In this document: one piece after another, positions 1 through 51,418 of the stretch | Position numbering within the stretch: the stretch's first letter is position 1 | How the letters are laid out: every line of letters begins with the position of its first letter | Virus record (IMG/VR): IMGVR_UViG_3300011416_000014 | Coordinates: 1 to 51,418 of that record | Length of the DNA stretch: 51,418 nt | Strand: one strand, 5' to 3' | DNA from: a virus | Made by a program: the position numbers and the translations under genes | The notes under the pieces: generated by a model | The model's input: the letters and a program-made list of their open reading frames with translations, nothing else | Database searches by the model: none | What the model was told of the DNA's origin: nothing

Positions 1-1
1 C

Positions 2-784
2 AAGGGGCCGCAGGGCGATCCTGGGATGGACGGCAACGACGGCGCCGACGGAGCGCCCGGCAGCGTTTGGTACGAAGGCACCGGCCCGCCGGGTGCAGGA
101 CTGGGCATCGACGGGGACTTCTATCTCGACGACGCCAACGGCGACGTGTACCAGAAGATCGGCGGGACGTGGACTCTCGTTGCTAACATCAAGGGACCGG
201 CAGGAGCTGACGGAGCGGACGGAGAAGGCGTACCGGCCGGCGGCACGGCCGACCAGTACCTCGCCAAGATCAATGCCACCGATTTTAACACCGAGTGGCG
301 TTCGTTCGACGAAGTGGACCTGATGCGCCGTAAAGGAGGCACCAGCGGCACGCAGTCGATCAGTGGAACCGTCACCGTTGCTTGGGACAGCACGGACTTC
401 AACTTAGGAGCGGCTTTCACCGTCATCTCGGCAGCATCGTTCGACGTAGAAGAGGACGGCTACTACGAATTAGGATTCTCGATCGAGATCGACAACACCT
501 CCGGGTCGGTCAGTGCGGCTATCCAGGGTGTGTCGGCTATCTGGCAGGCGGATGCGGGGGCGGGTTTTGCCGATATCGGCTTCAAGGCTTACATCCACGA
601 GTTCACTACTTCTCTTGAGCCACAAACGCTGCATTTGGTGTATCCAACCTTCTTGTCCCAAGATGATCGTTTGCGGGTGAGAGTTGCGCAGATAACTGGC
701 GCCCACGCTTTGGTCATCACCAAGGTGAACAGCGTGCAGTGGATTCGCAAGATCGAATCTGCTACACCAGAAACGGGTCCTTAA
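2..784 (+). CDS. Tail fibre / collagen-like virion protein, 5' end missing
   Basis: The reading frame is open to the left edge, so the gene starts outside the window; the first in-frame ATG (26) lies inside a Gly-X-Y tract and is not the start. The visible part begins with collagen-like triplets (KGPQGDPG, DGNDGADGAPG), has a short folded segment, a second Gly-X-Y patch (GPAGADGADGEG), then about 150 C-terminal residues rich in beta-strand with alternating hydrophobics, like the C1q/TNF-type jelly-roll heads that end many phage fibres. Known for the family: collagen repeats form trimeric stalks and the head binds the host surface. It is followed at once by small rightward genes. The structural role is well supported; the jelly-roll assignment is inference from pattern. 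Confidence 0.75.
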   Translation, partial: KGPQGDPGMDGNDGADGAPGSVWYEGTGPPGAGLGIDGDFYLDDANGDVYQKIGGTWTLVANIKGPAGADGADGEGVPAGGTADQYLAKINATDFNTEWRSFDEVDLMRRKGGTSGTQSISGTVTVAWDSTDFNLGAAFTVISAASFDVEEDGYYELGFSIEIDNTSGSVSAAIQGVSAIWQADAGAGFADIGFKAYIHEFTTSLEPQTLHLVYPTFLSQDDRLRVRVAQITGAHALVITKVNSVQWIRKIESATPETGP

Positions 785-785
785 C

Positions 786-1013
786 ATGCAGACCTGGCTA
801 GTTCAGAGTTTTCCAGTTCCAGGCATTACCAACCCCCTCTTTACTTTTGGAGTAGTTACTGCCCTCTCGGAGACACTGGCCAAAAGCCAGGTCATTGCTG
901 AGATAGCCCGCAGGGGATACGGCAGCAGGCTCATCACTCCCAACGAGATCGTACTTTACCTATGGAAATCAAGAGACCAACCACACGGCAAATGCGTTCT
1001 AATATCGGGGTAG
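786..1013 (+). CDS. Small protein of unknown function, paralogue of the next gene
   Basis: A 75-residue protein starting 1 nt after the fibre stop. No known domain recognised. It aligns along its length with the following 73-residue protein: both start M-x-x-[WY]-L-V, have a central helix rich in Ala/Glu, and share the closing motif EIVL-x-LW. The two lie in tandem with a 2-nt gap, so they look like a gene duplication that has diverged strongly. No signal peptide or membrane segment. A tail-fibre chaperone would fit the position just after a fibre gene, but nothing in the sequence proves it. Confidence 0.55.
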   Translation: MQTWLVQSFPVPGITNPLFTFGVVTALSETLAKSQVIAEIARRGYGSRLITPNEIVLYLWKSRDQPHGKCVLISG

Positions 1014-1015
1014 CA

Positions 1016-1237
1016 ATGAACATCTATCTCGTTACGGATTACCCGACACTGGACGAGACGCGCCAGTTCGCAGTCGGTCTCGTCTTGGCCGCAAGCGAAG
1101 CCGAGGCTCGCGAGTTGGTGATTCAGGTTCTGATCGCGAGAGGACTCAAGATCGGATCTGAGCATTCGGGTGAAATAGTTCTTGAGTTGTGGAACGATGC
1201 GCTGATGGGCACGCGGCTGTTTTTCAGGGAGGTCTGA
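1016..1237 (+). CDS. Small protein of unknown function, paralogue of the previous gene
   Basis: 73 residues. The ATG at 1016 is preferred over the in-frame ATG at 962 because it has a GGGG Shine-Dalgarno about 7 nt upstream and sits 2 nt after the preceding stop; the extension would overlap the preceding gene by 50 nt. The protein (MNIYLVTDYP start, EIVLELW near the C-terminus) matches the preceding one. Acidic and probably helical. Function not recognised. Confidence 0.6.
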   Translation: MNIYLVTDYPTLDETRQFAVGLVLAASEAEARELVIQVLIARGLKIGSEHSGEIVLELWNDALMGTRLFFREV

Positions 1238-1238
1238 A

Positions 1239-1445
1239 ATGAAGAAGCGATACCGCCGACTGATGCTGGCACTCGCCGCTGTGGCGAGCATCCTCCTTGT
1301 CCGCGCCACCGGCCTGGACAAGGGCCTGATCGACGAAGTGATGCAGGGCGTCGTCGAGGCGTTCGACGAACAGCCAGAGTCACAGCCAGAGTCGACCCCG
1401 GAAGTCGCCCAGGAAGTCACCCCGGAAGTGCCCAAGGAGGAATGA
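1239..1445 (+). CDS. Small membrane or exported protein with acidic Pro/Glu tail
   Basis: 68 residues. A basic N-terminus (MKKRYRR) is followed by a hydrophobic stretch (LMLALAAVASILLV), a typical signal anchor, and then a low-complexity tail of repeated PE and QPES units. GGGAGG lies 7 nt before the start. Its stop overlaps the ribosome-binding region of the SPFH gene. One transmembrane segment and an extended acidic tail suggest a membrane-anchored accessory of the next protein; lysis is another possibility. No family recognised. Confidence 0.6.
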   Translation: MKKRYRRLMLALAAVASILLVRATGLDKGLIDEVMQGVVEAFDEQPESQPESTPEVAQEVTPEVPKEE

Positions 1446-1448
1446 TCC

Positions 1449-2015
1449 GTGGAGGCAGCCCTTGGCTGGATCGGCGCCATCTTCGAGTGGCTCGGCAGGT
1501 TCCTGCCGCGCTGGGATCTCGTGCGCGCGAACGAAAAGGGCGTCAAGTACCTGCCCGGCGGGCGCACGAAGGTGCTCGAACCCGGCATCCGCTGGTACTG
1601 GCCGGCGACGACCGAGGTAGTCGTGGCGCCGGTGTGCCGACAAGTGCTCAACGCGCAGGGCCAGGCCCTGATGACGAAGGACCATAAGCCTGTCTACGCA
1701 TCGGGGCTGGTGATCTACTCCGTCGAGGACATCCACATCTTCCTGGTCGACAACTTCGACGCGGAAGCCAGCCTGGACGACGTGCTGCAGACTGCGATCC
1801 GCAACGCTATTGTGACGCGCACGTTCGACGAGATCCAGGAAGACCTCGCCGAGATCAACCGCCTCTTGACTCGCGAGACCAAGAAGGTGCTGAGGGACTT
1901 CGGCGTGAAGGTGGAAGCTGCGCGCCTGACTGAGTTCTCGCTGTCCCAAGTGTTCAACGTGGTCGGCAACGGCCTGACCCAACTCAACGTCTCGGGCGCT
2001 CCGCCCGCCCTGTAG
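1449..2015 (+). CDS. SPFH / band 7 (stomatin-prohibitin-like) domain protein
   Basis: 188 residues from a GTG start preceded by a strong AAGGAGG. The N-terminus is amphipathic (residues 3-20, GWIGAIFEWLGRFLP), then comes the band-7 pattern: a conserved entry (NEKGVKYLPGGRTKVLEPGIRWYWP, about 28-52), the QVLNAQGQALMTKDHKPVYASGLVIYSV strands, and the long charged helices typical of stomatin/HflC proteins with a VEAARLTEFSL end. Known for the family: oligomeric membrane-associated scaffolds that organise membrane domains and control proteases. It is shorter than host HflK/HflC or stomatins and lacks a long coiled-coil tail. In a phage it may protect the membrane or modulate host FtsH, which is inference. 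It sits between two membrane/lipoprotein genes. Confidence 0.75.
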   Translation: MEAALGWIGAIFEWLGRFLPRWDLVRANEKGVKYLPGGRTKVLEPGIRWYWPATTEVVVAPVCRQVLNAQGQALMTKDHKPVYASGLVIYSVEDIHIFLVDNFDAEASLDDVLQTAIRNAIVTRTFDEIQEDLAEINRLLTRETKKVLRDFGVKVEAARLTEFSLSQVFNVVGNGLTQLNVSGAPPAL

Positions 2016-2026
2016 GAGCCATCCAA

Positions 2027-2410
2027 ATGAAGACCCTGATCCTCGCGCTGTCCCTCGCCGTCGCGGCGTGCAGCTCTCCCTACGTGTTGGTCGTCGATCC
2101 GCCGGTCGCTAGCACCGCGCAGCGGGTCGTGGATCGTCACGATTCCTACGTGCAGGGCGATTCTGCCCTCTTCGGCTCGGACCGAGATGACTTCTTGGAG
2201 GAGTCCTCCCGGGTCGAGATGCTGATCTCGCTGCCCGAAGTCAGCGCGCTGGCGCTGGATGCGGCCCTGCAGCCGGTGATGGCGCGGCACGACGCCTACG
2301 TGGGCGCCGACGCCTCGCTCGGGCTGCTGCAGCGTGACATCTACCTGGAGAGCACCGCGCGCCTGCGCGCGCTGCTGGATTCTGTCCTTCGGCCGGTCGC
2401 GGCAAAGTAG
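2027..2410 (+). CDS. Lipoprotein with internal duplication, unknown function
   Basis: 127 residues. A signal sequence with lipobox (LAVAAC, Cys15) predicts lipidation and anchoring in the cell envelope. The mature part contains two related units of about 55 residues: RHDSYVQGDSALFGSDRDDFLEES and RHDAYVGADASLGLLQRDIYLEST, each followed by a Leu-rich helix. AGGAG precedes the start. A lipoprotein followed by a membrane-anchored coiled coil (next gene) resembles an outer/inner spanin arrangement, but the order is reversed and the body is longer than most o-spanins, so the lysis role is only a possibility. Confidence 0.65.
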   Translation: MKTLILALSLAVAACSSPYVLVVDPPVASTAQRVVDRHDSYVQGDSALFGSDRDDFLEESSRVEMLISLPEVSALALDAALQPVMARHDAYVGADASLGLLQRDIYLESTARLRALLDSVLRPVAAK

Positions 2411-2415
2411 GCGCC

Positions 2416-2706
2416 ATGGAACTGCCGAACGACTACATGCCCGAGTGGTTGAAGTACGTGCTCACCCTGGTGATGGGCGCTGGCGGCGTCCACTACCTTC
2501 GAGCGGTTCTGGAGAACCGCCGGCTGGCCAACAAGGACTTCCGTGAGGTGATGCTGGATCGAATCCGCGAGTTGGAGCGCGTCGTATCCTCGCTGCAGCG
2601 GCGGATGGGCAACATGCGCGCCGAGATGGCCCACTTGGAGGCCGAGAACGGCCAACTGAGGGACAGGCTGGGCGAGCGCGACGAAGAACAGGATGACGGT
2701 TCGTGA
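2416..2706 (+). CDS. Membrane-anchored coiled-coil protein (i-spanin- or holin-like candidate)
   Basis: 96 residues. One transmembrane segment near residues 13-28 (YVLTLVMGAGGVHYL) is followed by a continuous charged helix with heptad Leu/Val/Met spacing to about residue 85 and an acidic tail (ERDEEQDDGS). The topology, N-in with a periplasmic or cytoplasmic coiled coil, fits inner-membrane spanins. It starts 5 nt after the lipoprotein gene and its end overlaps the next gene (GTG at 2703 within its last codons). No enzymatic motif. The call rests on topology and neighbours only. Confidence 0.55.
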   Translation: MELPNDYMPEWLKYVLTLVMGAGGVHYLRAVLENRRLANKDFREVMLDRIRELERVVSSLQRRMGNMRAEMAHLEAENGQLRDRLGERDEEQDDGS

Positions 2707-3218
2707 GCTTCCGCCTCAGAAACAGTGCGGATCTGTGCTCTTGCCTAGGTCTGCGTCCGAATCCAACGCAGCGAGACGCCTTCGAGCGCTTCGAGGCTGG
2801 CGAAAGTCCTCTGGATCTCCAGACGCAGCCCGACCGCAAGGTAATCGGCGGCGTGGGGATCGCCGTTCTGACTCATCTGCTGCTCGTGCCGGGCTCCCAA
2901 GTGCTGGTCGCGGCGTCGGAAACCGACCTGACCGGCAAGCTCATGGGCTTTCTGTACGACACGACCGCACGAATCGACCGTGCGCTTGCCTCGGTTTGTC
3001 ATTGGCCGGCGTGGGACCACCTGCAGATCAGCACTGACCCAGGGCATCGGCTGAAAGTCATGCCGAATAGGCCAGAATGGGCCACCAAATTGGCCATCGG
3101 GGACACCACGCTGGTGCTGCTGGGCTGCAGTTCGCGCGATGTCGACTTCGTGGACACCCGCTGGCGACTCGAACAGCACTTCAAACGGGAGGACGTGCGC
3201 GCGATCCGCGTTTGGTGA
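2703..3218 (+). CDS. Terminase-like protein without P-loop, directly upstream of terL
   Basis: 171 residues from a GTG that overlaps the preceding stop. The order of elements resembles the N-terminal half of the terminase ATPase: a PTQRDAFERF adaptor-like helix, a strand-loop-helix where Walker A would be (KVIGGVGIAVLTHLLL), a strand-helix similar to TIVTSPSMRQCKQWID of the neighbouring TerL (VLVAASETDLTGKLMGFLY), and a hydrophobic strand at the Walker B place (TTLVLLGC). The GKT and DE residues are missing. It stops after about 170 residues, with no nuclease domain. The position is where many phages carry the small terminase. It could be a TerS analogue, a decayed terminase copy or an unrelated protein. 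Confidence 0.5.
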   Translation: MSFRLRNSADLCSCLGLRPNPTQRDAFERFEAGESPLDLQTQPDRKVIGGVGIAVLTHLLLVPGSQVLVAASETDLTGKLMGFLYDTTARIDRALASVCHWPAWDHLQISTDPGHRLKVMPNRPEWATKLAIGDTTLVLLGCSSRDVDFVDTRWRLEQHFKREDVRAIRVW

Positions 3219-3222
3219 CACG

Positions 3223-4680
3223 ATGAGCCGCTTCGCACGCCATATCGAGCCCCTGTACGGCCGCTGGAGGCGTGACATTCGCGTCTTTGCGCGCGAGGCG
3301 ATGAACTTCGACTACACCTGGCAGCAGGAAGAGCTTTTCAACATCGTGCAGCTGGAAAGTTGGCTGCCGGAGGAGAAGCGCCTGAAGCGCGCTGCCGTTC
3401 GGAGCGGCCAGGGGCCTGGAAAAACCGCCGGCAGCGTGATCGTGGCCCTGTGGCGCTGCATGCGCTATGAAAACGCTCTGACGATCGTCACTTCGCCGTC
3501 GATGCGGCAGTGCAAGCAGTGGATCGACGAGTGCTCGCGCCTGGTGAAGGATGCGCACCCGCTGATGCAGCGAATGGTGCAGTGTTACGGCACCAAGGTT
3601 GAGATCAACGGGTCGAAGATGTGGGGCATCCGCACCGCCACGGCAACGCGGCCCGAGAACCTGCAGGGCATCCACGAGAAGCGGCTCACGTTCATCGCGG
3701 ACGAAGCGTCCGGCGTGTCCGCGAAGATCATGGACACCATCAAGGGAACGCTGTCCAACCCGGATGCTTTCTTCCTCGCAATCGGCAACCCCAACACGAC
3801 CTCCTGCGCGTTCTACGAGTTCTTCACCAGTCAGGCCGCAGCGTGGCACCGGCTGGTGTGGAACGCCGAGGACACGGCGCGTGACTACCCGCACATCCTG
3901 TCCCCGACCCGCAACCGGCAACTCGAACAGGAGCACGGCCGCGACAGCGACGTATACCGCATCCGCGTGCTTGGCGAGTTCCCGCACGAGGACCCGAACA
4001 ACGTGATGTCGCTGCGCGACCTGACCATTTGCACGCGCACCGACCTGCTGGGCTGCGCCGGCATCACCGACCTGCTGCCCGTGAACCGCGCGATCGGGCT
4101 GGACTACGCGCGCTTCGGCGGCGACGAGTCGGTTGTGGCGCGGCGCAGCGGCCTGGCCATCGTGGACTTCCGCACGTTCGTGAAGACCGAGCCTATCAGT
4201 GTGACCGACTACGCTTTCCGCCTGCAGCACGACGCGGGGTGGGCGAACAGCGACTGCTGGTACATCCCGGACGCGGGCGGCATGGGCCAGGGCGTCGTCC
4301 ACTCGTTCCACGAGGGCGGCAAGAACGTCCTGGAGTTCCACACGCAGGCCCGCGCGCACGACTCGTCGATGTTCAGCGACCTGTACAGCGAGGCGTGGTG
4401 GTCGCTCCGCAACCTCACGCGCGAGCACATCGTGCGCCTGCCCAACGACCCGCGGCTGCTGCAGCAGTTGTCGACCCGCCAGTATTACACGGACCGGAAG
4501 GGCAAGCTGAAGGTCGAGTCGAAGGACGAGTGGCGGAAGCGAATGGAAATCACCGAGTCGCCGGACCGCGCCGACGCGGTTGTGATGGCCTTCTACCCGC
4601 ACTTGGGCGACGAAGGCAAGATGGTGAGGGCATCGCCCCGCCGGCACATCGTCGGGAGCAAGGCGCTCCGAAAGCGCTGA
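3223..4680 (+). CDS. terL: Terminase large subunit
   Basis: 485 residues. This ATP-driven motor and endonuclease packages DNA into proheads at the portal. Walker A is SGQGPGKT (61-68), Walker B LTFIADEA (155-162), and the coupling segment is IGNPN (187-191). The RNase-H-fold nuclease domain begins at AIGLDYARFGGDE (catalytic Asp294) and ends with the conserved DRADAVVMAF. The ATG at 3223 is chosen because it follows the preceding stop by 4 nt and the encoded N-terminus is normal; an in-frame ATG 84 nt earlier would overlap the upstream gene. The portal lies 20 kb away on the far side of the head/tail block, an unusual separation. Confidence 0.95.
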   Translation: MSRFARHIEPLYGRWRRDIRVFAREAMNFDYTWQQEELFNIVQLESWLPEEKRLKRAAVRSGQGPGKTAGSVIVALWRCMRYENALTIVTSPSMRQCKQWIDECSRLVKDAHPLMQRMVQCYGTKVEINGSKMWGIRTATATRPENLQGIHEKRLTFIADEASGVSAKIMDTIKGTLSNPDAFFLAIGNPNTTSCAFYEFFTSQAAAWHRLVWNAEDTARDYPHILSPTRNRQLEQEHGRDSDVYRIRVLGEFPHEDPNNVMSLRDLTICTRTDLLGCAGITDLLPVNRAIGLDYARFGGDESVVARRSGLAIVDFRTFVKTEPISVTDYAFRLQHDAGWANSDCWYIPDAGGMGQGVVHSFHEGGKNVLEFHTQARAHDSSMFSDLYSEAWWSLRNLTREHIVRLPNDPRLLQQLSTRQYYTDRKGKLKVESKDEWRKRMEITESPDRADAVVMAFYPHLGDEGKMVRASPRRHIVGSKALRKR

Positions 4681-4691
4681 GAAATCCCTGC

Positions 4692-4720
4692 TTGATCGCC
4701 GGCAGGTCTCGGGGTATGCT
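4692..4720 (+). promoter_or_regulatory. Sigma70-like promoter for the HExxH lipoprotein gene
   Basis: TTGATC, a 17-nt spacer and TATGCT lie in the short gap after terL, 35 nt before the ATG at 4755. It would give this gene its own transcript apart from the terminase operon. Seen by eye; a chance match is possible. Confidence 0.4.
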
Positions 4721-4754
4721 CCAGGAGTCGTCCTCTTCCGCCCGGAGCCCTCCG

Positions 4755-5180
4755 ATGCGCGCGCTACTGCCGGCCGTCCTGGCCGCCCTCCTCATGGGCG
4801 GCTGCGTGTCCACTCCCGCCCTCACCGTCGCTCAGGAAACCGCCGAGGCGCCTGCCGGGTTCGAGCCGGCGCTGTTTCAGCGGGCCTGCGAAGCCCTCAT
4901 GGAGCATTGCCCCCTCAACGCGCCGGTCAGGGTCCAGGTACAGCCGCTGGAAGGCTACTACGGCCGCACGCACTGGGCAGGCCAGTACGAGATCGCGATC
5001 GAGGGTCGGCAGCCCATGCAGGGCGTCCTGGACACCCTGATCCACGAGTGGGCGCACGCGATGGTGTGGGATGCCTCCGAAGACCCCGTCTACGGCGGCC
5101 ACGGGCCGCTGTGGGGCGTTGCCTACGCGCGAGCCTATCGGGTCGTCATGGCCGAACTGACCGCGTCAGCGGGCGACTGA
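4755..5180 (+). CDS. Secreted HExxH metallopeptidase-like lipoprotein
   Basis: 141 residues. The signal peptide has a lipobox (LLMGGC, Cys17), so the mature protein is predicted to be lipid-anchored. The zinc motif is H97-E-W-A-H101, with a likely third ligand in GGHGPLWG (His116), as in SprT-like and related small phage metallopeptidases. The ATG at 4755 has GGAG 7 nt upstream; an ATG at 4716 would precede the signal with a hydrophilic leader. Known family members cut proteins; the target here is unknown. Possible roles are envelope remodelling at lysis or superinfection exclusion. It is the last rightward gene before a convergent junction. Confidence 0.7.
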   Translation: MRALLPAVLAALLMGGCVSTPALTVAQETAEAPAGFEPALFQRACEALMEHCPLNAPVRVQVQPLEGYYGRTHWAGQYEIAIEGRQPMQGVLDTLIHEWAHAMVWDASEDPVYGGHGPLWGVAYARAYRVVMAELTASAGD

Positions 5181-5185
5181 GGCTT

Positions 5186-5308
5186 CCCGATCGGGCAATT
5201 CTGGGCCATCGTCGGTCGATTTCGGCTGAATCGGGAGCCGTCCGTTCCCGTTCGGGAAAGGAGAAGGCCCGCGCCGGGAGGGAGGCAATCCCCCGGGCGG
5301 GCCTTCTC
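5186..5308. terminator. Hairpin cluster at a convergent operon junction
   Basis: The 148-nt gap between convergent genes holds a perfect 12-bp stem (GAGAAGGCCCGC 5261-5272 with GCGGGCCTTCTC 5297-5308; the loop can form an inner CCGGG/CCCGG stem). It also holds a hairpin TTCCCG-TT-CGGGAA (5245-5258) and the palindrome CCCGATCGGG (5186-5195). U-tracts are weak on both strands, so the large stem is probably a bidirectional terminator or an RNA 3'-end stabiliser. Confidence 0.6.
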
Positions 5309-5328
5309 TGGCAGCCAAGGGCTGCCGC

Positions 5329-5871
5329 TCAGGACATGATGCCGGCGAACAGAGCCGTGCCGTTCGAGTAGACGCGGGCTGTCTCTCCCACGGCCAGGGA
5401 GAGCGGCACACCGGCGCCACCGCCGTTGATCTGCTCGGCGCCGCTGGGGTCCAGGTTGATAGCCAGCGAGGCATCGTTGCGCACCGTGACCGACTTGCCG
5501 GCCCAGGAGGCAGCCGCCAAGAAGTCGTAGTCGACCGCGCCCGCGCCGGTGTAGTGGACGAACTGGTCGGTGATGAGCTGAGTCGTGGTCAGGGTCAGCG
5601 CGGCCTCCTGCTGCTTCTCCTCCCCGAAAACCAGCCAGGCGGTGCCGTTCGAGTAGCACAAGGTCATGCCGTAGGTGGTCAGGTTGATCCAGATGAAGCA
5701 GCGATCGTACTCCGCAGCAGGAAAGTCGGTCTGCAGATCGGGCAGAGAGGTGATCGTCGCATCCTCGTGGATCGGGATCGGCGCATTGAACAGAACTTCG
5801 TCGTTCGTGTCGACCTTGGCGTCCCAACCCTGGACTCCAGAATCGATGTCGAGCTTCAGCGGTCGTGCCAT
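5329..5871 (-). CDS. Virion-associated protein, last gene of the tail operon
   Basis: 180 residues. AGGAGGCACCTC precedes the ATG at 5871, which is 10 nt after the tail-hub stop. The sequence is beta-rich with Asp/Gly/Thr and aromatic residues (WINLTTYGMTLCYSNGTAW, then VRNDASLAINLDPSG near the C-terminus), typical of tail-fibre tips and decoration domains in which a trimeric beta fold ends in an LDPSG-like turn. No signal peptide or membrane segment. Position after the hub suggests a fibre or tip component. Exact family not recognised. Confidence 0.6.
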   Translation of the reverse strand: MARPLKLDIDSGVQGWDAKVDTNDEVLFNAPIPIHEDATITSLPDLQTDFPAAEYDRCFIWINLTTYGMTLCYSNGTAWLVFGEEKQQEAALTLTTTQLITDQFVHYTGAGAVDYDFLAAASWAGKSVTVRNDASLAINLDPSGAEQINGGGAGVPLSLAVGETARVYSNGTALFAGIMS

Positions 5872-5881
5872 GAGGTGCCTC

Positions 5882-8671
5882 CTATGCTACCTTGGTGATG
5901 GTGAGGGACGGGGAAACAGCGGAGGAGCGGCCATTCGCGATGTGAGTGATCCGCACCTTGAACGCAGTTGGTTCTGAGCCGAACGCAGCGATCAACTCGG
6001 CATTCGTGAGAGTGAAGTTCACCTGATCGGCATCACGAGTGCGGGTCAATTCGACCACATCACCCGTGGTCAGGAACTGGATGCGTACAGTGCCAGGGAT
6101 CTCTGGATCGGCCAGTTCCACGCCGGAGGACTGGAACCCGGCGCCGGTGCCAATCGAGCCGGTCGACAGCGCCCACGACACGGTGATGTCATCGCCGGTT
6201 CGGTACGCAGGCACGCTGAGCGCCGGAGCCTCGACGTACATGTAGTCGGGCTGGATCGGCACCTGGCCGTAGCCGTACAGCACGTCGAAGTACGGCGGCA
6301 CCCCTGACAAGTTCACTTGACCCGCGCTGGTGCCTGGTTGGGTCTTGACGTACAGATCCTCGCCGGGTTCCAGCAAAGCATCCTGCACTGGCGTGATCGC
6401 ATCGCGGTCGAAGATGAAGACCGTTGCGCCGGGCTGGTGGTTGCCCTTGCGCGTGTGATAGCGGGCGCGAGCCAGGCCGTCCAGTCGGCGGACTCCAGCG
6501 CCGGTGATGGTGGCCTTCTGCAGGAAGCAGATTTCCACGCCGTCGCCGACGATGACGCACAACTGCCGGCCCAGGCCCCAGTTCGTCAGATCGGCCGAGA
6601 GATCCTGTGTCAAACTGCTGTTGTCTGGTCCCAGCTCGCTGTACTCGGCTCCTTCGTCGATGTAGTTGGGACCGTCGGCCGCCATCTCGTCGAGTAGTGA
6701 ACCGCCGGTCTGAACCAGTCGATCGTTGCCCCACAAAGTGTAGGTCACGTTGTCCCGGCTCAGCCAGAGAGAAGCGAAGGTGATCTGAGAATGCGCCCGA
6801 ATGCGCGGGATCAAGATGGCTTGAGATAGCGGAAACCCGCCCAGCACTACCTCCGGAACTTCGATGAAGGCAAAGGCTTCGTCCTGTTCAGGATCAAGCA
6901 GTTCGGGGGGATCGCCACCATCGCCGGTGATGAAGTTGCTCTTGCGGGCTCCATAGAAGTCGGGCACGACCTGCAACTCGACACGCTCTGACAGAGGATC
7001 GACTGATACTGCGGTTACACGCAGAACCTCTTCAAAGCCCTCTGCGGTGATCGCATCGCCAGGGATCAAGTCCCGCGCCTCGCGACCGGCGTCGATTCGA
7101 AACACGGCCCCGAATGCCAACTCCTCTGGAGAGCGAAGCTCAGATAGCTTTGCAGCGGTAGAGAACTGTACGGTGGAGACCAGAGGCACTTTTCGTGCCC
7201 GTTGGTGTTCCATGTACGATGCCTGCCCGTCTTCCGAGAGGGCAATCGTCATGTCCACGAACGAACGTGAACGGTCGCTGAAAGTGTAGATCAGCATGTC
7301 GACCGGCTGTTCGCCATGGATAGTCTCGATCTCTGGCAGTTTGTCTGCGTAGATGTCGGCGGAAAGGGCCGGCAAAGTTCCCGTTGGGAATCTCACGCGA
7401 TGAAACAGCAAGTTGCCGGTATCGGTGTCGATTGGCAGCATGACGCCGTGGTCCTGCAGCATCGAACCTAGGAGGGCTTCTGCAGTCTCCCCCTCCTGAC
7501 CTAGTACGCTTGAGCGCCATTCGTCGGTTTCTGCCTCCTCTCCCAGTTCTTCCAGGGAGGCGGTATCCCAGCGTTCCACGACGTGGTTGGGGTCGATCTG
7601 CAAGCCCTGCGGAAAGTCGGCGAAGAGCACCTCTGCAATCACATGGGCGATGTTGGCGCCATTCGTATCATCATTCAGGTAGGGTTCCAAAGTGCCCTGA
7701 TCGTCTGCCCCCAGGGTTCCTCCTTGCAAGAAGATAAAGGTGAAACTAAAAAACCCTATAACTTCGACCTCGCTGCGCAGCACTTGGTAGGTGCCGTCAG
7801 GCAGGCCATTGCCTGTGATCTCGATAAACTGGTTGGGCTTGAACTTCGAGGTTTGATCGCCTTCAACGCTCAGGTTGCCCACATCCTCATCTGAACTAGA
7901 CAAGAAGCCAATCACGGCGAAGGATTCACCAGACAGAGTGATGCCAGGCTCGTACCAGCCCTGCGATCCGGTCAGAACGGCCTGTGAGGGCCGGCGCTCG
8001 ACGACGTAGTCCAGCAGTGGCCACACCGGCGAGGCGCTCAGGCGCTTCTTGTTCCACACCACGTAGCAGAGATGTGGCCATCGGCTGCTGATCGTCACGC
8101 GAGCCGCATCGCCCAGGAAGGTGTTGATCGGTTGATCGACCTCACCCCAGTAGATGGAGAACGAGCCCTCTTGGCCCAGGTCGACGGTGGAACCGCTGGG
8201 GTGCGACTCGTTGGTGATAGGGCCATTGAAAATGACTTTGCCGCTCTGGATGATTTGATACAGAGTCGTCACTGGCCCAACACCCAAGGCATGCCAGGCG
8301 GACTCGTAGAAGATGTCCACCTCGCCTCCCCCGCCTCCGACTCCCTTCCCCCCGCCCCCGACATCTTCTTCGCGCGTCTCTCGTTCACCCGCCCAGCAGA
8401 AGACCGGACCAATGCGTCGGATGCCAACGAACCAAGGGGTGAAGGACCCTCGCGACGACAAAGTGGTCGGGCTGTCGCTTCGGATCGGGGAATCGCTCTT
8501 CTTGGCCAGTAGATGGCCCGCCAGGATGCTCAAACCGATTGAGAGAACCAGCAAAGCCAATTGGATCCATGCCTGCTGCTCGCCATCTCTTGGTGCGGCT
8601 TGAGGCATGCTGCTGACTACCAGGATCAGCAAAGCGGCTGCACCTGAAATCCTGAAAGTAGGCTTCTTCAT
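5882..8671 (-). CDS. Tail tip / central hub protein (lambda gpJ-like)
   Basis: 929 residues. The ATG at 8671 overlaps the stop of the NlpC/P60 gene (ATGA) and has AAAGGTGGG upstream. The region near residue 110 is glycine-rich (GGGGKGVGGGGGEVDIFYESAW), followed by GVGPVTTLYQIIQSGKVIFNGP, the hallmark of hub proteins of the gpJ/gene-transfer-agent type. The long body and C-terminal FNIII-like strands (VELTRTRDADQVNFTLT, FKVRITHIANG) fit a host-contacting central spike. Odd: two strongly hydrophobic segments at the N-terminus (AAALLILVVSSM and IQLALLVLSIGLSILAGHLL), which gpJ lacks as such; small upstream proteins of lambda (gpI) have similar hydrophobic segments, so a fusion is possible. It acts in the virion and recognises the receptor. 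Confidence 0.85.
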   Translation of the reverse strand: MKKPTFRISGAAALLILVVSSMPQAAPRDGEQQAWIQLALLVLSIGLSILAGHLLAKKSDSPIRSDSPTTLSSRGSFTPWFVGIRRIGPVFCWAGERETREEDVGGGGKGVGGGGGEVDIFYESAWHALGVGPVTTLYQIIQSGKVIFNGPITNESHPSGSTVDLGQEGSFSIYWGEVDQPINTFLGDAARVTISSRWPHLCYVVWNKKRLSASPVWPLLDYVVERRPSQAVLTGSQGWYEPGITLSGESFAVIGFLSSSDEDVGNLSVEGDQTSKFKPNQFIEITGNGLPDGTYQVLRSEVEVIGFFSFTFIFLQGGTLGADDQGTLEPYLNDDTNGANIAHVIAEVLFADFPQGLQIDPNHVVERWDTASLEELGEEAETDEWRSSVLGQEGETAEALLGSMLQDHGVMLPIDTDTGNLLFHRVRFPTGTLPALSADIYADKLPEIETIHGEQPVDMLIYTFSDRSRSFVDMTIALSEDGQASYMEHQRARKVPLVSTVQFSTAAKLSELRSPEELAFGAVFRIDAGREARDLIPGDAITAEGFEEVLRVTAVSVDPLSERVELQVVPDFYGARKSNFITGDGGDPPELLDPEQDEAFAFIEVPEVVLGGFPLSQAILIPRIRAHSQITFASLWLSRDNVTYTLWGNDRLVQTGGSLLDEMAADGPNYIDEGAEYSELGPDNSSLTQDLSADLTNWGLGRQLCVIVGDGVEICFLQKATITGAGVRRLDGLARARYHTRKGNHQPGATVFIFDRDAITPVQDALLEPGEDLYVKTQPGTSAGQVNLSGVPPYFDVLYGYGQVPIQPDYMYVEAPALSVPAYRTGDDITVSWALSTGSIGTGAGFQSSGVELADPEIPGTVRIQFLTTGDVVELTRTRDADQVNFTLTNAELIAAFGSEPTAFKVRITHIANGRSSAVSPSLTITKVA

Positions 8672-9192
8672 CGTGCCCACCTTTCTTTGTCCCCGAGTCG
8701 GTAGACCGCGAAGAGAATCTGCACGTCGAGAAGGCCCCACCCGCCCTGATGGAAGCCGGAGCCTTTCACTGCATGCCACAGCTCGTTCTTGCTTGCGCCG
8801 ACCAGCTCGACGTGGCCTGGGCCGCCGCCGGGCGGTCCGGTGACGACGATGTCCCCGGGCTCAACCAGGTACTGGCCATTCACGGGCTCTACCTTGCTGC
8901 AGGGAGTGTAGCGGCGCGCAAGCTCGCGCACCGCAGCGATGGCCTTTGCTCGGCTGTGCATGGATGTGTCCGCTGGCATGCCCGCCTTGCGCGCACGAAA
9001 GCGCCCGTCCAATTCGTCGATGACTCCGAATACCGCCCCGATGCAGTCGGCACCCAGCTGCTTGAAGCTCTGGCCGGATTCGTAGGGGGTGCCGCGCCAG
9101 GCCGTTAACGCGCAACTGAGGCTCCACATGATGTCCTGGCCACCAGGGATCGGCTGCCAGACCATCGCAGGCCCGTAGACGCGGGCGCTCAC
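8668..9192 (-). CDS. NlpC/P60-family tail-tip peptidase (lambda gpK-like)
   Basis: 174 residues. GTG at 9192 overlaps the previous stop (GTGA) with GGAGAG 6 nt upstream; a longer reading with no ribosome site was rejected. The catalytic Cys50 lies in LGADCIGAVFG, and His127 in GPGHVELVG, with a later NELWHAV strand, as in NlpC/P60 cysteine peptidases. In lambda-like and gene-transfer-agent tails this protein joins the tail tip and may cut peptidoglycan during DNA entry. The neighbours (BR0599-like protein before, hub after) give the canonical tip order. Confidence 0.85.
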   Translation of the reverse strand: MSARVYGPAMVWQPIPGGQDIMWSLSCALTAWRGTPYESGQSFKQLGADCIGAVFGVIDELDGRFRARKAGMPADTSMHSRAKAIAAVRELARRYTPCSKVEPVNGQYLVEPGDIVVTGPPGGGPGHVELVGASKNELWHAVKGSGFHQGGWGLLDVQILFAVYRLGDKERWAR

Positions 9193-10031
9193 GTTGGGCT
9201 CTCCAGGTTTGGCTGGTAGGAGGGGATGGCATAGCCAGGCCCCATGAAGAACTCCTCCGCATCGAACCGTGCGCGGCAGGTTTCGATCGTCTTGTCGCAA
9301 CCTGGAACGGCACGGATGTCGCTGCTGCCGCCGATCCAGTCAGTCGGCACACGCCGAACCATGAAGAGCTTCGTGGGATCGACCGAACCGTCGTAATCAC
9401 GGATGCCTACGCGCAGGCCGTCCTTCTCCAGGTAGCCGCGCTTCCAGTATCGGGGATCGGCCGTGCCGGGGCCGGTGATCGCCACGTCAGTGATAGTCAC
9501 TTCCTGTCCGTCTACCGAGTCGATCTCGGTGAGAACGTCGAAGTCATCTTCGTCCACCCCGCAACCGCCGTGGAACAAGGTCCACGCGCAATGGTGATTG
9601 CAAGGAATGCCCATGGAAACGTCCAGGCGAGACTTCTGGGTCAGGGCGAAGAAAGCTACTTGATTGCGCTTTCCCTGGAAGTTCTTGGTAGTTCTGATGA
9701 CTCGGCCGCGGAACAGAACCTTCAGCGCCGACTGATCGCCAGCGAACAGGCCCTGAGTCAACTCCTCGATCTTCACGAACATGGGAGAGTGGGGGGTGCC
9801 GTCACCAGCGCGGCCGGTGAAATCATCGACGGGCAGAATGATGCGGGTTTCTCGCTTGTCGAACGTGGCTTCGTTGTCGGCAAGTTGCACAGACATGCGG
9901 GGCTCGGGAGTGTGGCCCAGAAATGACTGATCCCAGTCGGTGTACTTCGCCTGAGTAGCGGCCCCGTCCCCGTAGTTGAACGTCACGAGGAGAAAGCTCT
10001 CTTTCTCCGGTCTTGCGTCTGCTCTCACCAT
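9189..10031 (-). CDS. Tail assembly protein, DUF2163/BR0599 family
   Basis: 280 residues. The C-terminal Cys-rich signature is clear: CNHHCAWTLFHGGCGVDEDDF mid-protein and GCDKTIETCRARFDAEEFFMG near the end, as in the phage BR0599 / DUF2163 proteins that lie between the distal tail protein and the NlpC/P60 peptidase (lambda gpL, gene-transfer-agent g13 position). gpL binds an iron-sulphur cluster; the Cys residues here would permit the same, which is inference. AGGAGGCAACCG precedes the ATG. Confidence 0.8.
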   Translation of the reverse strand: MVRADARPEKESFLLVTFNYGDGAATQAKYTDWDQSFLGHTPEPRMSVQLADNEATFDKRETRIILPVDDFTGRAGDGTPHSPMFVKIEELTQGLFAGDQSALKVLFRGRVIRTTKNFQGKRNQVAFFALTQKSRLDVSMGIPCNHHCAWTLFHGGCGVDEDDFDVLTEIDSVDGQEVTITDVAITGPGTADPRYWKRGYLEKDGLRVGIRDYDGSVDPTKLFMVRRVPTDWIGGSSDIRAVPGCDKTIETCRARFDAEEFFMGPGYAIPSYQPNLESPT

Positions 10032-10041
10032 CGGTTGCCTC

Positions 10042-11673
10042 CTAGGTGGTGGGGAAATCTTCTTCGTTCAGCACTTCGATGATCTCGACCCCACAGTTCA
10101 TGTAGTTGGTGTGCTGCCAGGTCTCGGTGAAGGCGTCACTCTCGAACCTGCTCAATCGGGCTCGCGCAATGCGCGCCACGTCCGCAGGATCCAAATTGAT
10201 GTCGATCGGGTCGTCCATCGTGATGCGGAAAACCGTCAATACCTGATCGATCGTGACGGCTTCGCGCACGTAGACCATGCCGTCGTTCATGATGATCCCG
10301 ACGTGCTCGAACTCTTCCTGAAAGTCGGCCAGGTCGCCGATCTCCGCCACGCTGATGAAGGTGCCGGTTGGGTCGATGTCGACGGTTTCGAAGTATTGAT
10401 CCTGGTCGATGTGCCAGAAGCTGCGCAGGCGCCCGCGACGGGTCTCGAAGAACTCCAAGACGTTCCACATCTCGTCGCGCTTGCCGGTGAGCACGTACTT
10501 ATGGACCTGGCGGCTTCGGTCGCCCTCGGCGTTCACGAAGTCGGCGCGGCCGGCGTCTGAACGATCGCCGTAGCGCGACCTTCCCTTCGTGATCCCCTGC
10601 ACCCAGTCAGGCTCTTCGTACCAAATCGGGCGGCCGTTATAAATCTCGGCGCCCGTGGGGTTGTCAGAGCGTAGCGGCGGCAACTGAGAGGCGCCCGGGG
10701 CCTCGGCCATCGTGATCTTCACGACGGGCACCCGCGCGGTCTGGTAGTTGGCCTCTACCTCCAGGATGACCTCGCAGTCCATCATCGGGAAGACCAGCGA
10801 GCCGGCGGCCACGTCGACCCCGAGTGGATCTTCGAACGTCAGGCTGTTGTTGCTCTTCCCTTCGATGATGTGGAATGAGAATGAGACCGGCACGAAATCC
10901 TTGTCGACCTGCACGATTGCCACGCGCTGGCCGAGAAAGAAGCGTGCCTTGGTGGTGTCGACGACAATCGTCGAGTCGGCTGCATCATAGGCCGCATCCA
11001 GTTCACGCTGATCCATGTAGATGGGCACGGGGAAGCGCTGATCGGTCAGCCGGCGCAGCGCGACCTCGATTCGCTCCAGCCGTGCAAGATCGATGTGGGC
11101 GCAGATCATCCACTCCAGGTCCAGCGTGCGGAAGGGCTTCAAGGTCAGCCCGCGGCGAGAGTCCGCGCCGGAGTCAGGCGAGTGAACCACGCTGGTGCGG
11201 AACGAGCTGGTCATCTTGGCTTGCGTAGCCCAGTTGTGCAGGAACACATGGGCATCGTCAGGCAGGGCCAGAGGGTCGACCGGGCCAGCGGAGCCTTGAC
11301 GGGCCAGCACCTCGATCGATACCCGCGAGCACTGGATCTCAGCGCCCGTGGCATCGAACTGCCCAGCGACCATTACGTCCTCGCGTGTGACGCCGGCCTG
11401 CGCGACCTCCTCGGCCAGAACCTCGATCGAGAGCCGCGAGGTTTGCACTTCGTCGGTGCCGTCGAACTCCCCGGCTACCTGCACGTCTTCGCGGGTGACG
11501 CCGGCCTGTTTGGGATCCTCCCCTAGCACTTCGATCGACAAGCGTGACGTGCGAACTTCTTCGGTGCCATCCATGTTGGCGCCGACCTGCACGTCCTCGC
11601 GAGTAACGTCGCACACCGTGCCCTCGTCGCCGAGGATCTCGATGTTCAGCCGTGATGTGTTTACGGCGACCAT
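10042..11673 (-). CDS. Distal tail protein (DUF2460/lambda gpM-like) with N-terminal repeats
   Basis: 543 residues. Residues 6-126 are three and a third tandem repeats of about 36 residues (TSRLSIEVL...AGVTREDVQVAG.FDG). The rest is a beta-rich tail protein, with a C-terminal part (VHKYVLTGKRDEMWNVLEFFETRRGRLRSFWH) like the DUF2460 / minor-tail ring that links tape measure and hub. The start overlaps the previous stop (TGATG). SR.S.EVL units are known in other phage minor tail proteins, where they may form beta strands on the tail surface. Position between lectin-like paralogues and the BR0599 protein supports the call. Confidence 0.7.
   Translation of the reverse strand: MVAVNTSRLNIEILGDEGTVCDVTREDVQVGANMDGTEEVRTSRLSIEVLGEDPKQAGVTREDVQVAGEFDGTDEVQTSRLSIEVLAEEVAQAGVTREDVMVAGQFDATGAEIQCSRVSIEVLARQGSAGPVDPLALPDDAHVFLHNWATQAKMTSSFRTSVVHSPDSGADSRRGLTLKPFRTLDLEWMICAHIDLARLERIEVALRRLTDQRFPVPIYMDQRELDAAYDAADSTIVVDTTKARFFLGQRVAIVQVDKDFVPVSFSFHIIEGKSNNSLTFEDPLGVDVAAGSLVFPMMDCEVILEVEANYQTARVPVVKITMAEAPGASQLPPLRSDNPTGAEIYNGRPIWYEEPDWVQGITKGRSRYGDRSDAGRADFVNAEGDRSRQVHKYVLTGKRDEMWNVLEFFETRRGRLRSFWHIDQDQYFETVDIDPTGTFISVAEIGDLADFQEEFEHVGIIMNDGMVYVREAVTIDQVLTVFRITMDDPIDINLDPADVARIARARLSRFESDAFTETWQHTNYMNCGVEIIEVLNEEDFPTT
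11296..11658 (-). repeat. Tandem coding repeats (3.3 units of about 108 nt)
   Basis: Units run 11658-11551, 11550-11443, 11442-11332 and a partial 11331-11296. Each encodes TSRL-x-IE[VI]L at its start and VTREDV about 18 residues later. Units 2 and 3 are the most alike, so expansion is probably recent. A repeat array like this can change copy number by slipped replication. Confidence 0.85.
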
Positions 11674-12806
11674 CAGCCGTCGTTCCGCACGCCGTACTGG
11701 TAGGAGTTGAGATCAGCGATATCCCAGTCCGTGAGGGTGTTGGGGTCGTCCTCTAGCACCGCCGCAGACGCCTCGTAGGTGGTGCTGTCGACGTTCAGGG
11801 CGGTGCCGGCGTCCGTCTCCGCGGGAGTGCCGGTAGTCTTCCGGAAGAAATGCGCGATGTCCAAGTCCCCTGTCGTTTCCATGCGGGCGACGATGTCATG
11901 GCGCACACCGATGATGGTCGTGCCGGGTGCGATCAGGGCCACTAGAGGGTCCACCGTGGCTAGCGTGATGTCGGTGGGGACCTGGCTAGTGACGCGGGGA
12001 TCGTCGTCAGCCTCGCTGATCGTCTCGTCCCAAGCCTCGTTCAGGGTGGCGGCGTCGGCCAACACCCACTCGTCGGTGGCGCCAGCAGCCAGGGGCTTCT
12101 GTTCCTCGATCAGGATCTTGCCGAGGAAGTCGTTGTTCTTCGTGCCGGTGCTGTCGCACACATAGATGTCGTCGACCGCAACCTCCGTCACCGAGTTGCC
12201 GGTAATCATCGACAAGGAGAAGCGGTCAGCGCCCGTGGTGGCCTGGTTCTGGGTATCCACGCCGGTGTTGGCTGCATCCCAGGTCAAGGCGATCGGCACG
12301 TCGCTGATAGAGGGCTTCTGCGTGAACTGATACTGCCCGGAGAACTCGCCCGTCGCATTGTCGATCGTGACCTTGAACTCGAAGAACACCCAGAGAGAGG
12401 GGCTGTTGTCGGCAATGAAGAAGCCTTCGACGGACGTGGCAAGCTCAACAGCTCCCCGCATGACGCGGATGCGGTACAGGTTGCCGCCGGGCTTGCTCTT
12501 CAACTCTTCGAAGAACTCGAACCGGATCTGTTCGCCATCCCCGTTCCGCATGGCAACATACGGGATGTCGGGATTGTTGATCTTGTCGTCGTCGTGCGAG
12601 CGGAAGGCCAGGCCGATGATCCAAGTGTTCTCCACCGAGGAGAACGGCTTGGTGGTGAACAAGGCATCGTCGGACGTGATCGCCACGCCTCCGGTCTCAC
12701 TGGCCCCAGCCGCCTGTGTGATGGTGCCGGTCATCGTGTTGTAGGTTCGCGCCAAGTGAGTGGTGTTGATCGAGGCGTCGAAGCCTTCGAGCCATTTGAG
12801 GGCCAT
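11673..12806 (-). CDS. Lectin/LamG-like virion protein, paralogue of the upstream gene
   Basis: 377 residues from ATG 12806, which overlaps the previous stop (TAATG). MALKWLEGFDAS opens the protein, as in many phage proteins with a concanavalin/LamG jelly roll; the first 200 residues form beta strands ending in VDDIYVCDSTGTKNNDFLG. The second half (ATLNEAWDE, then STTYEASAAVLEDDP) has the same plan as its neighbour. The pair (MACVWIEGFETH... and LDDMYVLNGTGAVNNDFL... in the other) are clear tandem paralogues. Placement between tape measure and distal tail suggests a tail surface or adsorption component. Carbohydrate binding is inference. Confidence 0.7.
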   Translation of the reverse strand: MALKWLEGFDASINTTHLARTYNTMTGTITQAAGASETGGVAITSDDALFTTKPFSSVENTWIIGLAFRSHDDDKINNPDIPYVAMRNGDGEQIRFEFFEELKSKPGGNLYRIRVMRGAVELATSVEGFFIADNSPSLWVFFEFKVTIDNATGEFSGQYQFTQKPSISDVPIALTWDAANTGVDTQNQATTGADRFSLSMITGNSVTEVAVDDIYVCDSTGTKNNDFLGKILIEEQKPLAAGATDEWVLADAATLNEAWDETISEADDDPRVTSQVPTDITLATVDPLVALIAPGTTIIGVRHDIVARMETTGDLDIAHFFRKTTGTPAETDAGTALNVDSTTYEASAAVLEDDPNTLTDWDIADLNSYQYGVRNDG

Positions 12807-13852
12807 TAGCTGACGACCTCCATGCCGAACTGCCCACCGTCGATGTCCGCCACATCCCAGGGCGCGGCCGACACGGGGTTCTCCTGGAAGACCTGCGTGA
12901 ACTCGTCGAAGGTCGTGCTGTTCACGACGTGTGAGTCGCCGTCCGCCTCGGTCGTGCTGGGATCGCGATACTTGGTCTTCACGGTGCGCGTGCCGGCCGC
13001 AGCCATGCCAAGTTGGATGCCCAGTTGCACGGCATGGATCGTGCCAGTGATCTGCGTGAGATCCTCGAAGTTGTAGGTATCCTTCTGGCCGTTGGTGTCC
13101 GAGCCGACCGTGCCTCCAGCACCAACATCGTCGGGTGCCTGATCGAAGGCATCGTCCACCGACGTGAAACTGTCGCCAGTGCCGTTGTTCGTCCACTGGA
13201 TCGTGGTGCCGTTGGCGTTGGGGACCTTGCCTTCGACGATGGACGGACTGAGGAAGTCATTGTTCACTGCCCCCGTGCCGTTGAGCACGTACATATCATC
13301 GAGGCGCAGGATCGTGCTGACGTTGGCACTGAAGCGCCAGGCATGGATATCTGCCCCGTCAACGCCGCTGTCGGCCAGGTCGACGCCGGAGCCAGAAATG
13401 TCCGTCACGCCGTTGATGCGCAACTCGTAGGAGCCGTTGACCCCGGTGCGCAGCACCAGCTTGACCTCTACATAGTGCCACACCGCAAAGTCGGTGTAGC
13501 TGGACGTGGCGATGGTGGTCGCGCCCCTCTTGATGTGGAAGCGCACCCCTAGACCGCTGGTGCTCTCGAACTCGACGTGGGCCTGTTCGTCAACGCCGCG
13601 CTCGAAGTACAGCCCCTGGCTGCCGGTGTTCAGCAACGTGCTATGCGCATTGAAGCGGAAGCCGAAGCCTACGATCATCGTGTTGTCGGTGCCGAACGAC
13701 GGCGTCACCGCGACCCAAGATAACGGGCCGCCGGCCGTGCCGAACACGCGGCCTGGCTGAGAGATCGTCGAGCCGCTCACGCTGGCGTACTTGCGCGCCT
13801 GTTGCGAGGCGTTCAAGTGAGTCTCGAAGCCCTCGATCCATACACAGGCCAT
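12806..13852 (-). CDS. Lectin/LamG-like virion protein, first of two paralogues
   Basis: 348 residues. Same architecture as the following gene: W-x-EGFE opening, a jelly-roll-like domain to about residue 200 closed by LDDMYVLNGTGAVNNDFL, then a smaller domain (SFTSVDDAFDQAPDD, STTFDEFTQVFQENP) ending WDVADIDGGQFGMEV, matched in the paralogue by WDIADLNSYQYGV. GGAGATAACC precedes the ATG. The tape measure stop is 2 nt downstream of... its start, i.e. the tape measure gene ends 2 nt before this gene begins in transcription order. Likely exposed on the tail; ligand unknown. Confidence 0.7.
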   Translation of the reverse strand: MACVWIEGFETHLNASQQARKYASVSGSTISQPGRVFGTAGGPLSWVAVTPSFGTDNTMIVGFGFRFNAHSTLLNTGSQGLYFERGVDEQAHVEFESTSGLGVRFHIKRGATTIATSSYTDFAVWHYVEVKLVLRTGVNGSYELRINGVTDISGSGVDLADSGVDGADIHAWRFSANVSTILRLDDMYVLNGTGAVNNDFLSPSIVEGKVPNANGTTIQWTNNGTGDSFTSVDDAFDQAPDDVGAGGTVGSDTNGQKDTYNFEDLTQITGTIHAVQLGIQLGMAAAGTRTVKTKYRDPSTTEADGDSHVVNSTTFDEFTQVFQENPVSAAPWDVADIDGGQFGMEVVS

Positions 13853-13854
13853 GG

Positions 13855-16800
13855 TTATCTCCGTGCTACGCTGCGATCGAGGATGGCGTTGATGCTGCCA
13901 CCGTTCTCTCGCATGAATGCCAGCAGTGCGTTGCGCCCGCCCGCGGCGAGCTGATCCATCTCTCGGTCGCGAGCGACCACGGCCGGCACCACGGTGACGG
14001 TCGCGCCGCCCTCCTGGCCGCCGGCCGATCGTGCCGTTTCTAGCCTATCGGCGACCAGCCCGCCAGTGCGCATTCCCATCTTGGGAGCTGCTGCCTGCGC
14101 GCTGGAACTCGCTGTGACGGGAAAGTTTCCCTTGTTCATGGCTTCGAGGGTGCCCAATCCCAAGGAGTCGACTGCCTCCTTGGAGAACACGAACTCCCCG
14201 GGCCGCAGCCACGCCGGCACGGTGTCGAGCGGCGAGATCCCCGCCGGCCGCCCGCCGGCCGCCAGGCCCTGCGCGTGGGCGTGGGCGCCGCTGGCCCGCC
14301 GGCCGGTGCGCTTGACCTCGCCGCCGTGCCTGAAGCTCGCCGGGACCTCGCCGCCCTCGCTGAACCCGAGGCGCAGGATGGCCTTCGCGATGGCCAACTG
14401 GATCAGCTGGTTCAGGATGATCTGCGCGACCTGCTGCATGAAGCGGGCGAAGCTCTCCAGCAGGGTCTGGTCCTTGGTGGGGTCGAAGGCGTCCACGATG
14501 CTCTGGCTGATGAAGCTCGCCAGCGCGGCCGTGGACTGCTTGGTGATCTCCACGCCGGCCTGGAAGGTGGAGGAGAACTCCTCTGCGAACTGCTTGAAGC
14601 CCTCTCTCAAGCCCTGCGTCAGGCTGCCGTTGGCGACCAGCTCGGCCTCGCGCTTGGCGGCCTCCAACTGCTGGATCCGCAGGTCCAGGATCTCTTGCTC
14701 CAGGTCCCGGCGAGTCGTGAGCTGCTCCAGCACGGCCTGCAGGGCAGCCGCCTCGGCGCCGGCCGGCGCCGCACTGATGCGGGCCTGCAGCGCGCGGATC
14801 TCTGCGTCGGCGGTCTGGCGAGCAATGTTCCGCTCGGCCTCGGCGACCCCCACGGCGGCCTGTGCCGCGATCAGGGCCTGTTGCTGCGGCCCCAGCCGGG
14901 CAACCTGCGCCGCGGTCACGGCGCGCTCGGACGCTACCTGCGCCTGCAGGAGTTGGTTCTCCTGTCGGAGTGTTGGGAGGAGGGTGGCAGCCTCGGTCGC
15001 CGAGCGAGTGAGCGCCAGTCGGTTGGCGTCGACCACTGCAAGGTTGATCGCCTCGCGCAGGTCTTCCTCGTCCCGCAGCAGCGAGAGCAGTTCGCCCTCT
15101 TCCTTCTTCTGGACTCCGTCAGAGATCAGCTTGTCGATCTGCTGGCCGGTCTTGGCCAGCTCAGAGCGGATCTGCAGCAACCTCTCAGCCGACTCGACCT
15201 CTTGCTGGTTGAAGTTCGACTCTACTTGCCCGCCGAAACCGCCGACGCCGGCCGATTTCGTCGCAAGGTCGAACTGGATTCGGGACTTCTCGATCTCCTT
15301 GTTGACCTCGAACAGCGACTCGGCCAGTTCGTTGATCGGCTTGTCGGCCGTCGACACGAAGGTCTGCGCAGCCCGGACAGCATCTTCCGCGGCCTTGGCA
15401 GCATCGAAGTTAGGATCGAAGCCGGCTCCGCGCGTATCTTCTTTGGCAGCCTCGCCGATGATCGCCGCGATCTCGTTCTCGATCTCCAACTGCTTCGCTG
15501 CGAACGTGCGGCGGATCAGGCCGATCCTTTCCTCGGACTCCTCGCGGCGTTTGGCTCGGGCAATATCCGAAGCCAACTCGTCCTTAAGCTGCTCGTCTGC
15601 GAGCCGCTCGGCAGTTTCAGCGTCACCAAAGAGAGACGCGATGATTGCTCGGCCACGCTTGGCCTTGTCAATCGACTCGGCGATGACCTTATCGAGGGCA
15701 CCGCCGATCGCATTGCTGATCGTCTCGCCAAGAACGCTGACGACTTCGACCACCTTGAAGAAGGCTCCCTGCAGGCCCCGTCCAACCAGCCGAACGGTGT
15801 CCCCGAGACTCAGTTCGACCCCGAAAATCTTCTCGGCGATCAGCTCGAAGCCTTTGGTGAGCAGGCCCAGGGCAGCCACGAATGCTCCGACAAGGAAGAG
15901 CGAACGGGTGATTGCAGGCGGGATCGACTTGATGAGCGAGAGAACCTTCGCCCACTCGATCCCCAGCAACTTGGTGGCCGTGCGAAACAGGACGACACTG
16001 GACAGCGCGATGCCGATCGCAGCGGCGATCCCTCCCACCGCTCGTGCGCTCAGGCCCAGCAGATCGGTGACTTCGCGCACGATGAAGGCCAGGGCGTTGA
16101 AGGCCGCGCCGAACACCCGCGCTGCGCCGATACCGGCCTGGATCGCCACGTTCAGGCCGGTGGCGATGGACCTCACCAGGTTCTGAAGGCCCTCGAAGCC
16201 AAACTCCTCGGCAAGTTCGCGGGCAGATTGCACGCCGTCACGCAGCGCCTCGAACAACGTGCGGAAGGCGGCGACCGCTTCGGGGTTGGGCTTGATGTTG
16301 CCGGCCGCATCGGTGATGGTCAACACGTCGTCGAAGAACTCGTTGCCGAGATCCAGCAGTTCTTCGAACAAGGGCTGCGCAGCATTGCCCAGCAGCTCCT
16401 GAGTCGCGCCAGTGACCAGCTGGCGGATACCGCTGAGAGTAGTGCGAGCTTGCCTCTCGGCCGCTGCAGCGAAGCCGGAGAAGCGCTCTTCCAGGAAGTC
16501 GAACAGCTCGCCGGTCTCGCGCAGCCGGCGGATGTCGGCGTTGGTGATGCCGAGGGCCGTGGCGATGCGGGTCGTGCGGGCCTGGATGGTGCCCGACAAC
16601 AGCGAGCGAACTTCCTCGGCCAGTTGGTTCTGCGGCACGCCGAGCGCCGAGGCGGCCTGGCTGATGTCGACCGTCAGCTTGCGGATCTCGTCGAGATCCA
16701 GTCCGGCGGCAAGGCCGGGGCCGACGGCAACCTGGAACGTGTCGAGCAACTCCTCGAACGTCGCCACCGTGCGCAGCGAATCCTGGCGCAGCTTCTTCAC

Positions 16801-17751
16801 TTGATCCCGGGCGATGCCCAAGGCCAGGTTCAACTCCTCGGTACTGTCCACCGAGTCGCCGAAGCTGTTGCGCACGTCGCCCAGGGTGGCCACCAGACCG
16901 GCGATGCCGGTGGTGCTGGCCTCGATCGTGTCGTTGAACCGGATGCCGGCGCTGACCAAGTCCTGGAACAGTTGCACGCCGCGCCGCGCCAACGTGAAGA
17001 TGGCCAGGACGCCGATCAACCGGCGGAAGGTGAAGAGTAGCCGACTGCCGGCGTTGGCCGAGCCGTTGAGTGACTGCTCCAGTTCGCGTGCGCGGCGAAT
17101 CGTGTCCCGTCCGCCGATGACATCACCGCCCGCAAACTGCCCTCGGGCTTTGGTGCGCAGCTGTTGGATCTGTGCCAGTGCTACCTGCTGTTGGAACAAC
17201 TCGCGCGTGATCCGGCGCTGGGCCTGTACCTCGGCATTGAGGCGATCGGCCTTTTCACGGTCCGAGCGCTCGGCCGCGATCAGCCGGGCGGTCAGGCGTT
17301 GGCGCTGCTGCTCGGCGCGGGCCACAGCTGCGATGGCCTGTTGCTGTCGCTTCAGATCCTGCTCCTCCGCACGGATGGCAGCACGGCGAGCAGCCGCCTC
17401 CCGGCGGGCGTCAGCATTCTGCCTGGCACTGATGCGGGCACCCTCGCGCTCGATGACTGCGCGTTCTTTGGCCCGCAGAGCCAGCTCGCGCTGCAGCTTC
17501 TCCTCTTCCGTCAACGGCTTCTGCGCCGCCCGCGATGCCCGGGCCTGCTCTTGCTGTGCCTTGGCCAGGTCGCGGGCGGCTGCAGCCGTGTCCCGCAGAG
17601 CGCGTGCCGAGCCGCGCTGAGTCTTCAGATCGGCCTGGAAATCGCGGAACGCCGCCTTGGCGCTGCGCAGCTCCTCGCGGAACAGCGCGGTGGTTGCCGA
17701 GAACTCGTCTCGGACCCTGATCGGGTAGTTCAACCCTCCGCGATCGACCAT
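13855..17751 (-). CDS. Tail tape measure protein
   Basis: 1298 residues, the longest gene, in the canonical place after the tail chaperones. The first 230 residues are charged helix (Ala/Arg/Glu/Gln heptads). Hydrophobic segments lie near 240-265 and 555-640 (VGGIAAAIGIALSSVVLF, LFLVGAFVAALGLLT), then long coiled coils. The C-terminus is the usual Gly/His region (SFRHGGEVKRTGRRASG) followed by SPLDTVPAWLRPGEFVFSKEAV, a signature of many tape measure proteins. It sets tail length and is ejected into the envelope. About 1300 residues predicts a tail near 190-200 nm at 0.15 nm per residue, from the known scaling. Starts 1 nt after the GT stop. Confidence 0.95.
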   Translation of the reverse strand: MVDRGGLNYPIRVRDEFSATTALFREELRSAKAAFRDFQADLKTQRGSARALRDTAAAARDLAKAQQEQARASRAAQKPLTEEEKLQRELALRAKERAVIEREGARISARQNADARREAAARRAAIRAEEQDLKRQQQAIAAVARAEQQRQRLTARLIAAERSDREKADRLNAEVQAQRRITRELFQQQVALAQIQQLRTKARGQFAGGDVIGGRDTIRRARELEQSLNGSANAGSRLLFTFRRLIGVLAIFTLARRGVQLFQDLVSAGIRFNDTIEASTTGIAGLVATLGDVRNSFGDSVDSTEELNLALGIARDQVKKLRQDSLRTVATFEELLDTFQVAVGPGLAAGLDLDEIRKLTVDISQAASALGVPQNQLAEEVRSLLSGTIQARTTRIATALGITNADIRRLRETGELFDFLEERFSGFAAAAERQARTTLSGIRQLVTGATQELLGNAAQPLFEELLDLGNEFFDDVLTITDAAGNIKPNPEAVAAFRTLFEALRDGVQSARELAEEFGFEGLQNLVRSIATGLNVAIQAGIGAARVFGAAFNALAFIVREVTDLLGLSARAVGGIAAAIGIALSSVVLFRTATKLLGIEWAKVLSLIKSIPPAITRSLFLVGAFVAALGLLTKGFELIAEKIFGVELSLGDTVRLVGRGLQGAFFKVVEVVSVLGETISNAIGGALDKVIAESIDKAKRGRAIIASLFGDAETAERLADEQLKDELASDIARAKRREESEERIGLIRRTFAAKQLEIENEIAAIIGEAAKEDTRGAGFDPNFDAAKAAEDAVRAAQTFVSTADKPINELAESLFEVNKEIEKSRIQFDLATKSAGVGGFGGQVESNFNQQEVESAERLLQIRSELAKTGQQIDKLISDGVQKKEEGELLSLLRDEEDLREAINLAVVDANRLALTRSATEAATLLPTLRQENQLLQAQVASERAVTAAQVARLGPQQQALIAAQAAVGVAEAERNIARQTADAEIRALQARISAAPAGAEAAALQAVLEQLTTRRDLEQEILDLRIQQLEAAKREAELVANGSLTQGLREGFKQFAEEFSSTFQAGVEITKQSTAALASFISQSIVDAFDPTKDQTLLESFARFMQQVAQIILNQLIQLAIAKAILRLGFSEGGEVPASFRHGGEVKRTGRRASGAHAHAQGLAAGGRPAGISPLDTVPAWLRPGEFVFSKEAVDSLGLGTLEAMNKGNFPVTASSSAQAAAPKMGMRTGGLVADRLETARSAGGQEGGATVTVVPAVVARDREMDQLAAGGRNALLAFMRENGGSINAILDRSVARR

Positions 17752-17752
17752 C

Positions 17753-18651
17753 TCAAATGCTCCCGATGTCCCTCATGAACTGCTTGGAGTCGCCGGCTAC
17801 CTGCTTGAGTCCTGCGGCCTTGCGAATCTTCTTGGCGTGCTCGTTGATGTCCTTGCTGGTGGCTTGTGCGGCGTTGGCGGTGTCATAGATGTACGCGATG
17901 CGCTGCTGTGCTTGGTGCTTGTTGATGCTCTCCATCAAGGCGTTGAACTGCAGCAGATCGAGGCGGTCTAGGTACTCAGCGGAGAATCCTGCACCAACTG
18001 CAGCGACGAAGGCGTCTTGGAGGGCTCGCCACTGGTCGGGCTCATGCCCTCCGGCTCCTTCTTCGCCAAGCGGGAGTCGCGCAGGGACTCTAGCTTTGCC
18101 TTTACGAGCCCGACCATGGATTCCCCCGAGGCACCGAAGACCTGTGCGTTGCCCTTCAGCCAGCCGCGCACCAGTTCGATCAGCAGAGGGATGTCCAGGC
18201 CGGTGTAGGTGTCGCTGCCGTCGCCGTACAGGAACGCCTCGACTTCGGCGATGGGGCGGTCGACCTTGTACGGGAACTCGTCGCGCAGGCTGTCCATCAG
18301 CAACAGGCCGATGAGGTTGCGATTGCGCATGTCGCACACGGAGTCGAAGAGAACTTCGATGGCGCGGTCCTTCTCGCGCTGGCGGTGCTGAGCCATCTCG
18401 GGGGTCAAGGCATCGGTGGTGATGTCCTCGATGTAGAACTCCCCGCCGTCCTTGGTGCGCTTGACGTTGCTCTTGGTGTCGCGGGACTCGTCTGCGAAGA
18501 GGGCGGCGATGGCCTTTGCCGCGGGGGCCGACAGGTTCTTCGCTTCGGTCAACAGACCCAAGCGGTTCGGGTAGAAGCGCAGGGTGTTCTCGCCGACCTT
18601 GTGCTCGACGTAGCGGCGTTCGCGAAAGGTGAAGCGTTCTTTCCAGCCCAC
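17753..18651 (-). CDS. Tail assembly chaperone GT, by -1 ribosomal frameshift
   Basis: The -1 frame downstream of G encodes about 95 plausible residues (QWRALQDAFVAAVGAGF, YLDRLDLLQFNALMESINK, a helical C-terminus ending FMRDIGSI). It has no ATG, GTG or TTG before the overlap region, so it must be read by slipping back one base. The overlap runs from about 18105 to 17968. No perfect X-XXY-YYZ heptamer was found. Candidates are GTA-AAG (18104-18100, A-AAG can slip to AAA) and the stretch GCGAAGAAGGAG (18066-18055), whose AAGGAG may also act as a stimulating Shine-Dalgarno-like element. Expected product about 299 residues. T contacts the tube protein in lambda. Confidence 0.7.
17968..18651 (-). 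CDS. Tail assembly chaperone G (zero-frame product)
   Basis: 227 residues from a GTG with AGGAGGCAA 5-6 nt upstream. It lies between the major tail protein and tape measure, where tail chaperones always sit. It is helical and charged, with no enzymatic motif, and its frame ends 210 nt before the tape measure. The last 30-45 codons overlap a second open frame (-1) that continues to 17753. Known for the family: G and GT bind the tape measure and recruit tail-tube subunits, then leave. Confidence 0.8.
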   Translation of the reverse strand: MGWKERFTFRERRYVEHKVGENTLRFYPNRLGLLTEAKNLSAPAAKAIAALFADESRDTKSNVKRTKDGGEFYIEDITTDALTPEMAQHRQREKDRAIEVLFDSVCDMRNRNLIGLLLMDSLRDEFPYKVDRPIAEVEAFLYGDGSDTYTGLDIPLLIELVRGWLKGNAQVFGASGESMVGLVKAKLESLRDSRLAKKEPEGMSPTSGEPSKTPSSLQLVQDSPLST

Positions 18652-18671
18652 AGGTTTGCCTCCTGGTCTGA

Positions 18672-18701
18672 AGCGGCCCGGGCACGACTCACCGGGCCGC
18701 T
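18672..18701 (-). terminator. Hairpin after the major tail protein gene
   Basis: Perfect 10-bp stem (AGCGGCCCGG with CCGGGCCGCT) and a 10-nt loop, in the 74-nt gap between the major tail gene and G. There is no U-tract, so it may act as a partial terminator or an mRNA 3'-end stabiliser, giving more tail-tube mRNA than chaperone mRNA. Confidence 0.55.
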
Positions 18702-18725
18702 GAGATTACTGCTTGAAGCTAGCGA

Positions 18726-19586
18726 TCAAGCCTGCTGATCGTAGGTACGGACGGTCAACACCTTGCTGGTGTCGGACACACCGGAGTTGACTTCGGCCAC
18801 GCCGGTGAAGGCAAGGGTTGCGAACTCATCGCCGATGAGGGCGAAGTCACCCTCGGAAGCAACGCTGACCTTGTGGAACAGGTACTCGGTCTTCTGGCCC
18901 TCGTCGCACGCATTCTCCTGGATGAACAGGAGCGCTCCGGTCACGTCGTGCTCGGCCAGAGCGTTGACCTGATCGAGATCCTGCGGGGTGGTGGCCGCAG
19001 CGCTGAGGTTCAGAAGCGCCCCGTCTCCGTCGGCGATCAGGATCGAAGTCGGCAGGAAGCGGATCAGGCCCATGACCTCGTCGATTTCGTAGTCGACGCC
19101 TTCGACCAACAGCACGTCCGCCACGTCGTCCTTCTCCACGGTGTAGACCACGCCGGCTGCGTCCAGGTTGTAGACGCGCTGTTGAACGGCGTCAGCATTC
19201 TTCAGTTGATACCAGTTGCCGAGGTTCACGGCGGTGGAGATGACGGCGTCCACGAAGGTCGCGTCGTGCGCGTTGTCGTACAGTTCCTGGCTGCCCGAAA
19301 GGAACATAGCCAGGTTCTCGAAGTTGATCTCGTCGAGAATGAAGCTGACGCCTACTTCCTGGCTGATGGTGCAGCGCTTGTCGGTGATCTTCAGCCCGCT
19401 GCGGCTGGACTGGTGGCGGATGTCTTCCACCGCCACGGTGATGTTGAACTCGGTCGCGTTGCCGAGATCGCGGAAGCCTTCCGAGTCCGGCAAGCCGGCG
19501 GCGGTCAGCTGAGCGAGTCGCACGATACCCCGACCGAGTACGTAGTCCCGGGTGTTCGGGGCACCAGACGTGTTAGATCCGGGCAT
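18726..19586 (-). CDS. Major tail protein (tail tube)
   Basis: 286 residues with AAGGAG 8 nt before the ATG. Beta-rich with acidic, polar composition; DYVLGRGIVRLAQL near the N-terminus, GNATEFNITVAVEDIRHQSS (42-61) and a central ISQEVGVSFILDEINFENLAMFL match tube proteins of siphophages. The C-terminal GDFALIGDEFATLAFTGVAEV resembles the tube-fold strand. It lies directly before the chaperone pair and is followed by a hairpin, as expected for a highly expressed structural gene. Confidence 0.85.
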   Translation of the reverse strand: MPGSNTSGAPNTRDYVLGRGIVRLAQLTAAGLPDSEGFRDLGNATEFNITVAVEDIRHQSSRSGLKITDKRCTISQEVGVSFILDEINFENLAMFLSGSQELYDNAHDATFVDAVISTAVNLGNWYQLKNADAVQQRVYNLDAAGVVYTVEKDDVADVLLVEGVDYEIDEVMGLIRFLPTSILIADGDGALLNLSAAATTPQDLDQVNALAEHDVTGALLFIQENACDEGQKTEYLFHKVSVASEGDFALIGDEFATLAFTGVAEVNSGVSDTSKVLTVRTYDQQA

Positions 19587-19598
19587 TGTGGGTCTCCT

Positions 19599-20033
19599 TT
19601 ACTGAGGGCAGATTTCCGCCACGAATCTGTACGTGGCCTGTGTCCCATTCGAAGCCCCGCCGCGCGGCGGGTGCTCGTATTCGGATTCTTCGAGGATCAT
19701 CATGACCTGGCGGAACACGCCGGTCGGTACATCTCGCGCGACGAAGAGGGGGTTCTCCATCAGCGTGGTTTCGAACTCTTCCAGGTTGGCCTCGACTCCG
19801 AATCGCAGGCGAAGCAACCAGGCCCAGCCAGCGCGGTCCTGACGATAGTCTCGGCCGTGTCGATTGTCCACAACGAAGGCACCCCGGATCTCGTTCGCCT
19901 CGACTGATTGAGGCAGGATGGGATCCCCCGCGGTGAGCAGAGAGGGGCGCTCCACTGAATAGATCGCCTGTGTGAACGTGCCAGCGGCGGCCGTTGTCAC
20001 CAGGAGATCATGGATGGCGGTCTTGTAGGACAT
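19599..20033 (-). CDS. Tail completion / tail terminator protein candidate
   Basis: 144 residues. The ATG at 20033 overlaps the previous stop (TGATG); a TTG two codons earlier is an alternative. Located just before the major tail protein, the usual place of tail terminator (gpU-like) proteins. Contains RLRFGVEANLEEFETTLMENPLFVARDVPTGVFRQVMMILEESEYEHPP, a mixed alpha/beta pattern consistent with that fold. Assigned from position, size and pattern rather than a signature motif. Confidence 0.6.
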   Translation of the reverse strand: MSYKTAIHDLLVTTAAAGTFTQAIYSVERPSLLTAGDPILPQSVEANEIRGAFVVDNRHGRDYRQDRAGWAWLLRLRFGVEANLEEFETTLMENPLFVARDVPTGVFRQVMMILEESEYEHPPRGGASNGTQATYRFVAEICPQ

Positions 20034-20590
20034 CAGCAAAGCCCGCTGCAGCTAGGGTCGTGCGGCCAACGTCGCGAGCGGCTCTTCAAGGACAGGCCGA
20101 TGGCAGGGGCCGGGCAGTCCGGCGTGCCGTCGTAAACCTGCATGTCGCAACCGCCATCGGCGTCATCGTCCTTGAGGACGATCAGGTCGGCCAGGATGTC
20201 GTTCTCGCAACGCAGCAGCGCCGCCTCAAGCTCGCCCTGTGAGTTTTCCCGTGTCGGGGCCTCCTCGTTCCAGCGATGGTCCACATCGCCCGAGGCGTCC
20301 ATGAACGTGTGGGGCAGCATCTCCATCAACAGGCACTTGACGATCTTGACCTCGACGACGTTGGCCCGTGCCCTCATCAGCTCGGGGTCGGTAGTTGGCT
20401 GTTCGGTGAAGGGGGTGGCGAGCAGCACGTTGACCCGGGCGATGCCCAGGAAAGCGTAGAGGCGCAGGCGGGCGCGCAAGATCGCTTCGTCGAAGATGGC
20501 CTCAGTGTCCAGAGCGGTAGCCGGCACGGCCGAAAGCCGCAACTTGGTCTTGAGGGTGGCTTCATCCGCAACGAACAGCGGCTGCGCCAT
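20033..20590 (-). CDS. Head-tail connector / neck protein candidate
   Basis: 185 residues; CAGGAG lies upstream of the ATG. The first 90 residues are helical (DEATLKTKLRLSAVPATALDTEAIFDEAILRARLRLYAFLG), like gp6/HK97-type head-completion adaptors, and the C-terminal part has a short Cys/Pro-rich tail (DGGCDMQVYDGTPDCPAP). The gene lies between the head genes and the tail terminator, where neck proteins are coded. Function is inferred from context. Confidence 0.6.
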   Translation of the reverse strand: MAQPLFVADEATLKTKLRLSAVPATALDTEAIFDEAILRARLRLYAFLGIARVNVLLATPFTEQPTTDPELMRARANVVEVKIVKCLLMEMLPHTFMDASGDVDHRWNEEAPTRENSQGELEAALLRCENDILADLIVLKDDDADGGCDMQVYDGTPDCPAPAIGLSLKSRSRRWPHDPSCSGLC

Positions 20591-20593
20591 GGG

Positions 20594-21133
20594 TTACTCC
20601 TGTGCCGCAGCATCGGCCCCGGCACGCGCTCTGGCGCGTTCCAAAGCCTGGTGGGAGGACTGAGACATCTCGCGCCCGCCGGCATCCTTGACCCCGTTGG
20701 GAGTCAGCGGAACCACGCCGGTGCGATCCGAGGCGACCGACAGTTGCTCGGCAAACCGGGGATCCCAGTCCCTGGTGAGCTGGCGCACGGCGTCCGCTTC
20801 GGTGGCGAGAAGGTTGGTGTCGAAGTCGGGGTCGATCTCCACGACGCGAATCAGCAGAGCTTCCAGGTTCTCTCCGAGCAGGGTGACAGGATCGACCACC
20901 CACTTGCCGCGGACTCGAACCCCATTGCTCATCTGAACCTGCTGGAGAGTGCCGGTCGGCGCGATTCGGCCGTCGGAAAGCAGCCGATCGATGTCGGCCT
21001 GAGAGAACACGTTCTCGGGCAGGATGTCGTTCTGCTGGACGAAGTCGTTGCGGGTGACGTGCTTGCGGGCCTTGTTGCCCCGCGGGAGCTGCACGCAGCC
21101 CCTCACGACTCGGTACAGGGTGTTCGCGCTCAT
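20594..21133 (-). CDS. Head/neck protein of unknown function
   Basis: 179 residues from ATG 21133, preceded by GGAGGCAACC. An in-frame ATG 45 nt upstream was rejected because it falls in the terminator-like hairpin region and has no ribosome site. The sequence has a basic N-terminus (YRVVRGCVQLPRGNKARKHVTRNDF), a middle helical zone and an Ala/Arg-rich C-terminus. It is adjacent to the major capsid gene, so a virion or connector role is likely. No family recognised. Confidence 0.55.
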   Translation of the reverse strand: MSANTLYRVVRGCVQLPRGNKARKHVTRNDFVQQNDILPENVFSQADIDRLLSDGRIAPTGTLQQVQMSNGVRVRGKWVVDPVTLLGENLEALLIRVVEIDPDFDTNLLATEADAVRQLTRDWDPRFAEQLSVASDRTGVVPLTPNGVKDAGGREMSQSSHQALERARARAGADAAAQE

Positions 21134-21164
21134 GGTTGCCTCCGATGGTGCGAAAGGGAAAGCA

Positions 21165-21193
21165 GGGCCGGGGTCCACAGCGAACCCCGGCCC
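21165..21193 (-). terminator. Intrinsic-terminator-like hairpin after the major capsid gene
   Basis: Perfect 10-bp GC stem (GGGCCGGGGT / ACCCCGGCCC) with a 9-nt loop, followed on the minus strand by TGCTTTCCCTTT. It lies 10 nt after the capsid stop. Probable attenuator that lets capsid mRNA exceed that of downstream genes. Confidence 0.65.
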
Positions 21194-21202
21194 GAGGATG
21201 GA

Positions 21203-22261
21203 TCAGACGACCTTCATGCTCACGGAGGCGTCAGGACGACGCATGCACGGGAGCGGGTTGGACTCGACCAGCAGCAGACGGGCGCTGGGGTCCTCGACTT
21301 CCCAGGACTTCGAGAAGCGCTTGGACTGCAGCACTCGGCCGGCGCCGATCGCCCGCATGTCCTCGATCGCGCCGTAGTACGTCACGAACTGCGCGGCCGG
21401 GGTTGCGGCGAAGAACTCGGCATACTCAGGACGGATCAGGTCGACGGCAACGCCGTTGACCTCGACCTGGCGAGCATACCGCCACACGCGGATCCCGTGG
21501 ACATAGGTCCCCAGGAACATCGCGCCACTCTCGCTGAACTGGTTGGTGAGATCGATGCTGCCGGTGATGAGCCGACGCACGTCCAGAAGGGTAGTGACCT
21601 CGCTGGAGGCGTCCGCCAGGAAGGCGTCAGCCGCGTCGGCGCCCAGCACCACGTCGGTCGCGTTGAGCGACACGTCGTCGTTGATGAGCTGAGCCGCAGC
21701 GAGGAAGTCGGCGCGCGGCGAACTGGTGCTGGCGGTCCAGAGATCGGCGCCGGTCAGCACCACGTCGTGAGACGCGCTGCGGGGGAACGTGATCTTGAAG
21801 GACGCCTCATCCTCCACGGAATACTCGATGACGCCGCGGAGAGCGAGCGCGCACAGGTACTCCTCGGAGTTGAGAACGTCGTCTCCGAGCATGGCCAGCT
21901 CGCTGGCCATGTACTCGCGCATCGCAGCGCCGATCCCTGCGGCACCCGGGAAGATGACCGAGCCCGGGCGGCGCTTGTCGAGCAGCTCGCACGGGGTCAT
22001 CGGCCGCTTCACGCGGATGTGGGGCGGCTGCACGACCGCGAAGCCTTCGGTTCGGCCTTCGGTCATGATGGCCTCGCCGCAGCGCTCTACGAACGGCGCG
22101 ATCTTTCGACCACGCCGCAGGAAGGACAGCTCGATGTTCTTCGCCGGCACCGGAACGTCGCGACTGAAGAGCATGTTCTTCAGGAAGCTGTTGGGCGCCT
22201 TCATCTCGTTCACGGCGGGCGTCAGAGACGACCAGCTCAGAACGTCTGCACTGTTGGGCAT
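21203..22261 (-). CDS. Major capsid protein (lambda gpE-like, HK97 fold)
   Basis: 352 residues. The first half has the gpE-family pattern: FLKNMLFSRDVPVPAKNIELSFL, then VKRPMTPCELLDKRRPGS and a helical spine segment, IGAAMREYMASELAMLGDDVL. The later part has RADFLAAAQLINDD and GAMFLGTYVHGIRVWRYARQVEV, as in gpE proteins. AGGAGT precedes the ATG. It forms the icosahedral shell with the decoration protein encoded just upstream. The size is normal for gpE (about 340). Confidence 0.9.
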   Translation of the reverse strand: MPNSADVLSWSSLTPAVNEMKAPNSFLKNMLFSRDVPVPAKNIELSFLRRGRKIAPFVERCGEAIMTEGRTEGFAVVQPPHIRVKRPMTPCELLDKRRPGSVIFPGAAGIGAAMREYMASELAMLGDDVLNSEEYLCALALRGVIEYSVEDEASFKITFPRSASHDVVLTGADLWTASTSSPRADFLAAAQLINDDVSLNATDVVLGADAADAFLADASSEVTTLLDVRRLITGSIDLTNQFSESGAMFLGTYVHGIRVWRYARQVEVNGVAVDLIRPEYAEFFAATPAAQFVTYYGAIEDMRAIGAGRVLQSKRFSKSWEVEDPSARLLLVESNPLPCMRRPDASVSMKVV

Positions 22262-22280
22262 TGCAAGACTCCTGTTCTGT

Positions 22281-22296
22281 TGAGCGGGTACGCTCA
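22281..22296 (-). promoter_or_regulatory. Small hairpin upstream of the capsid ribosome site
   Basis: TGAGCG-GGTA-CGCTCA, a 6-bp stem with a 4-nt loop, lies between the decoration and capsid genes, just before AGGAGT. It could stabilise capsid mRNA or modulate initiation. Short stems occur by chance. Confidence 0.35.
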
Positions 22297-22299
22297 GGA

Positions 22300-23049
22300 T
22301 TAGTGGACGCCGGGGACGCCGACGATGTCAAGACCGAGGGTGCGCAGGCGGTTGGTGTCCACCAGAGCGGCGGTCAGCTCGGCCTGAGATTCGTCGCTGC
22401 CTTCGAGCAGCGGGATGTCGTCATGATGGACCTGGCCGCGCCGCAGGATCTGCACAAGGCGCTCGCCGTCCTCAGAGGACTCGAACGCATGGCTCGGCGA
22501 CCAGAGGAAGCCGTCGATCTGATCGGTGCCGGCGCCGGAACCGTCCACGGTGTTCTCCATGGTATGGGCGGAGCCAACCAGGAGGGCGAAGTCCGCGCTC
22601 ATGCCGACCGGCAGACCTGCCAGCCCGCCAGTGAAGCTGATGGTAGCGGTGCCGCCGTCGGCAGCAAGCCCGCCGCCACCATCGACCACGCCGACACCGC
22701 CGGCAGGAACGATGGTGAGGGCCTCAAGGGCCGCGTCGATGGTGGCAGCCACAGCGTCATGCGCGATGGCAGCGGTGGTCTCGCCGAGGACGGTGAGGGT
22801 GAAGGTGCCGTCAGTGGCCGTCGGCGTGCCGGCAGTGATGACGTAGACCTCATTGACAACGTCCACGTCCCACGGAGACCACAGATCGCTGGTCTCATCG
22901 TAGGCGAGAGGAAGAAGGTGAGGAAGCTCGGGAGCGCCGACCAGGCCAGCCAGCTTGCCGGGGCGGATGCCGCTCTCGTAGGGGAAAGCGCGCAGGCTTG
23001 CAACCTGAGCGTTCTCGGGGCCGAACAGTTCGGGCGGGTCAAGTGCCAT
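22300..23049 (-). CDS. Head decoration protein (gpD-like) with inserted domain
   Basis: 249 residues, more than twice the length of lambda gpD (110). The ends match the decoration fold: SGIRPGKLAGLVG (27-39) at the front, and DQIDGFLWSPSHAF, then LVQILRRGQVHHDDIPL at the back. Between them is an insert of about 110 residues (TDGTFTLTVLGETTAAIAHDAVAATIDAALEAL, then GGTATISFTGGLAGLPV), a beta-sandwich unit found in many phage surface proteins. The insert would project from the capsid surface. Position next to the capsid gene supports the role. Confidence 0.75.
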   Translation of the reverse strand: MALDPPELFGPENAQVASLRAFPYESGIRPGKLAGLVGAPELPHLLPLAYDETSDLWSPWDVDVVNEVYVITAGTPTATDGTFTLTVLGETTAAIAHDAVAATIDAALEALTIVPAGGVGVVDGGGGLAADGGTATISFTGGLAGLPVGMSADFALLVGSAHTMENTVDGSGAGTDQIDGFLWSPSHAFESSEDGERLVQILRRGQVHHDDIPLLEGSDESQAELTAALVDTNRLRTLGLDIVGVPGVH

Positions 23050-23088
23050 GTGTGTCGTTCTCCTTCGAGTTTGGTGTCAGGGGTTGGG

Positions 23089-23622
23089 TTAGCGCGCGGA
23101 GACGACCTTCATGCCGTTCGCGGTGCCGAGATGGGTGTTGATGAGGGCGCCGAGGGCCATGCCCTCTTCGTGGTTGGCCTTTGCCAGGAGATCGGCCTCA
23201 GTCTCGGCCTCGCCCTTGCGCTCGGGACCTGCGTTGGAGCGCTTCTGCGCCTTGAAGAGCTTCTCCTGCAGACCGCGGACTTCGGCGGAGTCGCCGTCCT
23301 TCGCGGGGATGCCGGCCTCGACGAGATCCTTCATGGTCGGCTTCACGGCGCCCAGGTTGGCACGCATCTGCGCCAGTTGGTCGGCGGTGAGAGTGCCGGC
23401 GACGATCGCCTTGCGCATCTCGTGCCGGCGCAGCTCGGTCTCGTAGGCCGCGAGGGCCTCGGGATCCAGCGGGTCGCCGGTGAACATCGGGGCCTCTACG
23501 GCCTTGGGTTGTTCGGCAGCCTTGGGCTCCGCAGGCTTCAGGCCGGCGAGAGCGCTCTTCAGCATCTCGACCAGCTCAGCCTTCTGTGCGGCCAGTGCTG
23601 CGGCCAGCTCTTCCTTCGTCAT
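23089..23622 (-). CDS. Nested capsid scaffold (Nu3-like internal start)
   Basis: An in-frame ATG at 23622 has AGGAG exactly 6 nt upstream and opens a 177-residue protein beginning MTKEELAAALAAQK. It covers only the helical scaffold part, leaving out the protease. The signal is as good as at the gene's own start. In lambda, the abundant scaffold is made this way. Strong from sequence, but unproven. Confidence 0.7.
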   Translation of the reverse strand: MTKEELAAALAAQKAELVEMLKSALAGLKPAEPKAAEQPKAVEAPMFTGDPLDPEALAAYETELRRHEMRKAIVAGTLTADQLAQMRANLGAVKPTMKDLVEAGIPAKDGDSAEVRGLQEKLFKAQKRSNAGPERKGEAETEADLLAKANHEEGMALGALINTHLGTANGMKVVSAR

Positions 23623-24177
23623 GGTGGTCTCCTGCACGCCGCCCAGACGAGCGGCCACACGTTGGGATGCGGCCTTGACATCGATCTGTTCGACGGCCGC
23701 GGTGCCGAACAAGCTGACTCCGTCCCACTCGCCGTTCCGGCGGGCTTCGCGGAGAGATGGGTCGTTGATCTGAATCTGCACTCCCCAGCCACCAGTCACG
23801 TCGACCGGCTTGCCGTCGTACTGCGGCCAGGCGTGAAAGCGGGTGTCGCCCTTCTGGATGATGAAGCTCTCGCTGACGAAGGCCGCGCTGCGGGGCAGCA
23901 CCTTGCCGTCGTGCTCGATGTCCAACTGAGCGCCCGACTCCATGAAGCTGTGGGCCATCGACTTGATGGCCTCGGCGGTGTCGGCAATGTCCCCGTCGGC
24001 GTCGGCCAGGCCCAGCGGGTAGGCCACGGCGAGCAGCGAGCCCTCCACCGCGGCGTCTTCCTTCACCAGGAGAGCCCACTCGGCCGAACCGTCGGCCTTG
24101 AAGAGGGTGGCCAGGCCGTTCTTGCCGCGCCGGCACAGGGCGAGGCGCTTCACCGTCGCGGACTTGATTCGGCGCAT
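23089..24177 (-). CDS. Prohead protease (XkdF-like) fused to scaffold domain
   Basis: 362 residues. The protease half has the XkdF/S78-type pattern: YPLGLADADGDIADTAEAI, the His in DIEHDGK (His89), and the Ser in FVSESFI (Ser102 or 104). The C-terminal 177 residues are a charged helical scaffold (KEELAAALAAQKAELVEML, then a Pro/Ala linker and a second helical zone). In lambda the same plan (gpC with internal Nu3) makes protease and scaffold from one frame. AGGGAG precedes the ATG. It is the first gene of the leftward structural operon, opening divergently from the portal. Confidence 0.8.
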   Translation of the reverse strand: MRRIKSATVKRLALCRRGKNGLATLFKADGSAEWALLVKEDAAVEGSLLAVAYPLGLADADGDIADTAEAIKSMAHSFMESGAQLDIEHDGKVLPRSAAFVSESFIIQKGDTRFHAWPQYDGKPVDVTGGWGVQIQINDPSLREARRNGEWDGVSLFGTAAVEQIDVKAASQRVAARLGGVQETTMTKEELAAALAAQKAELVEMLKSALAGLKPAEPKAAEQPKAVEAPMFTGDPLDPEALAAYETELRRHEMRKAIVAGTLTADQLAQMRANLGAVKPTMKDLVEAGIPAKDGDSAEVRGLQEKLFKAQKRSNAGPERKGEAETEADLLAKANHEEGMALGALINTHLGTANGMKVVSAR

Positions 24178-24441
24178 GGCTCGCTCCCTGCTTGACTGGT
24201 GGCCGACCCTGGGCTACACGAGGACAGCCGCGCCTCCCGGACAGAGGCAACGGACCGCGACAATCTTGCGACAGACGGCATTCCCGCAGGACGGTTTGGC
24301 ATGGTGCCGGAGGACAACTCGACAGGTCGGGAGGATTTGGGCTGCCAAATTGGCAGCATGCTGGTATAGTAGCGCAGGATGACCGGGGTCGTCCAGCGAA
24401 AAACCTGGATTTTTCTTACCACTCAACGAGGAAACCTCCCC
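24178..24441. promoter_or_regulatory. Divergent regulatory region between protease and portal
   Basis: 264 nt without a gene, separating leftward protease and rightward portal. It contains one clear rightward promoter with an overlapping palindrome (next entry). No equally convincing leftward promoter was seen; the protease mRNA may start here or be reached from a weak site. No start codon with a ribosome site for another gene was seen. Confidence 0.5.
24341..24370 (+). promoter_or_regulatory. Portal promoter with 17-bp operator palindrome
   Basis: GCTGCCAAATTGGCAGC (24341-24357) is a perfect inverted repeat around one base. CTGCCA (24342-24347) within it serves as -35 (4/6), then 17 nt to TATAGT (24365-24370), which carries an extended -10 TGG. 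Palindrome and -35 overlap, the usual geometry for repression by a dimeric protein. CAGCATGCTG (24354-24363) is a second palindrome that overlaps the first. The start codon is 72 nt downstream of the -10. Confidence 0.6.
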
Positions 24442-25965
24442 ATGGCCGACGGCGCCGAGGCGGAAATGAAGGTCATCAGCAGCTACCGCACCAGCCAGGA
24501 CATTCACGGCGGGGCCGGGTCCAAGCTGTTCGTCATCCTGAAGAAGGCGGTCGCCGACAGCGTGCGGACACCGACCAACGCTGGCGTCGGCGTAGGCATG
24601 AAGTCCCATCTGATGGACAAGATGGTCGCCAGGGAGTTGCGGGACTTCAACGCCACGCACGCGATCTGCCTGGACGCGAAGAAGGCCGCCTCGGTGGGCC
24701 TCGGACACCGCGAGCAGAAGATCCATGAAGTCCTGGACCCGCTGTGCAGGTTCCACTGGCAGGACGTGCTGGACGCCTCTGCGGAGGACTACTGGGAAGG
24801 CGGCGAGTGCTTCATCGAAGTGGCCTTCGGCGATGAGGACCCGCGCAAGGTGACGTTCCTCGGCCATCTCGACGCCTCTCAGGTTCACGTCGAGATCGAG
24901 AACGAGGACGACAGCGAGTTGTACCATTACATCGTGGACGGCGAAGGCGGCGAGAGCCAGACGCGCGTGATGGCGAAGTGGGGCGACCTCGCGGCGCTCA
25001 AGGCGAGGTTCGGCATTGGCGTGCAGCCGCAGCCCGACGGCAGCGCAGAGGGCGCAGATCCTATCCCGCTCGTCGCGCTGCGCAACGCGAACGAAGTGGT
25101 GCGCACGGGCACCACCGCGCTGGCCGGCGAGATCGTGGACAGCGAAGTGATCCACATCCGGCAGTCTACCAATCGCTCGCGGTACTACGGCTACCCGGAC
25201 TACATGAGCGCCGTGCCGTCGATCGAGCTGGTGCAGGTGATGACCCAGTTCGAGTTTGATTTCTTCTTCAACCGCGGCGTGCCGGAGTTTATGCTGTTCC
25301 TGCTCGGCAAAAATATCGGCCAGTGCTGGGACAAGATCGAAGCGATGATTAAGGCTGGTCACGGCCCGGGCAACTCGCACAAGACTGCAGCGCTGCACAT
25401 CCCGGGCAGCCCAGAAGAGACCAAGGTGCAGATCGAACGGCTCGGCATCGACGGCTCCGCTGACAATGGCTTCGCCGAGAAGTCCGCGCTGCTCGATATG
25501 CGAATCGCCACCGCTCACGGCATGCCCCCGCAGTTGGCGAACATCGCGCTGCCCGGCAAGATCGGCGCGGCCAACGAGGGACCGAACGCGATGCTGACCT
25601 TCCAGCAGCGCAAGCTCGGCCAGTGCCAGAAGAACTTCTCGCGGATGCTGGCGGTGACGTTGGGCGCGAAGGGTATCACGTTCGCGCAGCCGGAGGGTGC
25701 TGCAGCAAAGTTGTCTGCTGACCAGTTCCTCGGCAAGGGCGCCAAGCCGATGACCGACGACGGGGTGCCGCAGTTCGTGCAGCCTGGCAACGGCTTCAAC
25801 ACCATCCTGGACGGGATGACCCTCGGCGCCGCGAACACCCTGGCCAGCATGCGGGAGCCCATCGCCGGCTCCGCTCGCAACCCCGAGGACGGGCTGCTCG
25901 GCGGCGCGCGTGACCGCCCGGCCGGCGACCCGCGCTCCACCCGAAGGCCGGCGGCTGCGTCGTGA
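24442..25965 (+). CDS. Portal protein
   Basis: 507 residues. ATG 24442 has GAGGAAA 7-8 nt before it. The sequence follows lambda-like/SPP1-type portals: LDPLCRFHWQDVLDASAEDYWEGGECFIEVAF, IPLVALRNANEVV, GYPDYMSAVPSIELVQVMTQFEFDFFFNRGVPEFMLFLLG, then FAEKSALLDMRIATAHGMPPQLANIALPGKIG and the stem/crown end. It forms the dodecameric DNA entry channel to which terminase docks. It stands alone on the plus strand with one following gene, far from terL and opposite to the capsid genes. Confidence 0.85.
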   Translation: MADGAEAEMKVISSYRTSQDIHGGAGSKLFVILKKAVADSVRTPTNAGVGVGMKSHLMDKMVARELRDFNATHAICLDAKKAASVGLGHREQKIHEVLDPLCRFHWQDVLDASAEDYWEGGECFIEVAFGDEDPRKVTFLGHLDASQVHVEIENEDDSELYHYIVDGEGGESQTRVMAKWGDLAALKARFGIGVQPQPDGSAEGADPIPLVALRNANEVVRTGTTALAGEIVDSEVIHIRQSTNRSRYYGYPDYMSAVPSIELVQVMTQFEFDFFFNRGVPEFMLFLLGKNIGQCWDKIEAMIKAGHGPGNSHKTAALHIPGSPEETKVQIERLGIDGSADNGFAEKSALLDMRIATAHGMPPQLANIALPGKIGAANEGPNAMLTFQQRKLGQCQKNFSRMLAVTLGAKGITFAQPEGAAAKLSADQFLGKGAKPMTDDGVPQFVQPGNGFNTILDGMTLGAANTLASMREPIAGSARNPEDGLLGGARDRPAGDPRSTRRPAAAS

Positions 25966-26513
25966 TCGACGGGCGGATCATCATCCGCCGGTGCCTGGAA
26001 GAGCTGGGCCGGCGCGAGCTGGACCGGGTCCGCGGGATGATCGGCTCGAAGACCCTGCGCGAGGCGCTGCGACTGGTCGTCAACGCTAACCAGGAGCGGG
26101 CCGACCTGTTCATCCCGCACTACTGGGCCGTCTACTATCACGACGGGCGAGGTGGTTTCTCGCCGGTGAGCGCGCAGAAGCTGGTGTTCTTCGCCAACCC
26201 CAACGACGATCCACGCGGGCGCACGCCGGAGCGCGAAGCGCAGGTGCGCCGGCTGACCCGGGCGCAGTACCACGAGGGGCTGCGGATCAACCGCGAGCGT
26301 AGGGCCGCAGGACGCGAGCCCTTCATGTTCGTGGTGGACTCCGTCGGCCCGGCCGCGCCACACCCGTTCTTCGATCGACTGGAGAAGGGCGCAGCGAAGC
26401 GGGCCGACGGGGTAGTGCGCAGGATCTTCGAGCGCGAACTGCTACGGCAGCTAGATGTCGACCCCTTCACGCGGAGCGAGACCAGAGTCGCCAGCTTCCG
26501 GCTTCGGGGTTGA
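25962..26513 (+). CDS. Unknown protein in the portal operon
   Basis: 183 residues from a GTG overlapping the portal stop (GTGA). Basic and helical at the N-terminus (RRCLEELGRRELDRVRGMIGSKTLREALRLVV), with a YWAVYYHDGRGGFSPVSAQKLVFF segment, then Arg-rich helices. Coupling to the portal suggests a virion or head-morphogenesis role. The last 63 nt overlap head-on with a leftward membrane-protein gene (26451-26888). No family recognised. Confidence 0.65.
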   Translation: MIDGRIIIRRCLEELGRRELDRVRGMIGSKTLREALRLVVNANQERADLFIPHYWAVYYHDGRGGFSPVSAQKLVFFANPNDDPRGRTPEREAQVRRLTRAQYHEGLRINRERRAAGREPFMFVVDSVGPAAPHPFFDRLEKGAAKRADGVVRRIFERELLRQLDVDPFTRSETRVASFRLRG

Positions 26514-26888
26514 GAAGGGGCGGTAGTACAGCCGCGTAGGGTCTTCAGGTGACGGCGCGCGGAACCTGTAGCCGGCAGGCCAGGGCATCTTGTCCGGATG
26601 CACTTGGACCGGCACAAGATCCAACGTCTGGAACAGGTCGCCCACAGTCCGCTGCCACACCGGCCTGTACCAGGCCATCAGGATCCACAGCCCAGCGTGG
26701 ATGCTGTTCAGCACGCCGGCCAGCGGGATGCCCAGGAAAAGGAAGTTGGTCGCGAAGATGTACAGGACGATGCCGTTGAGCGCGCTATTCCTGCGCGGCA
26801 CGGCGGTCAAGGGGTTCAGCAGCGACGACACGGTCAGCGAGATCATCACCAGGCTGCCGGCCGAGAAGACGATGTCGTGGACGTTCAT
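26451..26888 (-). CDS. Small membrane protein, two to three transmembrane segments
   Basis: 145 residues; ATG 26888 overlaps the previous stop (ATGA). Hydrophobic segments lie at about 9-25 (SAGSLVMISLTVSSLL), 39-54 (NGIVLYIFATNFLFLGI) and 55-72 (PLAGVLNSIHAGLWILMA), then a soluble tail with Pro/Arg. Last of three consecutive small membrane proteins. A holin or antiholin role fits topology and size, but no lysozyme is nearby. Its 3' end overlaps the opposing gene by 63 nt. Confidence 0.55.
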   Translation of the reverse strand: MNVHDIVFSAGSLVMISLTVSSLLNPLTAVPRRNSALNGIVLYIFATNFLFLGIPLAGVLNSIHAGLWILMAWYRPVWQRTVGDLFQTLDLVPVQVHPDKMPWPAGYRFRAPSPEDPTRLYYRPFSTPKPEAGDSGLAPREGVDI

Positions 26889-27088
26889 CGTCGCGACACC
26901 TTGCCGTTGCGCTCCATGACTTCCTTGGCGACGGCCTTCGCGGCCTTGCCCTGCTTCCACCCGATCTGCCATTTCTTGATGAGATCGCTGCCCAGCCCGA
27001 AGTAGATCAGCACCAACATGCCGGGCAGAAGGAACAGGAACACGGGGACGGCCAGAACGGCCGCGATGCCTCTGAGTACGGTCTTCAC
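26885..27088 (-). CDS. Small membrane protein, one or two transmembrane segments
   Basis: 67 residues from GTG 27088, which overlaps the previous stop (GTGA) and has GGAGG 8 nt upstream; the earlier ATG at 27118 lacks a ribosome site. The segment from about 5 to 30 (LRGIAAVLAVPVFLFLLPGMLVLIYFG) is long enough for a helical hairpin or one long span, followed by a basic tail (KKWQIGWKQGKAAKAVAKEV). Shape like small holins. Coupled on both sides. Confidence 0.55.
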   Translation of the reverse strand: MKTVLRGIAAVLAVPVFLFLLPGMLVLIYFGLGSDLIKKWQIGWKQGKAAKAVAKEVMERNGKVSRR

Positions 27089-27273
27089 GAGTTGCGCCTC
27101 CGGTTGTCTTTGATCCATTCTTCACAGTTGAACGCAATGACCCTTGCGAGGACTCGTTCCTTGCGGTAGTCGCGGATCTTGTCTGAGATGAACATCAACA
27201 GCATCGACGTGATCGCGATAAAGATCAGCGCTTCGCTGAGATACAGCAGGATGAGATAGTAGGTGGGGATCAT
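27085..27273 (-). CDS. Small membrane protein, one transmembrane segment
   Basis: 62 residues. The ATG at 27273 overlaps the phosphoesterase stop (ATGA). One span near residues 5-30 (YYLILLYLSEALIFIAITSMLLMFI), followed by a charged cytoplasmic-like tail (RDYRKERVLARVIAFNCEEW, ending DNRRRNS). Function unknown; part of the three-gene membrane set at the end of the leftward operon. Confidence 0.55.
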   Translation of the reverse strand: MIPTYYLILLYLSEALIFIAITSMLLMFISDKIRDYRKERVLARVIAFNCEEWIKDNRRRNS

Positions 27274-28574
27274 TGGATGCTCCATTGTTCCCGGCGCCGC
27301 GCGAGCATCGCCTTGGACGGCGTCCACTCCCGGCCGCCGTAGGCCGCCCAGTCCTCGTGGATCAGGATCAGCTCCTGGCTGCACGCCTTCCGCGCCGGGT
27401 TGATGGTCACGATGCCGAAACCCATGTTCCACTGACTCGGCGTGCTGACGAAGTCGCGGCCGACCGCGAAGCCGGCCAGCATCGGAGTGGACATCCAGGA
27501 GATCGTGCCGGTGCCCAGGCTGTTGCTGGTCATGATCTGCGGCCGGTGCGTGTGCCCGGACGACCCGCTCATCTTGAACGGCCCCTCCAACTCCACCATC
27601 GACGCGACCTTGGCGATGCTGGTGCCGTGCGTGGCAATCCAAGTGTCGAACAGAACCAGCCAGTTCTCGCGCACGTCGGCCTTGCGCGCCTTCGCGGTCG
27701 GCGCCAGGAACGAGCTGCGGCAGATCAAGTTCAGCTCGTACTTGTGGACACCGAGGAACGTCTCGAACTCCAGCTCCGGCAAGCCGGCCAGCTGCGGCGC
27801 GGCGTCGGCGAGGTAGGTCACGAGGCGGTACTCGTGGTTCCCGATCAGGTAATGGATCGTCGCCTGGGGGCAGGCTTCGCGCACGCGGGCCAGGATCTGC
27901 TCCTGACCGAAGCGGCGCTCCTCGTGGAGGTTCAGGTGGAAGTGCCCTGGCATCTGCCGGTGCCGGCTGATCTGCGGGAAGTCGAACACGTCGCCGTTGA
28001 GGACCACCACGCCGCGCTTGCCGAGCGGGGTGATGACCATCTTCGCCACGTCCAGGAAGACCTCCAGGGCGAACGGGTCGACGAACCAGCTGTGGAAGTC
28101 GCTGCCCACCAGCACGCGCACGCTGTCGCTGGACTTCAGGCTGTCGGTCTTGTCGTACAGGCCGCAGTGCGCCAGGACGTGATCCTCGGCGTACTTCGCG
28201 ATCTGCTGATGTGTATGGAGTTTAGCGGCTTTATTGCGGACCTTCGTGGTCTCTCTGGAGTCGTGCAGGCCGGCGGCGCGCAGGAACTCCTGGTGGTTGC
28301 CGAAGAAGTCGGCCACCATGATCTCTGGGAAGTGCCCGAGCTGGCGGTAGCGCTGCCGGCTGGCCGCGAAGCCCCGGTAGGGGTTGCGCTTGTCCTGGAA
28401 GACCCGCTGCAGGTCGGCGATCAACTGCTCGCGCAGGGTCTTCTGCATCTCCTTGTCGCCGCGGTACTGCTCGCGCAGCGCGCGGTTCGTGTCGCGCAGC
28501 AGCGCAGCCTGCTCGACTGCGGCCTGGAACGCGGCCAGTTCCTGATCTCGTTCGTCTTGCTTCTTCTTGGTCAT
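27270..28574 (-). CDS. Calcineurin-like metallophosphoesterase
   Basis: 434 residues. Motifs occur in order: VGSDFHSW (D-x-H), LNGDVFDF (GDxxD), IGNHEYR (GNHE) and GHTHRPQ (GHTH), the binuclear metal site of the family. The N-terminal 130 residues are charged helix (MTKKKQDERDQELAAFQAAVEQA, then a YRGFAASRQRYRQLGHFPEIMVADFFG region with no phosphoesterase motif), an unusual extension. Known members hydrolyse phosphodiesters or nucleotides, including DNA-end processing (SbcD/Mre11) and phage dsDNA nucleases. ATGA overlap with the RuvC-like gene suggests work on recombination or DNA ends, which is inference. Confidence 0.85.
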   Translation of the reverse strand: MTKKKQDERDQELAAFQAAVEQAALLRDTNRALREQYRGDKEMQKTLREQLIADLQRVFQDKRNPYRGFAASRQRYRQLGHFPEIMVADFFGNHQEFLRAAGLHDSRETTKVRNKAAKLHTHQQIAKYAEDHVLAHCGLYDKTDSLKSSDSVRVLVGSDFHSWFVDPFALEVFLDVAKMVITPLGKRGVVVLNGDVFDFPQISRHRQMPGHFHLNLHEERRFGQEQILARVREACPQATIHYLIGNHEYRLVTYLADAAPQLAGLPELEFETFLGVHKYELNLICRSSFLAPTAKARKADVRENWLVLFDTWIATHGTSIAKVASMVELEGPFKMSGSSGHTHRPQIMTSNSLGTGTISWMSTPMLAGFAVGRDFVSTPSQWNMGFGIVTINPARKACSQELILIHEDWAAYGGREWTPSKAMLARRREQWSIQ

Positions 28575-29131
28575 GACCTCTCTCGATGGATCCAGCGGGC
28601 CAGGAGGAGCGCATCCGCGACGTGCTTCCACTGCCCTGGTGAGATGTGCTTGAACGCCTCCGGGATGATGCGCGGCCGTGCGTAGGAGTCTTTGCCCTTG
28701 CCGATGATGCTGTAGCCCCAGCCCAGCTCGTTGAATAGCCGGGCCTGCATGGCGTGCTTGGGCACGCTGCCCTTCCACTCCTCCGGCTCGGGCAGGCGCG
28801 CGTCTCTCCATCGCCCGCAGATCATGAGGACACCGTAGGCCGCACCGGCAACCTGCGCCAGCTTGACGATGTCGCCCGGGCGACGGTGCTGCGCCGCCCC
28901 CTCCCGCTTCAAGGACTGGCCTTCGACCGCGAACAGGGTGGCGTCCTCGTGCCAAGAACAGAAGGTGGTCAGGTCGTACGAGCACTGCCGAATCATCCGT
29001 TCGACGCGCTCGCGGCCGGACAGCCCTTTGTCGTGGACAAGGTGGATAACGTACGCAGCCACCGGCCCCGAGTCGTCCCACACGCCGATCGCCAGGTCGT
29101 GAAGGTCTGGGTCCACACCGATGGCCTTCAT
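28571..29131 (-). CDS. RuvC-like Holliday junction resolvase-fold nuclease
   Basis: 186 residues. RNase-H-fold motifs: IGVDPDLHDLAIGVW (Asp7), FAVEGQSL (Glu70) and HVADALLLARW (Asp173), the order and spacing of RuvC-type nucleases. ATG 29131 overlaps the Fis-type gene stop. In phages these enzymes debranch replicated DNA before packaging. The neighbouring phosphoesterase would fit joint end processing. A transposase or Cas-type RuvC is excluded by size and context. Confidence 0.8.
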   Translation of the reverse strand: MKAIGVDPDLHDLAIGVWDDSGPVAAYVIHLVHDKGLSGRERVERMIRQCSYDLTTFCSWHEDATLFAVEGQSLKREGAAQHRRPGDIVKLAQVAGAAYGVLMICGRWRDARLPEPEEWKGSVPKHAMQARLFNELGWGYSIIGKGKDSYARPRIIPEAFKHISPGQWKHVADALLLARWIHRERS

Positions 29132-29316
29132 CCGCCGCGCTCCTGTTCGGTGATCTCGTGCTCGACGATCTTGCGGTACATGGTGCTGGCCCCGATCCCG
29201 AGCAGGATGGCGGCGGTCTCGGCGTGGCCGCCCGACGACTTCAGCGCGCGAAGGATAACCGCTCTTTCGGCTTCGCGCAAGGAGTCCGGTCCAAGTTCTC
29301 CTAACCGCAGGATCAT
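29128..29316 (-). CDS. Fis/NtrC-type HTH DNA-binding protein
   Basis: 62 residues. LREAERAVILRALKSSGGHAETAAILLGIGASTMYRKI is the C-terminal HTH_8 domain of Fis and NtrC activators, free of the AAA+ part. No ligand domain. Flanked by ATGA overlaps on both sides. In a phage it could be an architectural or transcription factor for late genes or a packaging-site binder (small-terminase-like role); the sequence does not decide. Stands within the DNA repair cluster. Confidence 0.8.
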   Translation of the reverse strand: MILRLGELGPDSLREAERAVILRALKSSGGHAETAAILLGIGASTMYRKIVEHEITEQERGG

Positions 29317-30407
29317 GGGTAGACTCGCCCATCGCCAGGGAAGATGATCCGTTCGAGGCGAGTGATCGTGCCTTCCTGGATCCAGCCGCTGCCGCCAAAG
29401 CCATCTACGTCTTCGCTCTCGTCGCGCACGAGTCGCTCCGCGACTCGATGTACCCGGATGACCCGATTGCAGTAGCCGTCTTCACGCAGGGCTTGCACAC
29501 GCGCCAGGACGTGACTTCGTGTGCGTACACTCGATGGCAGTTCGCACCAGAGGAAACCGTCGTCGGTTGGCGCGGGCAGTTGGACTTCGATGGTGAAGAG
29601 GAGAGGCTGTCCCTCGATCGCGCCTTCACCTCTTGCGCGAAGCGGATTGGGCACGGCCGCTTTGAACGACAGCGGCTCTCCAGGGATCAATTCGCGACTG
29701 CCCCACTCCGGCGAATCCAGGACTTCATCCTCCTGGTCGTAATCGATCTCGGGCGGCGAGATCCCGACGCATGGCGTGCCCTTCAAATCAAACTTGCACG
29801 GCTGGCTGCCGACGATCCCTCCCTGCTTGTACTCCGGGCCATGCTGCAGAGAGCCTTGTTCCACGGCGTGGTAGGACTGTTCCATGTATTCGATGATCGA
29901 GGCTCGTGCTGCCGCTGTCTGTTTATCAGCCCTTTCGCACTCCCCTGCATGAAATAAGTGACTAACCAGGTCGCGGTTCTCGTCGATCACCTTGGCCTCG
30001 CTAGTAACAGTGTAGGGCTTGCTGAAATCGCTTTCATTGCCCACACCGATGAGCGTGCGAGCGTTCGGGTAACGGTAGCGCGTGTCATCGCCTATCCCCC
30101 GCTCGCGGAATGTGATGAGCATCGCCAGGTTGGTGATCGCGTGATCCAAGTGCGGCAACCCGCTCTCGGTGTCGGTGTCCTCGCCACGATGCCAGGCCAT
30201 CAGGTGCCGCATCAACGAAGCATAGGGCTGCAGCCACGGGAAGCCCTTGGCCCAGTTCCAGTCGTCGTACTTCTGCGAGCCGTGCGTGAACACCCGGCCC
30301 ATAGCCTCCACGGCCTCGGCCGGCACCAGCTCCAGCCGCACTTTGCCGTCGTCGAACCTGGCGGCCTGCGTCGGGTCGCCCAGCTGTTGATTGTACGGAC
30401 TGGTCAT
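29313..30407 (-). CDS. dATP/dGTP diphosphohydrolase-like (DUF5664) protein with C-terminal extension
   Basis: 364 residues. ATG 30407 is chosen because GGAGGCAACG precedes it; an ATG at 30443 would couple to the polymerase stop. Residues 16-95 match the N-terminal domain of phage dATP/dGTP diphosphohydrolases: ARFDDGKVRLELVPAEAV, VFTHGSQKYDDWNWAKGF, RHLMAWHRGEDTDTESGLPHLDHAITN. This domain is named for MazZ-type enzymes, which supply nucleotides for 2-aminoadenine synthesis in S-2L-like phages, though it is widespread in other phages. The C-terminal 250 residues are unrelated (VEQGSLQHGPEYKQGG, beta-rich end) and of unknown role. It follows the polymerase gene. Confidence 0.7.
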   Translation of the reverse strand: MTSPYNQQLGDPTQAARFDDGKVRLELVPAEAVEAMGRVFTHGSQKYDDWNWAKGFPWLQPYASLMRHLMAWHRGEDTDTESGLPHLDHAITNLAMLITFRERGIGDDTRYRYPNARTLIGVGNESDFSKPYTVTSEAKVIDENRDLVSHLFHAGECERADKQTAAARASIIEYMEQSYHAVEQGSLQHGPEYKQGGIVGSQPCKFDLKGTPCVGISPPEIDYDQEDEVLDSPEWGSRELIPGEPLSFKAAVPNPLRARGEGAIEGQPLLFTIEVQLPAPTDDGFLWCELPSSVRTRSHVLARVQALREDGYCNRVIRVHRVAERLVRDESEDVDGFGGSGWIQEGTITRLERIIFPGDGRVYP

Positions 30408-30439
30408 CGTTGCCTCCGGAAGTGGTTCGAAGAAGGTTG

Positions 30440-32704
30440 TCATTTCTGGGCCGGCTTCCACGGGATCAACTTCCCGCTCTCATCGCGCACAGGCTCAGCG
30501 GCTTTCGACCAGACCACCGTCAGCAACGCTTCATCGGTGCGTACTCTTATTGAACTTAGGATCATGCTGGCGCTCTCACGGATCAGCCGCGCAACTTCCT
30601 CACACTGCGGCGCCCACAGTTCGGGATCGGCGGTCGTTTCACCGACGATCTGATCGTGGATGAACCCGATCGGGCGGGCGCCGTACAGCACGCTGCCCAT
30701 CGTGGGATCGTAGCACGCCCGGCTAACCACGATCATCCCGGCCAGCGCGGCCTCCGCGCCCGGCGACTGCATGCTCGCGCCATTTGCCGCAGCGCAGTAG
30801 GACGCGCCGACGCGCACCATGCCGAGCGGGGTGGTGTAGCGGTACATCGTGTGCTCGCCGGTGGTGTTGGCTTGGTCGGTCTGCGCGTTGACCCAGTCGA
30901 AGAAGCGTGGCATCTCTGGGTAGGTGGCCTTCCACATCTCTCTGAAGTCGCGCGCCTGCTCCTCGGTCATGATGACGCCGTAGGTCTGCCGCGCGAACGT
31001 GACCTGCGTTGCCGGCCCCAGCCCGCCAGGGTAGCCCAACCCAACCGGCTTCGCGAACGTGCGGTAGTGCTTGTAGAAGGCGCGCACTTCCTGGCTGTCA
31101 TGCTTCTTCAGAAGCCGGAAGGCTTCGTACACCGCCATCGGCTTGGCCAGGATGCCTTCGGACCTGCAGAGTTGCGCAAACTCGCGCGCCATCCCTTCGT
31201 CGGTGCCGAGAGCCAGCTGCGCGCCGAGGTAAGCGTGCAGGTCGACCCCTGCGTTGTACAGGTCGCGGTGGACCGACGCGCCGAACAGCTTGTAGGTGGT
31301 GTCGCCGACAGCGGCCAGCTCCAGCCCGGTCACGTCCACGTCGAAGAACACGCGGCCGTGGCGGGGCTTGAAGCACCGGCGCGGATCTAGGCCGCGGATC
31401 TCGTTCGGGATCTGCGTGATGTTCACGCTGGCGTATAGGCGCGGCTCGCCGGCCTTGCGCGCCTTGCCGCCGTCGTAGCTGGAGATGCGGCCGGTCTCCT
31501 TCAGCGCGTCGTAGTCGGGGTAGACCACCGGCCCCGCGCGCAGCGCGGGGATCATCTGAGTGACGATCTTCTGCAGGCTCTGGCGCTCGTGATACTGCGC
31601 CATGACCGGATCCTTCGTGGCGAGGTACTCCTGGACCTCGGCGTCGCACTGGATCGACCCGCCCGGCGTCATCGTCGGGATCTCGCCGAGCTTCCGGTAC
31701 AGGTCTTCGAGATAAGCCTGCAGCTTCTTGGTGTCCTTGCTGCCCGGCTCGCCCTTCGCCTTGCGGAACTTGATGCCCTGCGCTTTCAGCATCTCGGCCA
31801 ACGGGGTCCAATCCAGGATCTCAGTTGCGGCTATGGGAAGCTCAGCATCCAGTTCACCGTGCTGTACCAGGTCTTCAAGAATCTCCAGCGCCCGCGGCAG
31901 ATCCTTGGCGAATGGCTCGCCCACCATGCTCGCCGGCCGCAGGATGCCGTGCTCCTCCAGCAGCGACTTGTTCGCCTCGATGACCGCGGTGGTGGCGGCC
32001 TCCATGGCGTCGGTCGCGGCCTGGTCTACCTCCATGCCCCACGCGGTCGCGAGGCGCAGGACGACGGACTTGGTGAGCTGGAACTCCTCGGTGACGAAGG
32101 AGCCCTCCTCGAATGCGGCGCGGGCTTCCTGCGCTTCGTAGACCCGCAGCGTGTGCTCGCCGTCGCCCGCGGCGTAGTCGTGCGCCTCTTCCGGGTACTC
32201 ATCAGACCGCCAACCGTCGAGCGCTGAGAAGTTCAGCCGCCAGGTGTCCGGCTCGCCGCTCTTTTCGGCGCTGATGTCCTCGCCGAGGTACTTGAGCACC
32301 AGCGCTGCCAGTCCGTAACGGATCTCGACGCGCGAACCGTCGGGCATCTCCATCTCGTCGAGCCGGCCGGTGGTGGAGAGATTGAGCAGCTTCTCGCGCC
32401 AGAGGGTGTCAGTGCAGCGGCCGTCGATCAGCGCTGAGAATACCAAAGGGATCAGGTTCGGATACGAACCGCACACCACGGCCCAGTCGAAGCCGCCGTT
32501 GTGTGTGACCCACCGCACGTCCTCCGCCTGCAACAACTCTTCCAGCACTAATTCCAGCCATTCGTCTGGATGGTTGCCGATTACTTCGGTGCGTAGAGCG
32601 CCATCCTCAGTGCGCTCGGTGAAGATGGCACAGACCAGCCGCGGCACGATATTGCCCGGACCGATCAGGTGGGTCTCGGTGTCGAACGCGATCAGGGTGG
32701 TCAT
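30440..32704 (-). CDS. Family A DNA polymerase with 3'-5' exonuclease
   Basis: 754 residues. Exo motifs: IAFDTETH (Asp8, Glu10), THNGGFDW (Asp73) and AHDYAAGDGEH (Asp), so proofreading is probably intact. Polymerase motif A is FFDVDVTGLELA (Asp457, gate Glu461; the Arg of DYSQIELR is Ala here), motif B RTFAKPVGLGYPGGLG (Arg548, Lys552; F762 and Y766 positions are Leu and Gly), and motif C FIHDQIVGE (Asp684; the usual HDE Glu is Gln). No 5'-nuclease domain. ATG 32704 overlaps the RNA ligase stop. The motif changes are discussed under findings. It copies the phage genome together with the primase and helicases encoded downstream of the small-gene region. Confidence 0.9.
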   Translation of the reverse strand: MTTLIAFDTETHLIGPGNIVPRLVCAIFTERTEDGALRTEVIGNHPDEWLELVLEELLQAEDVRWVTHNGGFDWAVVCGSYPNLIPLVFSALIDGRCTDTLWREKLLNLSTTGRLDEMEMPDGSRVEIRYGLAALVLKYLGEDISAEKSGEPDTWRLNFSALDGWRSDEYPEEAHDYAAGDGEHTLRVYEAQEARAAFEEGSFVTEEFQLTKSVVLRLATAWGMEVDQAATDAMEAATTAVIEANKSLLEEHGILRPASMVGEPFAKDLPRALEILEDLVQHGELDAELPIAATEILDWTPLAEMLKAQGIKFRKAKGEPGSKDTKKLQAYLEDLYRKLGEIPTMTPGGSIQCDAEVQEYLATKDPVMAQYHERQSLQKIVTQMIPALRAGPVVYPDYDALKETGRISSYDGGKARKAGEPRLYASVNITQIPNEIRGLDPRRCFKPRHGRVFFDVDVTGLELAAVGDTTYKLFGASVHRDLYNAGVDLHAYLGAQLALGTDEGMAREFAQLCRSEGILAKPMAVYEAFRLLKKHDSQEVRAFYKHYRTFAKPVGLGYPGGLGPATQVTFARQTYGVIMTEEQARDFREMWKATYPEMPRFFDWVNAQTDQANTTGEHTMYRYTTPLGMVRVGASYCAAANGASMQSPGAEAALAGMIVVSRACYDPTMGSVLYGARPIGFIHDQIVGETTADPELWAPQCEEVARLIRESASMILSSIRVRTDEALLTVVWSKAAEPVRDESGKLIPWKPAQK

Positions 32705-33663
32705 GCGAAGAGATCCTGTGCCAGTGACTTGGTGACTCGGACGACCTCGGCCTGCAGCCGCTTGAAGTTGATGGTGGCGCTCTTGTGCTTCTTCAGGATC
32801 GCCCACATCTCTTCGTTCACTAGGTCGTGCCACACGCGACCAAGCAGTTGGGGGATGAAGCGGTCGCGGTAGGTGGCCTCTATCCCGAGGCAGCTCAACG
32901 TAATGTCAGCGTCTTCCTCGTTGGCGATCTCCACCGCGACCTTTGCGCGGGTCTTCCCTACCAAGTGCGGCGTCACGAACTGCTCGGCGATCTCGGCCTC
33001 GATCGACGCGCTGCCGTTGTTGGCGTGCCCGAACACTTTGCGGTTCTTCTCCTTGAAGTCGTTCGTCACCAACTTCGCCCACGTCGCGTGCGGCGTCCAC
33101 CAATCGTAGTTCTTCAGGACGATGCCCTCGCCGATCCCGGCACCCTCGGCGATCAGGAAGGTGTTACGTTGCACCGCGGCCTGCAGCTGCTCGTCGCTCG
33201 GGCTGTGGTACTCGCCCAGGCACTCTACGTAGTCGACATCATACTCTCGCAACAGCGCGCTGGAGTAGCCGTGGGGCAGGTATCTTAAATCACGCAGGTC
33301 GAACACGTCGAAGATCCAGAAACGGCGCCATGCCTCGGGGCGATAGGTCTTCAATGTGTGCGGTACTAGCCACTCCCCGTACAGGATGAACCAAGGATGC
33401 CGCTGCACCAGTCGAGGAATCCGTGCTGCCTCAATCGAGTCCCCCGCCAACCACTTGGCGAAGCCGGCGTTGTCGCTCTCTGGAGAGAGGACTCGACTGC
33501 GGGACGCGCAGCACACCTTCTCGCCGTCGAACCAGACACTGCCGTTGGTGCCGTCCAGCTTCGGGAAGACATGGACGCGGCCGGTCGTCAGGCCGTCCAC
33601 GTTGCGATGGTCGAGTCTTTCGAGATGTTCGTACTGCCGGAATCGTGCGACGGGGTGGCTCAT
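32701..33663 (-). CDS. RNA ligase (T4 Rnl2-like)
   Basis: 320 residues. Nucleotidyltransferase motifs: I FPKLDGTNGSVWF (Lys35), III ILYGEWL, IV EGIVLKNY, V HATWAKLV. The pattern and length (about 320, Rnl2 is 334) favour RNA ligase over DNA ligase. The C-terminal 100 residues are helical, as in Rnl2. Phage RNA ligases repair tRNAs or nicked RNA cut by host defence nucleases. ATGA overlaps on both sides show joint translation with the DNA ligase and polymerase. Confidence 0.85.
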   Translation of the reverse strand: MSHPVARFRQYEHLERLDHRNVDGLTTGRVHVFPKLDGTNGSVWFDGEKVCCASRSRVLSPESDNAGFAKWLAGDSIEAARIPRLVQRHPWFILYGEWLVPHTLKTYRPEAWRRFWIFDVFDLRDLRYLPHGYSSALLREYDVDYVECLGEYHSPSDEQLQAAVQRNTFLIAEGAGIGEGIVLKNYDWWTPHATWAKLVTNDFKEKNRKVFGHANNGSASIEAEIAEQFVTPHLVGKTRAKVAVEIANEEDADITLSCLGIEATYRDRFIPQLLGRVWHDLVNEEMWAILKKHKSATINFKRLQAEVVRVTKSLAQDLFA

Positions 33664-34565
33664 GGGCAGAACGCTCCGCTGTCATACCTGAAGCCTTTGA
33701 ACACCGGGAACCGCGGCGTGGCGCCGGGTTTCCGGCCGCCAGGGTCGGGCTGATACTTGAAGGTGACGATGATCGGCAGCGCGGGGCTGGTGAGTTGCTC
33801 GCGCTGCGCCCACAAGTGCGCGCGCTGCGCATCGTTGAAGCCCGTGCCGATTTGGAACTCCGCGCCGTCCTCGGTGCGGCACACCAGCGCGCCCAGGTCC
33901 CCGGCGGGCCGCTTGCCCGCCTGCGCGGCCGAGCGCTTCGTGCGGCCCAGTTCGTCGGTGGTGGCCTCGTTGTCGTTGTGGAAGCGCTCCACGACTCCCA
34001 CCACCTTGGCCTCCTCGTCCTCGAACCGCTTCAACTTCAAAAGCCACCCCTCGGCGCTGGTGGAGCGGCCGAACTTGTACTCGCCCTGTGGGTCGCGCAG
34101 CATCACGCCTTCAAACCCGCCGGCCAGGCAGGTGCGCTCGTAGTCAAGCAGTTCTTCAGGGGTGGAGATCAAGACGTGTTCAACCACGCGCAGGTTGTTG
34201 TGGCCGTAGTATTCGCTCCAGCAGGTGAGTGCTGACAGTCGCTCAGTGAACGGCAGATTGTCAATGGCTTGCCAGTCGAACGCGAAGAACCAGAAATCGA
34301 ACTGCTGGCCTTCACCGCGCGACATGAACGCCGACTGCACGGAGGAGAAGCCGCCTGCCACCATCAGCTCGCCGTCTACTCCGTTGGGGACGCCGACCAG
34401 TGCTTGCTGCACGTAGGTGTTGGGGATAGGCTTGAGGTTGCGCGACATCGCGACATCATCGCGAATCACACAACGGATGCCGTCCATCTTCGGGGAAGCC
34501 AGGACTGGGTACAGAACTTTCGCGAGATCGTTGGGCGCCTTGCCCGCGAGCATCGGCTTGAACAT
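33660..34565 (-). CDS. ATP-dependent DNA ligase
   Basis: 301 residues from ATG 34565, preceded by AGGAGGCAAGC. Motifs: I SPKMDGIRC (Lys26), III FWFFAFD, IV FEGVMLRD, V LLKLKRF, and an OB-fold end (LPIIVTFKYQ). Minimal domain layout, adenylation plus OB, like T7 and other small phage ligases. It seals nicks in replicated DNA. Lies directly upstream of the RNA ligase gene, and a 261-nt gap precedes it. Confidence 0.9.
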   Translation of the reverse strand: MFKPMLAGKAPNDLAKVLYPVLASPKMDGIRCVIRDDVAMSRNLKPIPNTYVQQALVGVPNGVDGELMVAGGFSSVQSAFMSRGEGQQFDFWFFAFDWQAIDNLPFTERLSALTCWSEYYGHNNLRVVEHVLISTPEELLDYERTCLAGGFEGVMLRDPQGEYKFGRSTSAEGWLLKLKRFEDEEAKVVGVVERFHNDNEATTDELGRTKRSAAQAGKRPAGDLGALVCRTEDGAEFQIGTGFNDAQRAHLWAQREQLTSPALPIIVTFKYQPDPGGRKPGATPRFPVFKGFRYDSGAFCP

Positions 34566-34826
34566 GCTTGCCTCCTGTGAAAGGTGCCGGCACCCTCCGG
34601 CCATGTTGCCCGTCCTAGAGATTGCAGGGTTTCCGCGGTAGTCCTCTTTTTGTCGAGGCACACTCGGTGCAATCGGGAAGTGCCGGATGTCCGCCCGGCA
34701 AGCTCGCTCAACCCTGCGCGCAGGTCCGGCGGGACTTCTGCTCTTCTGTCTGAACCCGCACTTCCCACGAGCGTGGGCGCTGGGCTTGCGCACAGACTTC
34801 GAGAGCGGCGCCGGTGAAGAGGATGC
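34566..34826 (-). other. Intergenic region before the ligase gene
   Basis: No convincing gene. It holds a perfect 12-bp palindrome GGTGCCGGCACC (34583-34594) between the ligase AGGAGG and upstream sequence, and a hairpin CCCACG-AG-CGTGGG near 34767. A TTG-started frame of about 32 residues (ending CTAG near 34620) exists, but its ribosome site is weak. The region could house a promoter or attenuator for the ligase-polymerase genes; no clear -35/-10 pair was found. Confidence 0.4.
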
Positions 34827-35354
34827 TCAGAGCCCGTTGGGGAAGAAGCGCTTCAGATCCTCGGCCGGCAGCGCGGCCTTGATCTGCTCAGAGTCGAGCA
34901 GCTGGGACCAGCTATAGACGACGTATGACACGGGCTGTCCGGTGACGGCGTCCTTGGTCTTCTGGCTGACGACCCGGCGGGCGGTGACGACGGTGACAAG
35001 GCCCTTCATGGGCGACTGGTCACTGCAGGCCAGGGCTGCCTCGGTCTCACCGATAGCCGAGTCCTCCACGCCCAACACGCCGGCCAGGAACCCCTTGAGG
35101 TTGCCCTGGAACGTGTTGCGCCCACCCGCGCCGGTCTGTACCTTGAAAAAGGTGTTGACGACCTCGCCGACCTTGTGCTGGGTCGAGCCAGTGCTGGCGT
35201 CGATCGCGAGGATGGTGAGAGTGTTCTTCCACATCTCGCCCTTCGCGGAGTCGAAGAAGGCACATTCGTCGATGCGCACGACAAACTTGCCCGCCTGCAG
35301 CGCGTTCGATTGATAGCTGCGCGAGGCATCCTTGAGTCCGGAGAAAGCTCCCAT
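34827..35354 (-). CDS. Single-stranded DNA-binding protein candidate
   Basis: 175 residues; AAAGGACGAATC precedes the ATG. GAFSGLKDASRSYQSNALQAGKFVVRIDEC opens a beta-rich domain (VVRIDECAFFDSAKGEMWKNTLTILAI, then VVNTFFKVQTGAGG) that reads like an OB-fold phage SSB, with a conserved-looking turn GRNTFQGNLKGFLAGVLG. The C-terminus is not the acidic tip of E. coli SSB. It has its own promoter-like region and sits between the helicase and ligase genes, as SSBs do. Assigned by pattern and context. Confidence 0.55.
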   Translation of the reverse strand: MGAFSGLKDASRSYQSNALQAGKFVVRIDECAFFDSAKGEMWKNTLTILAIDASTGSTQHKVGEVVNTFFKVQTGAGGRNTFQGNLKGFLAGVLGVEDSAIGETEAALACSDQSPMKGLVTVVTARRVVSQKTKDAVTGQPVSYVVYSWSQLLDSEQIKAALPAEDLKRFFPNGL

Positions 35355-35394
35355 GATTCGTCCTTTCGTGTCTGAGGGGTGAACAGGTCACTGC

Positions 35395-35422
35395 ATGATA
35401 CTCCCAGAATCGGGAGCTGCAA
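35395..35422 (-). promoter_or_regulatory. Promoter with operator-like inverted repeat in the spacer
   Basis: On the minus strand TTGCAG (35422-35417), a 16-nt spacer and TATCAT (35400-35395). The spacer is itself an inverted repeat (CTCCC-GATTCT-GGGAG). It starts right at the end of the helicase gene and lies 40 nt before the SSB-candidate start. A repressor bound in the spacer would block polymerase directly; the same hairpin could instead weaken readthrough from the helicase operon. Confidence 0.55.
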
Positions 35423-37516
35423 CTACGAAATCGCTCCGAACTTCTCCTCCAGTCTCTGACGTGCCTCGGCGTCCAGCTGCGCCACGTCGGTGAAGCCCCG
35501 CTCCCTGAGGAAGTCGATGGGGTAGCGCTTGGGGAGGGGGCTGTAGGATGCGTAGATTGCCTTCTGGCGGGCGCCCGTGGTCTGGTGGATGTACAGCGCG
35601 TCGATCAGGCACGCCCACTGATTCTGATAATCGAACTCGGTCGTGTTGCACACGACCGGCTCCAGGTCGTCGGCCTGCTGGCCGTTGCGGTGCGTGCGGC
35701 CCAGGACTTGCTCAAGCAGGTCGGCCTGGCGCGGGAACTGCACGAAAAACTGGAACTCGAAGTGCTGCAGGTTCTTGCCGGTGCCGTGCCCGCCCATCGA
35801 CGCCACGACAATTTGTCGTGCTGTGTCGGGGTCCAGGATCGCCGCGTTGCTGCCCTTGCGCACCGACTCGCTCGGGCACCAGAGGGTCGGCAGGCCGGCG
35901 GCCTTCAGTTCCTCGGCCAGCCAGCGGCCGGGCTCGTCGTGGTGGACCCAAATCAGCCCGCCCTGGCGCCCCTTCGTGTGCTTCAGCAGCTCGGTGGCCC
36001 AGCGCACAGCGTGCTGGATCTTGTAGTCGGACACGCGCACCGGCTCTGACACGCGCTCCGGCATGCCGTCGAACTCCAGCTCTTTCATGTTGCGCCACAG
36101 CTGGTGCAGCTGCGCCGACACGTCACGGTCAGCGTGCGCCGCCATGTTGCTGGTGATAAGCAACGGGGTGTCCAGGCCCGGGCGGCCTGCAACCTCGATC
36201 CACTTGCGCAGCGCCCGCGCGAACTCCTGGCGCGCAGCGTGGTGCTCCAGGGCCTGATCGAGATATGCCTGCGCCTCCTGCGGCGACAGCCCGCGTCGCG
36301 TCAACTCGCCGATCGCTGGCCAGCGCAGCTTGTAGTAGAAGCCGGCTGTCAGCTCGTACAGATACCGCCACTTGTGAAAGCCGAACTCGATCTCGTCGCC
36401 GCTCGGCGTGAGCCACAGTTCTTCGATCTGCCGCATCAGTTCGTCGAGCGACGGCCAGCCCGGATCGCGCTTGAAGTCCGGCACCGGCTGGTTGCAGATC
36501 GTGAGCGACACCCCGATCTCGGCATCGCCGGTGGCCACCACTCCGGGGGTGCTGGTCAGCCGCAGGCGGTACGCTTTGCGGAAGCCTGCCACGCCGCCGG
36601 GTATGTCCGTCGTGGGGAAGTTCTGCCGCGCCCACACCACGAGCGGCGCAAGCGGGCCGGTCTTCGAGGCGTTGCCACCGTGCATGTCGACGCCAGGCTT
36701 CTCCGGGTCCAGCACGTAGCTCCAGTTCGTCGCCAGCGACTCGCTCATGGGCAGCGGGCACAGGCCGCGCAGCGCCGGTGCGATCAGGTGGTAGTAGTCC
36801 ATGATCGACTTGGTTGTGATCGTACCGCTCAGCGCGACCAGTCGCGGCTGGGCCTGACTGAGGTAGCGGCGCAGTCGCTGCGTGCGCGCTGCCTTGGCGC
36901 TCTTGACCTGGTGCGCCTCGTCGAGGATGACCAGCCCGGGGCGGATGCCGTCGATAGCCGGCTTGTTGGCCGGCGGGTTCTGCCGGTCGCCGCCGAGCAG
37001 GGCCTCGGCGTCGGTGGTACTGAGCAGCGAGTAGGTGAGCACGTAGCAGCCCATCTTCCCACTGCCGGCAATGCGCCTGCGCTCGTCCAGGCTTCGGCCA
37101 CCAAGCAGGTGGAACGGCACCGACAGGCCCACACGCTTGCGAGCCCACGGCATGTCGGTCTTGGTGAGCTGCTCGTAGACCTGACTCGGGACGATCAGCA
37201 CCGAGCGCTGCATGCCGGCGCGATACGCGCGCTCGGCGATCATCAGGGTGATGAGCGTCTTGCCCCAGCCGACGCCGATCGGCGCGAACAGGCCGTCGTA
37301 CAGATCCCAGGCCAGCACCGCGCCGACCTGTTGCGGGAACAGGCGGAAGCCCTCTTCGAAGTACCGGGCCTGCACTTCCTGCTCGCAGAACGCCTCGATC
37401 GCGGCCCCATCGGGTTGGTCAATGATCGGCAACGCGCAAATGCGCTGGATCTCTAACGAGTCCGCCGTGTCCCGACCCTGATGGGGCCGCGCTTTTCGAA
37501 ACGGGTCACTGCTCAT
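35423..37516 (-). CDS. SF2 helicase, SNF2-like
   Basis: 697 residues. Walker A GVGWGKT (81-87), DEAH box VILDEAHQ (197-203), motif III ALSGTIT, and a C-terminal motif VI QVLGRTHRNGQQ (603-614), the GRxHRxGQ of SNF2 proteins. Motif Ia-like VLIVPSQ is at 106-112. Known for the family: dsDNA translocation driven by ATP; phage members act in replication or recombination. Overlaps the MazG-like gene stop by ATGA. Nothing in the N-terminus (40 residues) suggests a targeting domain. Confidence 0.85.
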   Translation of the reverse strand: MSSDPFRKARPHQGRDTADSLEIQRICALPIIDQPDGAAIEAFCEQEVQARYFEEGFRLFPQQVGAVLAWDLYDGLFAPIGVGWGKTLITLMIAERAYRAGMQRSVLIVPSQVYEQLTKTDMPWARKRVGLSVPFHLLGGRSLDERRRIAGSGKMGCYVLTYSLLSTTDAEALLGGDRQNPPANKPAIDGIRPGLVILDEAHQVKSAKAARTQRLRRYLSQAQPRLVALSGTITTKSIMDYYHLIAPALRGLCPLPMSESLATNWSYVLDPEKPGVDMHGGNASKTGPLAPLVVWARQNFPTTDIPGGVAGFRKAYRLRLTSTPGVVATGDAEIGVSLTICNQPVPDFKRDPGWPSLDELMRQIEELWLTPSGDEIEFGFHKWRYLYELTAGFYYKLRWPAIGELTRRGLSPQEAQAYLDQALEHHAARQEFARALRKWIEVAGRPGLDTPLLITSNMAAHADRDVSAQLHQLWRNMKELEFDGMPERVSEPVRVSDYKIQHAVRWATELLKHTKGRQGGLIWVHHDEPGRWLAEELKAAGLPTLWCPSESVRKGSNAAILDPDTARQIVVASMGGHGTGKNLQHFEFQFFVQFPRQADLLEQVLGRTHRNGQQADDLEPVVCNTTEFDYQNQWACLIDALYIHQTTGARQKAIYASYSPLPKRYPIDFLRERGFTDVAQLDAEARQRLEEKFGAIS

Positions 37517-37821
37517 GCGTGTCGTACTACATCCTCGGCCAGCCGCTGAGCCATCGCGGCGATCTGCACCAGCTCAGCTAACGCTCGGTGCGGCGGGCCG
37601 CCCTTCTTGATCTCGTCCCACAACTCGTCGACTTCTTCGAGCAGGACAGCGTATCCTTCGTGAACCGAGTTGATCGGAGGAAACTTATCGCGCGCCCTTG
37701 CCAGTTCTCCAGCCACCAGTTCGTCGAACTGTACGCGATGGTCCGCGAAGTCGTACTGGCGGTCCAACTCCTTCTCCGCTTTGGTTGGTTCCGGCATGGG
37801 CACTTCGTCGTCGAAGATCAT
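37513..37821 (-). CDS. MazG-like nucleotide pyrophosphohydrolase
   Basis: 102 residues, ATG 37821 within the previous stop (TGATG). NSVHEGYAVLLEEVDELWDEI is the MazG first metal motif (Glu62, Glu63, Glu66 region), followed by ELVQIAAMAQRLAEDV, where the usual ExxD is ExxQ. The length matches the minimal all-alpha NTP-PPase. MazG-like enzymes hydrolyse (d)NTPs to monophosphates; in S-2L-type phages one (MazZ) prepares nucleotides for modified DNA. The Asp-to-Gln change leaves activity uncertain. Confidence 0.75.
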   Translation of the reverse strand: MIFDDEVPMPEPTKAEKELDRQYDFADHRVQFDELVAGELARARDKFPPINSVHEGYAVLLEEVDELWDEIKKGGPPHRALAELVQIAAMAQRLAEDVVRHA

Positions 37822-38738
37822 CAGCCGACCCTCGTGATGACGGCCTCTACGCCTTCCTTCAGGCCCATGAGCGCCTGCAGGAGCGAACCCACGTCGTCGT
37901 TGCCCAGGATACCCGGGTGGACGACGACGTGCCGCGCCAACTCGCCCGCGATGTAGTCGGCCTTCTGGGCCAGGCGCTCGCGGCGCTTGAAGGTGTCGAG
38001 CTGCCAGTAGGACTCGGCGCCCATGTCGGCGGCCAGCTCGGCGCCAAACCGCGCCAGGACTTCGGCCGAGGTGATGGTGGGCCGGCTGGGGCCGCGCAAC
38101 TGCACCGCGCCGATCAGGAGGGTGACGCCCACAGTCGGGCGCCCGCCCTTGTTGCCAGCTGCCGCCTTGGCGGCGGGGGCCTTGGGGGCCTCCTGCACGG
38201 GCTCCGGGGCCTGCTTCACCAGGGTCTCGACGACGGCCTGCCGCTCGGGCGACATGACGACCGGCGCGGTGAAGGGCTCCTGGACCGTTGCCACGACCGG
38301 GGGCGCCACTGGGGCCGGAGCGGCGGGCTGCGCCGGGGAGTCGGCCTCGATCCACTCCAGAGGCAGCCCGGCCTTCTGCAGGGCCTCTGCCTGCTCCTCG
38401 CGAGCGACGGCCACGCCCTTGCCCGCGTCGTCCAGCTCGATGATGTAGGCCATGCTGGTGGGCTTCCCAGCCTTCTTGGCGGTGGCATCGCAGATCGGGC
38501 AAGCCCTCCCGCTGCTGCTCAGGCCGCGCCCCTTGCACGCGCGACAGTTGAGGTTCGCCCACGGGGCGCCGCCGATCGCCGAGGGCGGGGCTGCGGGTGG
38601 GATGCCACCATTGATCGCCGGTGCCGGCGCTGCGGGCGGGGCCTGTTCCACGGCCGCCACGGCGCCGGCCGTGCCTGCGGCTTCCTGGCGCGCGGCTTGC
38701 TGTGCCTGTTGCTGCTTGGCTCGATCGAAGATGCTCAC
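37821..38738 (-). CDS. Internal-start product: zinc-finger protein from the Cas4-like gene
   Basis: GTG 38738 (residue Val328 of the fusion) has AGGAGG 8 nt upstream in the same AGGAGGCAAGC context used at real starts in this genome. It opens a 305-residue protein with the four-Cys finger and the C-terminal domain but without the nuclease. This suggests two formerly separate genes now joined, with the second start kept. Expression as a separate protein is predicted, not shown. Confidence 0.5.
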   Translation of the reverse strand: MSIFDRAKQQQAQQAARQEAAGTAGAVAAVEQAPPAAPAPAINGGIPPAAPPSAIGGAPWANLNCRACKGRGLSSSGRACPICDATAKKAGKPTSMAYIIELDDAGKGVAVAREEQAEALQKAGLPLEWIEADSPAQPAAPAPVAPPVVATVQEPFTAPVVMSPERQAVVETLVKQAPEPVQEAPKAPAAKAAAGNKGGRPTVGVTLLIGAVQLRGPSRPTITSAEVLARFGAELAADMGAESYWQLDTFKRRERLAQKADYIAGELARHVVVHPGILGNDDVGSLLQALMGLKEGVEAVITRVG

Positions 38739-39719
38739 GCTGCTTGCCTCCTTGGCTGTGCCCCGCTTCCGGGGAGTTGGTAGGGGTAGGTCGAGTCTCG
38801 ACCCTGTTCGTTGTTCCAGCAGACGCGCGACTCGCGTCTGATATACCTCAGGACTCTCAGTGCGTCCACAGATTTGCGCAAACGGGCAGGCTTGACCGTA
38901 CCAGTGCGCGCACTTGCCGGTGTCGGTTGGGCCGGGAACATCCGACCACTCCTTGACCTTGGACGTGCGTTCGATGCGGTCGGCGACTTCGTGCAGGTAC
39001 TCGCCGTGTGCTGCGATCTCGTCGGGGGACAGGACGGCTTCGACCTTGGTAACTCCGGGACCTTCGAACTTGGGGTACTGGTTGTGGCGCAGCCGCACGC
39101 TGTCATTCCAGCCGTCGAGCTGTGACGTGACCCATGCGTAAGTGCGCAGCTGTTGGTTCTTGCCGAGGTAGTTCGGCGAGTCGGGGTCCTCGCGCTTGAG
39201 GTAGCGCACGCTACCCTTGCCGTAGCTCTTGTGATCGCCGATCTCGGGCAGCTCACGTTCTGTGCCTGCACGAAACAGGTCGATGTAGCCGACCAGTTGC
39301 ACATTCTCGGTGATCGCAATGCGAATCGAGCGCTCCAGTTGCATCGACGGAGTGCGGTAGATGATCCCGTTCTCGATCGCCTCGGCCACGAGGGCCTGGA
39401 TCTGTCGCGCCTCGGTCGGCGTGACCTCGGCCGTGCTGCCGTCCATCTCAGTGGCGACCATCCAGCCCTTCGGGTACAGGTTGACCGGCTGCCCACCTAG
39501 CTGACCCTGGAACAGACCCTCGGCGATGGTCGCACCGTCCGGCCCAGGCACTCGCCCGTTGTCCGTCGCGCTCAGCCAGCGCTCGATGACGGAGTGCAGC
39601 ACCGTACCGAACGTGAAGTGCGCTGCCGGCGGCTCTTTCAGTTTCAGGACGCGGCGCAGCCACCAGTGCCTTGCACAATCCTCATAGGTGTCGATCTGCG
39701 ATGCAGAGATCGTAATCAC
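37821..39719 (-). CDS. Cas4/RecB-like PD-(D/E)XK nuclease fused to a zinc-finger region
   Basis: 632 residues from GTG 39719 overlapping the SF3 helicase stop. The nuclease part has GTVLHSVIERW (His42), VGYIDLF (Asp147), EIGDHKS (Asp162, Lys164) and QLRTYAW (Gln190, Tyr194). Cys15, Cys270, Cys278 and Cys284 have the four-Cys iron-sulphur layout of Cas4/AddB. It ends near 320. Then follows an Ala/Pro/Gln-rich linker (about 332-388), a CxxC...CxxC finger (Cys392, 395, 407, 410), a second Pro/Ala linker and a 90-residue helical C-terminal domain. Phage Cas4-like enzymes trim DNA ends for recombination. The fused second half is unusual. Confidence 0.8.
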   Translation of the reverse strand: MITISASQIDTYEDCARHWWLRRVLKLKEPPAAHFTFGTVLHSVIERWLSATDNGRVPGPDGATIAEGLFQGQLGGQPVNLYPKGWMVATEMDGSTAEVTPTEARQIQALVAEAIENGIIYRTPSMQLERSIRIAITENVQLVGYIDLFRAGTERELPEIGDHKSYGKGSVRYLKREDPDSPNYLGKNQQLRTYAWVTSQLDGWNDSVRLRHNQYPKFEGPGVTKVEAVLSPDEIAAHGEYLHEVADRIERTSKVKEWSDVPGPTDTGKCAHWYGQACPFAQICGRTESPEVYQTRVARLLEQRTGSRLDLPLPTPRKRGTAKEASSVSIFDRAKQQQAQQAARQEAAGTAGAVAAVEQAPPAAPAPAINGGIPPAAPPSAIGGAPWANLNCRACKGRGLSSSGRACPICDATAKKAGKPTSMAYIIELDDAGKGVAVAREEQAEALQKAGLPLEWIEADSPAQPAAPAPVAPPVVATVQEPFTAPVVMSPERQAVVETLVKQAPEPVQEAPKAPAAKAAAGNKGGRPTVGVTLLIGAVQLRGPSRPTITSAEVLARFGAELAADMGAESYWQLDTFKRRERLAQKADYIAGELARHVVVHPGILGNDDVGSLLQALMGLKEGVEAVITRVG

Positions 39720-41773
39720 GCGGTGCCCTTTCCTGACAAGACGACGGCGATCATGTCGTCGCCGCCTGGCTGCGCGGCGAGCATCCGCTCAGTGCGAGCC
39801 ATGGTCATGCCGTACCTCATCCCCTCTTCGAACAGGATGCCCAGGTCGATCTCCACCCAGCGGGCGCGCTGCTCGCGCTGACTGCCGGGCGGGCTAGTGA
39901 CCTCGGCGCGGCCTGCGTCGTCGTGCTTGCTGAACTGCCGCAGCACGCGGCCCGCGATCGGCAGCGAAATCTCCCCGTATGCCGAAGTCAGGCCCGATTC
40001 GGCTATTTCGACCACGCCGGCAGGCGTGACCCACACGCGGTTCTCGTGGACGTGCAACCCACGGCGCGACGTGCTGCCACTGGCCTCGATCATCTTCACC
40101 AGTGAGCGTAGCACGGTCTGTGCGCCCTTGGACCGCAGCCTCATCTCGCGGACGATCTGCGTGCTTGTCTCGCCCTCCACCAGCAGCCGGCCGGCGCCGA
40201 TCAGCGACGGCTTGCGGTTCTCGAACAAGTAGAAGATGTGATTGGCCAACGTGTACTCGCTACCCTTGTGCCCGGCGACCCAGCCCGCCGTGTACTTGTA
40301 GTTGCCGCGCCGGGTCAGCAGCGACTGCGCTGCTTCGAGGACTTCGATCGACAAAAGCCGCTGCTCGATGGCCTGGATGTCGTCGGCCGTCAGGTCGCGG
40401 TGGCCAACGATGCTGCGCACGATGTCGCGGTCGTTCGACGTGAACAAGATGCGCGGGTAGATGTCGGCGTTGAAGGGGTCGCGGTGCATGGCGCGGATGG
40501 TGATCCGGCCGCCGGTCACGAGCGAGCGGAAGGCTTGGTCTACGGTCATCGCCTCATCGTTGTTGATCTGCGGCACGCCCTCATCGCAGTTCACCACGGG
40601 GGAGTCGAGCAAGCCGACGTTGAACTTCCCAAGCGCGCGGCCGTCGTTGCGGTGCCCGCCCTCGAAGCACTCGGCCAGGCCGGCGGCCAGCATGCCCTTG
40701 CCGGTGCCCGGCGGACCGAAGAGGTTGAGCGCGCAGATCGCGCGGCGCACGTCCAGGCTGTGCGCCAGCCACTCGGTCAGCCGGTCGTACTGCTGGCCGG
40801 CGAGCGCCTGCAACCACTCGTCCACGCGCAGGTCGAAGATAGGCACCAGCTTGGGGTTCAGCCTGTGGACGGGGACGTGCAGCACCTTGTGCCCTCCAGC
40901 GCCGTCGATGTAGGCGACCGACTCGCGCGCCGAGCACTCGATGGTGGTGATCGGCACAGCATGCTCGTTGAGCAGCGCGGTCGCGGTGCGCGTCACGACT
41001 TGCTTGCCGCGGATCTCGGTGGTGGGGATGACCTCCTCCATCCCCAGGTCGCGAATCATGGGAATCAGCATGGAGTCTGAGATCGGGCGGATGTTGTACG
41101 AACCGTCTGGCCTCATGACGTGGTGCCTGCGCCCGTCGCTGGCGATCATCCGCGCCAGGAACCAGACCTGCGCGGCGTCCGCGTCGGCGGGCACGTCCTG
41201 CGGCCTGGCCTCGCGAACCTGAGCGATCAACTGCTGACGCAGTTGCTCTCCGCTCTGCACCTTTTGCCGGCGGTCGTTGTGCTCGGCAAGGATCTGCGAT
41301 TCCTCGGTGGCCCAGAGCCTGCATATCAAGTCCCAAGTCGTCGCGAACCAGTCGGTCTCGTTGGCGCCGCGCGTCTCGCGGTCGTGCAGCTGTTCGATGG
41401 CGGAGTGCAGCAGCGCGTAGATCCCCTCTGGGGTCACGTCTTCCTGCCGCGCGAGCATGCCGATGGTCTGGCCGACGATGCGCGTGACCTGGTTGTTCCA
41501 GTTCGCCTCGCCCTCGGCGATCGGCGCGTGCTCGAAGCACACCGCGTAGGCCGGGCGGCCCGACAGGTAGGTCTTCGCCAGCTTCACCAACGGGCTGTCG
41601 TAGATGCGCCCGTTGCCCCCCTCGTAGGTCAGCATGCCCCGGATCTCGTCCGGGTCTGGCGCGTCTCCCTGGTGAGTCTCGACTGGCGCAAACGAGCCCG
41701 CGGCCTGCGCCTCTGCGCGTGGCGCAGTGGCAACGTCCAGGATCGGCCCGCCGGTGACGAGAATCGGGTTCAT
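39716..41773 (-). CDS. SF3 (D5-like) replicative helicase
   Basis: 685 residues; ATG 41773 overlaps the primase stop (ATGA). Walker A FGPPGTGKG (352-360), Walker B VVNCDEG (393-399), then ILFTSNDRDI with the sensor Asn (motif C). The N-terminal 300 residues are helical and lack a primase active site, so primase and helicase are split over two genes here, unlike many phages that fuse them. The hexameric helicase would unwind the replication fork. It is coupled to the AEP-like gene before and the nuclease fusion after it. Confidence 0.85.
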   Translation of the reverse strand: MNPILVTGGPILDVATAPRAEAQAAGSFAPVETHQGDAPDPDEIRGMLTYEGGNGRIYDSPLVKLAKTYLSGRPAYAVCFEHAPIAEGEANWNNQVTRIVGQTIGMLARQEDVTPEGIYALLHSAIEQLHDRETRGANETDWFATTWDLICRLWATEESQILAEHNDRRQKVQSGEQLRQQLIAQVREARPQDVPADADAAQVWFLARMIASDGRRHHVMRPDGSYNIRPISDSMLIPMIRDLGMEEVIPTTEIRGKQVVTRTATALLNEHAVPITTIECSARESVAYIDGAGGHKVLHVPVHRLNPKLVPIFDLRVDEWLQALAGQQYDRLTEWLAHSLDVRRAICALNLFGPPGTGKGMLAAGLAECFEGGHRNDGRALGKFNVGLLDSPVVNCDEGVPQINNDEAMTVDQAFRSLVTGGRITIRAMHRDPFNADIYPRILFTSNDRDIVRSIVGHRDLTADDIQAIEQRLLSIEVLEAAQSLLTRRGNYKYTAGWVAGHKGSEYTLANHIFYLFENRKPSLIGAGRLLVEGETSTQIVREMRLRSKGAQTVLRSLVKMIEASGSTSRRGLHVHENRVWVTPAGVVEIAESGLTSAYGEISLPIAGRVLRQFSKHDDAGRAEVTSPPGSQREQRARWVEIDLGILFEEGMRYGMTMARTERMLAAQPGGDDMIAVVLSGKGTA

Positions 41774-42351
41774 GCTCTCACGGTGCAGGGGAGGCGGAAG
41801 AGGCGGGTCCAGTCGGAGCACTGCTCATCGAACTGCACCCCAAGGGCGGCGAAGCGTTGAATCATGCCGATCGTGAGGGCCTCGGCCTCGGTCGGCCCGA
41901 CCTCCTCACTGAGCACGTAGATGAGCCGCGAGCCGTGCAGGGTGGAGTAGAAGGCAGTGGGCTCCGGCAAGCCTGGTTGAGCCAACGCAACAAGGTGCTG
42001 CTCGAACCGCTCCGGAGTCCAGCGCGCTTTCTTTCCATCGACGTGCAGGTCGAAGTCGAACACCAGCAGAGGAATCCGCACGCGCCCGCCAGCCTCTTCG
42101 AGTTGCTGCAGGAACGGACTTCGCTTCGACACGCGGGCGAAGGCGAACTCGTCGCCGGAAGGGTCGGCGTCCAGGCGGTACAACAGGAAGTGCGCGTCCT
42201 GGTCCCACGCACGAGTCAGGGCCTCGCTCAGTGGCAGGTGTTCGTCGCACAGCACGAGCGCCGCGCGCTCCGGGTCCTGCAGGTCAGTCAGCGACTTGGC
42301 CGCTGGGTGACGATCCCTGGCGTAGATGATACCGATGGTCGGGTCGTTCAT
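41770..42351 (-). CDS. Archaeo-eukaryotic-type primase (prim-pol) catalytic domain
   Basis: 193 residues; GGAGG precedes ATG 42351. LLVFDFDLHVDGKKARW carries the D-x-D pair (Asp99, Asp101). STLHGSRLIYVLSEE is the strand like SGRGLHLY of AEP enzymes, and CSDWTRLFRLPCTVRA is the closing R-rich motif with a third Asp (180). There is no zinc-binding or helicase domain. Translational coupling to the SF3 helicase strongly suggests the two act together. Probably makes primers de novo. Small for a prim-pol, so accessory domains may sit in the helicase N-terminus. Confidence 0.75.
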   Translation of the reverse strand: MNDPTIGIIYARDRHPAAKSLTDLQDPERAALVLCDEHLPLSEALTRAWDQDAHFLLYRLDADPSGDEFAFARVSKRSPFLQQLEEAGGRVRIPLLVFDFDLHVDGKKARWTPERFEQHLVALAQPGLPEPTAFYSTLHGSRLIYVLSEEVGPTEAEALTIGMIQRFAALGVQFDEQCSDWTRLFRLPCTVRA

Positions 42352-42385
42352 GGGTGCCTCCAAGGTAGCCGAGAACTTCCCCGCG

Positions 42386-42961
42386 TCAACTGCCGAATTG
42401 AAGATCCTGCAGCCGGGTGCGGAACAAGCCCTCTGCAGCTCGCCACTCATAACCGATCGGCTGAATGGCGTTCGGCACCAAGATGTCCAGGTTGCGATCG
42501 TACCAGCTGGGGATGATGCTACGCAGCGTGCGGACTTCTCGGTGCAGGATGATGGTGTCGTACCGCTTGATTCGTCCCCAGACCGGGTCTTTGTTGGGCG
42601 GCAGGCGCAGCGCGTGCCGCACGACCAGCTCCATGGAATCCTCGAACCTATCCCAACCCTCGATCATCCGCTTCTGGGGGCTGGCCACGTCGCCTATGTA
42701 GGCTTCGTGCGCGTCGTGCAGCAAGCCAGGCAACATGGCTTCCTCATCTCCAACGTGCTCGGCGATGAGGCTGACCCACACGGAGTGCTCGGCGACCGAG
42801 TAGAACTTGTCCAGGTGCCCGCGGTAGCGACAGCACATCGCCAGCGAGCGCCTGATGTCCTCCATGCGGATGTCCTTAGGCTCGACGGTCTCTGGCGGGC
42901 CGATGTTCACGCCGGTAAGGGTCGTGATGTAGGGGTGTTTGCGTGCCGGATGTTCGATCAT
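42386..42961 (-). CDS. HD-domain phosphohydrolase (YfbR/DatZ-like)
   Basis: 191 residues from ATG 42961 with AAAGGGACGCC upstream. FYSVAEHSVWVS (His59), LLHDAHEAYIGD (His82, Asp83, Glu86, Asp91) and a later Asp near KRYDTII give the H...HD...D metal site. This form is common in phages and includes DatZ, the dATP triphosphohydrolase of 2-aminoadenine phages, as well as YfbR 5'-nucleotidases. Which substrate applies cannot be read from the sequence. Lies next to the replication genes. Confidence 0.8.
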   Translation of the reverse strand: MIEHPARKHPYITTLTGVNIGPPETVEPKDIRMEDIRRSLAMCCRYRGHLDKFYSVAEHSVWVSLIAEHVGDEEAMLPGLLHDAHEAYIGDVASPQKRMIEGWDRFEDSMELVVRHALRLPPNKDPVWGRIKRYDTIILHREVRTLRSIIPSWYDRNLDILVPNAIQPIGYEWRAAEGLFRTRLQDLQFGS

Positions 42962-42971
42962 GGCGTCCCTT

Positions 42972-43295
42972 TCAGCAGTCCGAGTACCAGGCCGACCACT
43001 GGCCTTTGATCTTGCGGCGAGCCCAGAACACGAGTCCGGTGTTCCAGTCAACTGGCAGGCCCGTCCTGGCCTGGAAACATTCAGCCAACATGTTGCGGTG
43101 TTGGACCGTGCGTCCGCGGGGATCGACTTCCCAAATCCCCTGGATGGCCTGTCCCGCAAGCAGCCACTCTTTCCAGCCGGGACCTATTACGTGCAGATAC
43201 TCGCCTTCTTTTTCCACGTAGAGAGTTTGCGAGCGGTGCGCTGGGATCTCGAAAAAGCCATCCACATAGATGATCTTGAACGGTTTGGTCTTCAT
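42972..43295 (-). CDS. Unknown small protein
   Basis: 107 residues. ATG 43295 (MKTKPFKIIYVDG) has AGGAGGCAAGG, better than an in-frame ATG 60 nt upstream. Mixed alpha/beta with many aromatic residues (GEYLHVIGPGWKEWLLAGQAIQGIW), no membrane segment or metal motif. Genes on both sides have known or coupled functions, but this one is not coupled (10 nt gap after it). No family recognised. Confidence 0.6.
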   Translation of the reverse strand: MKTKPFKIIYVDGFFEIPAHRSQTLYVEKEGEYLHVIGPGWKEWLLAGQAIQGIWEVDPRGRTVQHRNMLAECFQARTGLPVDWNTGLVFWARRKIKGQWSAWYSDC

Positions 43296-43356
43296 CCTTG
43301 CCTCCTGAAGTGTCTTTCGGATCTCGGCGAAGCCCATCAGCTTGCGCCGGCCCATG

Positions 43357-43665
43357 TCACTGCCCCAACTGTTCGGGCAGACTAAGCGTCTTCATCAAGA
43401 GTCCCAAGACCAAGTCCATCGTGCGACTTCCTGTACCCTCCAGGCTGTACCAGACCTCGGCGGGTTTCGGGGGCACATGGATCAGTCGGTGCTCTTTCAC
43501 GAAGAAGACCTGTTCGTGTCGCCAGCTTGCCTCACCCATCTCGTCCCGGTTGAAATGTTCGAGGGTCAGCCGGATTCTGCCTTCGTTTTCCCTCCTGGCG
43601 ATCAACCGACTCTGCGAACTCTGGCACAGAATCGTGCGTTGGTTGACAGCGGTAGGCCAGTTCAT
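43357..43665 (-). CDS. Unknown protein, last gene of the GGDEF cassette
   Basis: 102 residues, ATG 43665 overlapping the previous stop (ATGA). Beta-rich N-terminal half with basic residues (SRLIARRENEGRIRLTLEHFNRDEMG, then HEQVFFVKEHRLIHVPPKPAEVWYSL), then a helical C-terminus (MDLVLGLLMKTLSLPEQL). It closes a run of eight overlapping genes that includes the GGDEF protein. Could be an effector or unrelated. A 61-nt gap follows. Confidence 0.55.
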   Translation of the reverse strand: MNWPTAVNQRTILCQSSQSRLIARRENEGRIRLTLEHFNRDEMGEASWRHEQVFFVKEHRLIHVPPKPAEVWYSLEGTGSRTMDLVLGLLMKTLSLPEQLGQ

Positions 43666-43910
43666 GCGATCCACCCGCGCTCCCGCGCCAGCGCCCGCTG
43701 CACCGGCGTCAGCTCTGCGATGCGCTTCGCCCGGTAGCGAGGGTTCAGCCGCTTGCGGAAGAAGTTCTTCCCGAGCCGACGCTTCAGCTGCCACTCGTCC
43801 ACGTCGAGCTGCATGTCCCGCGCGGTCGGGGCCGGGATGTTCTCCTCGTTGAAGCGCGGCAGCAGCGCGCCCAGCACCGACTTGAAAGCTGACTTCAGTG
43901 TGTTGAACAT
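43662..43910 (-). CDS. Small basic protein
   Basis: 82 residues. N-terminal amphipathic helix (FNTLKSAFKSVLGALLPRF), then Arg/Lys-rich segment (QLKRRLGKNFFRKRLNPRYRAKRIAEL). The composition fits nucleic-acid or membrane-surface binding. Both ends overlap neighbours by 4 nt. No recognised family. Confidence 0.55.
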   Translation of the reverse strand: MFNTLKSAFKSVLGALLPRFNEENIPAPTARDMQLDVDEWQLKRRLGKNFFRKRLNPRYRAKRIAELTPVQRALARERGWIA

Positions 43911-44200
43911 CAGTTCCCCTTCCAAACGTAAGGGTAGCCGTGGTCGCGCTCGAACGCGCGTCCCCGGACCGAGTCCGACCACTCGCGCACTTGCTCGCTG
44001 GTGGCCTCGATGTCGACCAACCGCTGCCAGCCGACAGGGTCCTCCGCCTTCGGGTCGATCGTCAGCCAGTGGAGCCGATCGAAGTCCACCGGCTTGTACT
44101 CGTTGCTGGTGGGGAACTCGTGCTTGGCCATGGTAAATACAAGCACCGGCCCGCTGGTCCCGATGACCAGTACGAAAAGGACGCCGAGTAGCGTCTTCAT
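43910..44200 (-). CDS. Small membrane-anchored protein
   Basis: 96 residues. N-terminal signal anchor (LLGVLFVLVIGTSGPVLVF, residues about 4-22) followed by an acidic, probably periplasmic or cytoplasmic domain (DFDRLHWLTIDPKAEDPVGWQRLV, EQVREWSDSVRGRAFERDHG). The stop and next start share one base. Coupled directly to the 35-residue membrane peptide below the GGDEF gene. No family recognised. Confidence 0.6.
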   Translation of the reverse strand: MKTLLGVLFVLVIGTSGPVLVFTMAKHEFPTSNEYKPVDFDRLHWLTIDPKAEDPVGWQRLVDIEATSEQVREWSDSVRGRAFERDHGYPYVWKGN

Positions 44201-44304
44201 CGGTTTCTCCTGCGCAGTAGGGTGGCCAGGCCCAGCGCCAGACCCAAGAGCGGCAGAGTCATCATGGCGATGCCTCCCCAGAACACGATTTCGTAGGTAC
44301 TCAT
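44197..44304 (-). CDS. 35-residue single-span membrane peptide
   Basis: Almost all of the peptide is a transmembrane helix (EIVFWGGIAMMTLPLLGLALGLATLL) ending in a basic RRRNR, so it is N-out/C-in by the positive-inside rule. ATG 44304 overlaps the GGDEF stop and its own stop overlaps the next start. Tiny phage membrane peptides often regulate or inhibit membrane proteins. Translation would be coupled to the GGDEF protein. Confidence 0.6.
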   Translation of the reverse strand: MSTYEIVFWGGIAMMTLPLLGLALGLATLLRRRNR

Positions 44305-44786
44305 TCCAAGCCTCCGGTTTTGTGCAAGTACATGGCAGCATCGGCGGCGGCCGGGTCCTTGCCCAGTCCCGCCGCAGCTGTGACTTCCCCGTGTTGGCTG
44401 CGCCACGCACGGATGACATCGCGAATGCGCAGCGCGCCTACGCGCGTCTCGCACCAGACCAGGAACTCGTCCCCGCCGGTGCGCGCGATGAGCACGTCTC
44501 GGGCGCGCTCTGAGTGTTGCCGAGTGTGCCGCAGCACGAACTCGGTGAACTCCTGCAGGACCAAGTCCCCGAACGCATGCTTGTCCGGGTGCGCGTCCTG
44601 CGCGGCCTTGAAGCCGTTGAGGTCCACCGCCACGAACCACCCCCAGTCCCGGGCGCGCGTCCTGCGCTCCAGTCCTCGACGGTTCAAGAGTCCCGTGAGA
44701 GAGTCCGTGTCGGCTTGCATCATCAGATCATCGGCCCGCTCTTCCGCGGCCCTCAGCTCTTCTATTACGGCTTCGTAGTCAGCCAT
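44301..44786 (-). CDS. GGDEF-domain protein (diguanylate-cyclase-like)
   Basis: 161 residues from ATG 44786 (GAGGAAC upstream, overlapping the previous stop TGATG). After 25 helical residues come TDSLTGLLNRRGL (motif start), FVAVDLNGFKAAQDAHPDKHAFGDLVL (metal Asp and Lys), RARDVLIARTGGDEFLVW (intact GGDEF), VTAAAGLG and AADAAMYLHKTGG. It is a nearly minimal catalytic domain without sensor, PAS or membrane part. The Asn of FKxxND that contacts guanine in PleD is Gln here (FKAAQD), and two extra residues precede the conserved GD. An RARD I-site-like motif is one residue farther from GGDEF than normal. It would make a cyclic dinucleotide or bind one. Phage GGDEF genes are uncommon. Confidence 0.85.
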   Translation of the reverse strand: MADYEAVIEELRAAEERADDLMMQADTDSLTGLLNRRGLERRTRARDWGWFVAVDLNGFKAAQDAHPDKHAFGDLVLQEFTEFVLRHTRQHSERARDVLIARTGGDEFLVWCETRVGALRIRDVIRAWRSQHGEVTAAAGLGKDPAAADAAMYLHKTGGLE

Positions 44787-45082
44787 CACAGTTCCTCGGG
44801 TAGATCGATGCCCTCGAACGGGTTGTCCGCGGAGTATTCCAGGATGTTGGCCCGCAAGCGCAGCGCTCGAATCGCTATCCGCGTGGCTTGCTCCTTGAGC
44901 TTGAGTAACTCTTTGATAGAGTCCGGCGGGTTGGTCCCGTGAATCTCCCGGAACTTCGCCACTTCCCGGACGACTTCCACGAACCGCCCTTGCGCTTCGA
45001 CGAACGCGGCATTAGCGCCGTCGTAAGCCACTTGCAACGCAGCGAGATCCGCGTCCGCGTCCGCGTCCTCGTCCTCAGTCAT
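44786..45082 (-). CDS. Acidic coiled-coil protein
   Basis: 98 residues. N-terminal Asp/Ala repeat (EDEDADADADLAAL) encoded by a run of GAC/GCG codons, then two long helices (YDGANAAFVEAQGRFVEVVREVAKF and IKELLKLKEQATRIAIRALRLRANIL) that could form a coiled coil. Overlaps both neighbours. Might be an antitoxin-like or regulatory partner of the GGDEF protein; nothing specific supports that. The GAC/GCG run may slip during copying. Confidence 0.55.
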   Translation of the reverse strand: MTEDEDADADADLAALQVAYDGANAAFVEAQGRFVEVVREVAKFREIHGTNPPDSIKELLKLKEQATRIAIRALRLRANILEYSADNPFEGIDLPEEL

Positions 45083-45269
45083 CGTTCGGGTCCTCGTCCG
45101 CGTCCTGCTGGGCAGTCACCGCCGGCTCCCGGTCCCAAAGCATGAGAACGTGCCAGCGCTCGATGCCGAACTCCTCCGCTACAGCGCGCGGGGGCTTGAT
45201 ACCCTCCAGGCTGAGGATCTCTGCTTCCTCGGCCGGTGACAGCACCCGCTGGATTCGATCCCAGTCCAT
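45075..45269 (-). CDS. Small HTH-like protein
   Basis: 64 residues. LSPAEEAEILSLEGIKPPRAVAEEFGIERWHVLMLW reads as a short helix-turn-helix of the recombinase/sigma-region type, ending in an acidic tail (QQDADEDPNDD). The end overlaps the next gene by 8 nt, and the start follows a stop with no gap (TGAATG). May regulate its own cassette. Weak family assignment. Confidence 0.5.
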   Translation of the reverse strand: MDWDRIQRVLSPAEEAEILSLEGIKPPRAVAEEFGIERWHVLMLWDREPAVTAQQDADEDPNDD

Positions 45270-45422
45270 TCAGTACCCCAGCCACCGGCGCACGGCCGCC
45301 CAAGTCGGCAGGAGAAGCGTCCAAGAGTCCTCGTCCGTGGTCCGGACGGCGAGTCCCTCCCCGTGCGGCTGGGCTTGGCACCCGTGCAGTCGAACGTGTC
45401 GTGCGAGTCGATCGGTCTTCAT
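45270..45422 (-). CDS. 50-residue protein, first gene of the GGDEF cassette
   Basis: ATG 45422 with AAGGTG about 6 nt upstream; the stop (TGA 45270-45272) is followed directly by the ATG of the next gene. The product begins MKTDRLARHVRLHGCQAQPHG and ends DSWTLLLPTWAAVRRWLGY. It is basic with His/Arg/Trp and has no obvious family. The tight junction supports that it is real. The 67 nt upstream (45423-45489) contain TACAAT, a possible -10, but no good -35. Confidence 0.5.
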   Translation of the reverse strand: MKTDRLARHVRLHGCQAQPHGEGLAVRTTDEDSWTLLLPTWAAVRRWLGY

Positions 45423-45489
45423 GTCCGCACCTTACTCCCGATTTTGAGAAACGCAAGGATTGTAGGTGTGCCATCTTGTCGTACCCACG

Positions 45490-46119
45490 TCAGTCTGCCG
45501 TATAGGGCTGACCGTCGGGGAGGCACGGCGCCGGCCGCCAGTGAGTCACGCCGTCGAATCGATATCCATCTTCGTGGTCCACCCGCCAATAGAGTGGACT
45601 TTCCGGATCCGGATAAGCCGTCAAGGACGCAAAGACTTGCACGTACCCGCCAGTTACGATGACCGGGTCCGAGGTAAACCACTGCCGCCCGCGTTTCATC
45701 AACGGCAAAGCGTCCTCGACGGCAGTCCATGCGTCCGTGGGCCGAGTCCAGGCGAGCAGTCGTTCGACCGTGTCCGGGAAGACTTCCAGCTCCTTGGCCA
45801 AGTCCTCCAATCCGTCGTCCAGCAAGCCGGCGAAGTACGGGCCGGCGCGGAACGCTTCCTCCGACTCGCACGATACCCGGCCGAGCCAAACATCGCCCGT
45901 TAGGGCTAGGGGGAAACTGGGGCATTCGGCGCGCAAATGCACCCGGCACCAACCCCAGTCCGTGCGTGCGGCAAGCTCTGCAACCTCAAGCTCGGCCGCA
46001 CGTTCCTCCTCCGGGTCGTTCGATGCTAGCACGTTCCCGGCGATCTGAGAAGGCTCGGGATGAGGAACCAGTGTGATGGTCGCATGCGACCGCAGGAACT
46101 CCAGGAGACGGGGATTCAT
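45490..46119 (-). CDS. Unknown protein with shared N-terminal module (MNxRLLEFLR)
   Basis: 209 residues. ATG 46119 overlaps the previous stop. Residues 1-25 (MNPRLLEFLRSHATITLVPH and PEPSQ) are nearly identical to the start of the protein at 46561-47013, so the two genes share a module. The rest is an unrelated domain (GWCRVHLRAECPSFPLALTG, LLAWTRPTDAWTAVEDALPLM, SPLYWRVDHEDGYRFDG), acidic and aromatic-rich. It looks like an immunity-type or phage small-protein domain, but no family is recognised. Confidence 0.6.
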   Translation of the reverse strand: MNPRLLEFLRSHATITLVPHPEPSQIAGNVLASNDPEEERAAELEVAELAARTDWGWCRVHLRAECPSFPLALTGDVWLGRVSCESEEAFRAGPYFAGLLDDGLEDLAKELEVFPDTVERLLAWTRPTDAWTAVEDALPLMKRGRQWFTSDPVIVTGGYVQVFASLTAYPDPESPLYWRVDHEDGYRFDGVTHWRPAPCLPDGQPYTAD

Positions 46120-46325
46120 GGTGCGCGCTCCAATCTCTTCATCCGATCTATCAGCATCGGCGCTTGGCGCCGCACCGTTCGATCTGAAACATCCGCCGAG
46201 AACGCCCCCGTTGGAAGTTCCTCCCGCGACTCCTGGCGTTCTCCGGCAGTAGCAGTGCGGAGTCGTTCGGCAGTATCGTAGGTCAGTAAATCGCCGAATG
46301 CGTCCACGTAGCAAGTCAGTTTCAT
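46116..46325 (-). CDS. Unknown small protein
   Basis: 69 residues. The short N-terminal strand-loop (MKLTCYVDAFGDLLTYDTAERLRTA) is followed by a charged, polar stretch. ATGA overlaps on both sides. No family recognised. Confidence 0.5.
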   Translation of the reverse strand: MKLTCYVDAFGDLLTYDTAERLRTATAGERQESREELPTGAFSADVSDRTVRRQAPMLIDRMKRLERAP

Positions 46326-46564
46326 GGCGAGTCCTCGGTTAGAGTCACGGCACCCGCGCTGCCGCGCTTGGCCAGCGGGTCCTCAGTGTCGAGTGCCAGG
46401 ATGCCGGCCTTCAGGCACCGGCCGACGATGTCATATCCGTAGCGGAGCGAGCCGTTCGGGCCGACTCGCTCGGCAAGGTACTTGCAACACGGCACCGCGC
46501 CGCCGGCACGCCGAACGATACGAACCGCTTCGCCCATCTTCGGGCCGATCCGTCGGCGTCTCAT
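46322..46564 (-). CDS. Unknown small protein
   Basis: 80 residues. Basic N-terminus (MRRRRIGPKMGEAVRIVRRAGG) with two adjacent Cys (AVPCCKYLAERVGPNGSLRYGYDIVGRC), suggesting a nucleic-acid-binding winged-helix-like fold, which is inference. ATGA overlaps on both sides. Confidence 0.5.
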   Translation of the reverse strand: MRRRRIGPKMGEAVRIVRRAGGAVPCCKYLAERVGPNGSLRYGYDIVGRCLKAGILALDTEDPLAKRGSAGAVTLTEDSP

Positions 46565-46936
46565 GCGTCCGTCCCCGAAGTCGTCTCATCGTAGAAGGTC
46601 CGCGCGGAAGGGTAAGCACTCCAGTCCGGTTGATCGCCGCCCGAGCGCAACCAACGGCGCAGAGCGAATGCGTACTCCGTTGCGGTTTCGGTGTTTCCCT
46701 CGGCCAGTGCTTCGGCCATTGCTGCGAGATTGGCGTTTGGATCCATGGTGCGTCCTTTCGTTCTGTCGGGAAAGAAGTCGAGACTATTGCCCCCGCGATT
46801 GTAAGTGTAGATTGCGTTCCGCACTTCGGGTTTGCAGTAGGGGTTCCCGGTCCGATCGCCGGTTGTTGCCCAGTGCAGAAGGATATAGAGCGCTCTGCGC
46901 AGCTCGGCAACCTCCTGCGCCTTCAAGCTGGCGTCC
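46561..46936. repeat. 376-bp direct repeat, copy 1
   Basis: Collinear with 47147-47522 with no gaps across 376 bp; roughly 85 per cent identical by eye. Holds the fused small gene. One T-to-A difference (in the gene's strand, TGA in copy 2, AGA here) removes the stop between two units. Confidence 0.85.
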
Positions 46937-47013
46937 TTCTGAGAAGGCTCGGGATGGGGGACGAGTTTGATGGTCGCACGAGTGCGGAGGAACTCCAGCA
47001 GTCGCGTATTCAT
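46561..47013 (-). CDS. Fused mosaic small protein (lost stop codon)
   Basis: 150 residues from ATG 47013 (overlaps previous stop). Three modules: residues 1-25 as in the 45490-46119 protein (MNTRLLEFLRTRATIKLVPH), then KAQEVAELRRALYILLHWATTGDRTGNPYCKP (paralogue 47348-47539), then MDPNANLAAMAEALAEG onward (paralogue 47147-47332). The join reads FFPDRTKGRTMDP; in the duplicate the Arg codon after Asp is a TGA stop. The inner ATG at 46746 still has AAAGGA upstream, so the last module may also be made alone (61 residues). Function unknown. Confidence 0.7.
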   Translation of the reverse strand: MNTRLLEFLRTRATIKLVPHPEPSQKDASLKAQEVAELRRALYILLHWATTGDRTGNPYCKPEVRNAIYTYNRGGNSLDFFPDRTKGRTMDPNANLAAMAEALAEGNTETATEYAFALRRWLRSGGDQPDWSAYPSARTFYDETTSGTDA

Positions 47014-47150
47014 TGGTTCCCCTTGACAAATGACTCGGCCGATTCGCGCGTTCGGAACGTCGCCAGAACTTCCCAGTCCTCGCCCTCTTCCAAGACAACG
47101 TAGAAGAGAGTTCCACTCTCTCCATGCCATGTCACGATTCTGGCGTTCAT
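47010..47150 (-). CDS. 46-residue protein
   Basis: ATG 47150 with GGAGCGGAC just upstream; both ends overlap neighbours (ATGA). Product MNARIVTWHGESGTLFYVVL, then EEGEDWEVLATFRTRESAESF: a strand-turn-strand-helix fold that would be a small beta-sheet protein. Good coding context despite the size. No family recognised. Confidence 0.5.
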   Translation of the reverse strand: MNARIVTWHGESGTLFYVVLEEGEDWEVLATFRTRESAESFVKGNQ

Positions 47151-47332
47151 GCGTCCGCTCCTGAAGTAGTTTCATCGTAGAAGGTCCGCGCGGAAGGGTA
47201 AGCAGTCCAGTCCGGTTGATCGCCCCCGCGCCGCAACCAACGGCGCAAGGCCAGTGCGTACTCGGTTGCGGTTTCGGTGTCTTCCTCAGCCAGCGCTTGC
47301 GCGATTGCTGCGAGATTTGCGTTTGGATCCAT
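47147..47332 (-). CDS. Unknown small protein (module C, unfused copy)
   Basis: 61 residues starting MDPNANLAAIAQALAEEDTE and ending in SARTFYDETTSGADA. ACGAAAGGACGCATC lies before the ATG. Near-identical to the C-terminal third of the fused protein at 46561-47013. Helical with an aromatic end. Function unknown. Confidence 0.65.
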   Translation of the reverse strand: MDPNANLAAIAQALAEEDTETATEYALALRRWLRRGGDQPDWTAYPSARTFYDETTSGADA

Positions 47333-47522
47333 GATGCGTCCTTTCGTTCAGTCGGGAAAGAAGCTGAGGCTATCGCCCCCGCGGTTGTAGGTGCGGATTG
47401 CGTTCCGCACTTCGGGTTTGCAGTACGGGTTCCCTGTCCTGTCGCCTGTCGTTGCCCATTGCAGAAGGATATAGAGCGCTCGGCGGATCTCTGCAATCTC
47501 CTGCGCCTTGAGTCTTGCGTCC
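47147..47522. repeat. 376-bp direct repeat, copy 2
   Basis: Matches 46561-46936 over its whole length. It carries the two units as separate genes with a TGA between them. A tandem duplication with one small gene (47010-47150) and the extra N-terminal module lying between the copies. Confidence 0.85.
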
Positions 47523-47539
47523 ATTTCGTACAGGTTCAT
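47348..47539 (-). CDS. Unknown small protein (module B, unfused copy)
   Basis: 63 residues: a different N-terminus (MNLYEMDAR) then KAQEIAEIRRALYILLQWAT and GNPYCKPEVRNAIRTYNRGG, ending SFFPD and TGA. The same module is read through in the fused copy. ATG 47539 overlaps the previous stop. Function unknown. Confidence 0.65.
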   Translation of the reverse strand: MNLYEMDARLKAQEIAEIRRALYILLQWATTGDRTGNPYCKPEVRNAIRTYNRGGDSLSFFPD

Positions 47540-47901
47540 CGTGCGTCCCCTGAAAGAGTCCCGAGCGCCAGTCGGCGCGCAACGTACTTCAACACGCAGA
47601 CTCGATCCGACAGCGAACTGCTCGGCCGCTTGTGCCAGGGTAGGGACTTGTCGCTGGCGCTCAAGCGCAAGGGTATCTCCGGCCAGTCCCCGAACCTGTA
47701 AAACTGCTCGTCCCTGAAATTGAAAGGTCGGTTCAGCGCTGCGCAGTCCCAACGCGCGAGCGGAAGCGTGTTCAAGTGCTCGTCTCCAGCTTCGAGCGCT
47801 GCGCGGATCCGTTCCACGGGGAACGGAACCAGCTTGGCCAGTGCGTCGAATCCTAGCGCCGCTGCGAGCGCTTCCATGCGCGTTTCGTGTTCCATGTCCA
47901 T
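47536..47901 (-). CDS. Unknown small protein
   Basis: 121 residues; TTTCGAGGGACGCACC precedes the ATG. Helical N-terminal half (EALAAALGFDALAKLVPFPVERIRAALEAG), then a basic C-terminal half (WHKRPSSSLSDRVCVLKYVARRLALG). No family recognised. A 36-nt gap precedes it in transcription order. Confidence 0.55.
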   Translation of the reverse strand: MDMEHETRMEALAAALGFDALAKLVPFPVERIRAALEAGDEHLNTLPLARWDCAALNRPFNFRDEQFYRFGDWPEIPLRLSASDKSLPWHKRPSSSLSDRVCVLKYVARRLALGTLSGDAR

Positions 47902-47937
47902 GGTGCGTCCCTCGAAAGAGTCCCTGGAAACAGTCCC

Positions 47938-48789
47938 TCACACAAGCGCCGGCAATCGGCGCGGGTCGGGGAAGGTCCCTTCGTGTTCCACCCAAAGCGC
48001 CAGCTGGCGCATGTCCTCTGCCAGGAACGCCCACTGCTCGGCCTTGCGCTCTGGAGTGTAGGAATCATGCCAGTCCACGGCCGTCGCAAGGATCCGCGCT
48101 AGGCATGCCTCTGGGTCGTCGATGCTGGGAAGCTCGATCGAGCCCGGAAGTGCCCGCACTTCGGAGCGCTCGGCAACCTGGACTAGACGTTCCAGACGGA
48201 TTCCGCAATCTCCTCCAGTCTCATGATACCAATACTCGTTAGCGCGCTCGGCCAGTGCTAGGAACAGAGTGTAGAGCGGTTCCGCCGGAACTTCGTCTAG
48301 GTCGATGTCGAAGTGTCCACCTAGATCCTTGCGGAAGTCGGATTCAACCGAGTCCTTCCATGCTTCGTCTTCCGCCTCTGTCTCAAGGTTTGAGAGTGCC
48401 TCATCATCGAGGCACGGATAGTTCTCCAGACCTTCCAGGCACTCCCACACTTCCGCGGATGCCCGGAGGTGAATCGCCAGAGCGAACGTACCGTGTCCCC
48501 CGTGAAGTTCGATGACGTAGTCATCGCCGAACCGTTCCAGGAACGTCGCCACGTTCGCTCGCTCAACCTGGCTACCCGAATAGTCGGAGTAGCCTAGATA
48601 GTCCGAAACCCAGTAACGTGCGTCCGAAGGATCGGCTCGGCCGATGTCGGAGTAACCTAAACCTCCGGTCAGCTGGCCGTAATCCGCTCGACACTCAACC
48701 TTGCCAAGATGGCCGTTACTGATTCCTTCTAGGATCTTCCTGGTTCGTTCGGCGCGCAAGTCTCGTGCGTTGGCTCTAGTCGGTTTCAT
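47938..48789 (-). CDS. Conserved-type phage protein of unknown function
   Basis: 283 residues. ATG 48789 overlaps the previous stop; a TTG two codons earlier with AGGAG 4 nt upstream is an alternative. YGQLTGGLGYSDIGRADPSDARYWVSDYLGYSDYSGSQVERAN, then FGDDYVIELHGGHGTFALAIHL and a long acidic helical region. This Tyr/Gly/Asp-rich layout is typical of large conserved phage hypotheticals with no known role. The largest protein among the small genes. Confidence 0.6.
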   Translation of the reverse strand: MKPTRANARDLRAERTRKILEGISNGHLGKVECRADYGQLTGGLGYSDIGRADPSDARYWVSDYLGYSDYSGSQVERANVATFLERFGDDYVIELHGGHGTFALAIHLRASAEVWECLEGLENYPCLDDEALSNLETEAEDEAWKDSVESDFRKDLGGHFDIDLDEVPAEPLYTLFLALAERANEYWYHETGGDCGIRLERLVQVAERSEVRALPGSIELPSIDDPEACLARILATAVDWHDSYTPERKAEQWAFLAEDMRQLALWVEHEGTFPDPRRLPALV

Positions 48790-48920
48790 TTGCAAGGTGC
48801 TCCTTTGTAGCGGTTCCGCCCGCAGTCCGAGCAGAGCGAGAATCGATCGGATTGCGCGTCAAAGAACCGCGCCATGGTGCGGAAGATGGTTTCGAGCAGA
48901 GCGAATGCGCGCAGTTTCAT
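48786..48920 (-). CDS. 44-residue Cys-containing protein
   Basis: ATG 48920 overlaps the previous stop. N-terminal helix (MKLRAFALLETIFRTMARFF), then a probable zinc-knuckle-like end, CSDCGRNRYKGAPC (three Cys). ATGA on both sides. Too small to be sure, but the coupling supports it. Confidence 0.5.
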   Translation of the reverse strand: MKLRAFALLETIFRTMARFFDAQSDRFSLCSDCGRNRYKGAPCK

Positions 48921-49135
48921 GCGGGCTCCTCTGGCAAGGTTTGAAAGAAGGCACTTCGTGCGTCCGATAGTTCCTCCTCGGTTCCCGGTTCTCCATCGGA
49001 ACCGTACCATTCGTCCGAGGACTCCCATGCGTCTTCAAACACAGTGGGAGCCATGCCGCGCCAGAGTTTGCCGTAGGCTTCCTGCAAGCTGTCAGCTTCG
49101 ATGTCGATGCACACTACCAACCGGAAGGCTGTCAT
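48917..49135 (-). CDS. Unknown acidic small protein
   Basis: 72 residues: MTAFRLVVCIDIEADSLQEA, then a W/D/E/G-rich stretch (EDAWESSDEWYGSDGEPGTEEELSD). Strongly acidic, so it may be a DNA mimic or inhibitor, which is speculation. Overlaps both neighbours by 4 nt. Confidence 0.5.
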   Translation of the reverse strand: MTAFRLVVCIDIEADSLQEAYGKLWRGMAPTVFEDAWESSDEWYGSDGEPGTEEELSDARSAFFQTLPEEPA

Positions 49136-49569
49136 GGTGTCGGCGCTCCGATTCGGTCCAGTCCGTGTAGACTGCGGTTCGGGGAAACGAGGATGCCTTC
49201 CTGGAACGGCACGGAAAGACGCTTGCGAGACTTAGCGTCAATGTCGGGATACACGGAACCCGAAGGAAGGAACCCGGGCCGAACGTCTTCCAGGAACCAC
49301 GAACCGCGCTCGACGCGCAAGTAGACTCCCGGCGGAAGGACTCCGCGGATCCGGATTGCCGTTGTGCTGGTCTTCCATCCTCCCGTGTTCAGCTGGAGAG
49401 TGCCGTTTTCGTGCCATCGTGCGACCACGGTAGCATGGTAGCGGATCCCGAACACTACCTGTCCATCGATTGGCAGAGCTTCAAGGTTCGTGTTGTGCGC
49501 GACCTTGCATCGCGAACGACCTTGCAGCATGTCCCGTGCGGAAGTGTAACTCTGCGGATACTTGTTCAT
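49132..49569 (-). CDS. Conserved phage protein with LNTGGWKTSTT motif
   Basis: 145 residues. YHATVVARWHENGTLQLNTGGWKTSTTAIRI is a motif seen in a widespread family of phage hypothetical proteins (the form LNxGGWxTxTTxxRI). Beta-rich, with no catalytic residues evident. ATGA on both sides. Function unknown. Confidence 0.65.
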   Translation of the reverse strand: MNKYPQSYTSARDMLQGRSRCKVAHNTNLEALPIDGQVVFGIRYHATVVARWHENGTLQLNTGGWKTSTTAIRIRGVLPPGVYLRVERGSWFLEDVRPGFLPSGSVYPDIDAKSRKRLSVPFQEGILVSPNRSLHGLDRIGAPTP

Positions 49570-50174
49570 GCGTCTTCATCCTTGGCCGAGGAGACTCGCA
49601 CCGATACGAAATAGTGCAGCTCCGAGTTTTCGAACATGTCTTCCCTAGCGCTGTCGCGTTCGGATTGGTTGTTGTTCAGTCCTACGGTTCCGGCAAAGTC
49701 ACTGACTAGCACGGCATCGTATGGATCGAGGCATTCCCAATGCCTTCCCGCTTCGATGACGGAAACGCGCATGCCGTACGCTCGTTTCCTGGTTCGGAGG
49801 AGACTCGCAACGTAGTCCCTTGCGCTGTCCTCATCTTCGAAGGACTGCATTTCGTACGCAAGGCCGGAGTATGAGTGTCTCTGAACCGTCCATTTCTCCT
49901 CGGGTAGTTCTGCCTCGATCGATTCGGACACGAAATCCCGGTTGATCTCCTCGGCCGAGCCTAGGTCGGCGCGCAGCTCTGCCAGGAGCGTATCGGGAAA
50001 CTGCCAGTCGTCGCATGCCAGCTGCTCGATTGCATCGTCCAGTGCCTCAGCTGGAGTGCTGCCGATTCCCGTGCCGATCGCTTCGAAGGAAGTGTGAGCA
50101 AGGCCGGCACCTTGAAAGTATTGGGAGTGCTCTACTCCGAAGTCTTCTACTTCCCAACGCTCGACGGTTTTCAT
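49566..50174 (-). CDS. Conserved phage protein of unknown function
   Basis: 202 residues. The opening HSQYFQGAGLAHTSFEAIGTGIGSTPAEALDDAIEQLA is a pattern common in phage hypothetical proteins of early regions; then acidic helices (YVASLLRTRKRAYGMRVSVI) and a C-terminal strand (LHYFVSVRVSS). No signal or membrane segment. Confidence 0.6.
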   Translation of the reverse strand: MKTVERWEVEDFGVEHSQYFQGAGLAHTSFEAIGTGIGSTPAEALDDAIEQLACDDWQFPDTLLAELRADLGSAEEINRDFVSESIEAELPEEKWTVQRHSYSGLAYEMQSFEDEDSARDYVASLLRTRKRAYGMRVSVIEAGRHWECLDPYDAVLVSDFAGTVGLNNNQSERDSAREDMFENSELHYFVSVRVSSAKDEDA

Positions 50175-50176
50175 GG

Positions 50177-50386
50177 CTAGATCCTGTAGCTATGTACGAA
50201 AGTAGCGGTTTTGCCGATCCGGTTCGAGGCATACTTCCATGCCGCTTTCCACCATGAATCGAGCGCCGGGTTCTCGGCCTTGTTTTCCGCGATGCTGGCC
50301 AAGATGGTAAGGACTCGGCCGAGTCCTTCCCGATCCACGATGGATTCGAGAACTTCGGCCAATGTGGGTTCCGGTTCGAGTTTCAT
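50177..50386 (-). CDS. Unknown small protein
   Basis: 69 residues from ATG 50386, overlapping the previous stop. Two helices (PTLAEVLESIVDREGLGRVLTILASIAEN and NPALDSWWKAAWKYASNRIG). No family recognised. Confidence 0.5.
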   Translation of the reverse strand: MKLEPEPTLAEVLESIVDREGLGRVLTILASIAENKAENPALDSWWKAAWKYASNRIGKTATFVHSYRI

Positions 50387-50595
50387 GCCTTGCGCTCCCA
50401 ACGCTCGACGTTGAAAACATCGAACCATCGGCAAGCAATCACGTACCCTACGTGAACCGTCGAACCGTCTGGCCGATCCCGGTAGACTTTCGAGGCATGC
50501 TTGCGGCCGAGTCTTTCGAGCAGCACCTTACGGGGATACTTGCCTAGGTCGTGTTGGACGTTCCCGTACTGGTCGATTGCCATAGTGGTTTTCAT
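50383..50595 (-). CDS. Conserved-type phage small protein
   Basis: 70 residues: MAIDQYGNVQHDLGKYPRKVLLERLGRKHASKVYRDRPDGSTVHVGYVIACRWFDVFNV, preceded by MKTT. The LGKYPRKxLLExLGRxHAxK pattern recurs in phage small proteins. ATG 50595 overlaps the preceding stop. Function unknown. Confidence 0.55.
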   Translation of the reverse strand: MKTTMAIDQYGNVQHDLGKYPRKVLLERLGRKHASKVYRDRPDGSTVHVGYVIACRWFDVFNVERWERKA

Positions 50596-50930
50596 GCGTC
50601 TTCCTCCTCTGGATTCCCGACCAATTCGAAAGCGTCGAGAGTGCGGAACGCAAGGCCGATGCACTCTTGATCGAGAATCCGCGCTAGAGTGCGGGCAACG
50701 TCTCGTGCGTGTTCTCTGGTGCAAAGAGAATCCTCAACGATTGCCTCGATCGTCTTGGAGTGCTCGTGCGTACCGTTCCAGACTCCGATTCCATGCGTCA
50801 GAGTGTGGCAGGGAAAGGCCGAGCAGAGTAGCGCGGTTGCTTCCTTTCCGGCATCGGTGCCCGCGCCAACTGCGGTTCCCTTGCGGGTTGTCTCGCCGAT
50901 GAAGAACCGTATCGAGAGTGCTTGTTTCAT
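50592..50930 (-). CDS. Unknown small protein
   Basis: 112 residues. Strand-rich first half (MKQALSIRFFIGETTRKGTAVGAGTDAGKEATALLCSAF) then helical (TIEAIVEDSLCTREHARDVARTLARIL). GAAAGGACTACTCCC precedes the ATG, again the genome's GAAAGGAC cassette. No family recognised. Confidence 0.55.
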   Translation of the reverse strand: MKQALSIRFFIGETTRKGTAVGAGTDAGKEATALLCSAFPCHTLTHGIGVWNGTHEHSKTIEAIVEDSLCTREHARDVARTLARILDQECIGLAFRTLDAFELVGNPEEEDA

Positions 50931-51178
50931 GGGAGTAGTCCTTTCGTCGGATTCTCGGCCTTGATCTGTTTCGGCGAGTCTGGATTCCAGGCTGTCCAGC
51001 TTCGGAGGTTTCGTTCCTGAAGTTCCCTTGCGCGTTCCTCCGGCGCTAGTGCGCCATGGTCCGCAGGAGAGTCGTCGCACCAGTACAAACCCCCGTCTAG
51101 CGTAGCGTAGGGGAAGTGTCGGCACTGGCAGACTGGGCAGTAAGGAGTGCCGAGCGGATCCGGTCGGATAGGTAGCAT
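50927..51178 (-). CDS. Small zinc-ribbon-like protein
   Basis: 83 residues. TPYCPVCQCRHFPYATLDGGLYWCDD (three Cys and a His) suggests a small metal-binding ribbon. The rest is charged helix (LAPEERARELQERNL). Stop overlaps the next start. No family recognised. Confidence 0.5.
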   Translation of the reverse strand: MLPIRPDPLGTPYCPVCQCRHFPYATLDGGLYWCDDSPADHGALAPEERARELQERNLRSWTAWNPDSPKQIKAENPTKGLLP

Positions 51179-51183
51179 CGGAG

Positions 51184-51396
51184 TTAGCTACCTTTCCGCG
51201 CCAGCTGCGCCAATCGTCGTTCCTCTGCCAGGAACGCCAGGAGATAGAGCCTTTGCAACTGCCGTTCTGACTTGCCTGGAGATTGCTCGGCCTTGCGGAT
51301 CCGCTCGGCCAGTGTGAGCAGTGCGTACTCGGCCGCTCTGGCGTCGGCGCGTTCCTTGCGCGCGGCTTTGCGAGACTTCGGTCCGTGATTCTTCAT
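51184..51396 (-). CDS. Small basic helical protein
   Basis: 70 residues with AAAGGA about 8 nt upstream. Strongly basic N-terminus (MKNHGPKSRKAARKERADARAAEYALL) then Arg/Gln/Leu-rich helices. Could bind nucleic acid. First visible gene of this leftward run; the genome continues beyond the right edge. Confidence 0.5.
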   Translation of the reverse strand: MKNHGPKSRKAARKERADARAAEYALLTLAERIRKAEQSPGKSERQLQRLYLLAFLAEERRLAQLARKGS

Positions 51397-51418
51397 CGGT
51401 GGTTCCTTTCATCGTGCC

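Follow-up and report, generated by a model that had tools for sequence, protein, structure and literature searches.

The stretch of DNA analysed here (the window) is an entire IMG/VR virus record of 51,418 bases from a tailed phage, and one of its small genes encodes a protein that carries little more than a GGDEF domain. This raises the question of whether the phage has a nucleotide cyclase of its own and, if so, what is made by it. If active, the protein would give phages a second-messenger synthase of their own, and cyclic nucleotides are known to have a central place in the defence against phages. The reading we prefer, by a narrow measure and on the basis of sequence comparison and structural modeling, is that the product is a nucleotide cyclase of the GGDEF family, stand-alone and specific to phages.

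The gene cassette and the predicted GGDEF fold

The tailed-phage genes of the window include those for the major capsid protein E, a terminase match, a polymerase with an exonuclease domain, a helicase, and RNA and DNA ligases. In an attempt to assign a host, no isolated phage relative was found for the primase, and the terminase and polymerase gave distant matches only. The GGDEF gene (44301..44786) lies in a packed run of minus-strand genes. The run opens with a 50-aa ORF (45270..45422), for which no relative was found, followed by a gene for a 64-aa HTH-like protein (45075..45269), whose HTH call comes from an alignment to its relatives. In that alignment, the 64-aa protein covers only the C-terminal half of a NUMOD4-HTH protein of ~125-131 aa, and the NUMOD4 motif was recognized by Pfam in the one relative tested (L004, E 3e-5). 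The next gene encodes an acidic 98-aa protein (44786..45082; net charge -10) with the conserved C-terminal tail NPFEGIDLPEEL, and it overlaps the start of the GGDEF gene. Downstream of the GGDEF gene, a 35-aa membrane peptide with one hydrophobic segment (44197..44304; Kyte-Doolittle 2.1 over 19 residues), which is not conserved, is followed by a 96-aa protein with an N-terminal membrane anchor (43910..44200; hydrophobic segment 2.4), which was analysed by alignment and dN/dS. These are followed by a basic 82-aa protein (43662..43910; net +10), with a conserved KR-x-LG...ARxRGW core, and a 102-aa ORF (43357..43665). The model of the 82-aa protein is all-helical with moderate confidence (pLDDT 74), and a fold search with this model gave no match. 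The cassette genes are real ORFs whose neighbours abut or share 1, 4 or 8 nt, and G+C is raised at codon position 3 in all of them, a coding-type composition.

The 161-aa product of the GGDEF gene matches the Pfam GGDEF family (PF00990) with an E value of 4e-9 and 36.8 bits, compared to a gathering cut-off of 23.8, and its two motifs, TGGDEF (103-108) and D-L-N-x-F-K (D55-K60), are both intact. It also matches PHROG families of unknown function and PDB profiles of solved GGDEF proteins. In the AlphaFold model (pLDDT 81, pTM 0.72), a Foldseek search found the solved diguanylate cyclases WspR, SiaD, DgcB and DgcR as the best matches (E 3e-9 to 1e-8), and the 39 top PDB matches are GGDEF-domain structures. 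Profile matches and the predicted model together show a GGDEF fold for the 161-aa protein, which has no sensor domain fused to it. The first-pass annotation had thus correctly described a near-minimal, intact and sensor-less GGDEF protein among small, closely spaced genes, and the predicted model of the GGDEF protein agrees with this. The gene is shown to be under purifying selection, with a dN/dS of ~0.2-0.3 between most pairs of relatives, which together with its 14 further phage homologues (see below) speaks against a chance ORF. The GGDEF protein is the best conserved of the cassette proteins, with 54-61% identity to the window in its relatives; the corresponding values are 43-46% (82-aa protein), 33-35% (96-aa protein) and ~20-30% (acidic protein).

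The base pocket

The 161-aa protein shares with the GGDEF diguanylate cyclases (PF00990; PleD, WspR, DgcR and SiaD) the fold, the metal Asp (D55), Lys60, His70, Gly-Asp74, the hairpin, a C-terminal Lys and the preceding helix. In the alignment with PleD, the residues D55, K60 and D74 correspond to D327, K332 and D344, and G104-F108 corresponds to the GGEEF motif; on the other hand, N335 is replaced by Gln63. The guanine base is contacted in PleD by N335 and D344, both of them reportedly essential (PMC7288161; PMC12943098). The searches described below yielded 14 further phage homologues, and in the resulting alignment of 15 distinct proteins, D55, F59, K60, D64, H70, G73, D74, R102 and GGDEF 104-108 are invariant, while K156, the C-terminal Lys, is kept in 14. 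The position of PleD Asn335 is occupied by Gln in 15/15 members, so that, of the canonical PleD-type guanine contacts, the Asp (D74) is kept and the Asn is replaced throughout. Between the Gln63 site and H-x-x-GD, all 15 proteins have a 12-residue loop (QDAHPDKHAFGD in the window), whereas the bacterial loop has 10 residues. Both the Asn and the 10-residue loop are present in 84/84 bacterial GGDEF domains found with the phage family as bait, a set that was drawn mostly with a GGDEF-side motif, which favours intact enzymes without selecting on residue 335. Compared to PleD, the phage proteins also have one extra residue ahead of R-x-GGDEF, and the equivalent of PleD R446 (the second phosphate contact, at the usual C-terminal end) is not conserved, and the phage proteins end early. 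The RxxD motif is present in 11 of the 15 proteins, including that of the window, one residue farther from GGDEF than in PleD, and is missing in L018, L120, L126 and L136.

The Asn-to-Gln change at the base-recognition position, overlooked in the first-pass annotation, is the more unusual point of this locus. Because Asn335 has become Gln63 in 15/15 members, the protein is not filed here as a proven diguanylate cyclase, and since the residue that grips guanine is normally fixed, c-di-GMP cannot be assumed to be the product. Asn335 is one of the two guanine-reading residues, and a clade found only in phages that uses Gln, while selection preserves its other active-site residues, is a natural experiment on base specificity. 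The Q-type GGDEF may make c-di-GMP, a new product or none.

The last of these cases corresponds to a non-catalytic binder, which the sequences make rather unlikely. A catalytically dead binder of GTP or c-di-GMP, serving as a sponge or as a poison subunit for host diguanylate cyclases, would explain the replacement of a reportedly essential Asn, the loss of the R446 equivalent and the additional residue in the loop before the GGDEF hairpin; however, the metal and catalytic residues, which a pure binder does not need, are invariant over 15 diverged proteins, and the absence of RxxD in 4/15 implies that an I-site c-di-GMP sponge is not general, and we consider this explanation improbable. The conserved residues suggest instead that the protein is probably a working cyclase, although Gln63 could lower or abolish activity if Asn335 is as essential as reported for diguanylate cyclases, and the early end of the proteins without the R446 equivalent also speaks against activity.

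Gene distribution and neighbourhoods

Protein scans found L002 first and then the viral contigs L004, L008, L009, L015 and L018. The Q-form motif D-L-[DN]-x-F-K-x-A-Q-D was then searched as DNA, and 17 stretches of IMG/VR matched, 15 of which are GGDEFs of the Q clade. Nine new Q-type contigs were found (L120, L122, L126, L127, L129, L130, L132, L135 and L136), and with the L122 and L132 proteins being the same, there are 15 distinct Q-type proteins including that of the window. This motif search selects Gln, and close Asn phage relatives are invisible to it; three scans with other motifs likewise returned Gln members only. With a looser Q-form motif, no match in 389 + 387 (776) bacterial genomes is a GGDEF, and the Asn-form motif gave 350 matches in 19 bacterial genomes. 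Four Q-motif matches in the bacterial genome G334 were rejected, as they are one repeat copied within a long repetitive protein that is not a GGDEF. The bacterial profile search covered ~800 distinct genomes, the draws 'phylum of G006' and 'phylum of G007' being largely the same genomes. The 15 proteins form a single clade (SH-aLRT 98) with the trait (loop) columns removed, and among the material searched this clade is shown to occur only in viral contigs; a cultivated isolate with the Q-type gene was not found. A recent capture of a host diguanylate cyclase is not supported: with the profile of this family, the best bacterial matches lie at ~1e-18 to 1e-20, whereas close phage members reach ~1e-80 to 1e-105, and Asn is present in every bacterial domain examined. 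The comparisons give good support to a phage-specific GGDEF subfamily with a family-wide change of the base pocket.

Small phage GGDEFs have already been annotated in Yuavirus and Vojvodinavirus (Mesyanzhinovviridae; AN14_48, MP1412_43, phages CN2 and FP1). These proteins are likewise single-domain, sensor-less and similar in size, but they have Asn, a short loop and SGDEF/AGDEF motifs, and their neighbours are different (exonuclease, DNA-binding protein and antirestriction protein). The GGDEFs of Bacillus phage G (gp350) and Bacillus phage SP-15 are also phage-encoded but have Asn and a short loop, and all of these Asn-type phage proteins branch outside the Q clade. No description of the Gln form or of a phage-only GGDEF clade was found in the literature searched, in which the phrases phage-encoded diguanylate cyclase and viral diguanylate cyclase are also absent; most subscription journals lie outside its coverage.

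Two types of neighbourhood surround the Q-type gene. In type A, the cassette is present in eight phages of two subgroups (the window, L002, L004, L015, L008, L009, L122 and L127), and all contigs from the protein scans except L018 share it. In the window, L002, L004, L008, L009 and L015, the NUMOD4-HTH protein comes first, followed by the acidic protein and GGDEF, then by small genes that vary between the phages and lastly by the basic 82-aa protein. The acidic protein is upstream of GGDEF in 8/8 cassette phages, directly in six and with one intervening ORF in L122 and L127. Its body has diverged almost past alignment (~20% identity), and its tail PF-x-G-x-x-[VIL]-P-[DE]...EEL is retained, in a looser form in L008, L009 and L122; judged from sequence, this shared tail looks like a docking peptide. 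The basic KRKLG protein is downstream in 8/8 cassette phages, its homology extending to L122 (hhalign E 6e-17) and L127. The first-pass annotation had proposed synteny as a check, and the acidic-GGDEF-basic order in eight phages of two subgroups rules out an absence of synteny; on the other hand, the membrane genes are variable, and no cassette genes were seen in the type B phages.

This variation bears on the proposal that a cyclase and a small membrane effector or inhibitor form a module in a single operon. The overlapping genes would be in agreement with this, as would the small anchored or lipobox protein that follows GGDEF in 6/8 cassette phages. However, this protein is of at least two unrelated-looking kinds: homologues of the 96-aa protein are present in four of the eight (the window, L002, L004 and L015; 33-35% identity), and in L122 and L127 an unrelated-looking lipoprotein-like ORF takes its place. 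L008 and L009 lack a 96-aa-type gene: GGDEF is separated from the basic gene by a small Cys-rich ORF in L008, which is also found in L015 beside the membrane protein, and by nothing in L009. In place of the 35-aa peptide, L002 and L004 have another one that is located elsewhere, and none was identified in L008, L009 and L015. In addition, the membrane proteins evolve faster than GGDEF in the same pairs (dN 0.16-0.84 vs 0.08-0.35), and such genes are absent from the ClpP/MazG neighbourhoods of type B. The assignment of the membrane genes as an output or inhibitor is thus not borne out, and a module of this kind is very unlikely.

In type B, where gene calls are mechanical ORFs checked in part by Pfam, a ClpP-like protease gene adjoins GGDEF in L018, L120, L129 and L136 (tested with Pfam in L018 and called by similarity in the other three), and a PRA-PH/MazG-type pyrophosphatase gene overlaps or abuts the GGDEF end in L120, L126, L129 and L130 (tested with Pfam in L120, L129 and L130, and by similarity in L126). 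None of the cassette genes was seen in the type B contigs (L018, L120, L129 and L136, and partly L126 and L130). Since the neighbours of types A and B differ around one GGDEF subfamily, the enzyme is the constant element, and its partners vary with the phage group.

The possible product and mechanism

The preferred explanation, a phage-specific stand-alone cyclase, spans both c-di-GMP and another or mixed cyclic dinucleotide as products, and the competing explanations overlap it in part. From the sequence, c-di-GMP is a serious candidate for the main product, although one in which we place slightly more doubt than belief. With the same reserve, the protein may be a conventional c-di-GMP synthase in which Gln63 brings no change of specificity and whose effect is simply a higher c-di-GMP level in the host, the role proposed for the phages of Yuavirus and Vojvodinavirus. 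The amide group of Gln is that of Asn, and D74, whose counterpart D344 separates c-di-GMP synthases from the Hypr cGAMP synthases, is kept in 15/15. In addition, biofilm formation in some strains was 2-4 times higher in lysogens of phage LK3, which has another small GGDEF, and the authors of that study implicate the GGDEF gene, which was not tested alone (PMC8471281). On the other hand, Asn in 84/84 bacterial domains stands against Gln in 15/15 phage proteins, together with the longer adjacent loop, and a neutral swap is unlikely to stay fixed at such divergence, which counts against an unchanged specificity.

Another or a mixed cyclic dinucleotide as the main product is, to judge by the residues of the pocket, an outside candidate. 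It would come from a rebuilt pocket and be used by the phage for signalling or to decoy nucleotide-sensing defence, which we also regard as unlikely, and it would be consistent with a base-contact position that is altered family-wide and has a longer loop alongside. There is a precedent in mCpol, in which a Ser/Asn swap at the base-contact residue shifts the product ratio, a case that its authors compare to GGDEF and Cas10 (PMC12657218). The Hypr GGDEFs (GacA and Bd0367, cGAMP synthases), a subfamily with a changed guanine contact likewise, switch product via the other contact (PMC12943098, PMC6456294). However, the Hypr change is that of PleD D344 to Ser, while the Q clade keeps this known cGAMP switch and changes N335. 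The PRA-PH/MazG-type genes that directly overlap GGDEF in several phages hint at nucleotide-pool work. It is conceivable, at the same low level of confidence, that the Q clade rebuilt its pocket for a non-c-di-GMP nucleotide or an altered base preference, the product being a messenger or decoy and the partner being the acidic or the PRA-PH/MazG protein, depending on the lineage.

A role in defence invites comparison with Panoptes, whose OptS/mCpol is likewise a minimal palm cyclase with a single domain, belongs to the same wider superfamily and has a product set by the base-contact position. OptS is part of host defence, its GGDEF motif is almost entirely missing and its partner is the S-2TM-beta effector OptE, whereas the phage protein has the GGDEF motif. 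The structural match to OptS/mCpol is weak (9pd0, E 2e-3, rank 49 in Foldseek), and among the GGDEF neighbours no Pfam effector domain of an mCpol/Panoptes-type effector was found. PADLOC gave no defence family match for GGDEF or its neighbours, which argues against a different, defence-directed product.

As a stand-alone cyclase, the protein would form a homodimer via its N-terminal helix, as in other diguanylate cyclases; each subunit would bind one NTP, and the two would be condensed to a cyclic dinucleotide in the infected cell. Because no sensor domain is present and RxxD is missing in 4/15 members, the enzyme is probably free of classical product inhibition and would be active once translated. 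The product would be c-di-GMP, provided that the amide of Gln63 still recognizes guanine, and would otherwise be shifted or mixed. The raised cyclic dinucleotide may act on host effectors in favour of phage growth, for example through motility, surface polysaccharide or pilus receptors; alternatively, it may interfere with nucleotide-based defence. Of the candidates for a direct partner in this lineage, the acidic protein is the most likely one; it would be translated just before GGDEF, and its C-terminal tail is strongly kept.

Several other features of the window were observed. An HD-domain gene (42386-42961, minus) was considered as an HD-GYP phosphodiesterase partner and rejected, as its matches are phage 5'-deoxynucleotidase families. 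Together with a dATP/dGTP diphosphohydrolase domain protein (29313-30461, minus), this HD-type 5'-deoxynucleotidase suggests that the dNTP pool is strongly remodelled; a PurZ-like gene was not noticed in the window, and a modified-base genome is thus without support. The primase-helicase (39716-42450, minus) lies in two overlapping frames of 226 and 701 aa and is a single ORF of ~880 aa in L004 and L008; the frameshift near 41780-41820 reflects an error in the assembly or a genuine split. An SPFH/Band_7 domain protein (1449-2015, plus) is encoded near the terminase gene, and L126 has an SPFH gene directly upstream of its Q-type GGDEF. A duplication of 383 bases (46555-46936 and 47142-47522, 87% identical) spans small ORFs, and a further copy pair of 76 bases is found at 46044-46119 and 46938-47013. 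Finally, an internal direct repeat of ~200 bases with 72% identity (11302-11611) encodes 'SRLSIEVL...GVTREDVQVAG' units in a tail-region protein.

Follow-up and report, generated by a model that had tools for sequence, protein, structure and literature searches.

A two-gene unit of an uncultured tailed phage is present in two collinear copies, and in one of them the stop codon between the two genes is replaced by a sense codon, giving a fused open frame of 150 amino acids that also carries a copy of the start of a third gene. Based on these observations, we tentatively propose a scheme in which the unit, A followed by B, would have been duplicated in tandem, the start of a further gene, N0, would have been joined to A at the novel joint of that duplication, and a TGA would then have been lost, fusing A to B. 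We place the likelihood of this scheme as a whole a little short of even, and give the alternatives below with the evidence that bears on them.

The window is the whole stretch of DNA analysed, the 51,418 bases of virus record IMGVR_UViG_3300011416_000014 (63% GC). The terminase large subunit gene lies at 3139-4680, with a tRNA-Ala (anticodon CGC) nearby on the opposite strand (4845-4924, minus). The structural region contains, on the minus strand, two adjoining paralogues with 27% identity over 382 residues (12806-13852 and 11673-13196) and a protein with a tandem repeat of ~37 codons (TSRLSIEVLGE...GVTREDVQV; about four copies, 11302-11611, inside the gene at 10042-11673) at its N-terminus; a near-perfect inverted repeat of 26 bases (92%) is found at 50306-50331. 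The duplicated and fused genes sit in a minus-strand run of small, overlapping genes, whose order in the direction of transcription is A2, B2, X, the N1-A1-B1 fusion, Y, Z and the N0 gene. A2 (47348-47539, 63 amino acids) and B2 (47147-47332, 61 amino acids) are the separate genes of copy 2. The two copies are separated by X (47010-47150, 46 amino acids), which overlaps its neighbours at ATGA. Copy 1 is followed by Y (46322-46564, 80 amino acids), starting at the ATGA of B1, then by Z (46116-46325, 69 amino acids) and the N0 gene (45490-46119, 209 amino acids). Four-base overlaps occur at five junctions (B2/X, X/fusion, fusion/Y, Y/Z and Z/N0). Four start sites on the minus strand between 46744 and 47910 have GGACGCAnnATG in common; 0.7 would be expected and four were reached in 1 of 100 shuffles, and because the duplicated B starts account for two of these sites, the set is only partly independent.

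The two copies (46561-46936 and 47147-47522, minus strand) align without gaps and are identical at 326 of 376 positions, with an E value of 1.4e-129 when the window is compared with itself by BLAST. Together with the copies of N, they are the strongest repeats of the window bar one inside the 10042-11673 gene, which excludes chance. In copy 2 the modules are separate: A2 ends in SFFPD followed by TGA (47348-47350), and B2 is a gene of its own. In copy 1 the corresponding DFFPD is followed by AGA at 46762-46764, and the frame continues as AGA ACG AAA GGA CGC ACC ATG into B1. The stop-free frame (46561-47013, minus strand) thus comprises N1, its first 25 codons (46938-47013), A1 (46765-46936), the former intergenic piece (46744-46761), now read in frame and near-identical to its counterpart in copy 2, and B1 (46561-46746, 61 codons and a stop), and its A and B parts are conserved relative to copy 2. 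The inner AAAGGACGCACCATG of copy 1 is the counterpart of AAAGGACGCATCATG in copy 2; the Shine-Dalgarno AAAGGACG and the ATG of B are both retained inside the fusion, and the inner ATG is a possible alternative start. All of this agrees with the first-pass annotation, which had described separate modules in copy 2 and a 150-residue fusion with an inner Shine-Dalgarno in copy 1. Its term readthrough is wrong, as the change is a substitution inside the stop codon. The unfused sister copy has an in-frame TGA at the equivalent place, and because the 18 nt from the stop of A to the start of B preserve the frame, one substitution suffices for the A-B join.

That join hangs on a single base of the assembly, T46764 on the plus strand in copy 1 against A47350 in copy 2. 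Were the base at 46764 wrong, through an error in the reads, the consensus or the assembly, the join would vanish: A1 and B1 would be separate genes, and of the rearrangements just the duplication and the joining of N to A would be real. The full retention of the inner ribosome site and the rarity of AGA as an arginine codon here (19 of 646 arginine codons in the genes counted) would fit such an error. However, there is no positive sign of one, the copies are 13% apart, which makes assembly collapse unlikely, and a comparable join is present in another virus contig (see below); we regard an error as improbable.

How old is the duplication, and have both copies been maintained? The alignment with dN/dS that had been proposed as a check yields dS 0.39, dN 0.08 and dN/dS 0.21 between the copies. 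The duplication is thus moderately old, and its earlier description as recent does not hold at the sequence level. By part, dN/dS is 0.21 for A, 0.17 for B and 0.11 for N against N0, the last on few sites. Under a half-neutral model, with one copy drifting, ~47 nonsynonymous differences would be expected and 21 are seen (P about 5e-6). A dN/dS of ~0.2, measured on the A and B parts, rejects the status of drifting pseudogene for either copy: both have been under protein-level constraint during most of their separate history, which does not in itself date the stop loss.

Which state came first, separate or fused? Comparison of the two copies cannot by itself orient the change, which gives an opening to a reading with a fused N-A-B ancestor, from which copy 2 would be derived by splitting. 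The B family lends support to the opposite polarity. The PHROG 865 profile matches B2 (E 5e-6 over residues 1-47) and B1 within the fusion (5.8e-4), and B has the conserved positions M1, D2, P3, N4, L7, W32, G37, P40 and W42 of the MDPNxxL family, as aligned from 16 members. The family is present in 26 virus contigs, and its mycobacteriophage members lead to about 300 matching phage records. In the survey of fused and unfused states, proposed at the outset and carried out for the B family, 25 virus contigs could be judged, L046 being left out because only 34 bases precede B in it; the gene starts with B in 24 of them, as it does in each of the 12 annotated phage records inspected. Judged from this distribution, it is most likely that the ancestral B was a separate gene and that AGA is derived. 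An inner Shine-Dalgarno and ATG in a fused gene are also most easily explained as what is left of a once separate B gene; with the separate state of B in nearly all relatives they support stop loss in copy 1, and they make an ancestral fusion very unlikely.

The single exception to the separate state is contig L006 (IMGVR_UViG_3300005518_000016; L006, L010 and L027 are one contig), in which an ORF of 109 amino acids runs stop-free into B. Its GC content by codon position is coding-like (0.66/0.47/0.81, compared with 0.64/0.51/0.81 in its B part), and a Shine-Dalgarno-like GAGGGGGG precedes the ATG of B, so that an in-frame upstream join with a kept inner Shine-Dalgarno is common to both cases. 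They differ in that the upstream partners and the contigs are unrelated, and no duplicate copy is seen in L006. Long upstream openings in the frame of B in L008, L013, L018 and L019 were rejected as GC-rich shadow frames, with non-coding GC by codon position and a neighbouring gene in another frame. C-terminal extensions of B are common, as in AlanGrant gp89 (152 amino acids) and L046 (148 amino acids), where the B domain is followed by an extension of ~90 residues with a strongly coding GC pattern (35-478; third position 0.90). It is conceivable, but we think it unlikely, that B is a recurrent C-terminal acceptor, whose own ribosome site behind an upstream gene allows one base change to give a fusion as well as free B, and that such fusions have been selected at least twice independently.

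Proteins of PHROG 865, with the pattern MDPNxxL...W..GG..P..W, occur in Mycobacterium and Gordonia phages (Jeon gp82, Nyxis gp79, KayaCho gp85), and many are labelled 'HNH endonuclease'. B1 and B2 resemble them in the M-D-P-N start, the tryptophan of helix 2, the GG-x-x-P-x-W end, small size and location in runs of overlapping small genes; unlike them, in which B opens the gene, copy 1 has B at the C-terminus of a fusion. Annotations with this label, of ~55-65 amino acids, were found in L049 (801-983, Jeon), L050 (801-971, Nyxis), L052 (795-965, KayaCho) and L057 (501-698, Gordonia phage Stormageddon). We considered an HNH endonuclease identity for the B family and found no support for it: there is no histidine in the conserved columns and none in B2. 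The label is unsupported because the His-Asn-His motif is absent, also from Jeon gp82, Nyxis gp79 and Stormageddon gp149, and from the sequences it looks like a propagated error.

Did one event produce both the duplication and the N-terminal addition, or several? The first 76 nt of the fusion (46938-47013) match 46044-46119, at the start of the N0 gene, with 83% identity (E 5e-15 in the self-comparison), and one base separates N1 from A1; the N0 gene is the source or sister of this module. The N-terminal module shared by copy 1 and 45490-46119, recognized in the first-pass annotation, is thus upheld, and the separate event of domain gain that was attached to it is not needed, because N and A-B do not differ in divergence (13/76 against 50/376, P 0.37; synonymous P 0.20) and one tandem duplication could make the N-A joint. 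If the duplicated unit reached from A as far as 76 bases into N0, a tandem duplication would yield exactly this joint, and the gene order A2-B2-X-N1A1B1-Y-Z-N0 is as expected from a tandem copy. Other features count against a single tandem event. It predicts sequence like Y and Z between copy 2 and N1, whereas X has no similarity to Y or Z and was rejected as a remnant of either; the limits of the homology blocks coincide exactly with start and stop codons; and the spacing is 586 for the copies and 894 for N, so that a change of about 300 bp has to be assumed. One tandem duplication may have created the N-A joint as its new junction, and the unrelated, sharply bounded spacer leaves that unproven. 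The limits of the homology blocks and the dissimilarity of X are as anticipated from piecewise cassette exchange, in which duplication of A and B was followed by a second recombination, at a gene boundary, that brought the start of N to copy 1, and the stop was lost third; the four start sites with GGACGCAnnATG could be its recombination joints. Against this route, it needs more steps, and N and A-B do not differ in divergence. We see it as a serious possibility, a little less probable than the single event.

Under the single-event scheme that we prefer, the A-B unit would have been duplicated in the small-gene region of the phage, and the downstream copy, having lost its own A start, would have come to follow the first 25 codons of N0 in frame, most simply where one tandem duplication extending from A and B into N created a new junction. 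The intervening spacer would have been replaced or deleted later. Since the TGA of A already lay in the frame of B, at a distance of 18 nt, one T-to-A substitution there would then have joined A to B. The product N-A-B would present a folded three-helix B domain on a flexible linker, free B1 could still be made from the retained inner ribosome site, and the parent-like A2 and B2 persist next door. As to the order of events, the searches turned up no relative carrying A, and hence there is no outgroup. Searches of phage and plasmid collections with the fusion, A or B (B2 itself as query), for DNA and protein, gave no relatives, two weak matches of A in capsid and DNA polymerase genes being attributed to chance. 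A was not found in the virus contigs, searched as a single protein and as a two-row alignment, and near kin of the record may be missing from this set; B was not found in bacterial genome contigs, and neither a neighbouring gene nor a portal-like protein, used as queries, retrieved near kin of the phage.

What might the fused protein do? B alone is predicted as a three-helix domain (B2; pLDDT 94). In a model of the fusion the B fold is kept at about 85-94, residues 74-88 between A and B fall below 50 and N is poorly predicted. A fold search of the PDB with B gave no significant match, and among viral models the best match was a DrLupo protein (E 0.028), with other small proteins of mycobacteriophages; Pfam and NCBIfam gave no match. 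From its small size, its position and the absence of catalytic motifs, our guess is that B is an accessory protein-binding module. By the same guess the fusion would be a small accessory protein that tethers two interaction modules, A and B, with an inner start still able to give free B. Duplication and stop loss are supported at this locus; its designation as a gene birth, in the sense of a working fused protein, is unproven.

Composite genes and protein mosaicism are known from phages at large (PMC10684548), and duplication, stop loss and mosaic proteins are a well-known kind of event, of which this is a clear but ordinary example. As in phage protein mosaicism generally, a new protein is formed from joined pieces of existing genes; what sets this locus apart is that a single contig shows the source, the sister copy, the joint and the inner ribosome site that was kept. 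The locus illustrates phage gene remodelling in a small space, with source, sister copy and relic ribosome site lying next to one another. It also draws attention to a widespread family of small phage proteins that seem to be mislabelled as 'HNH endonuclease'. Were the fusion expressed, it would show how one gene can yield both fused and free forms en route to fusion.
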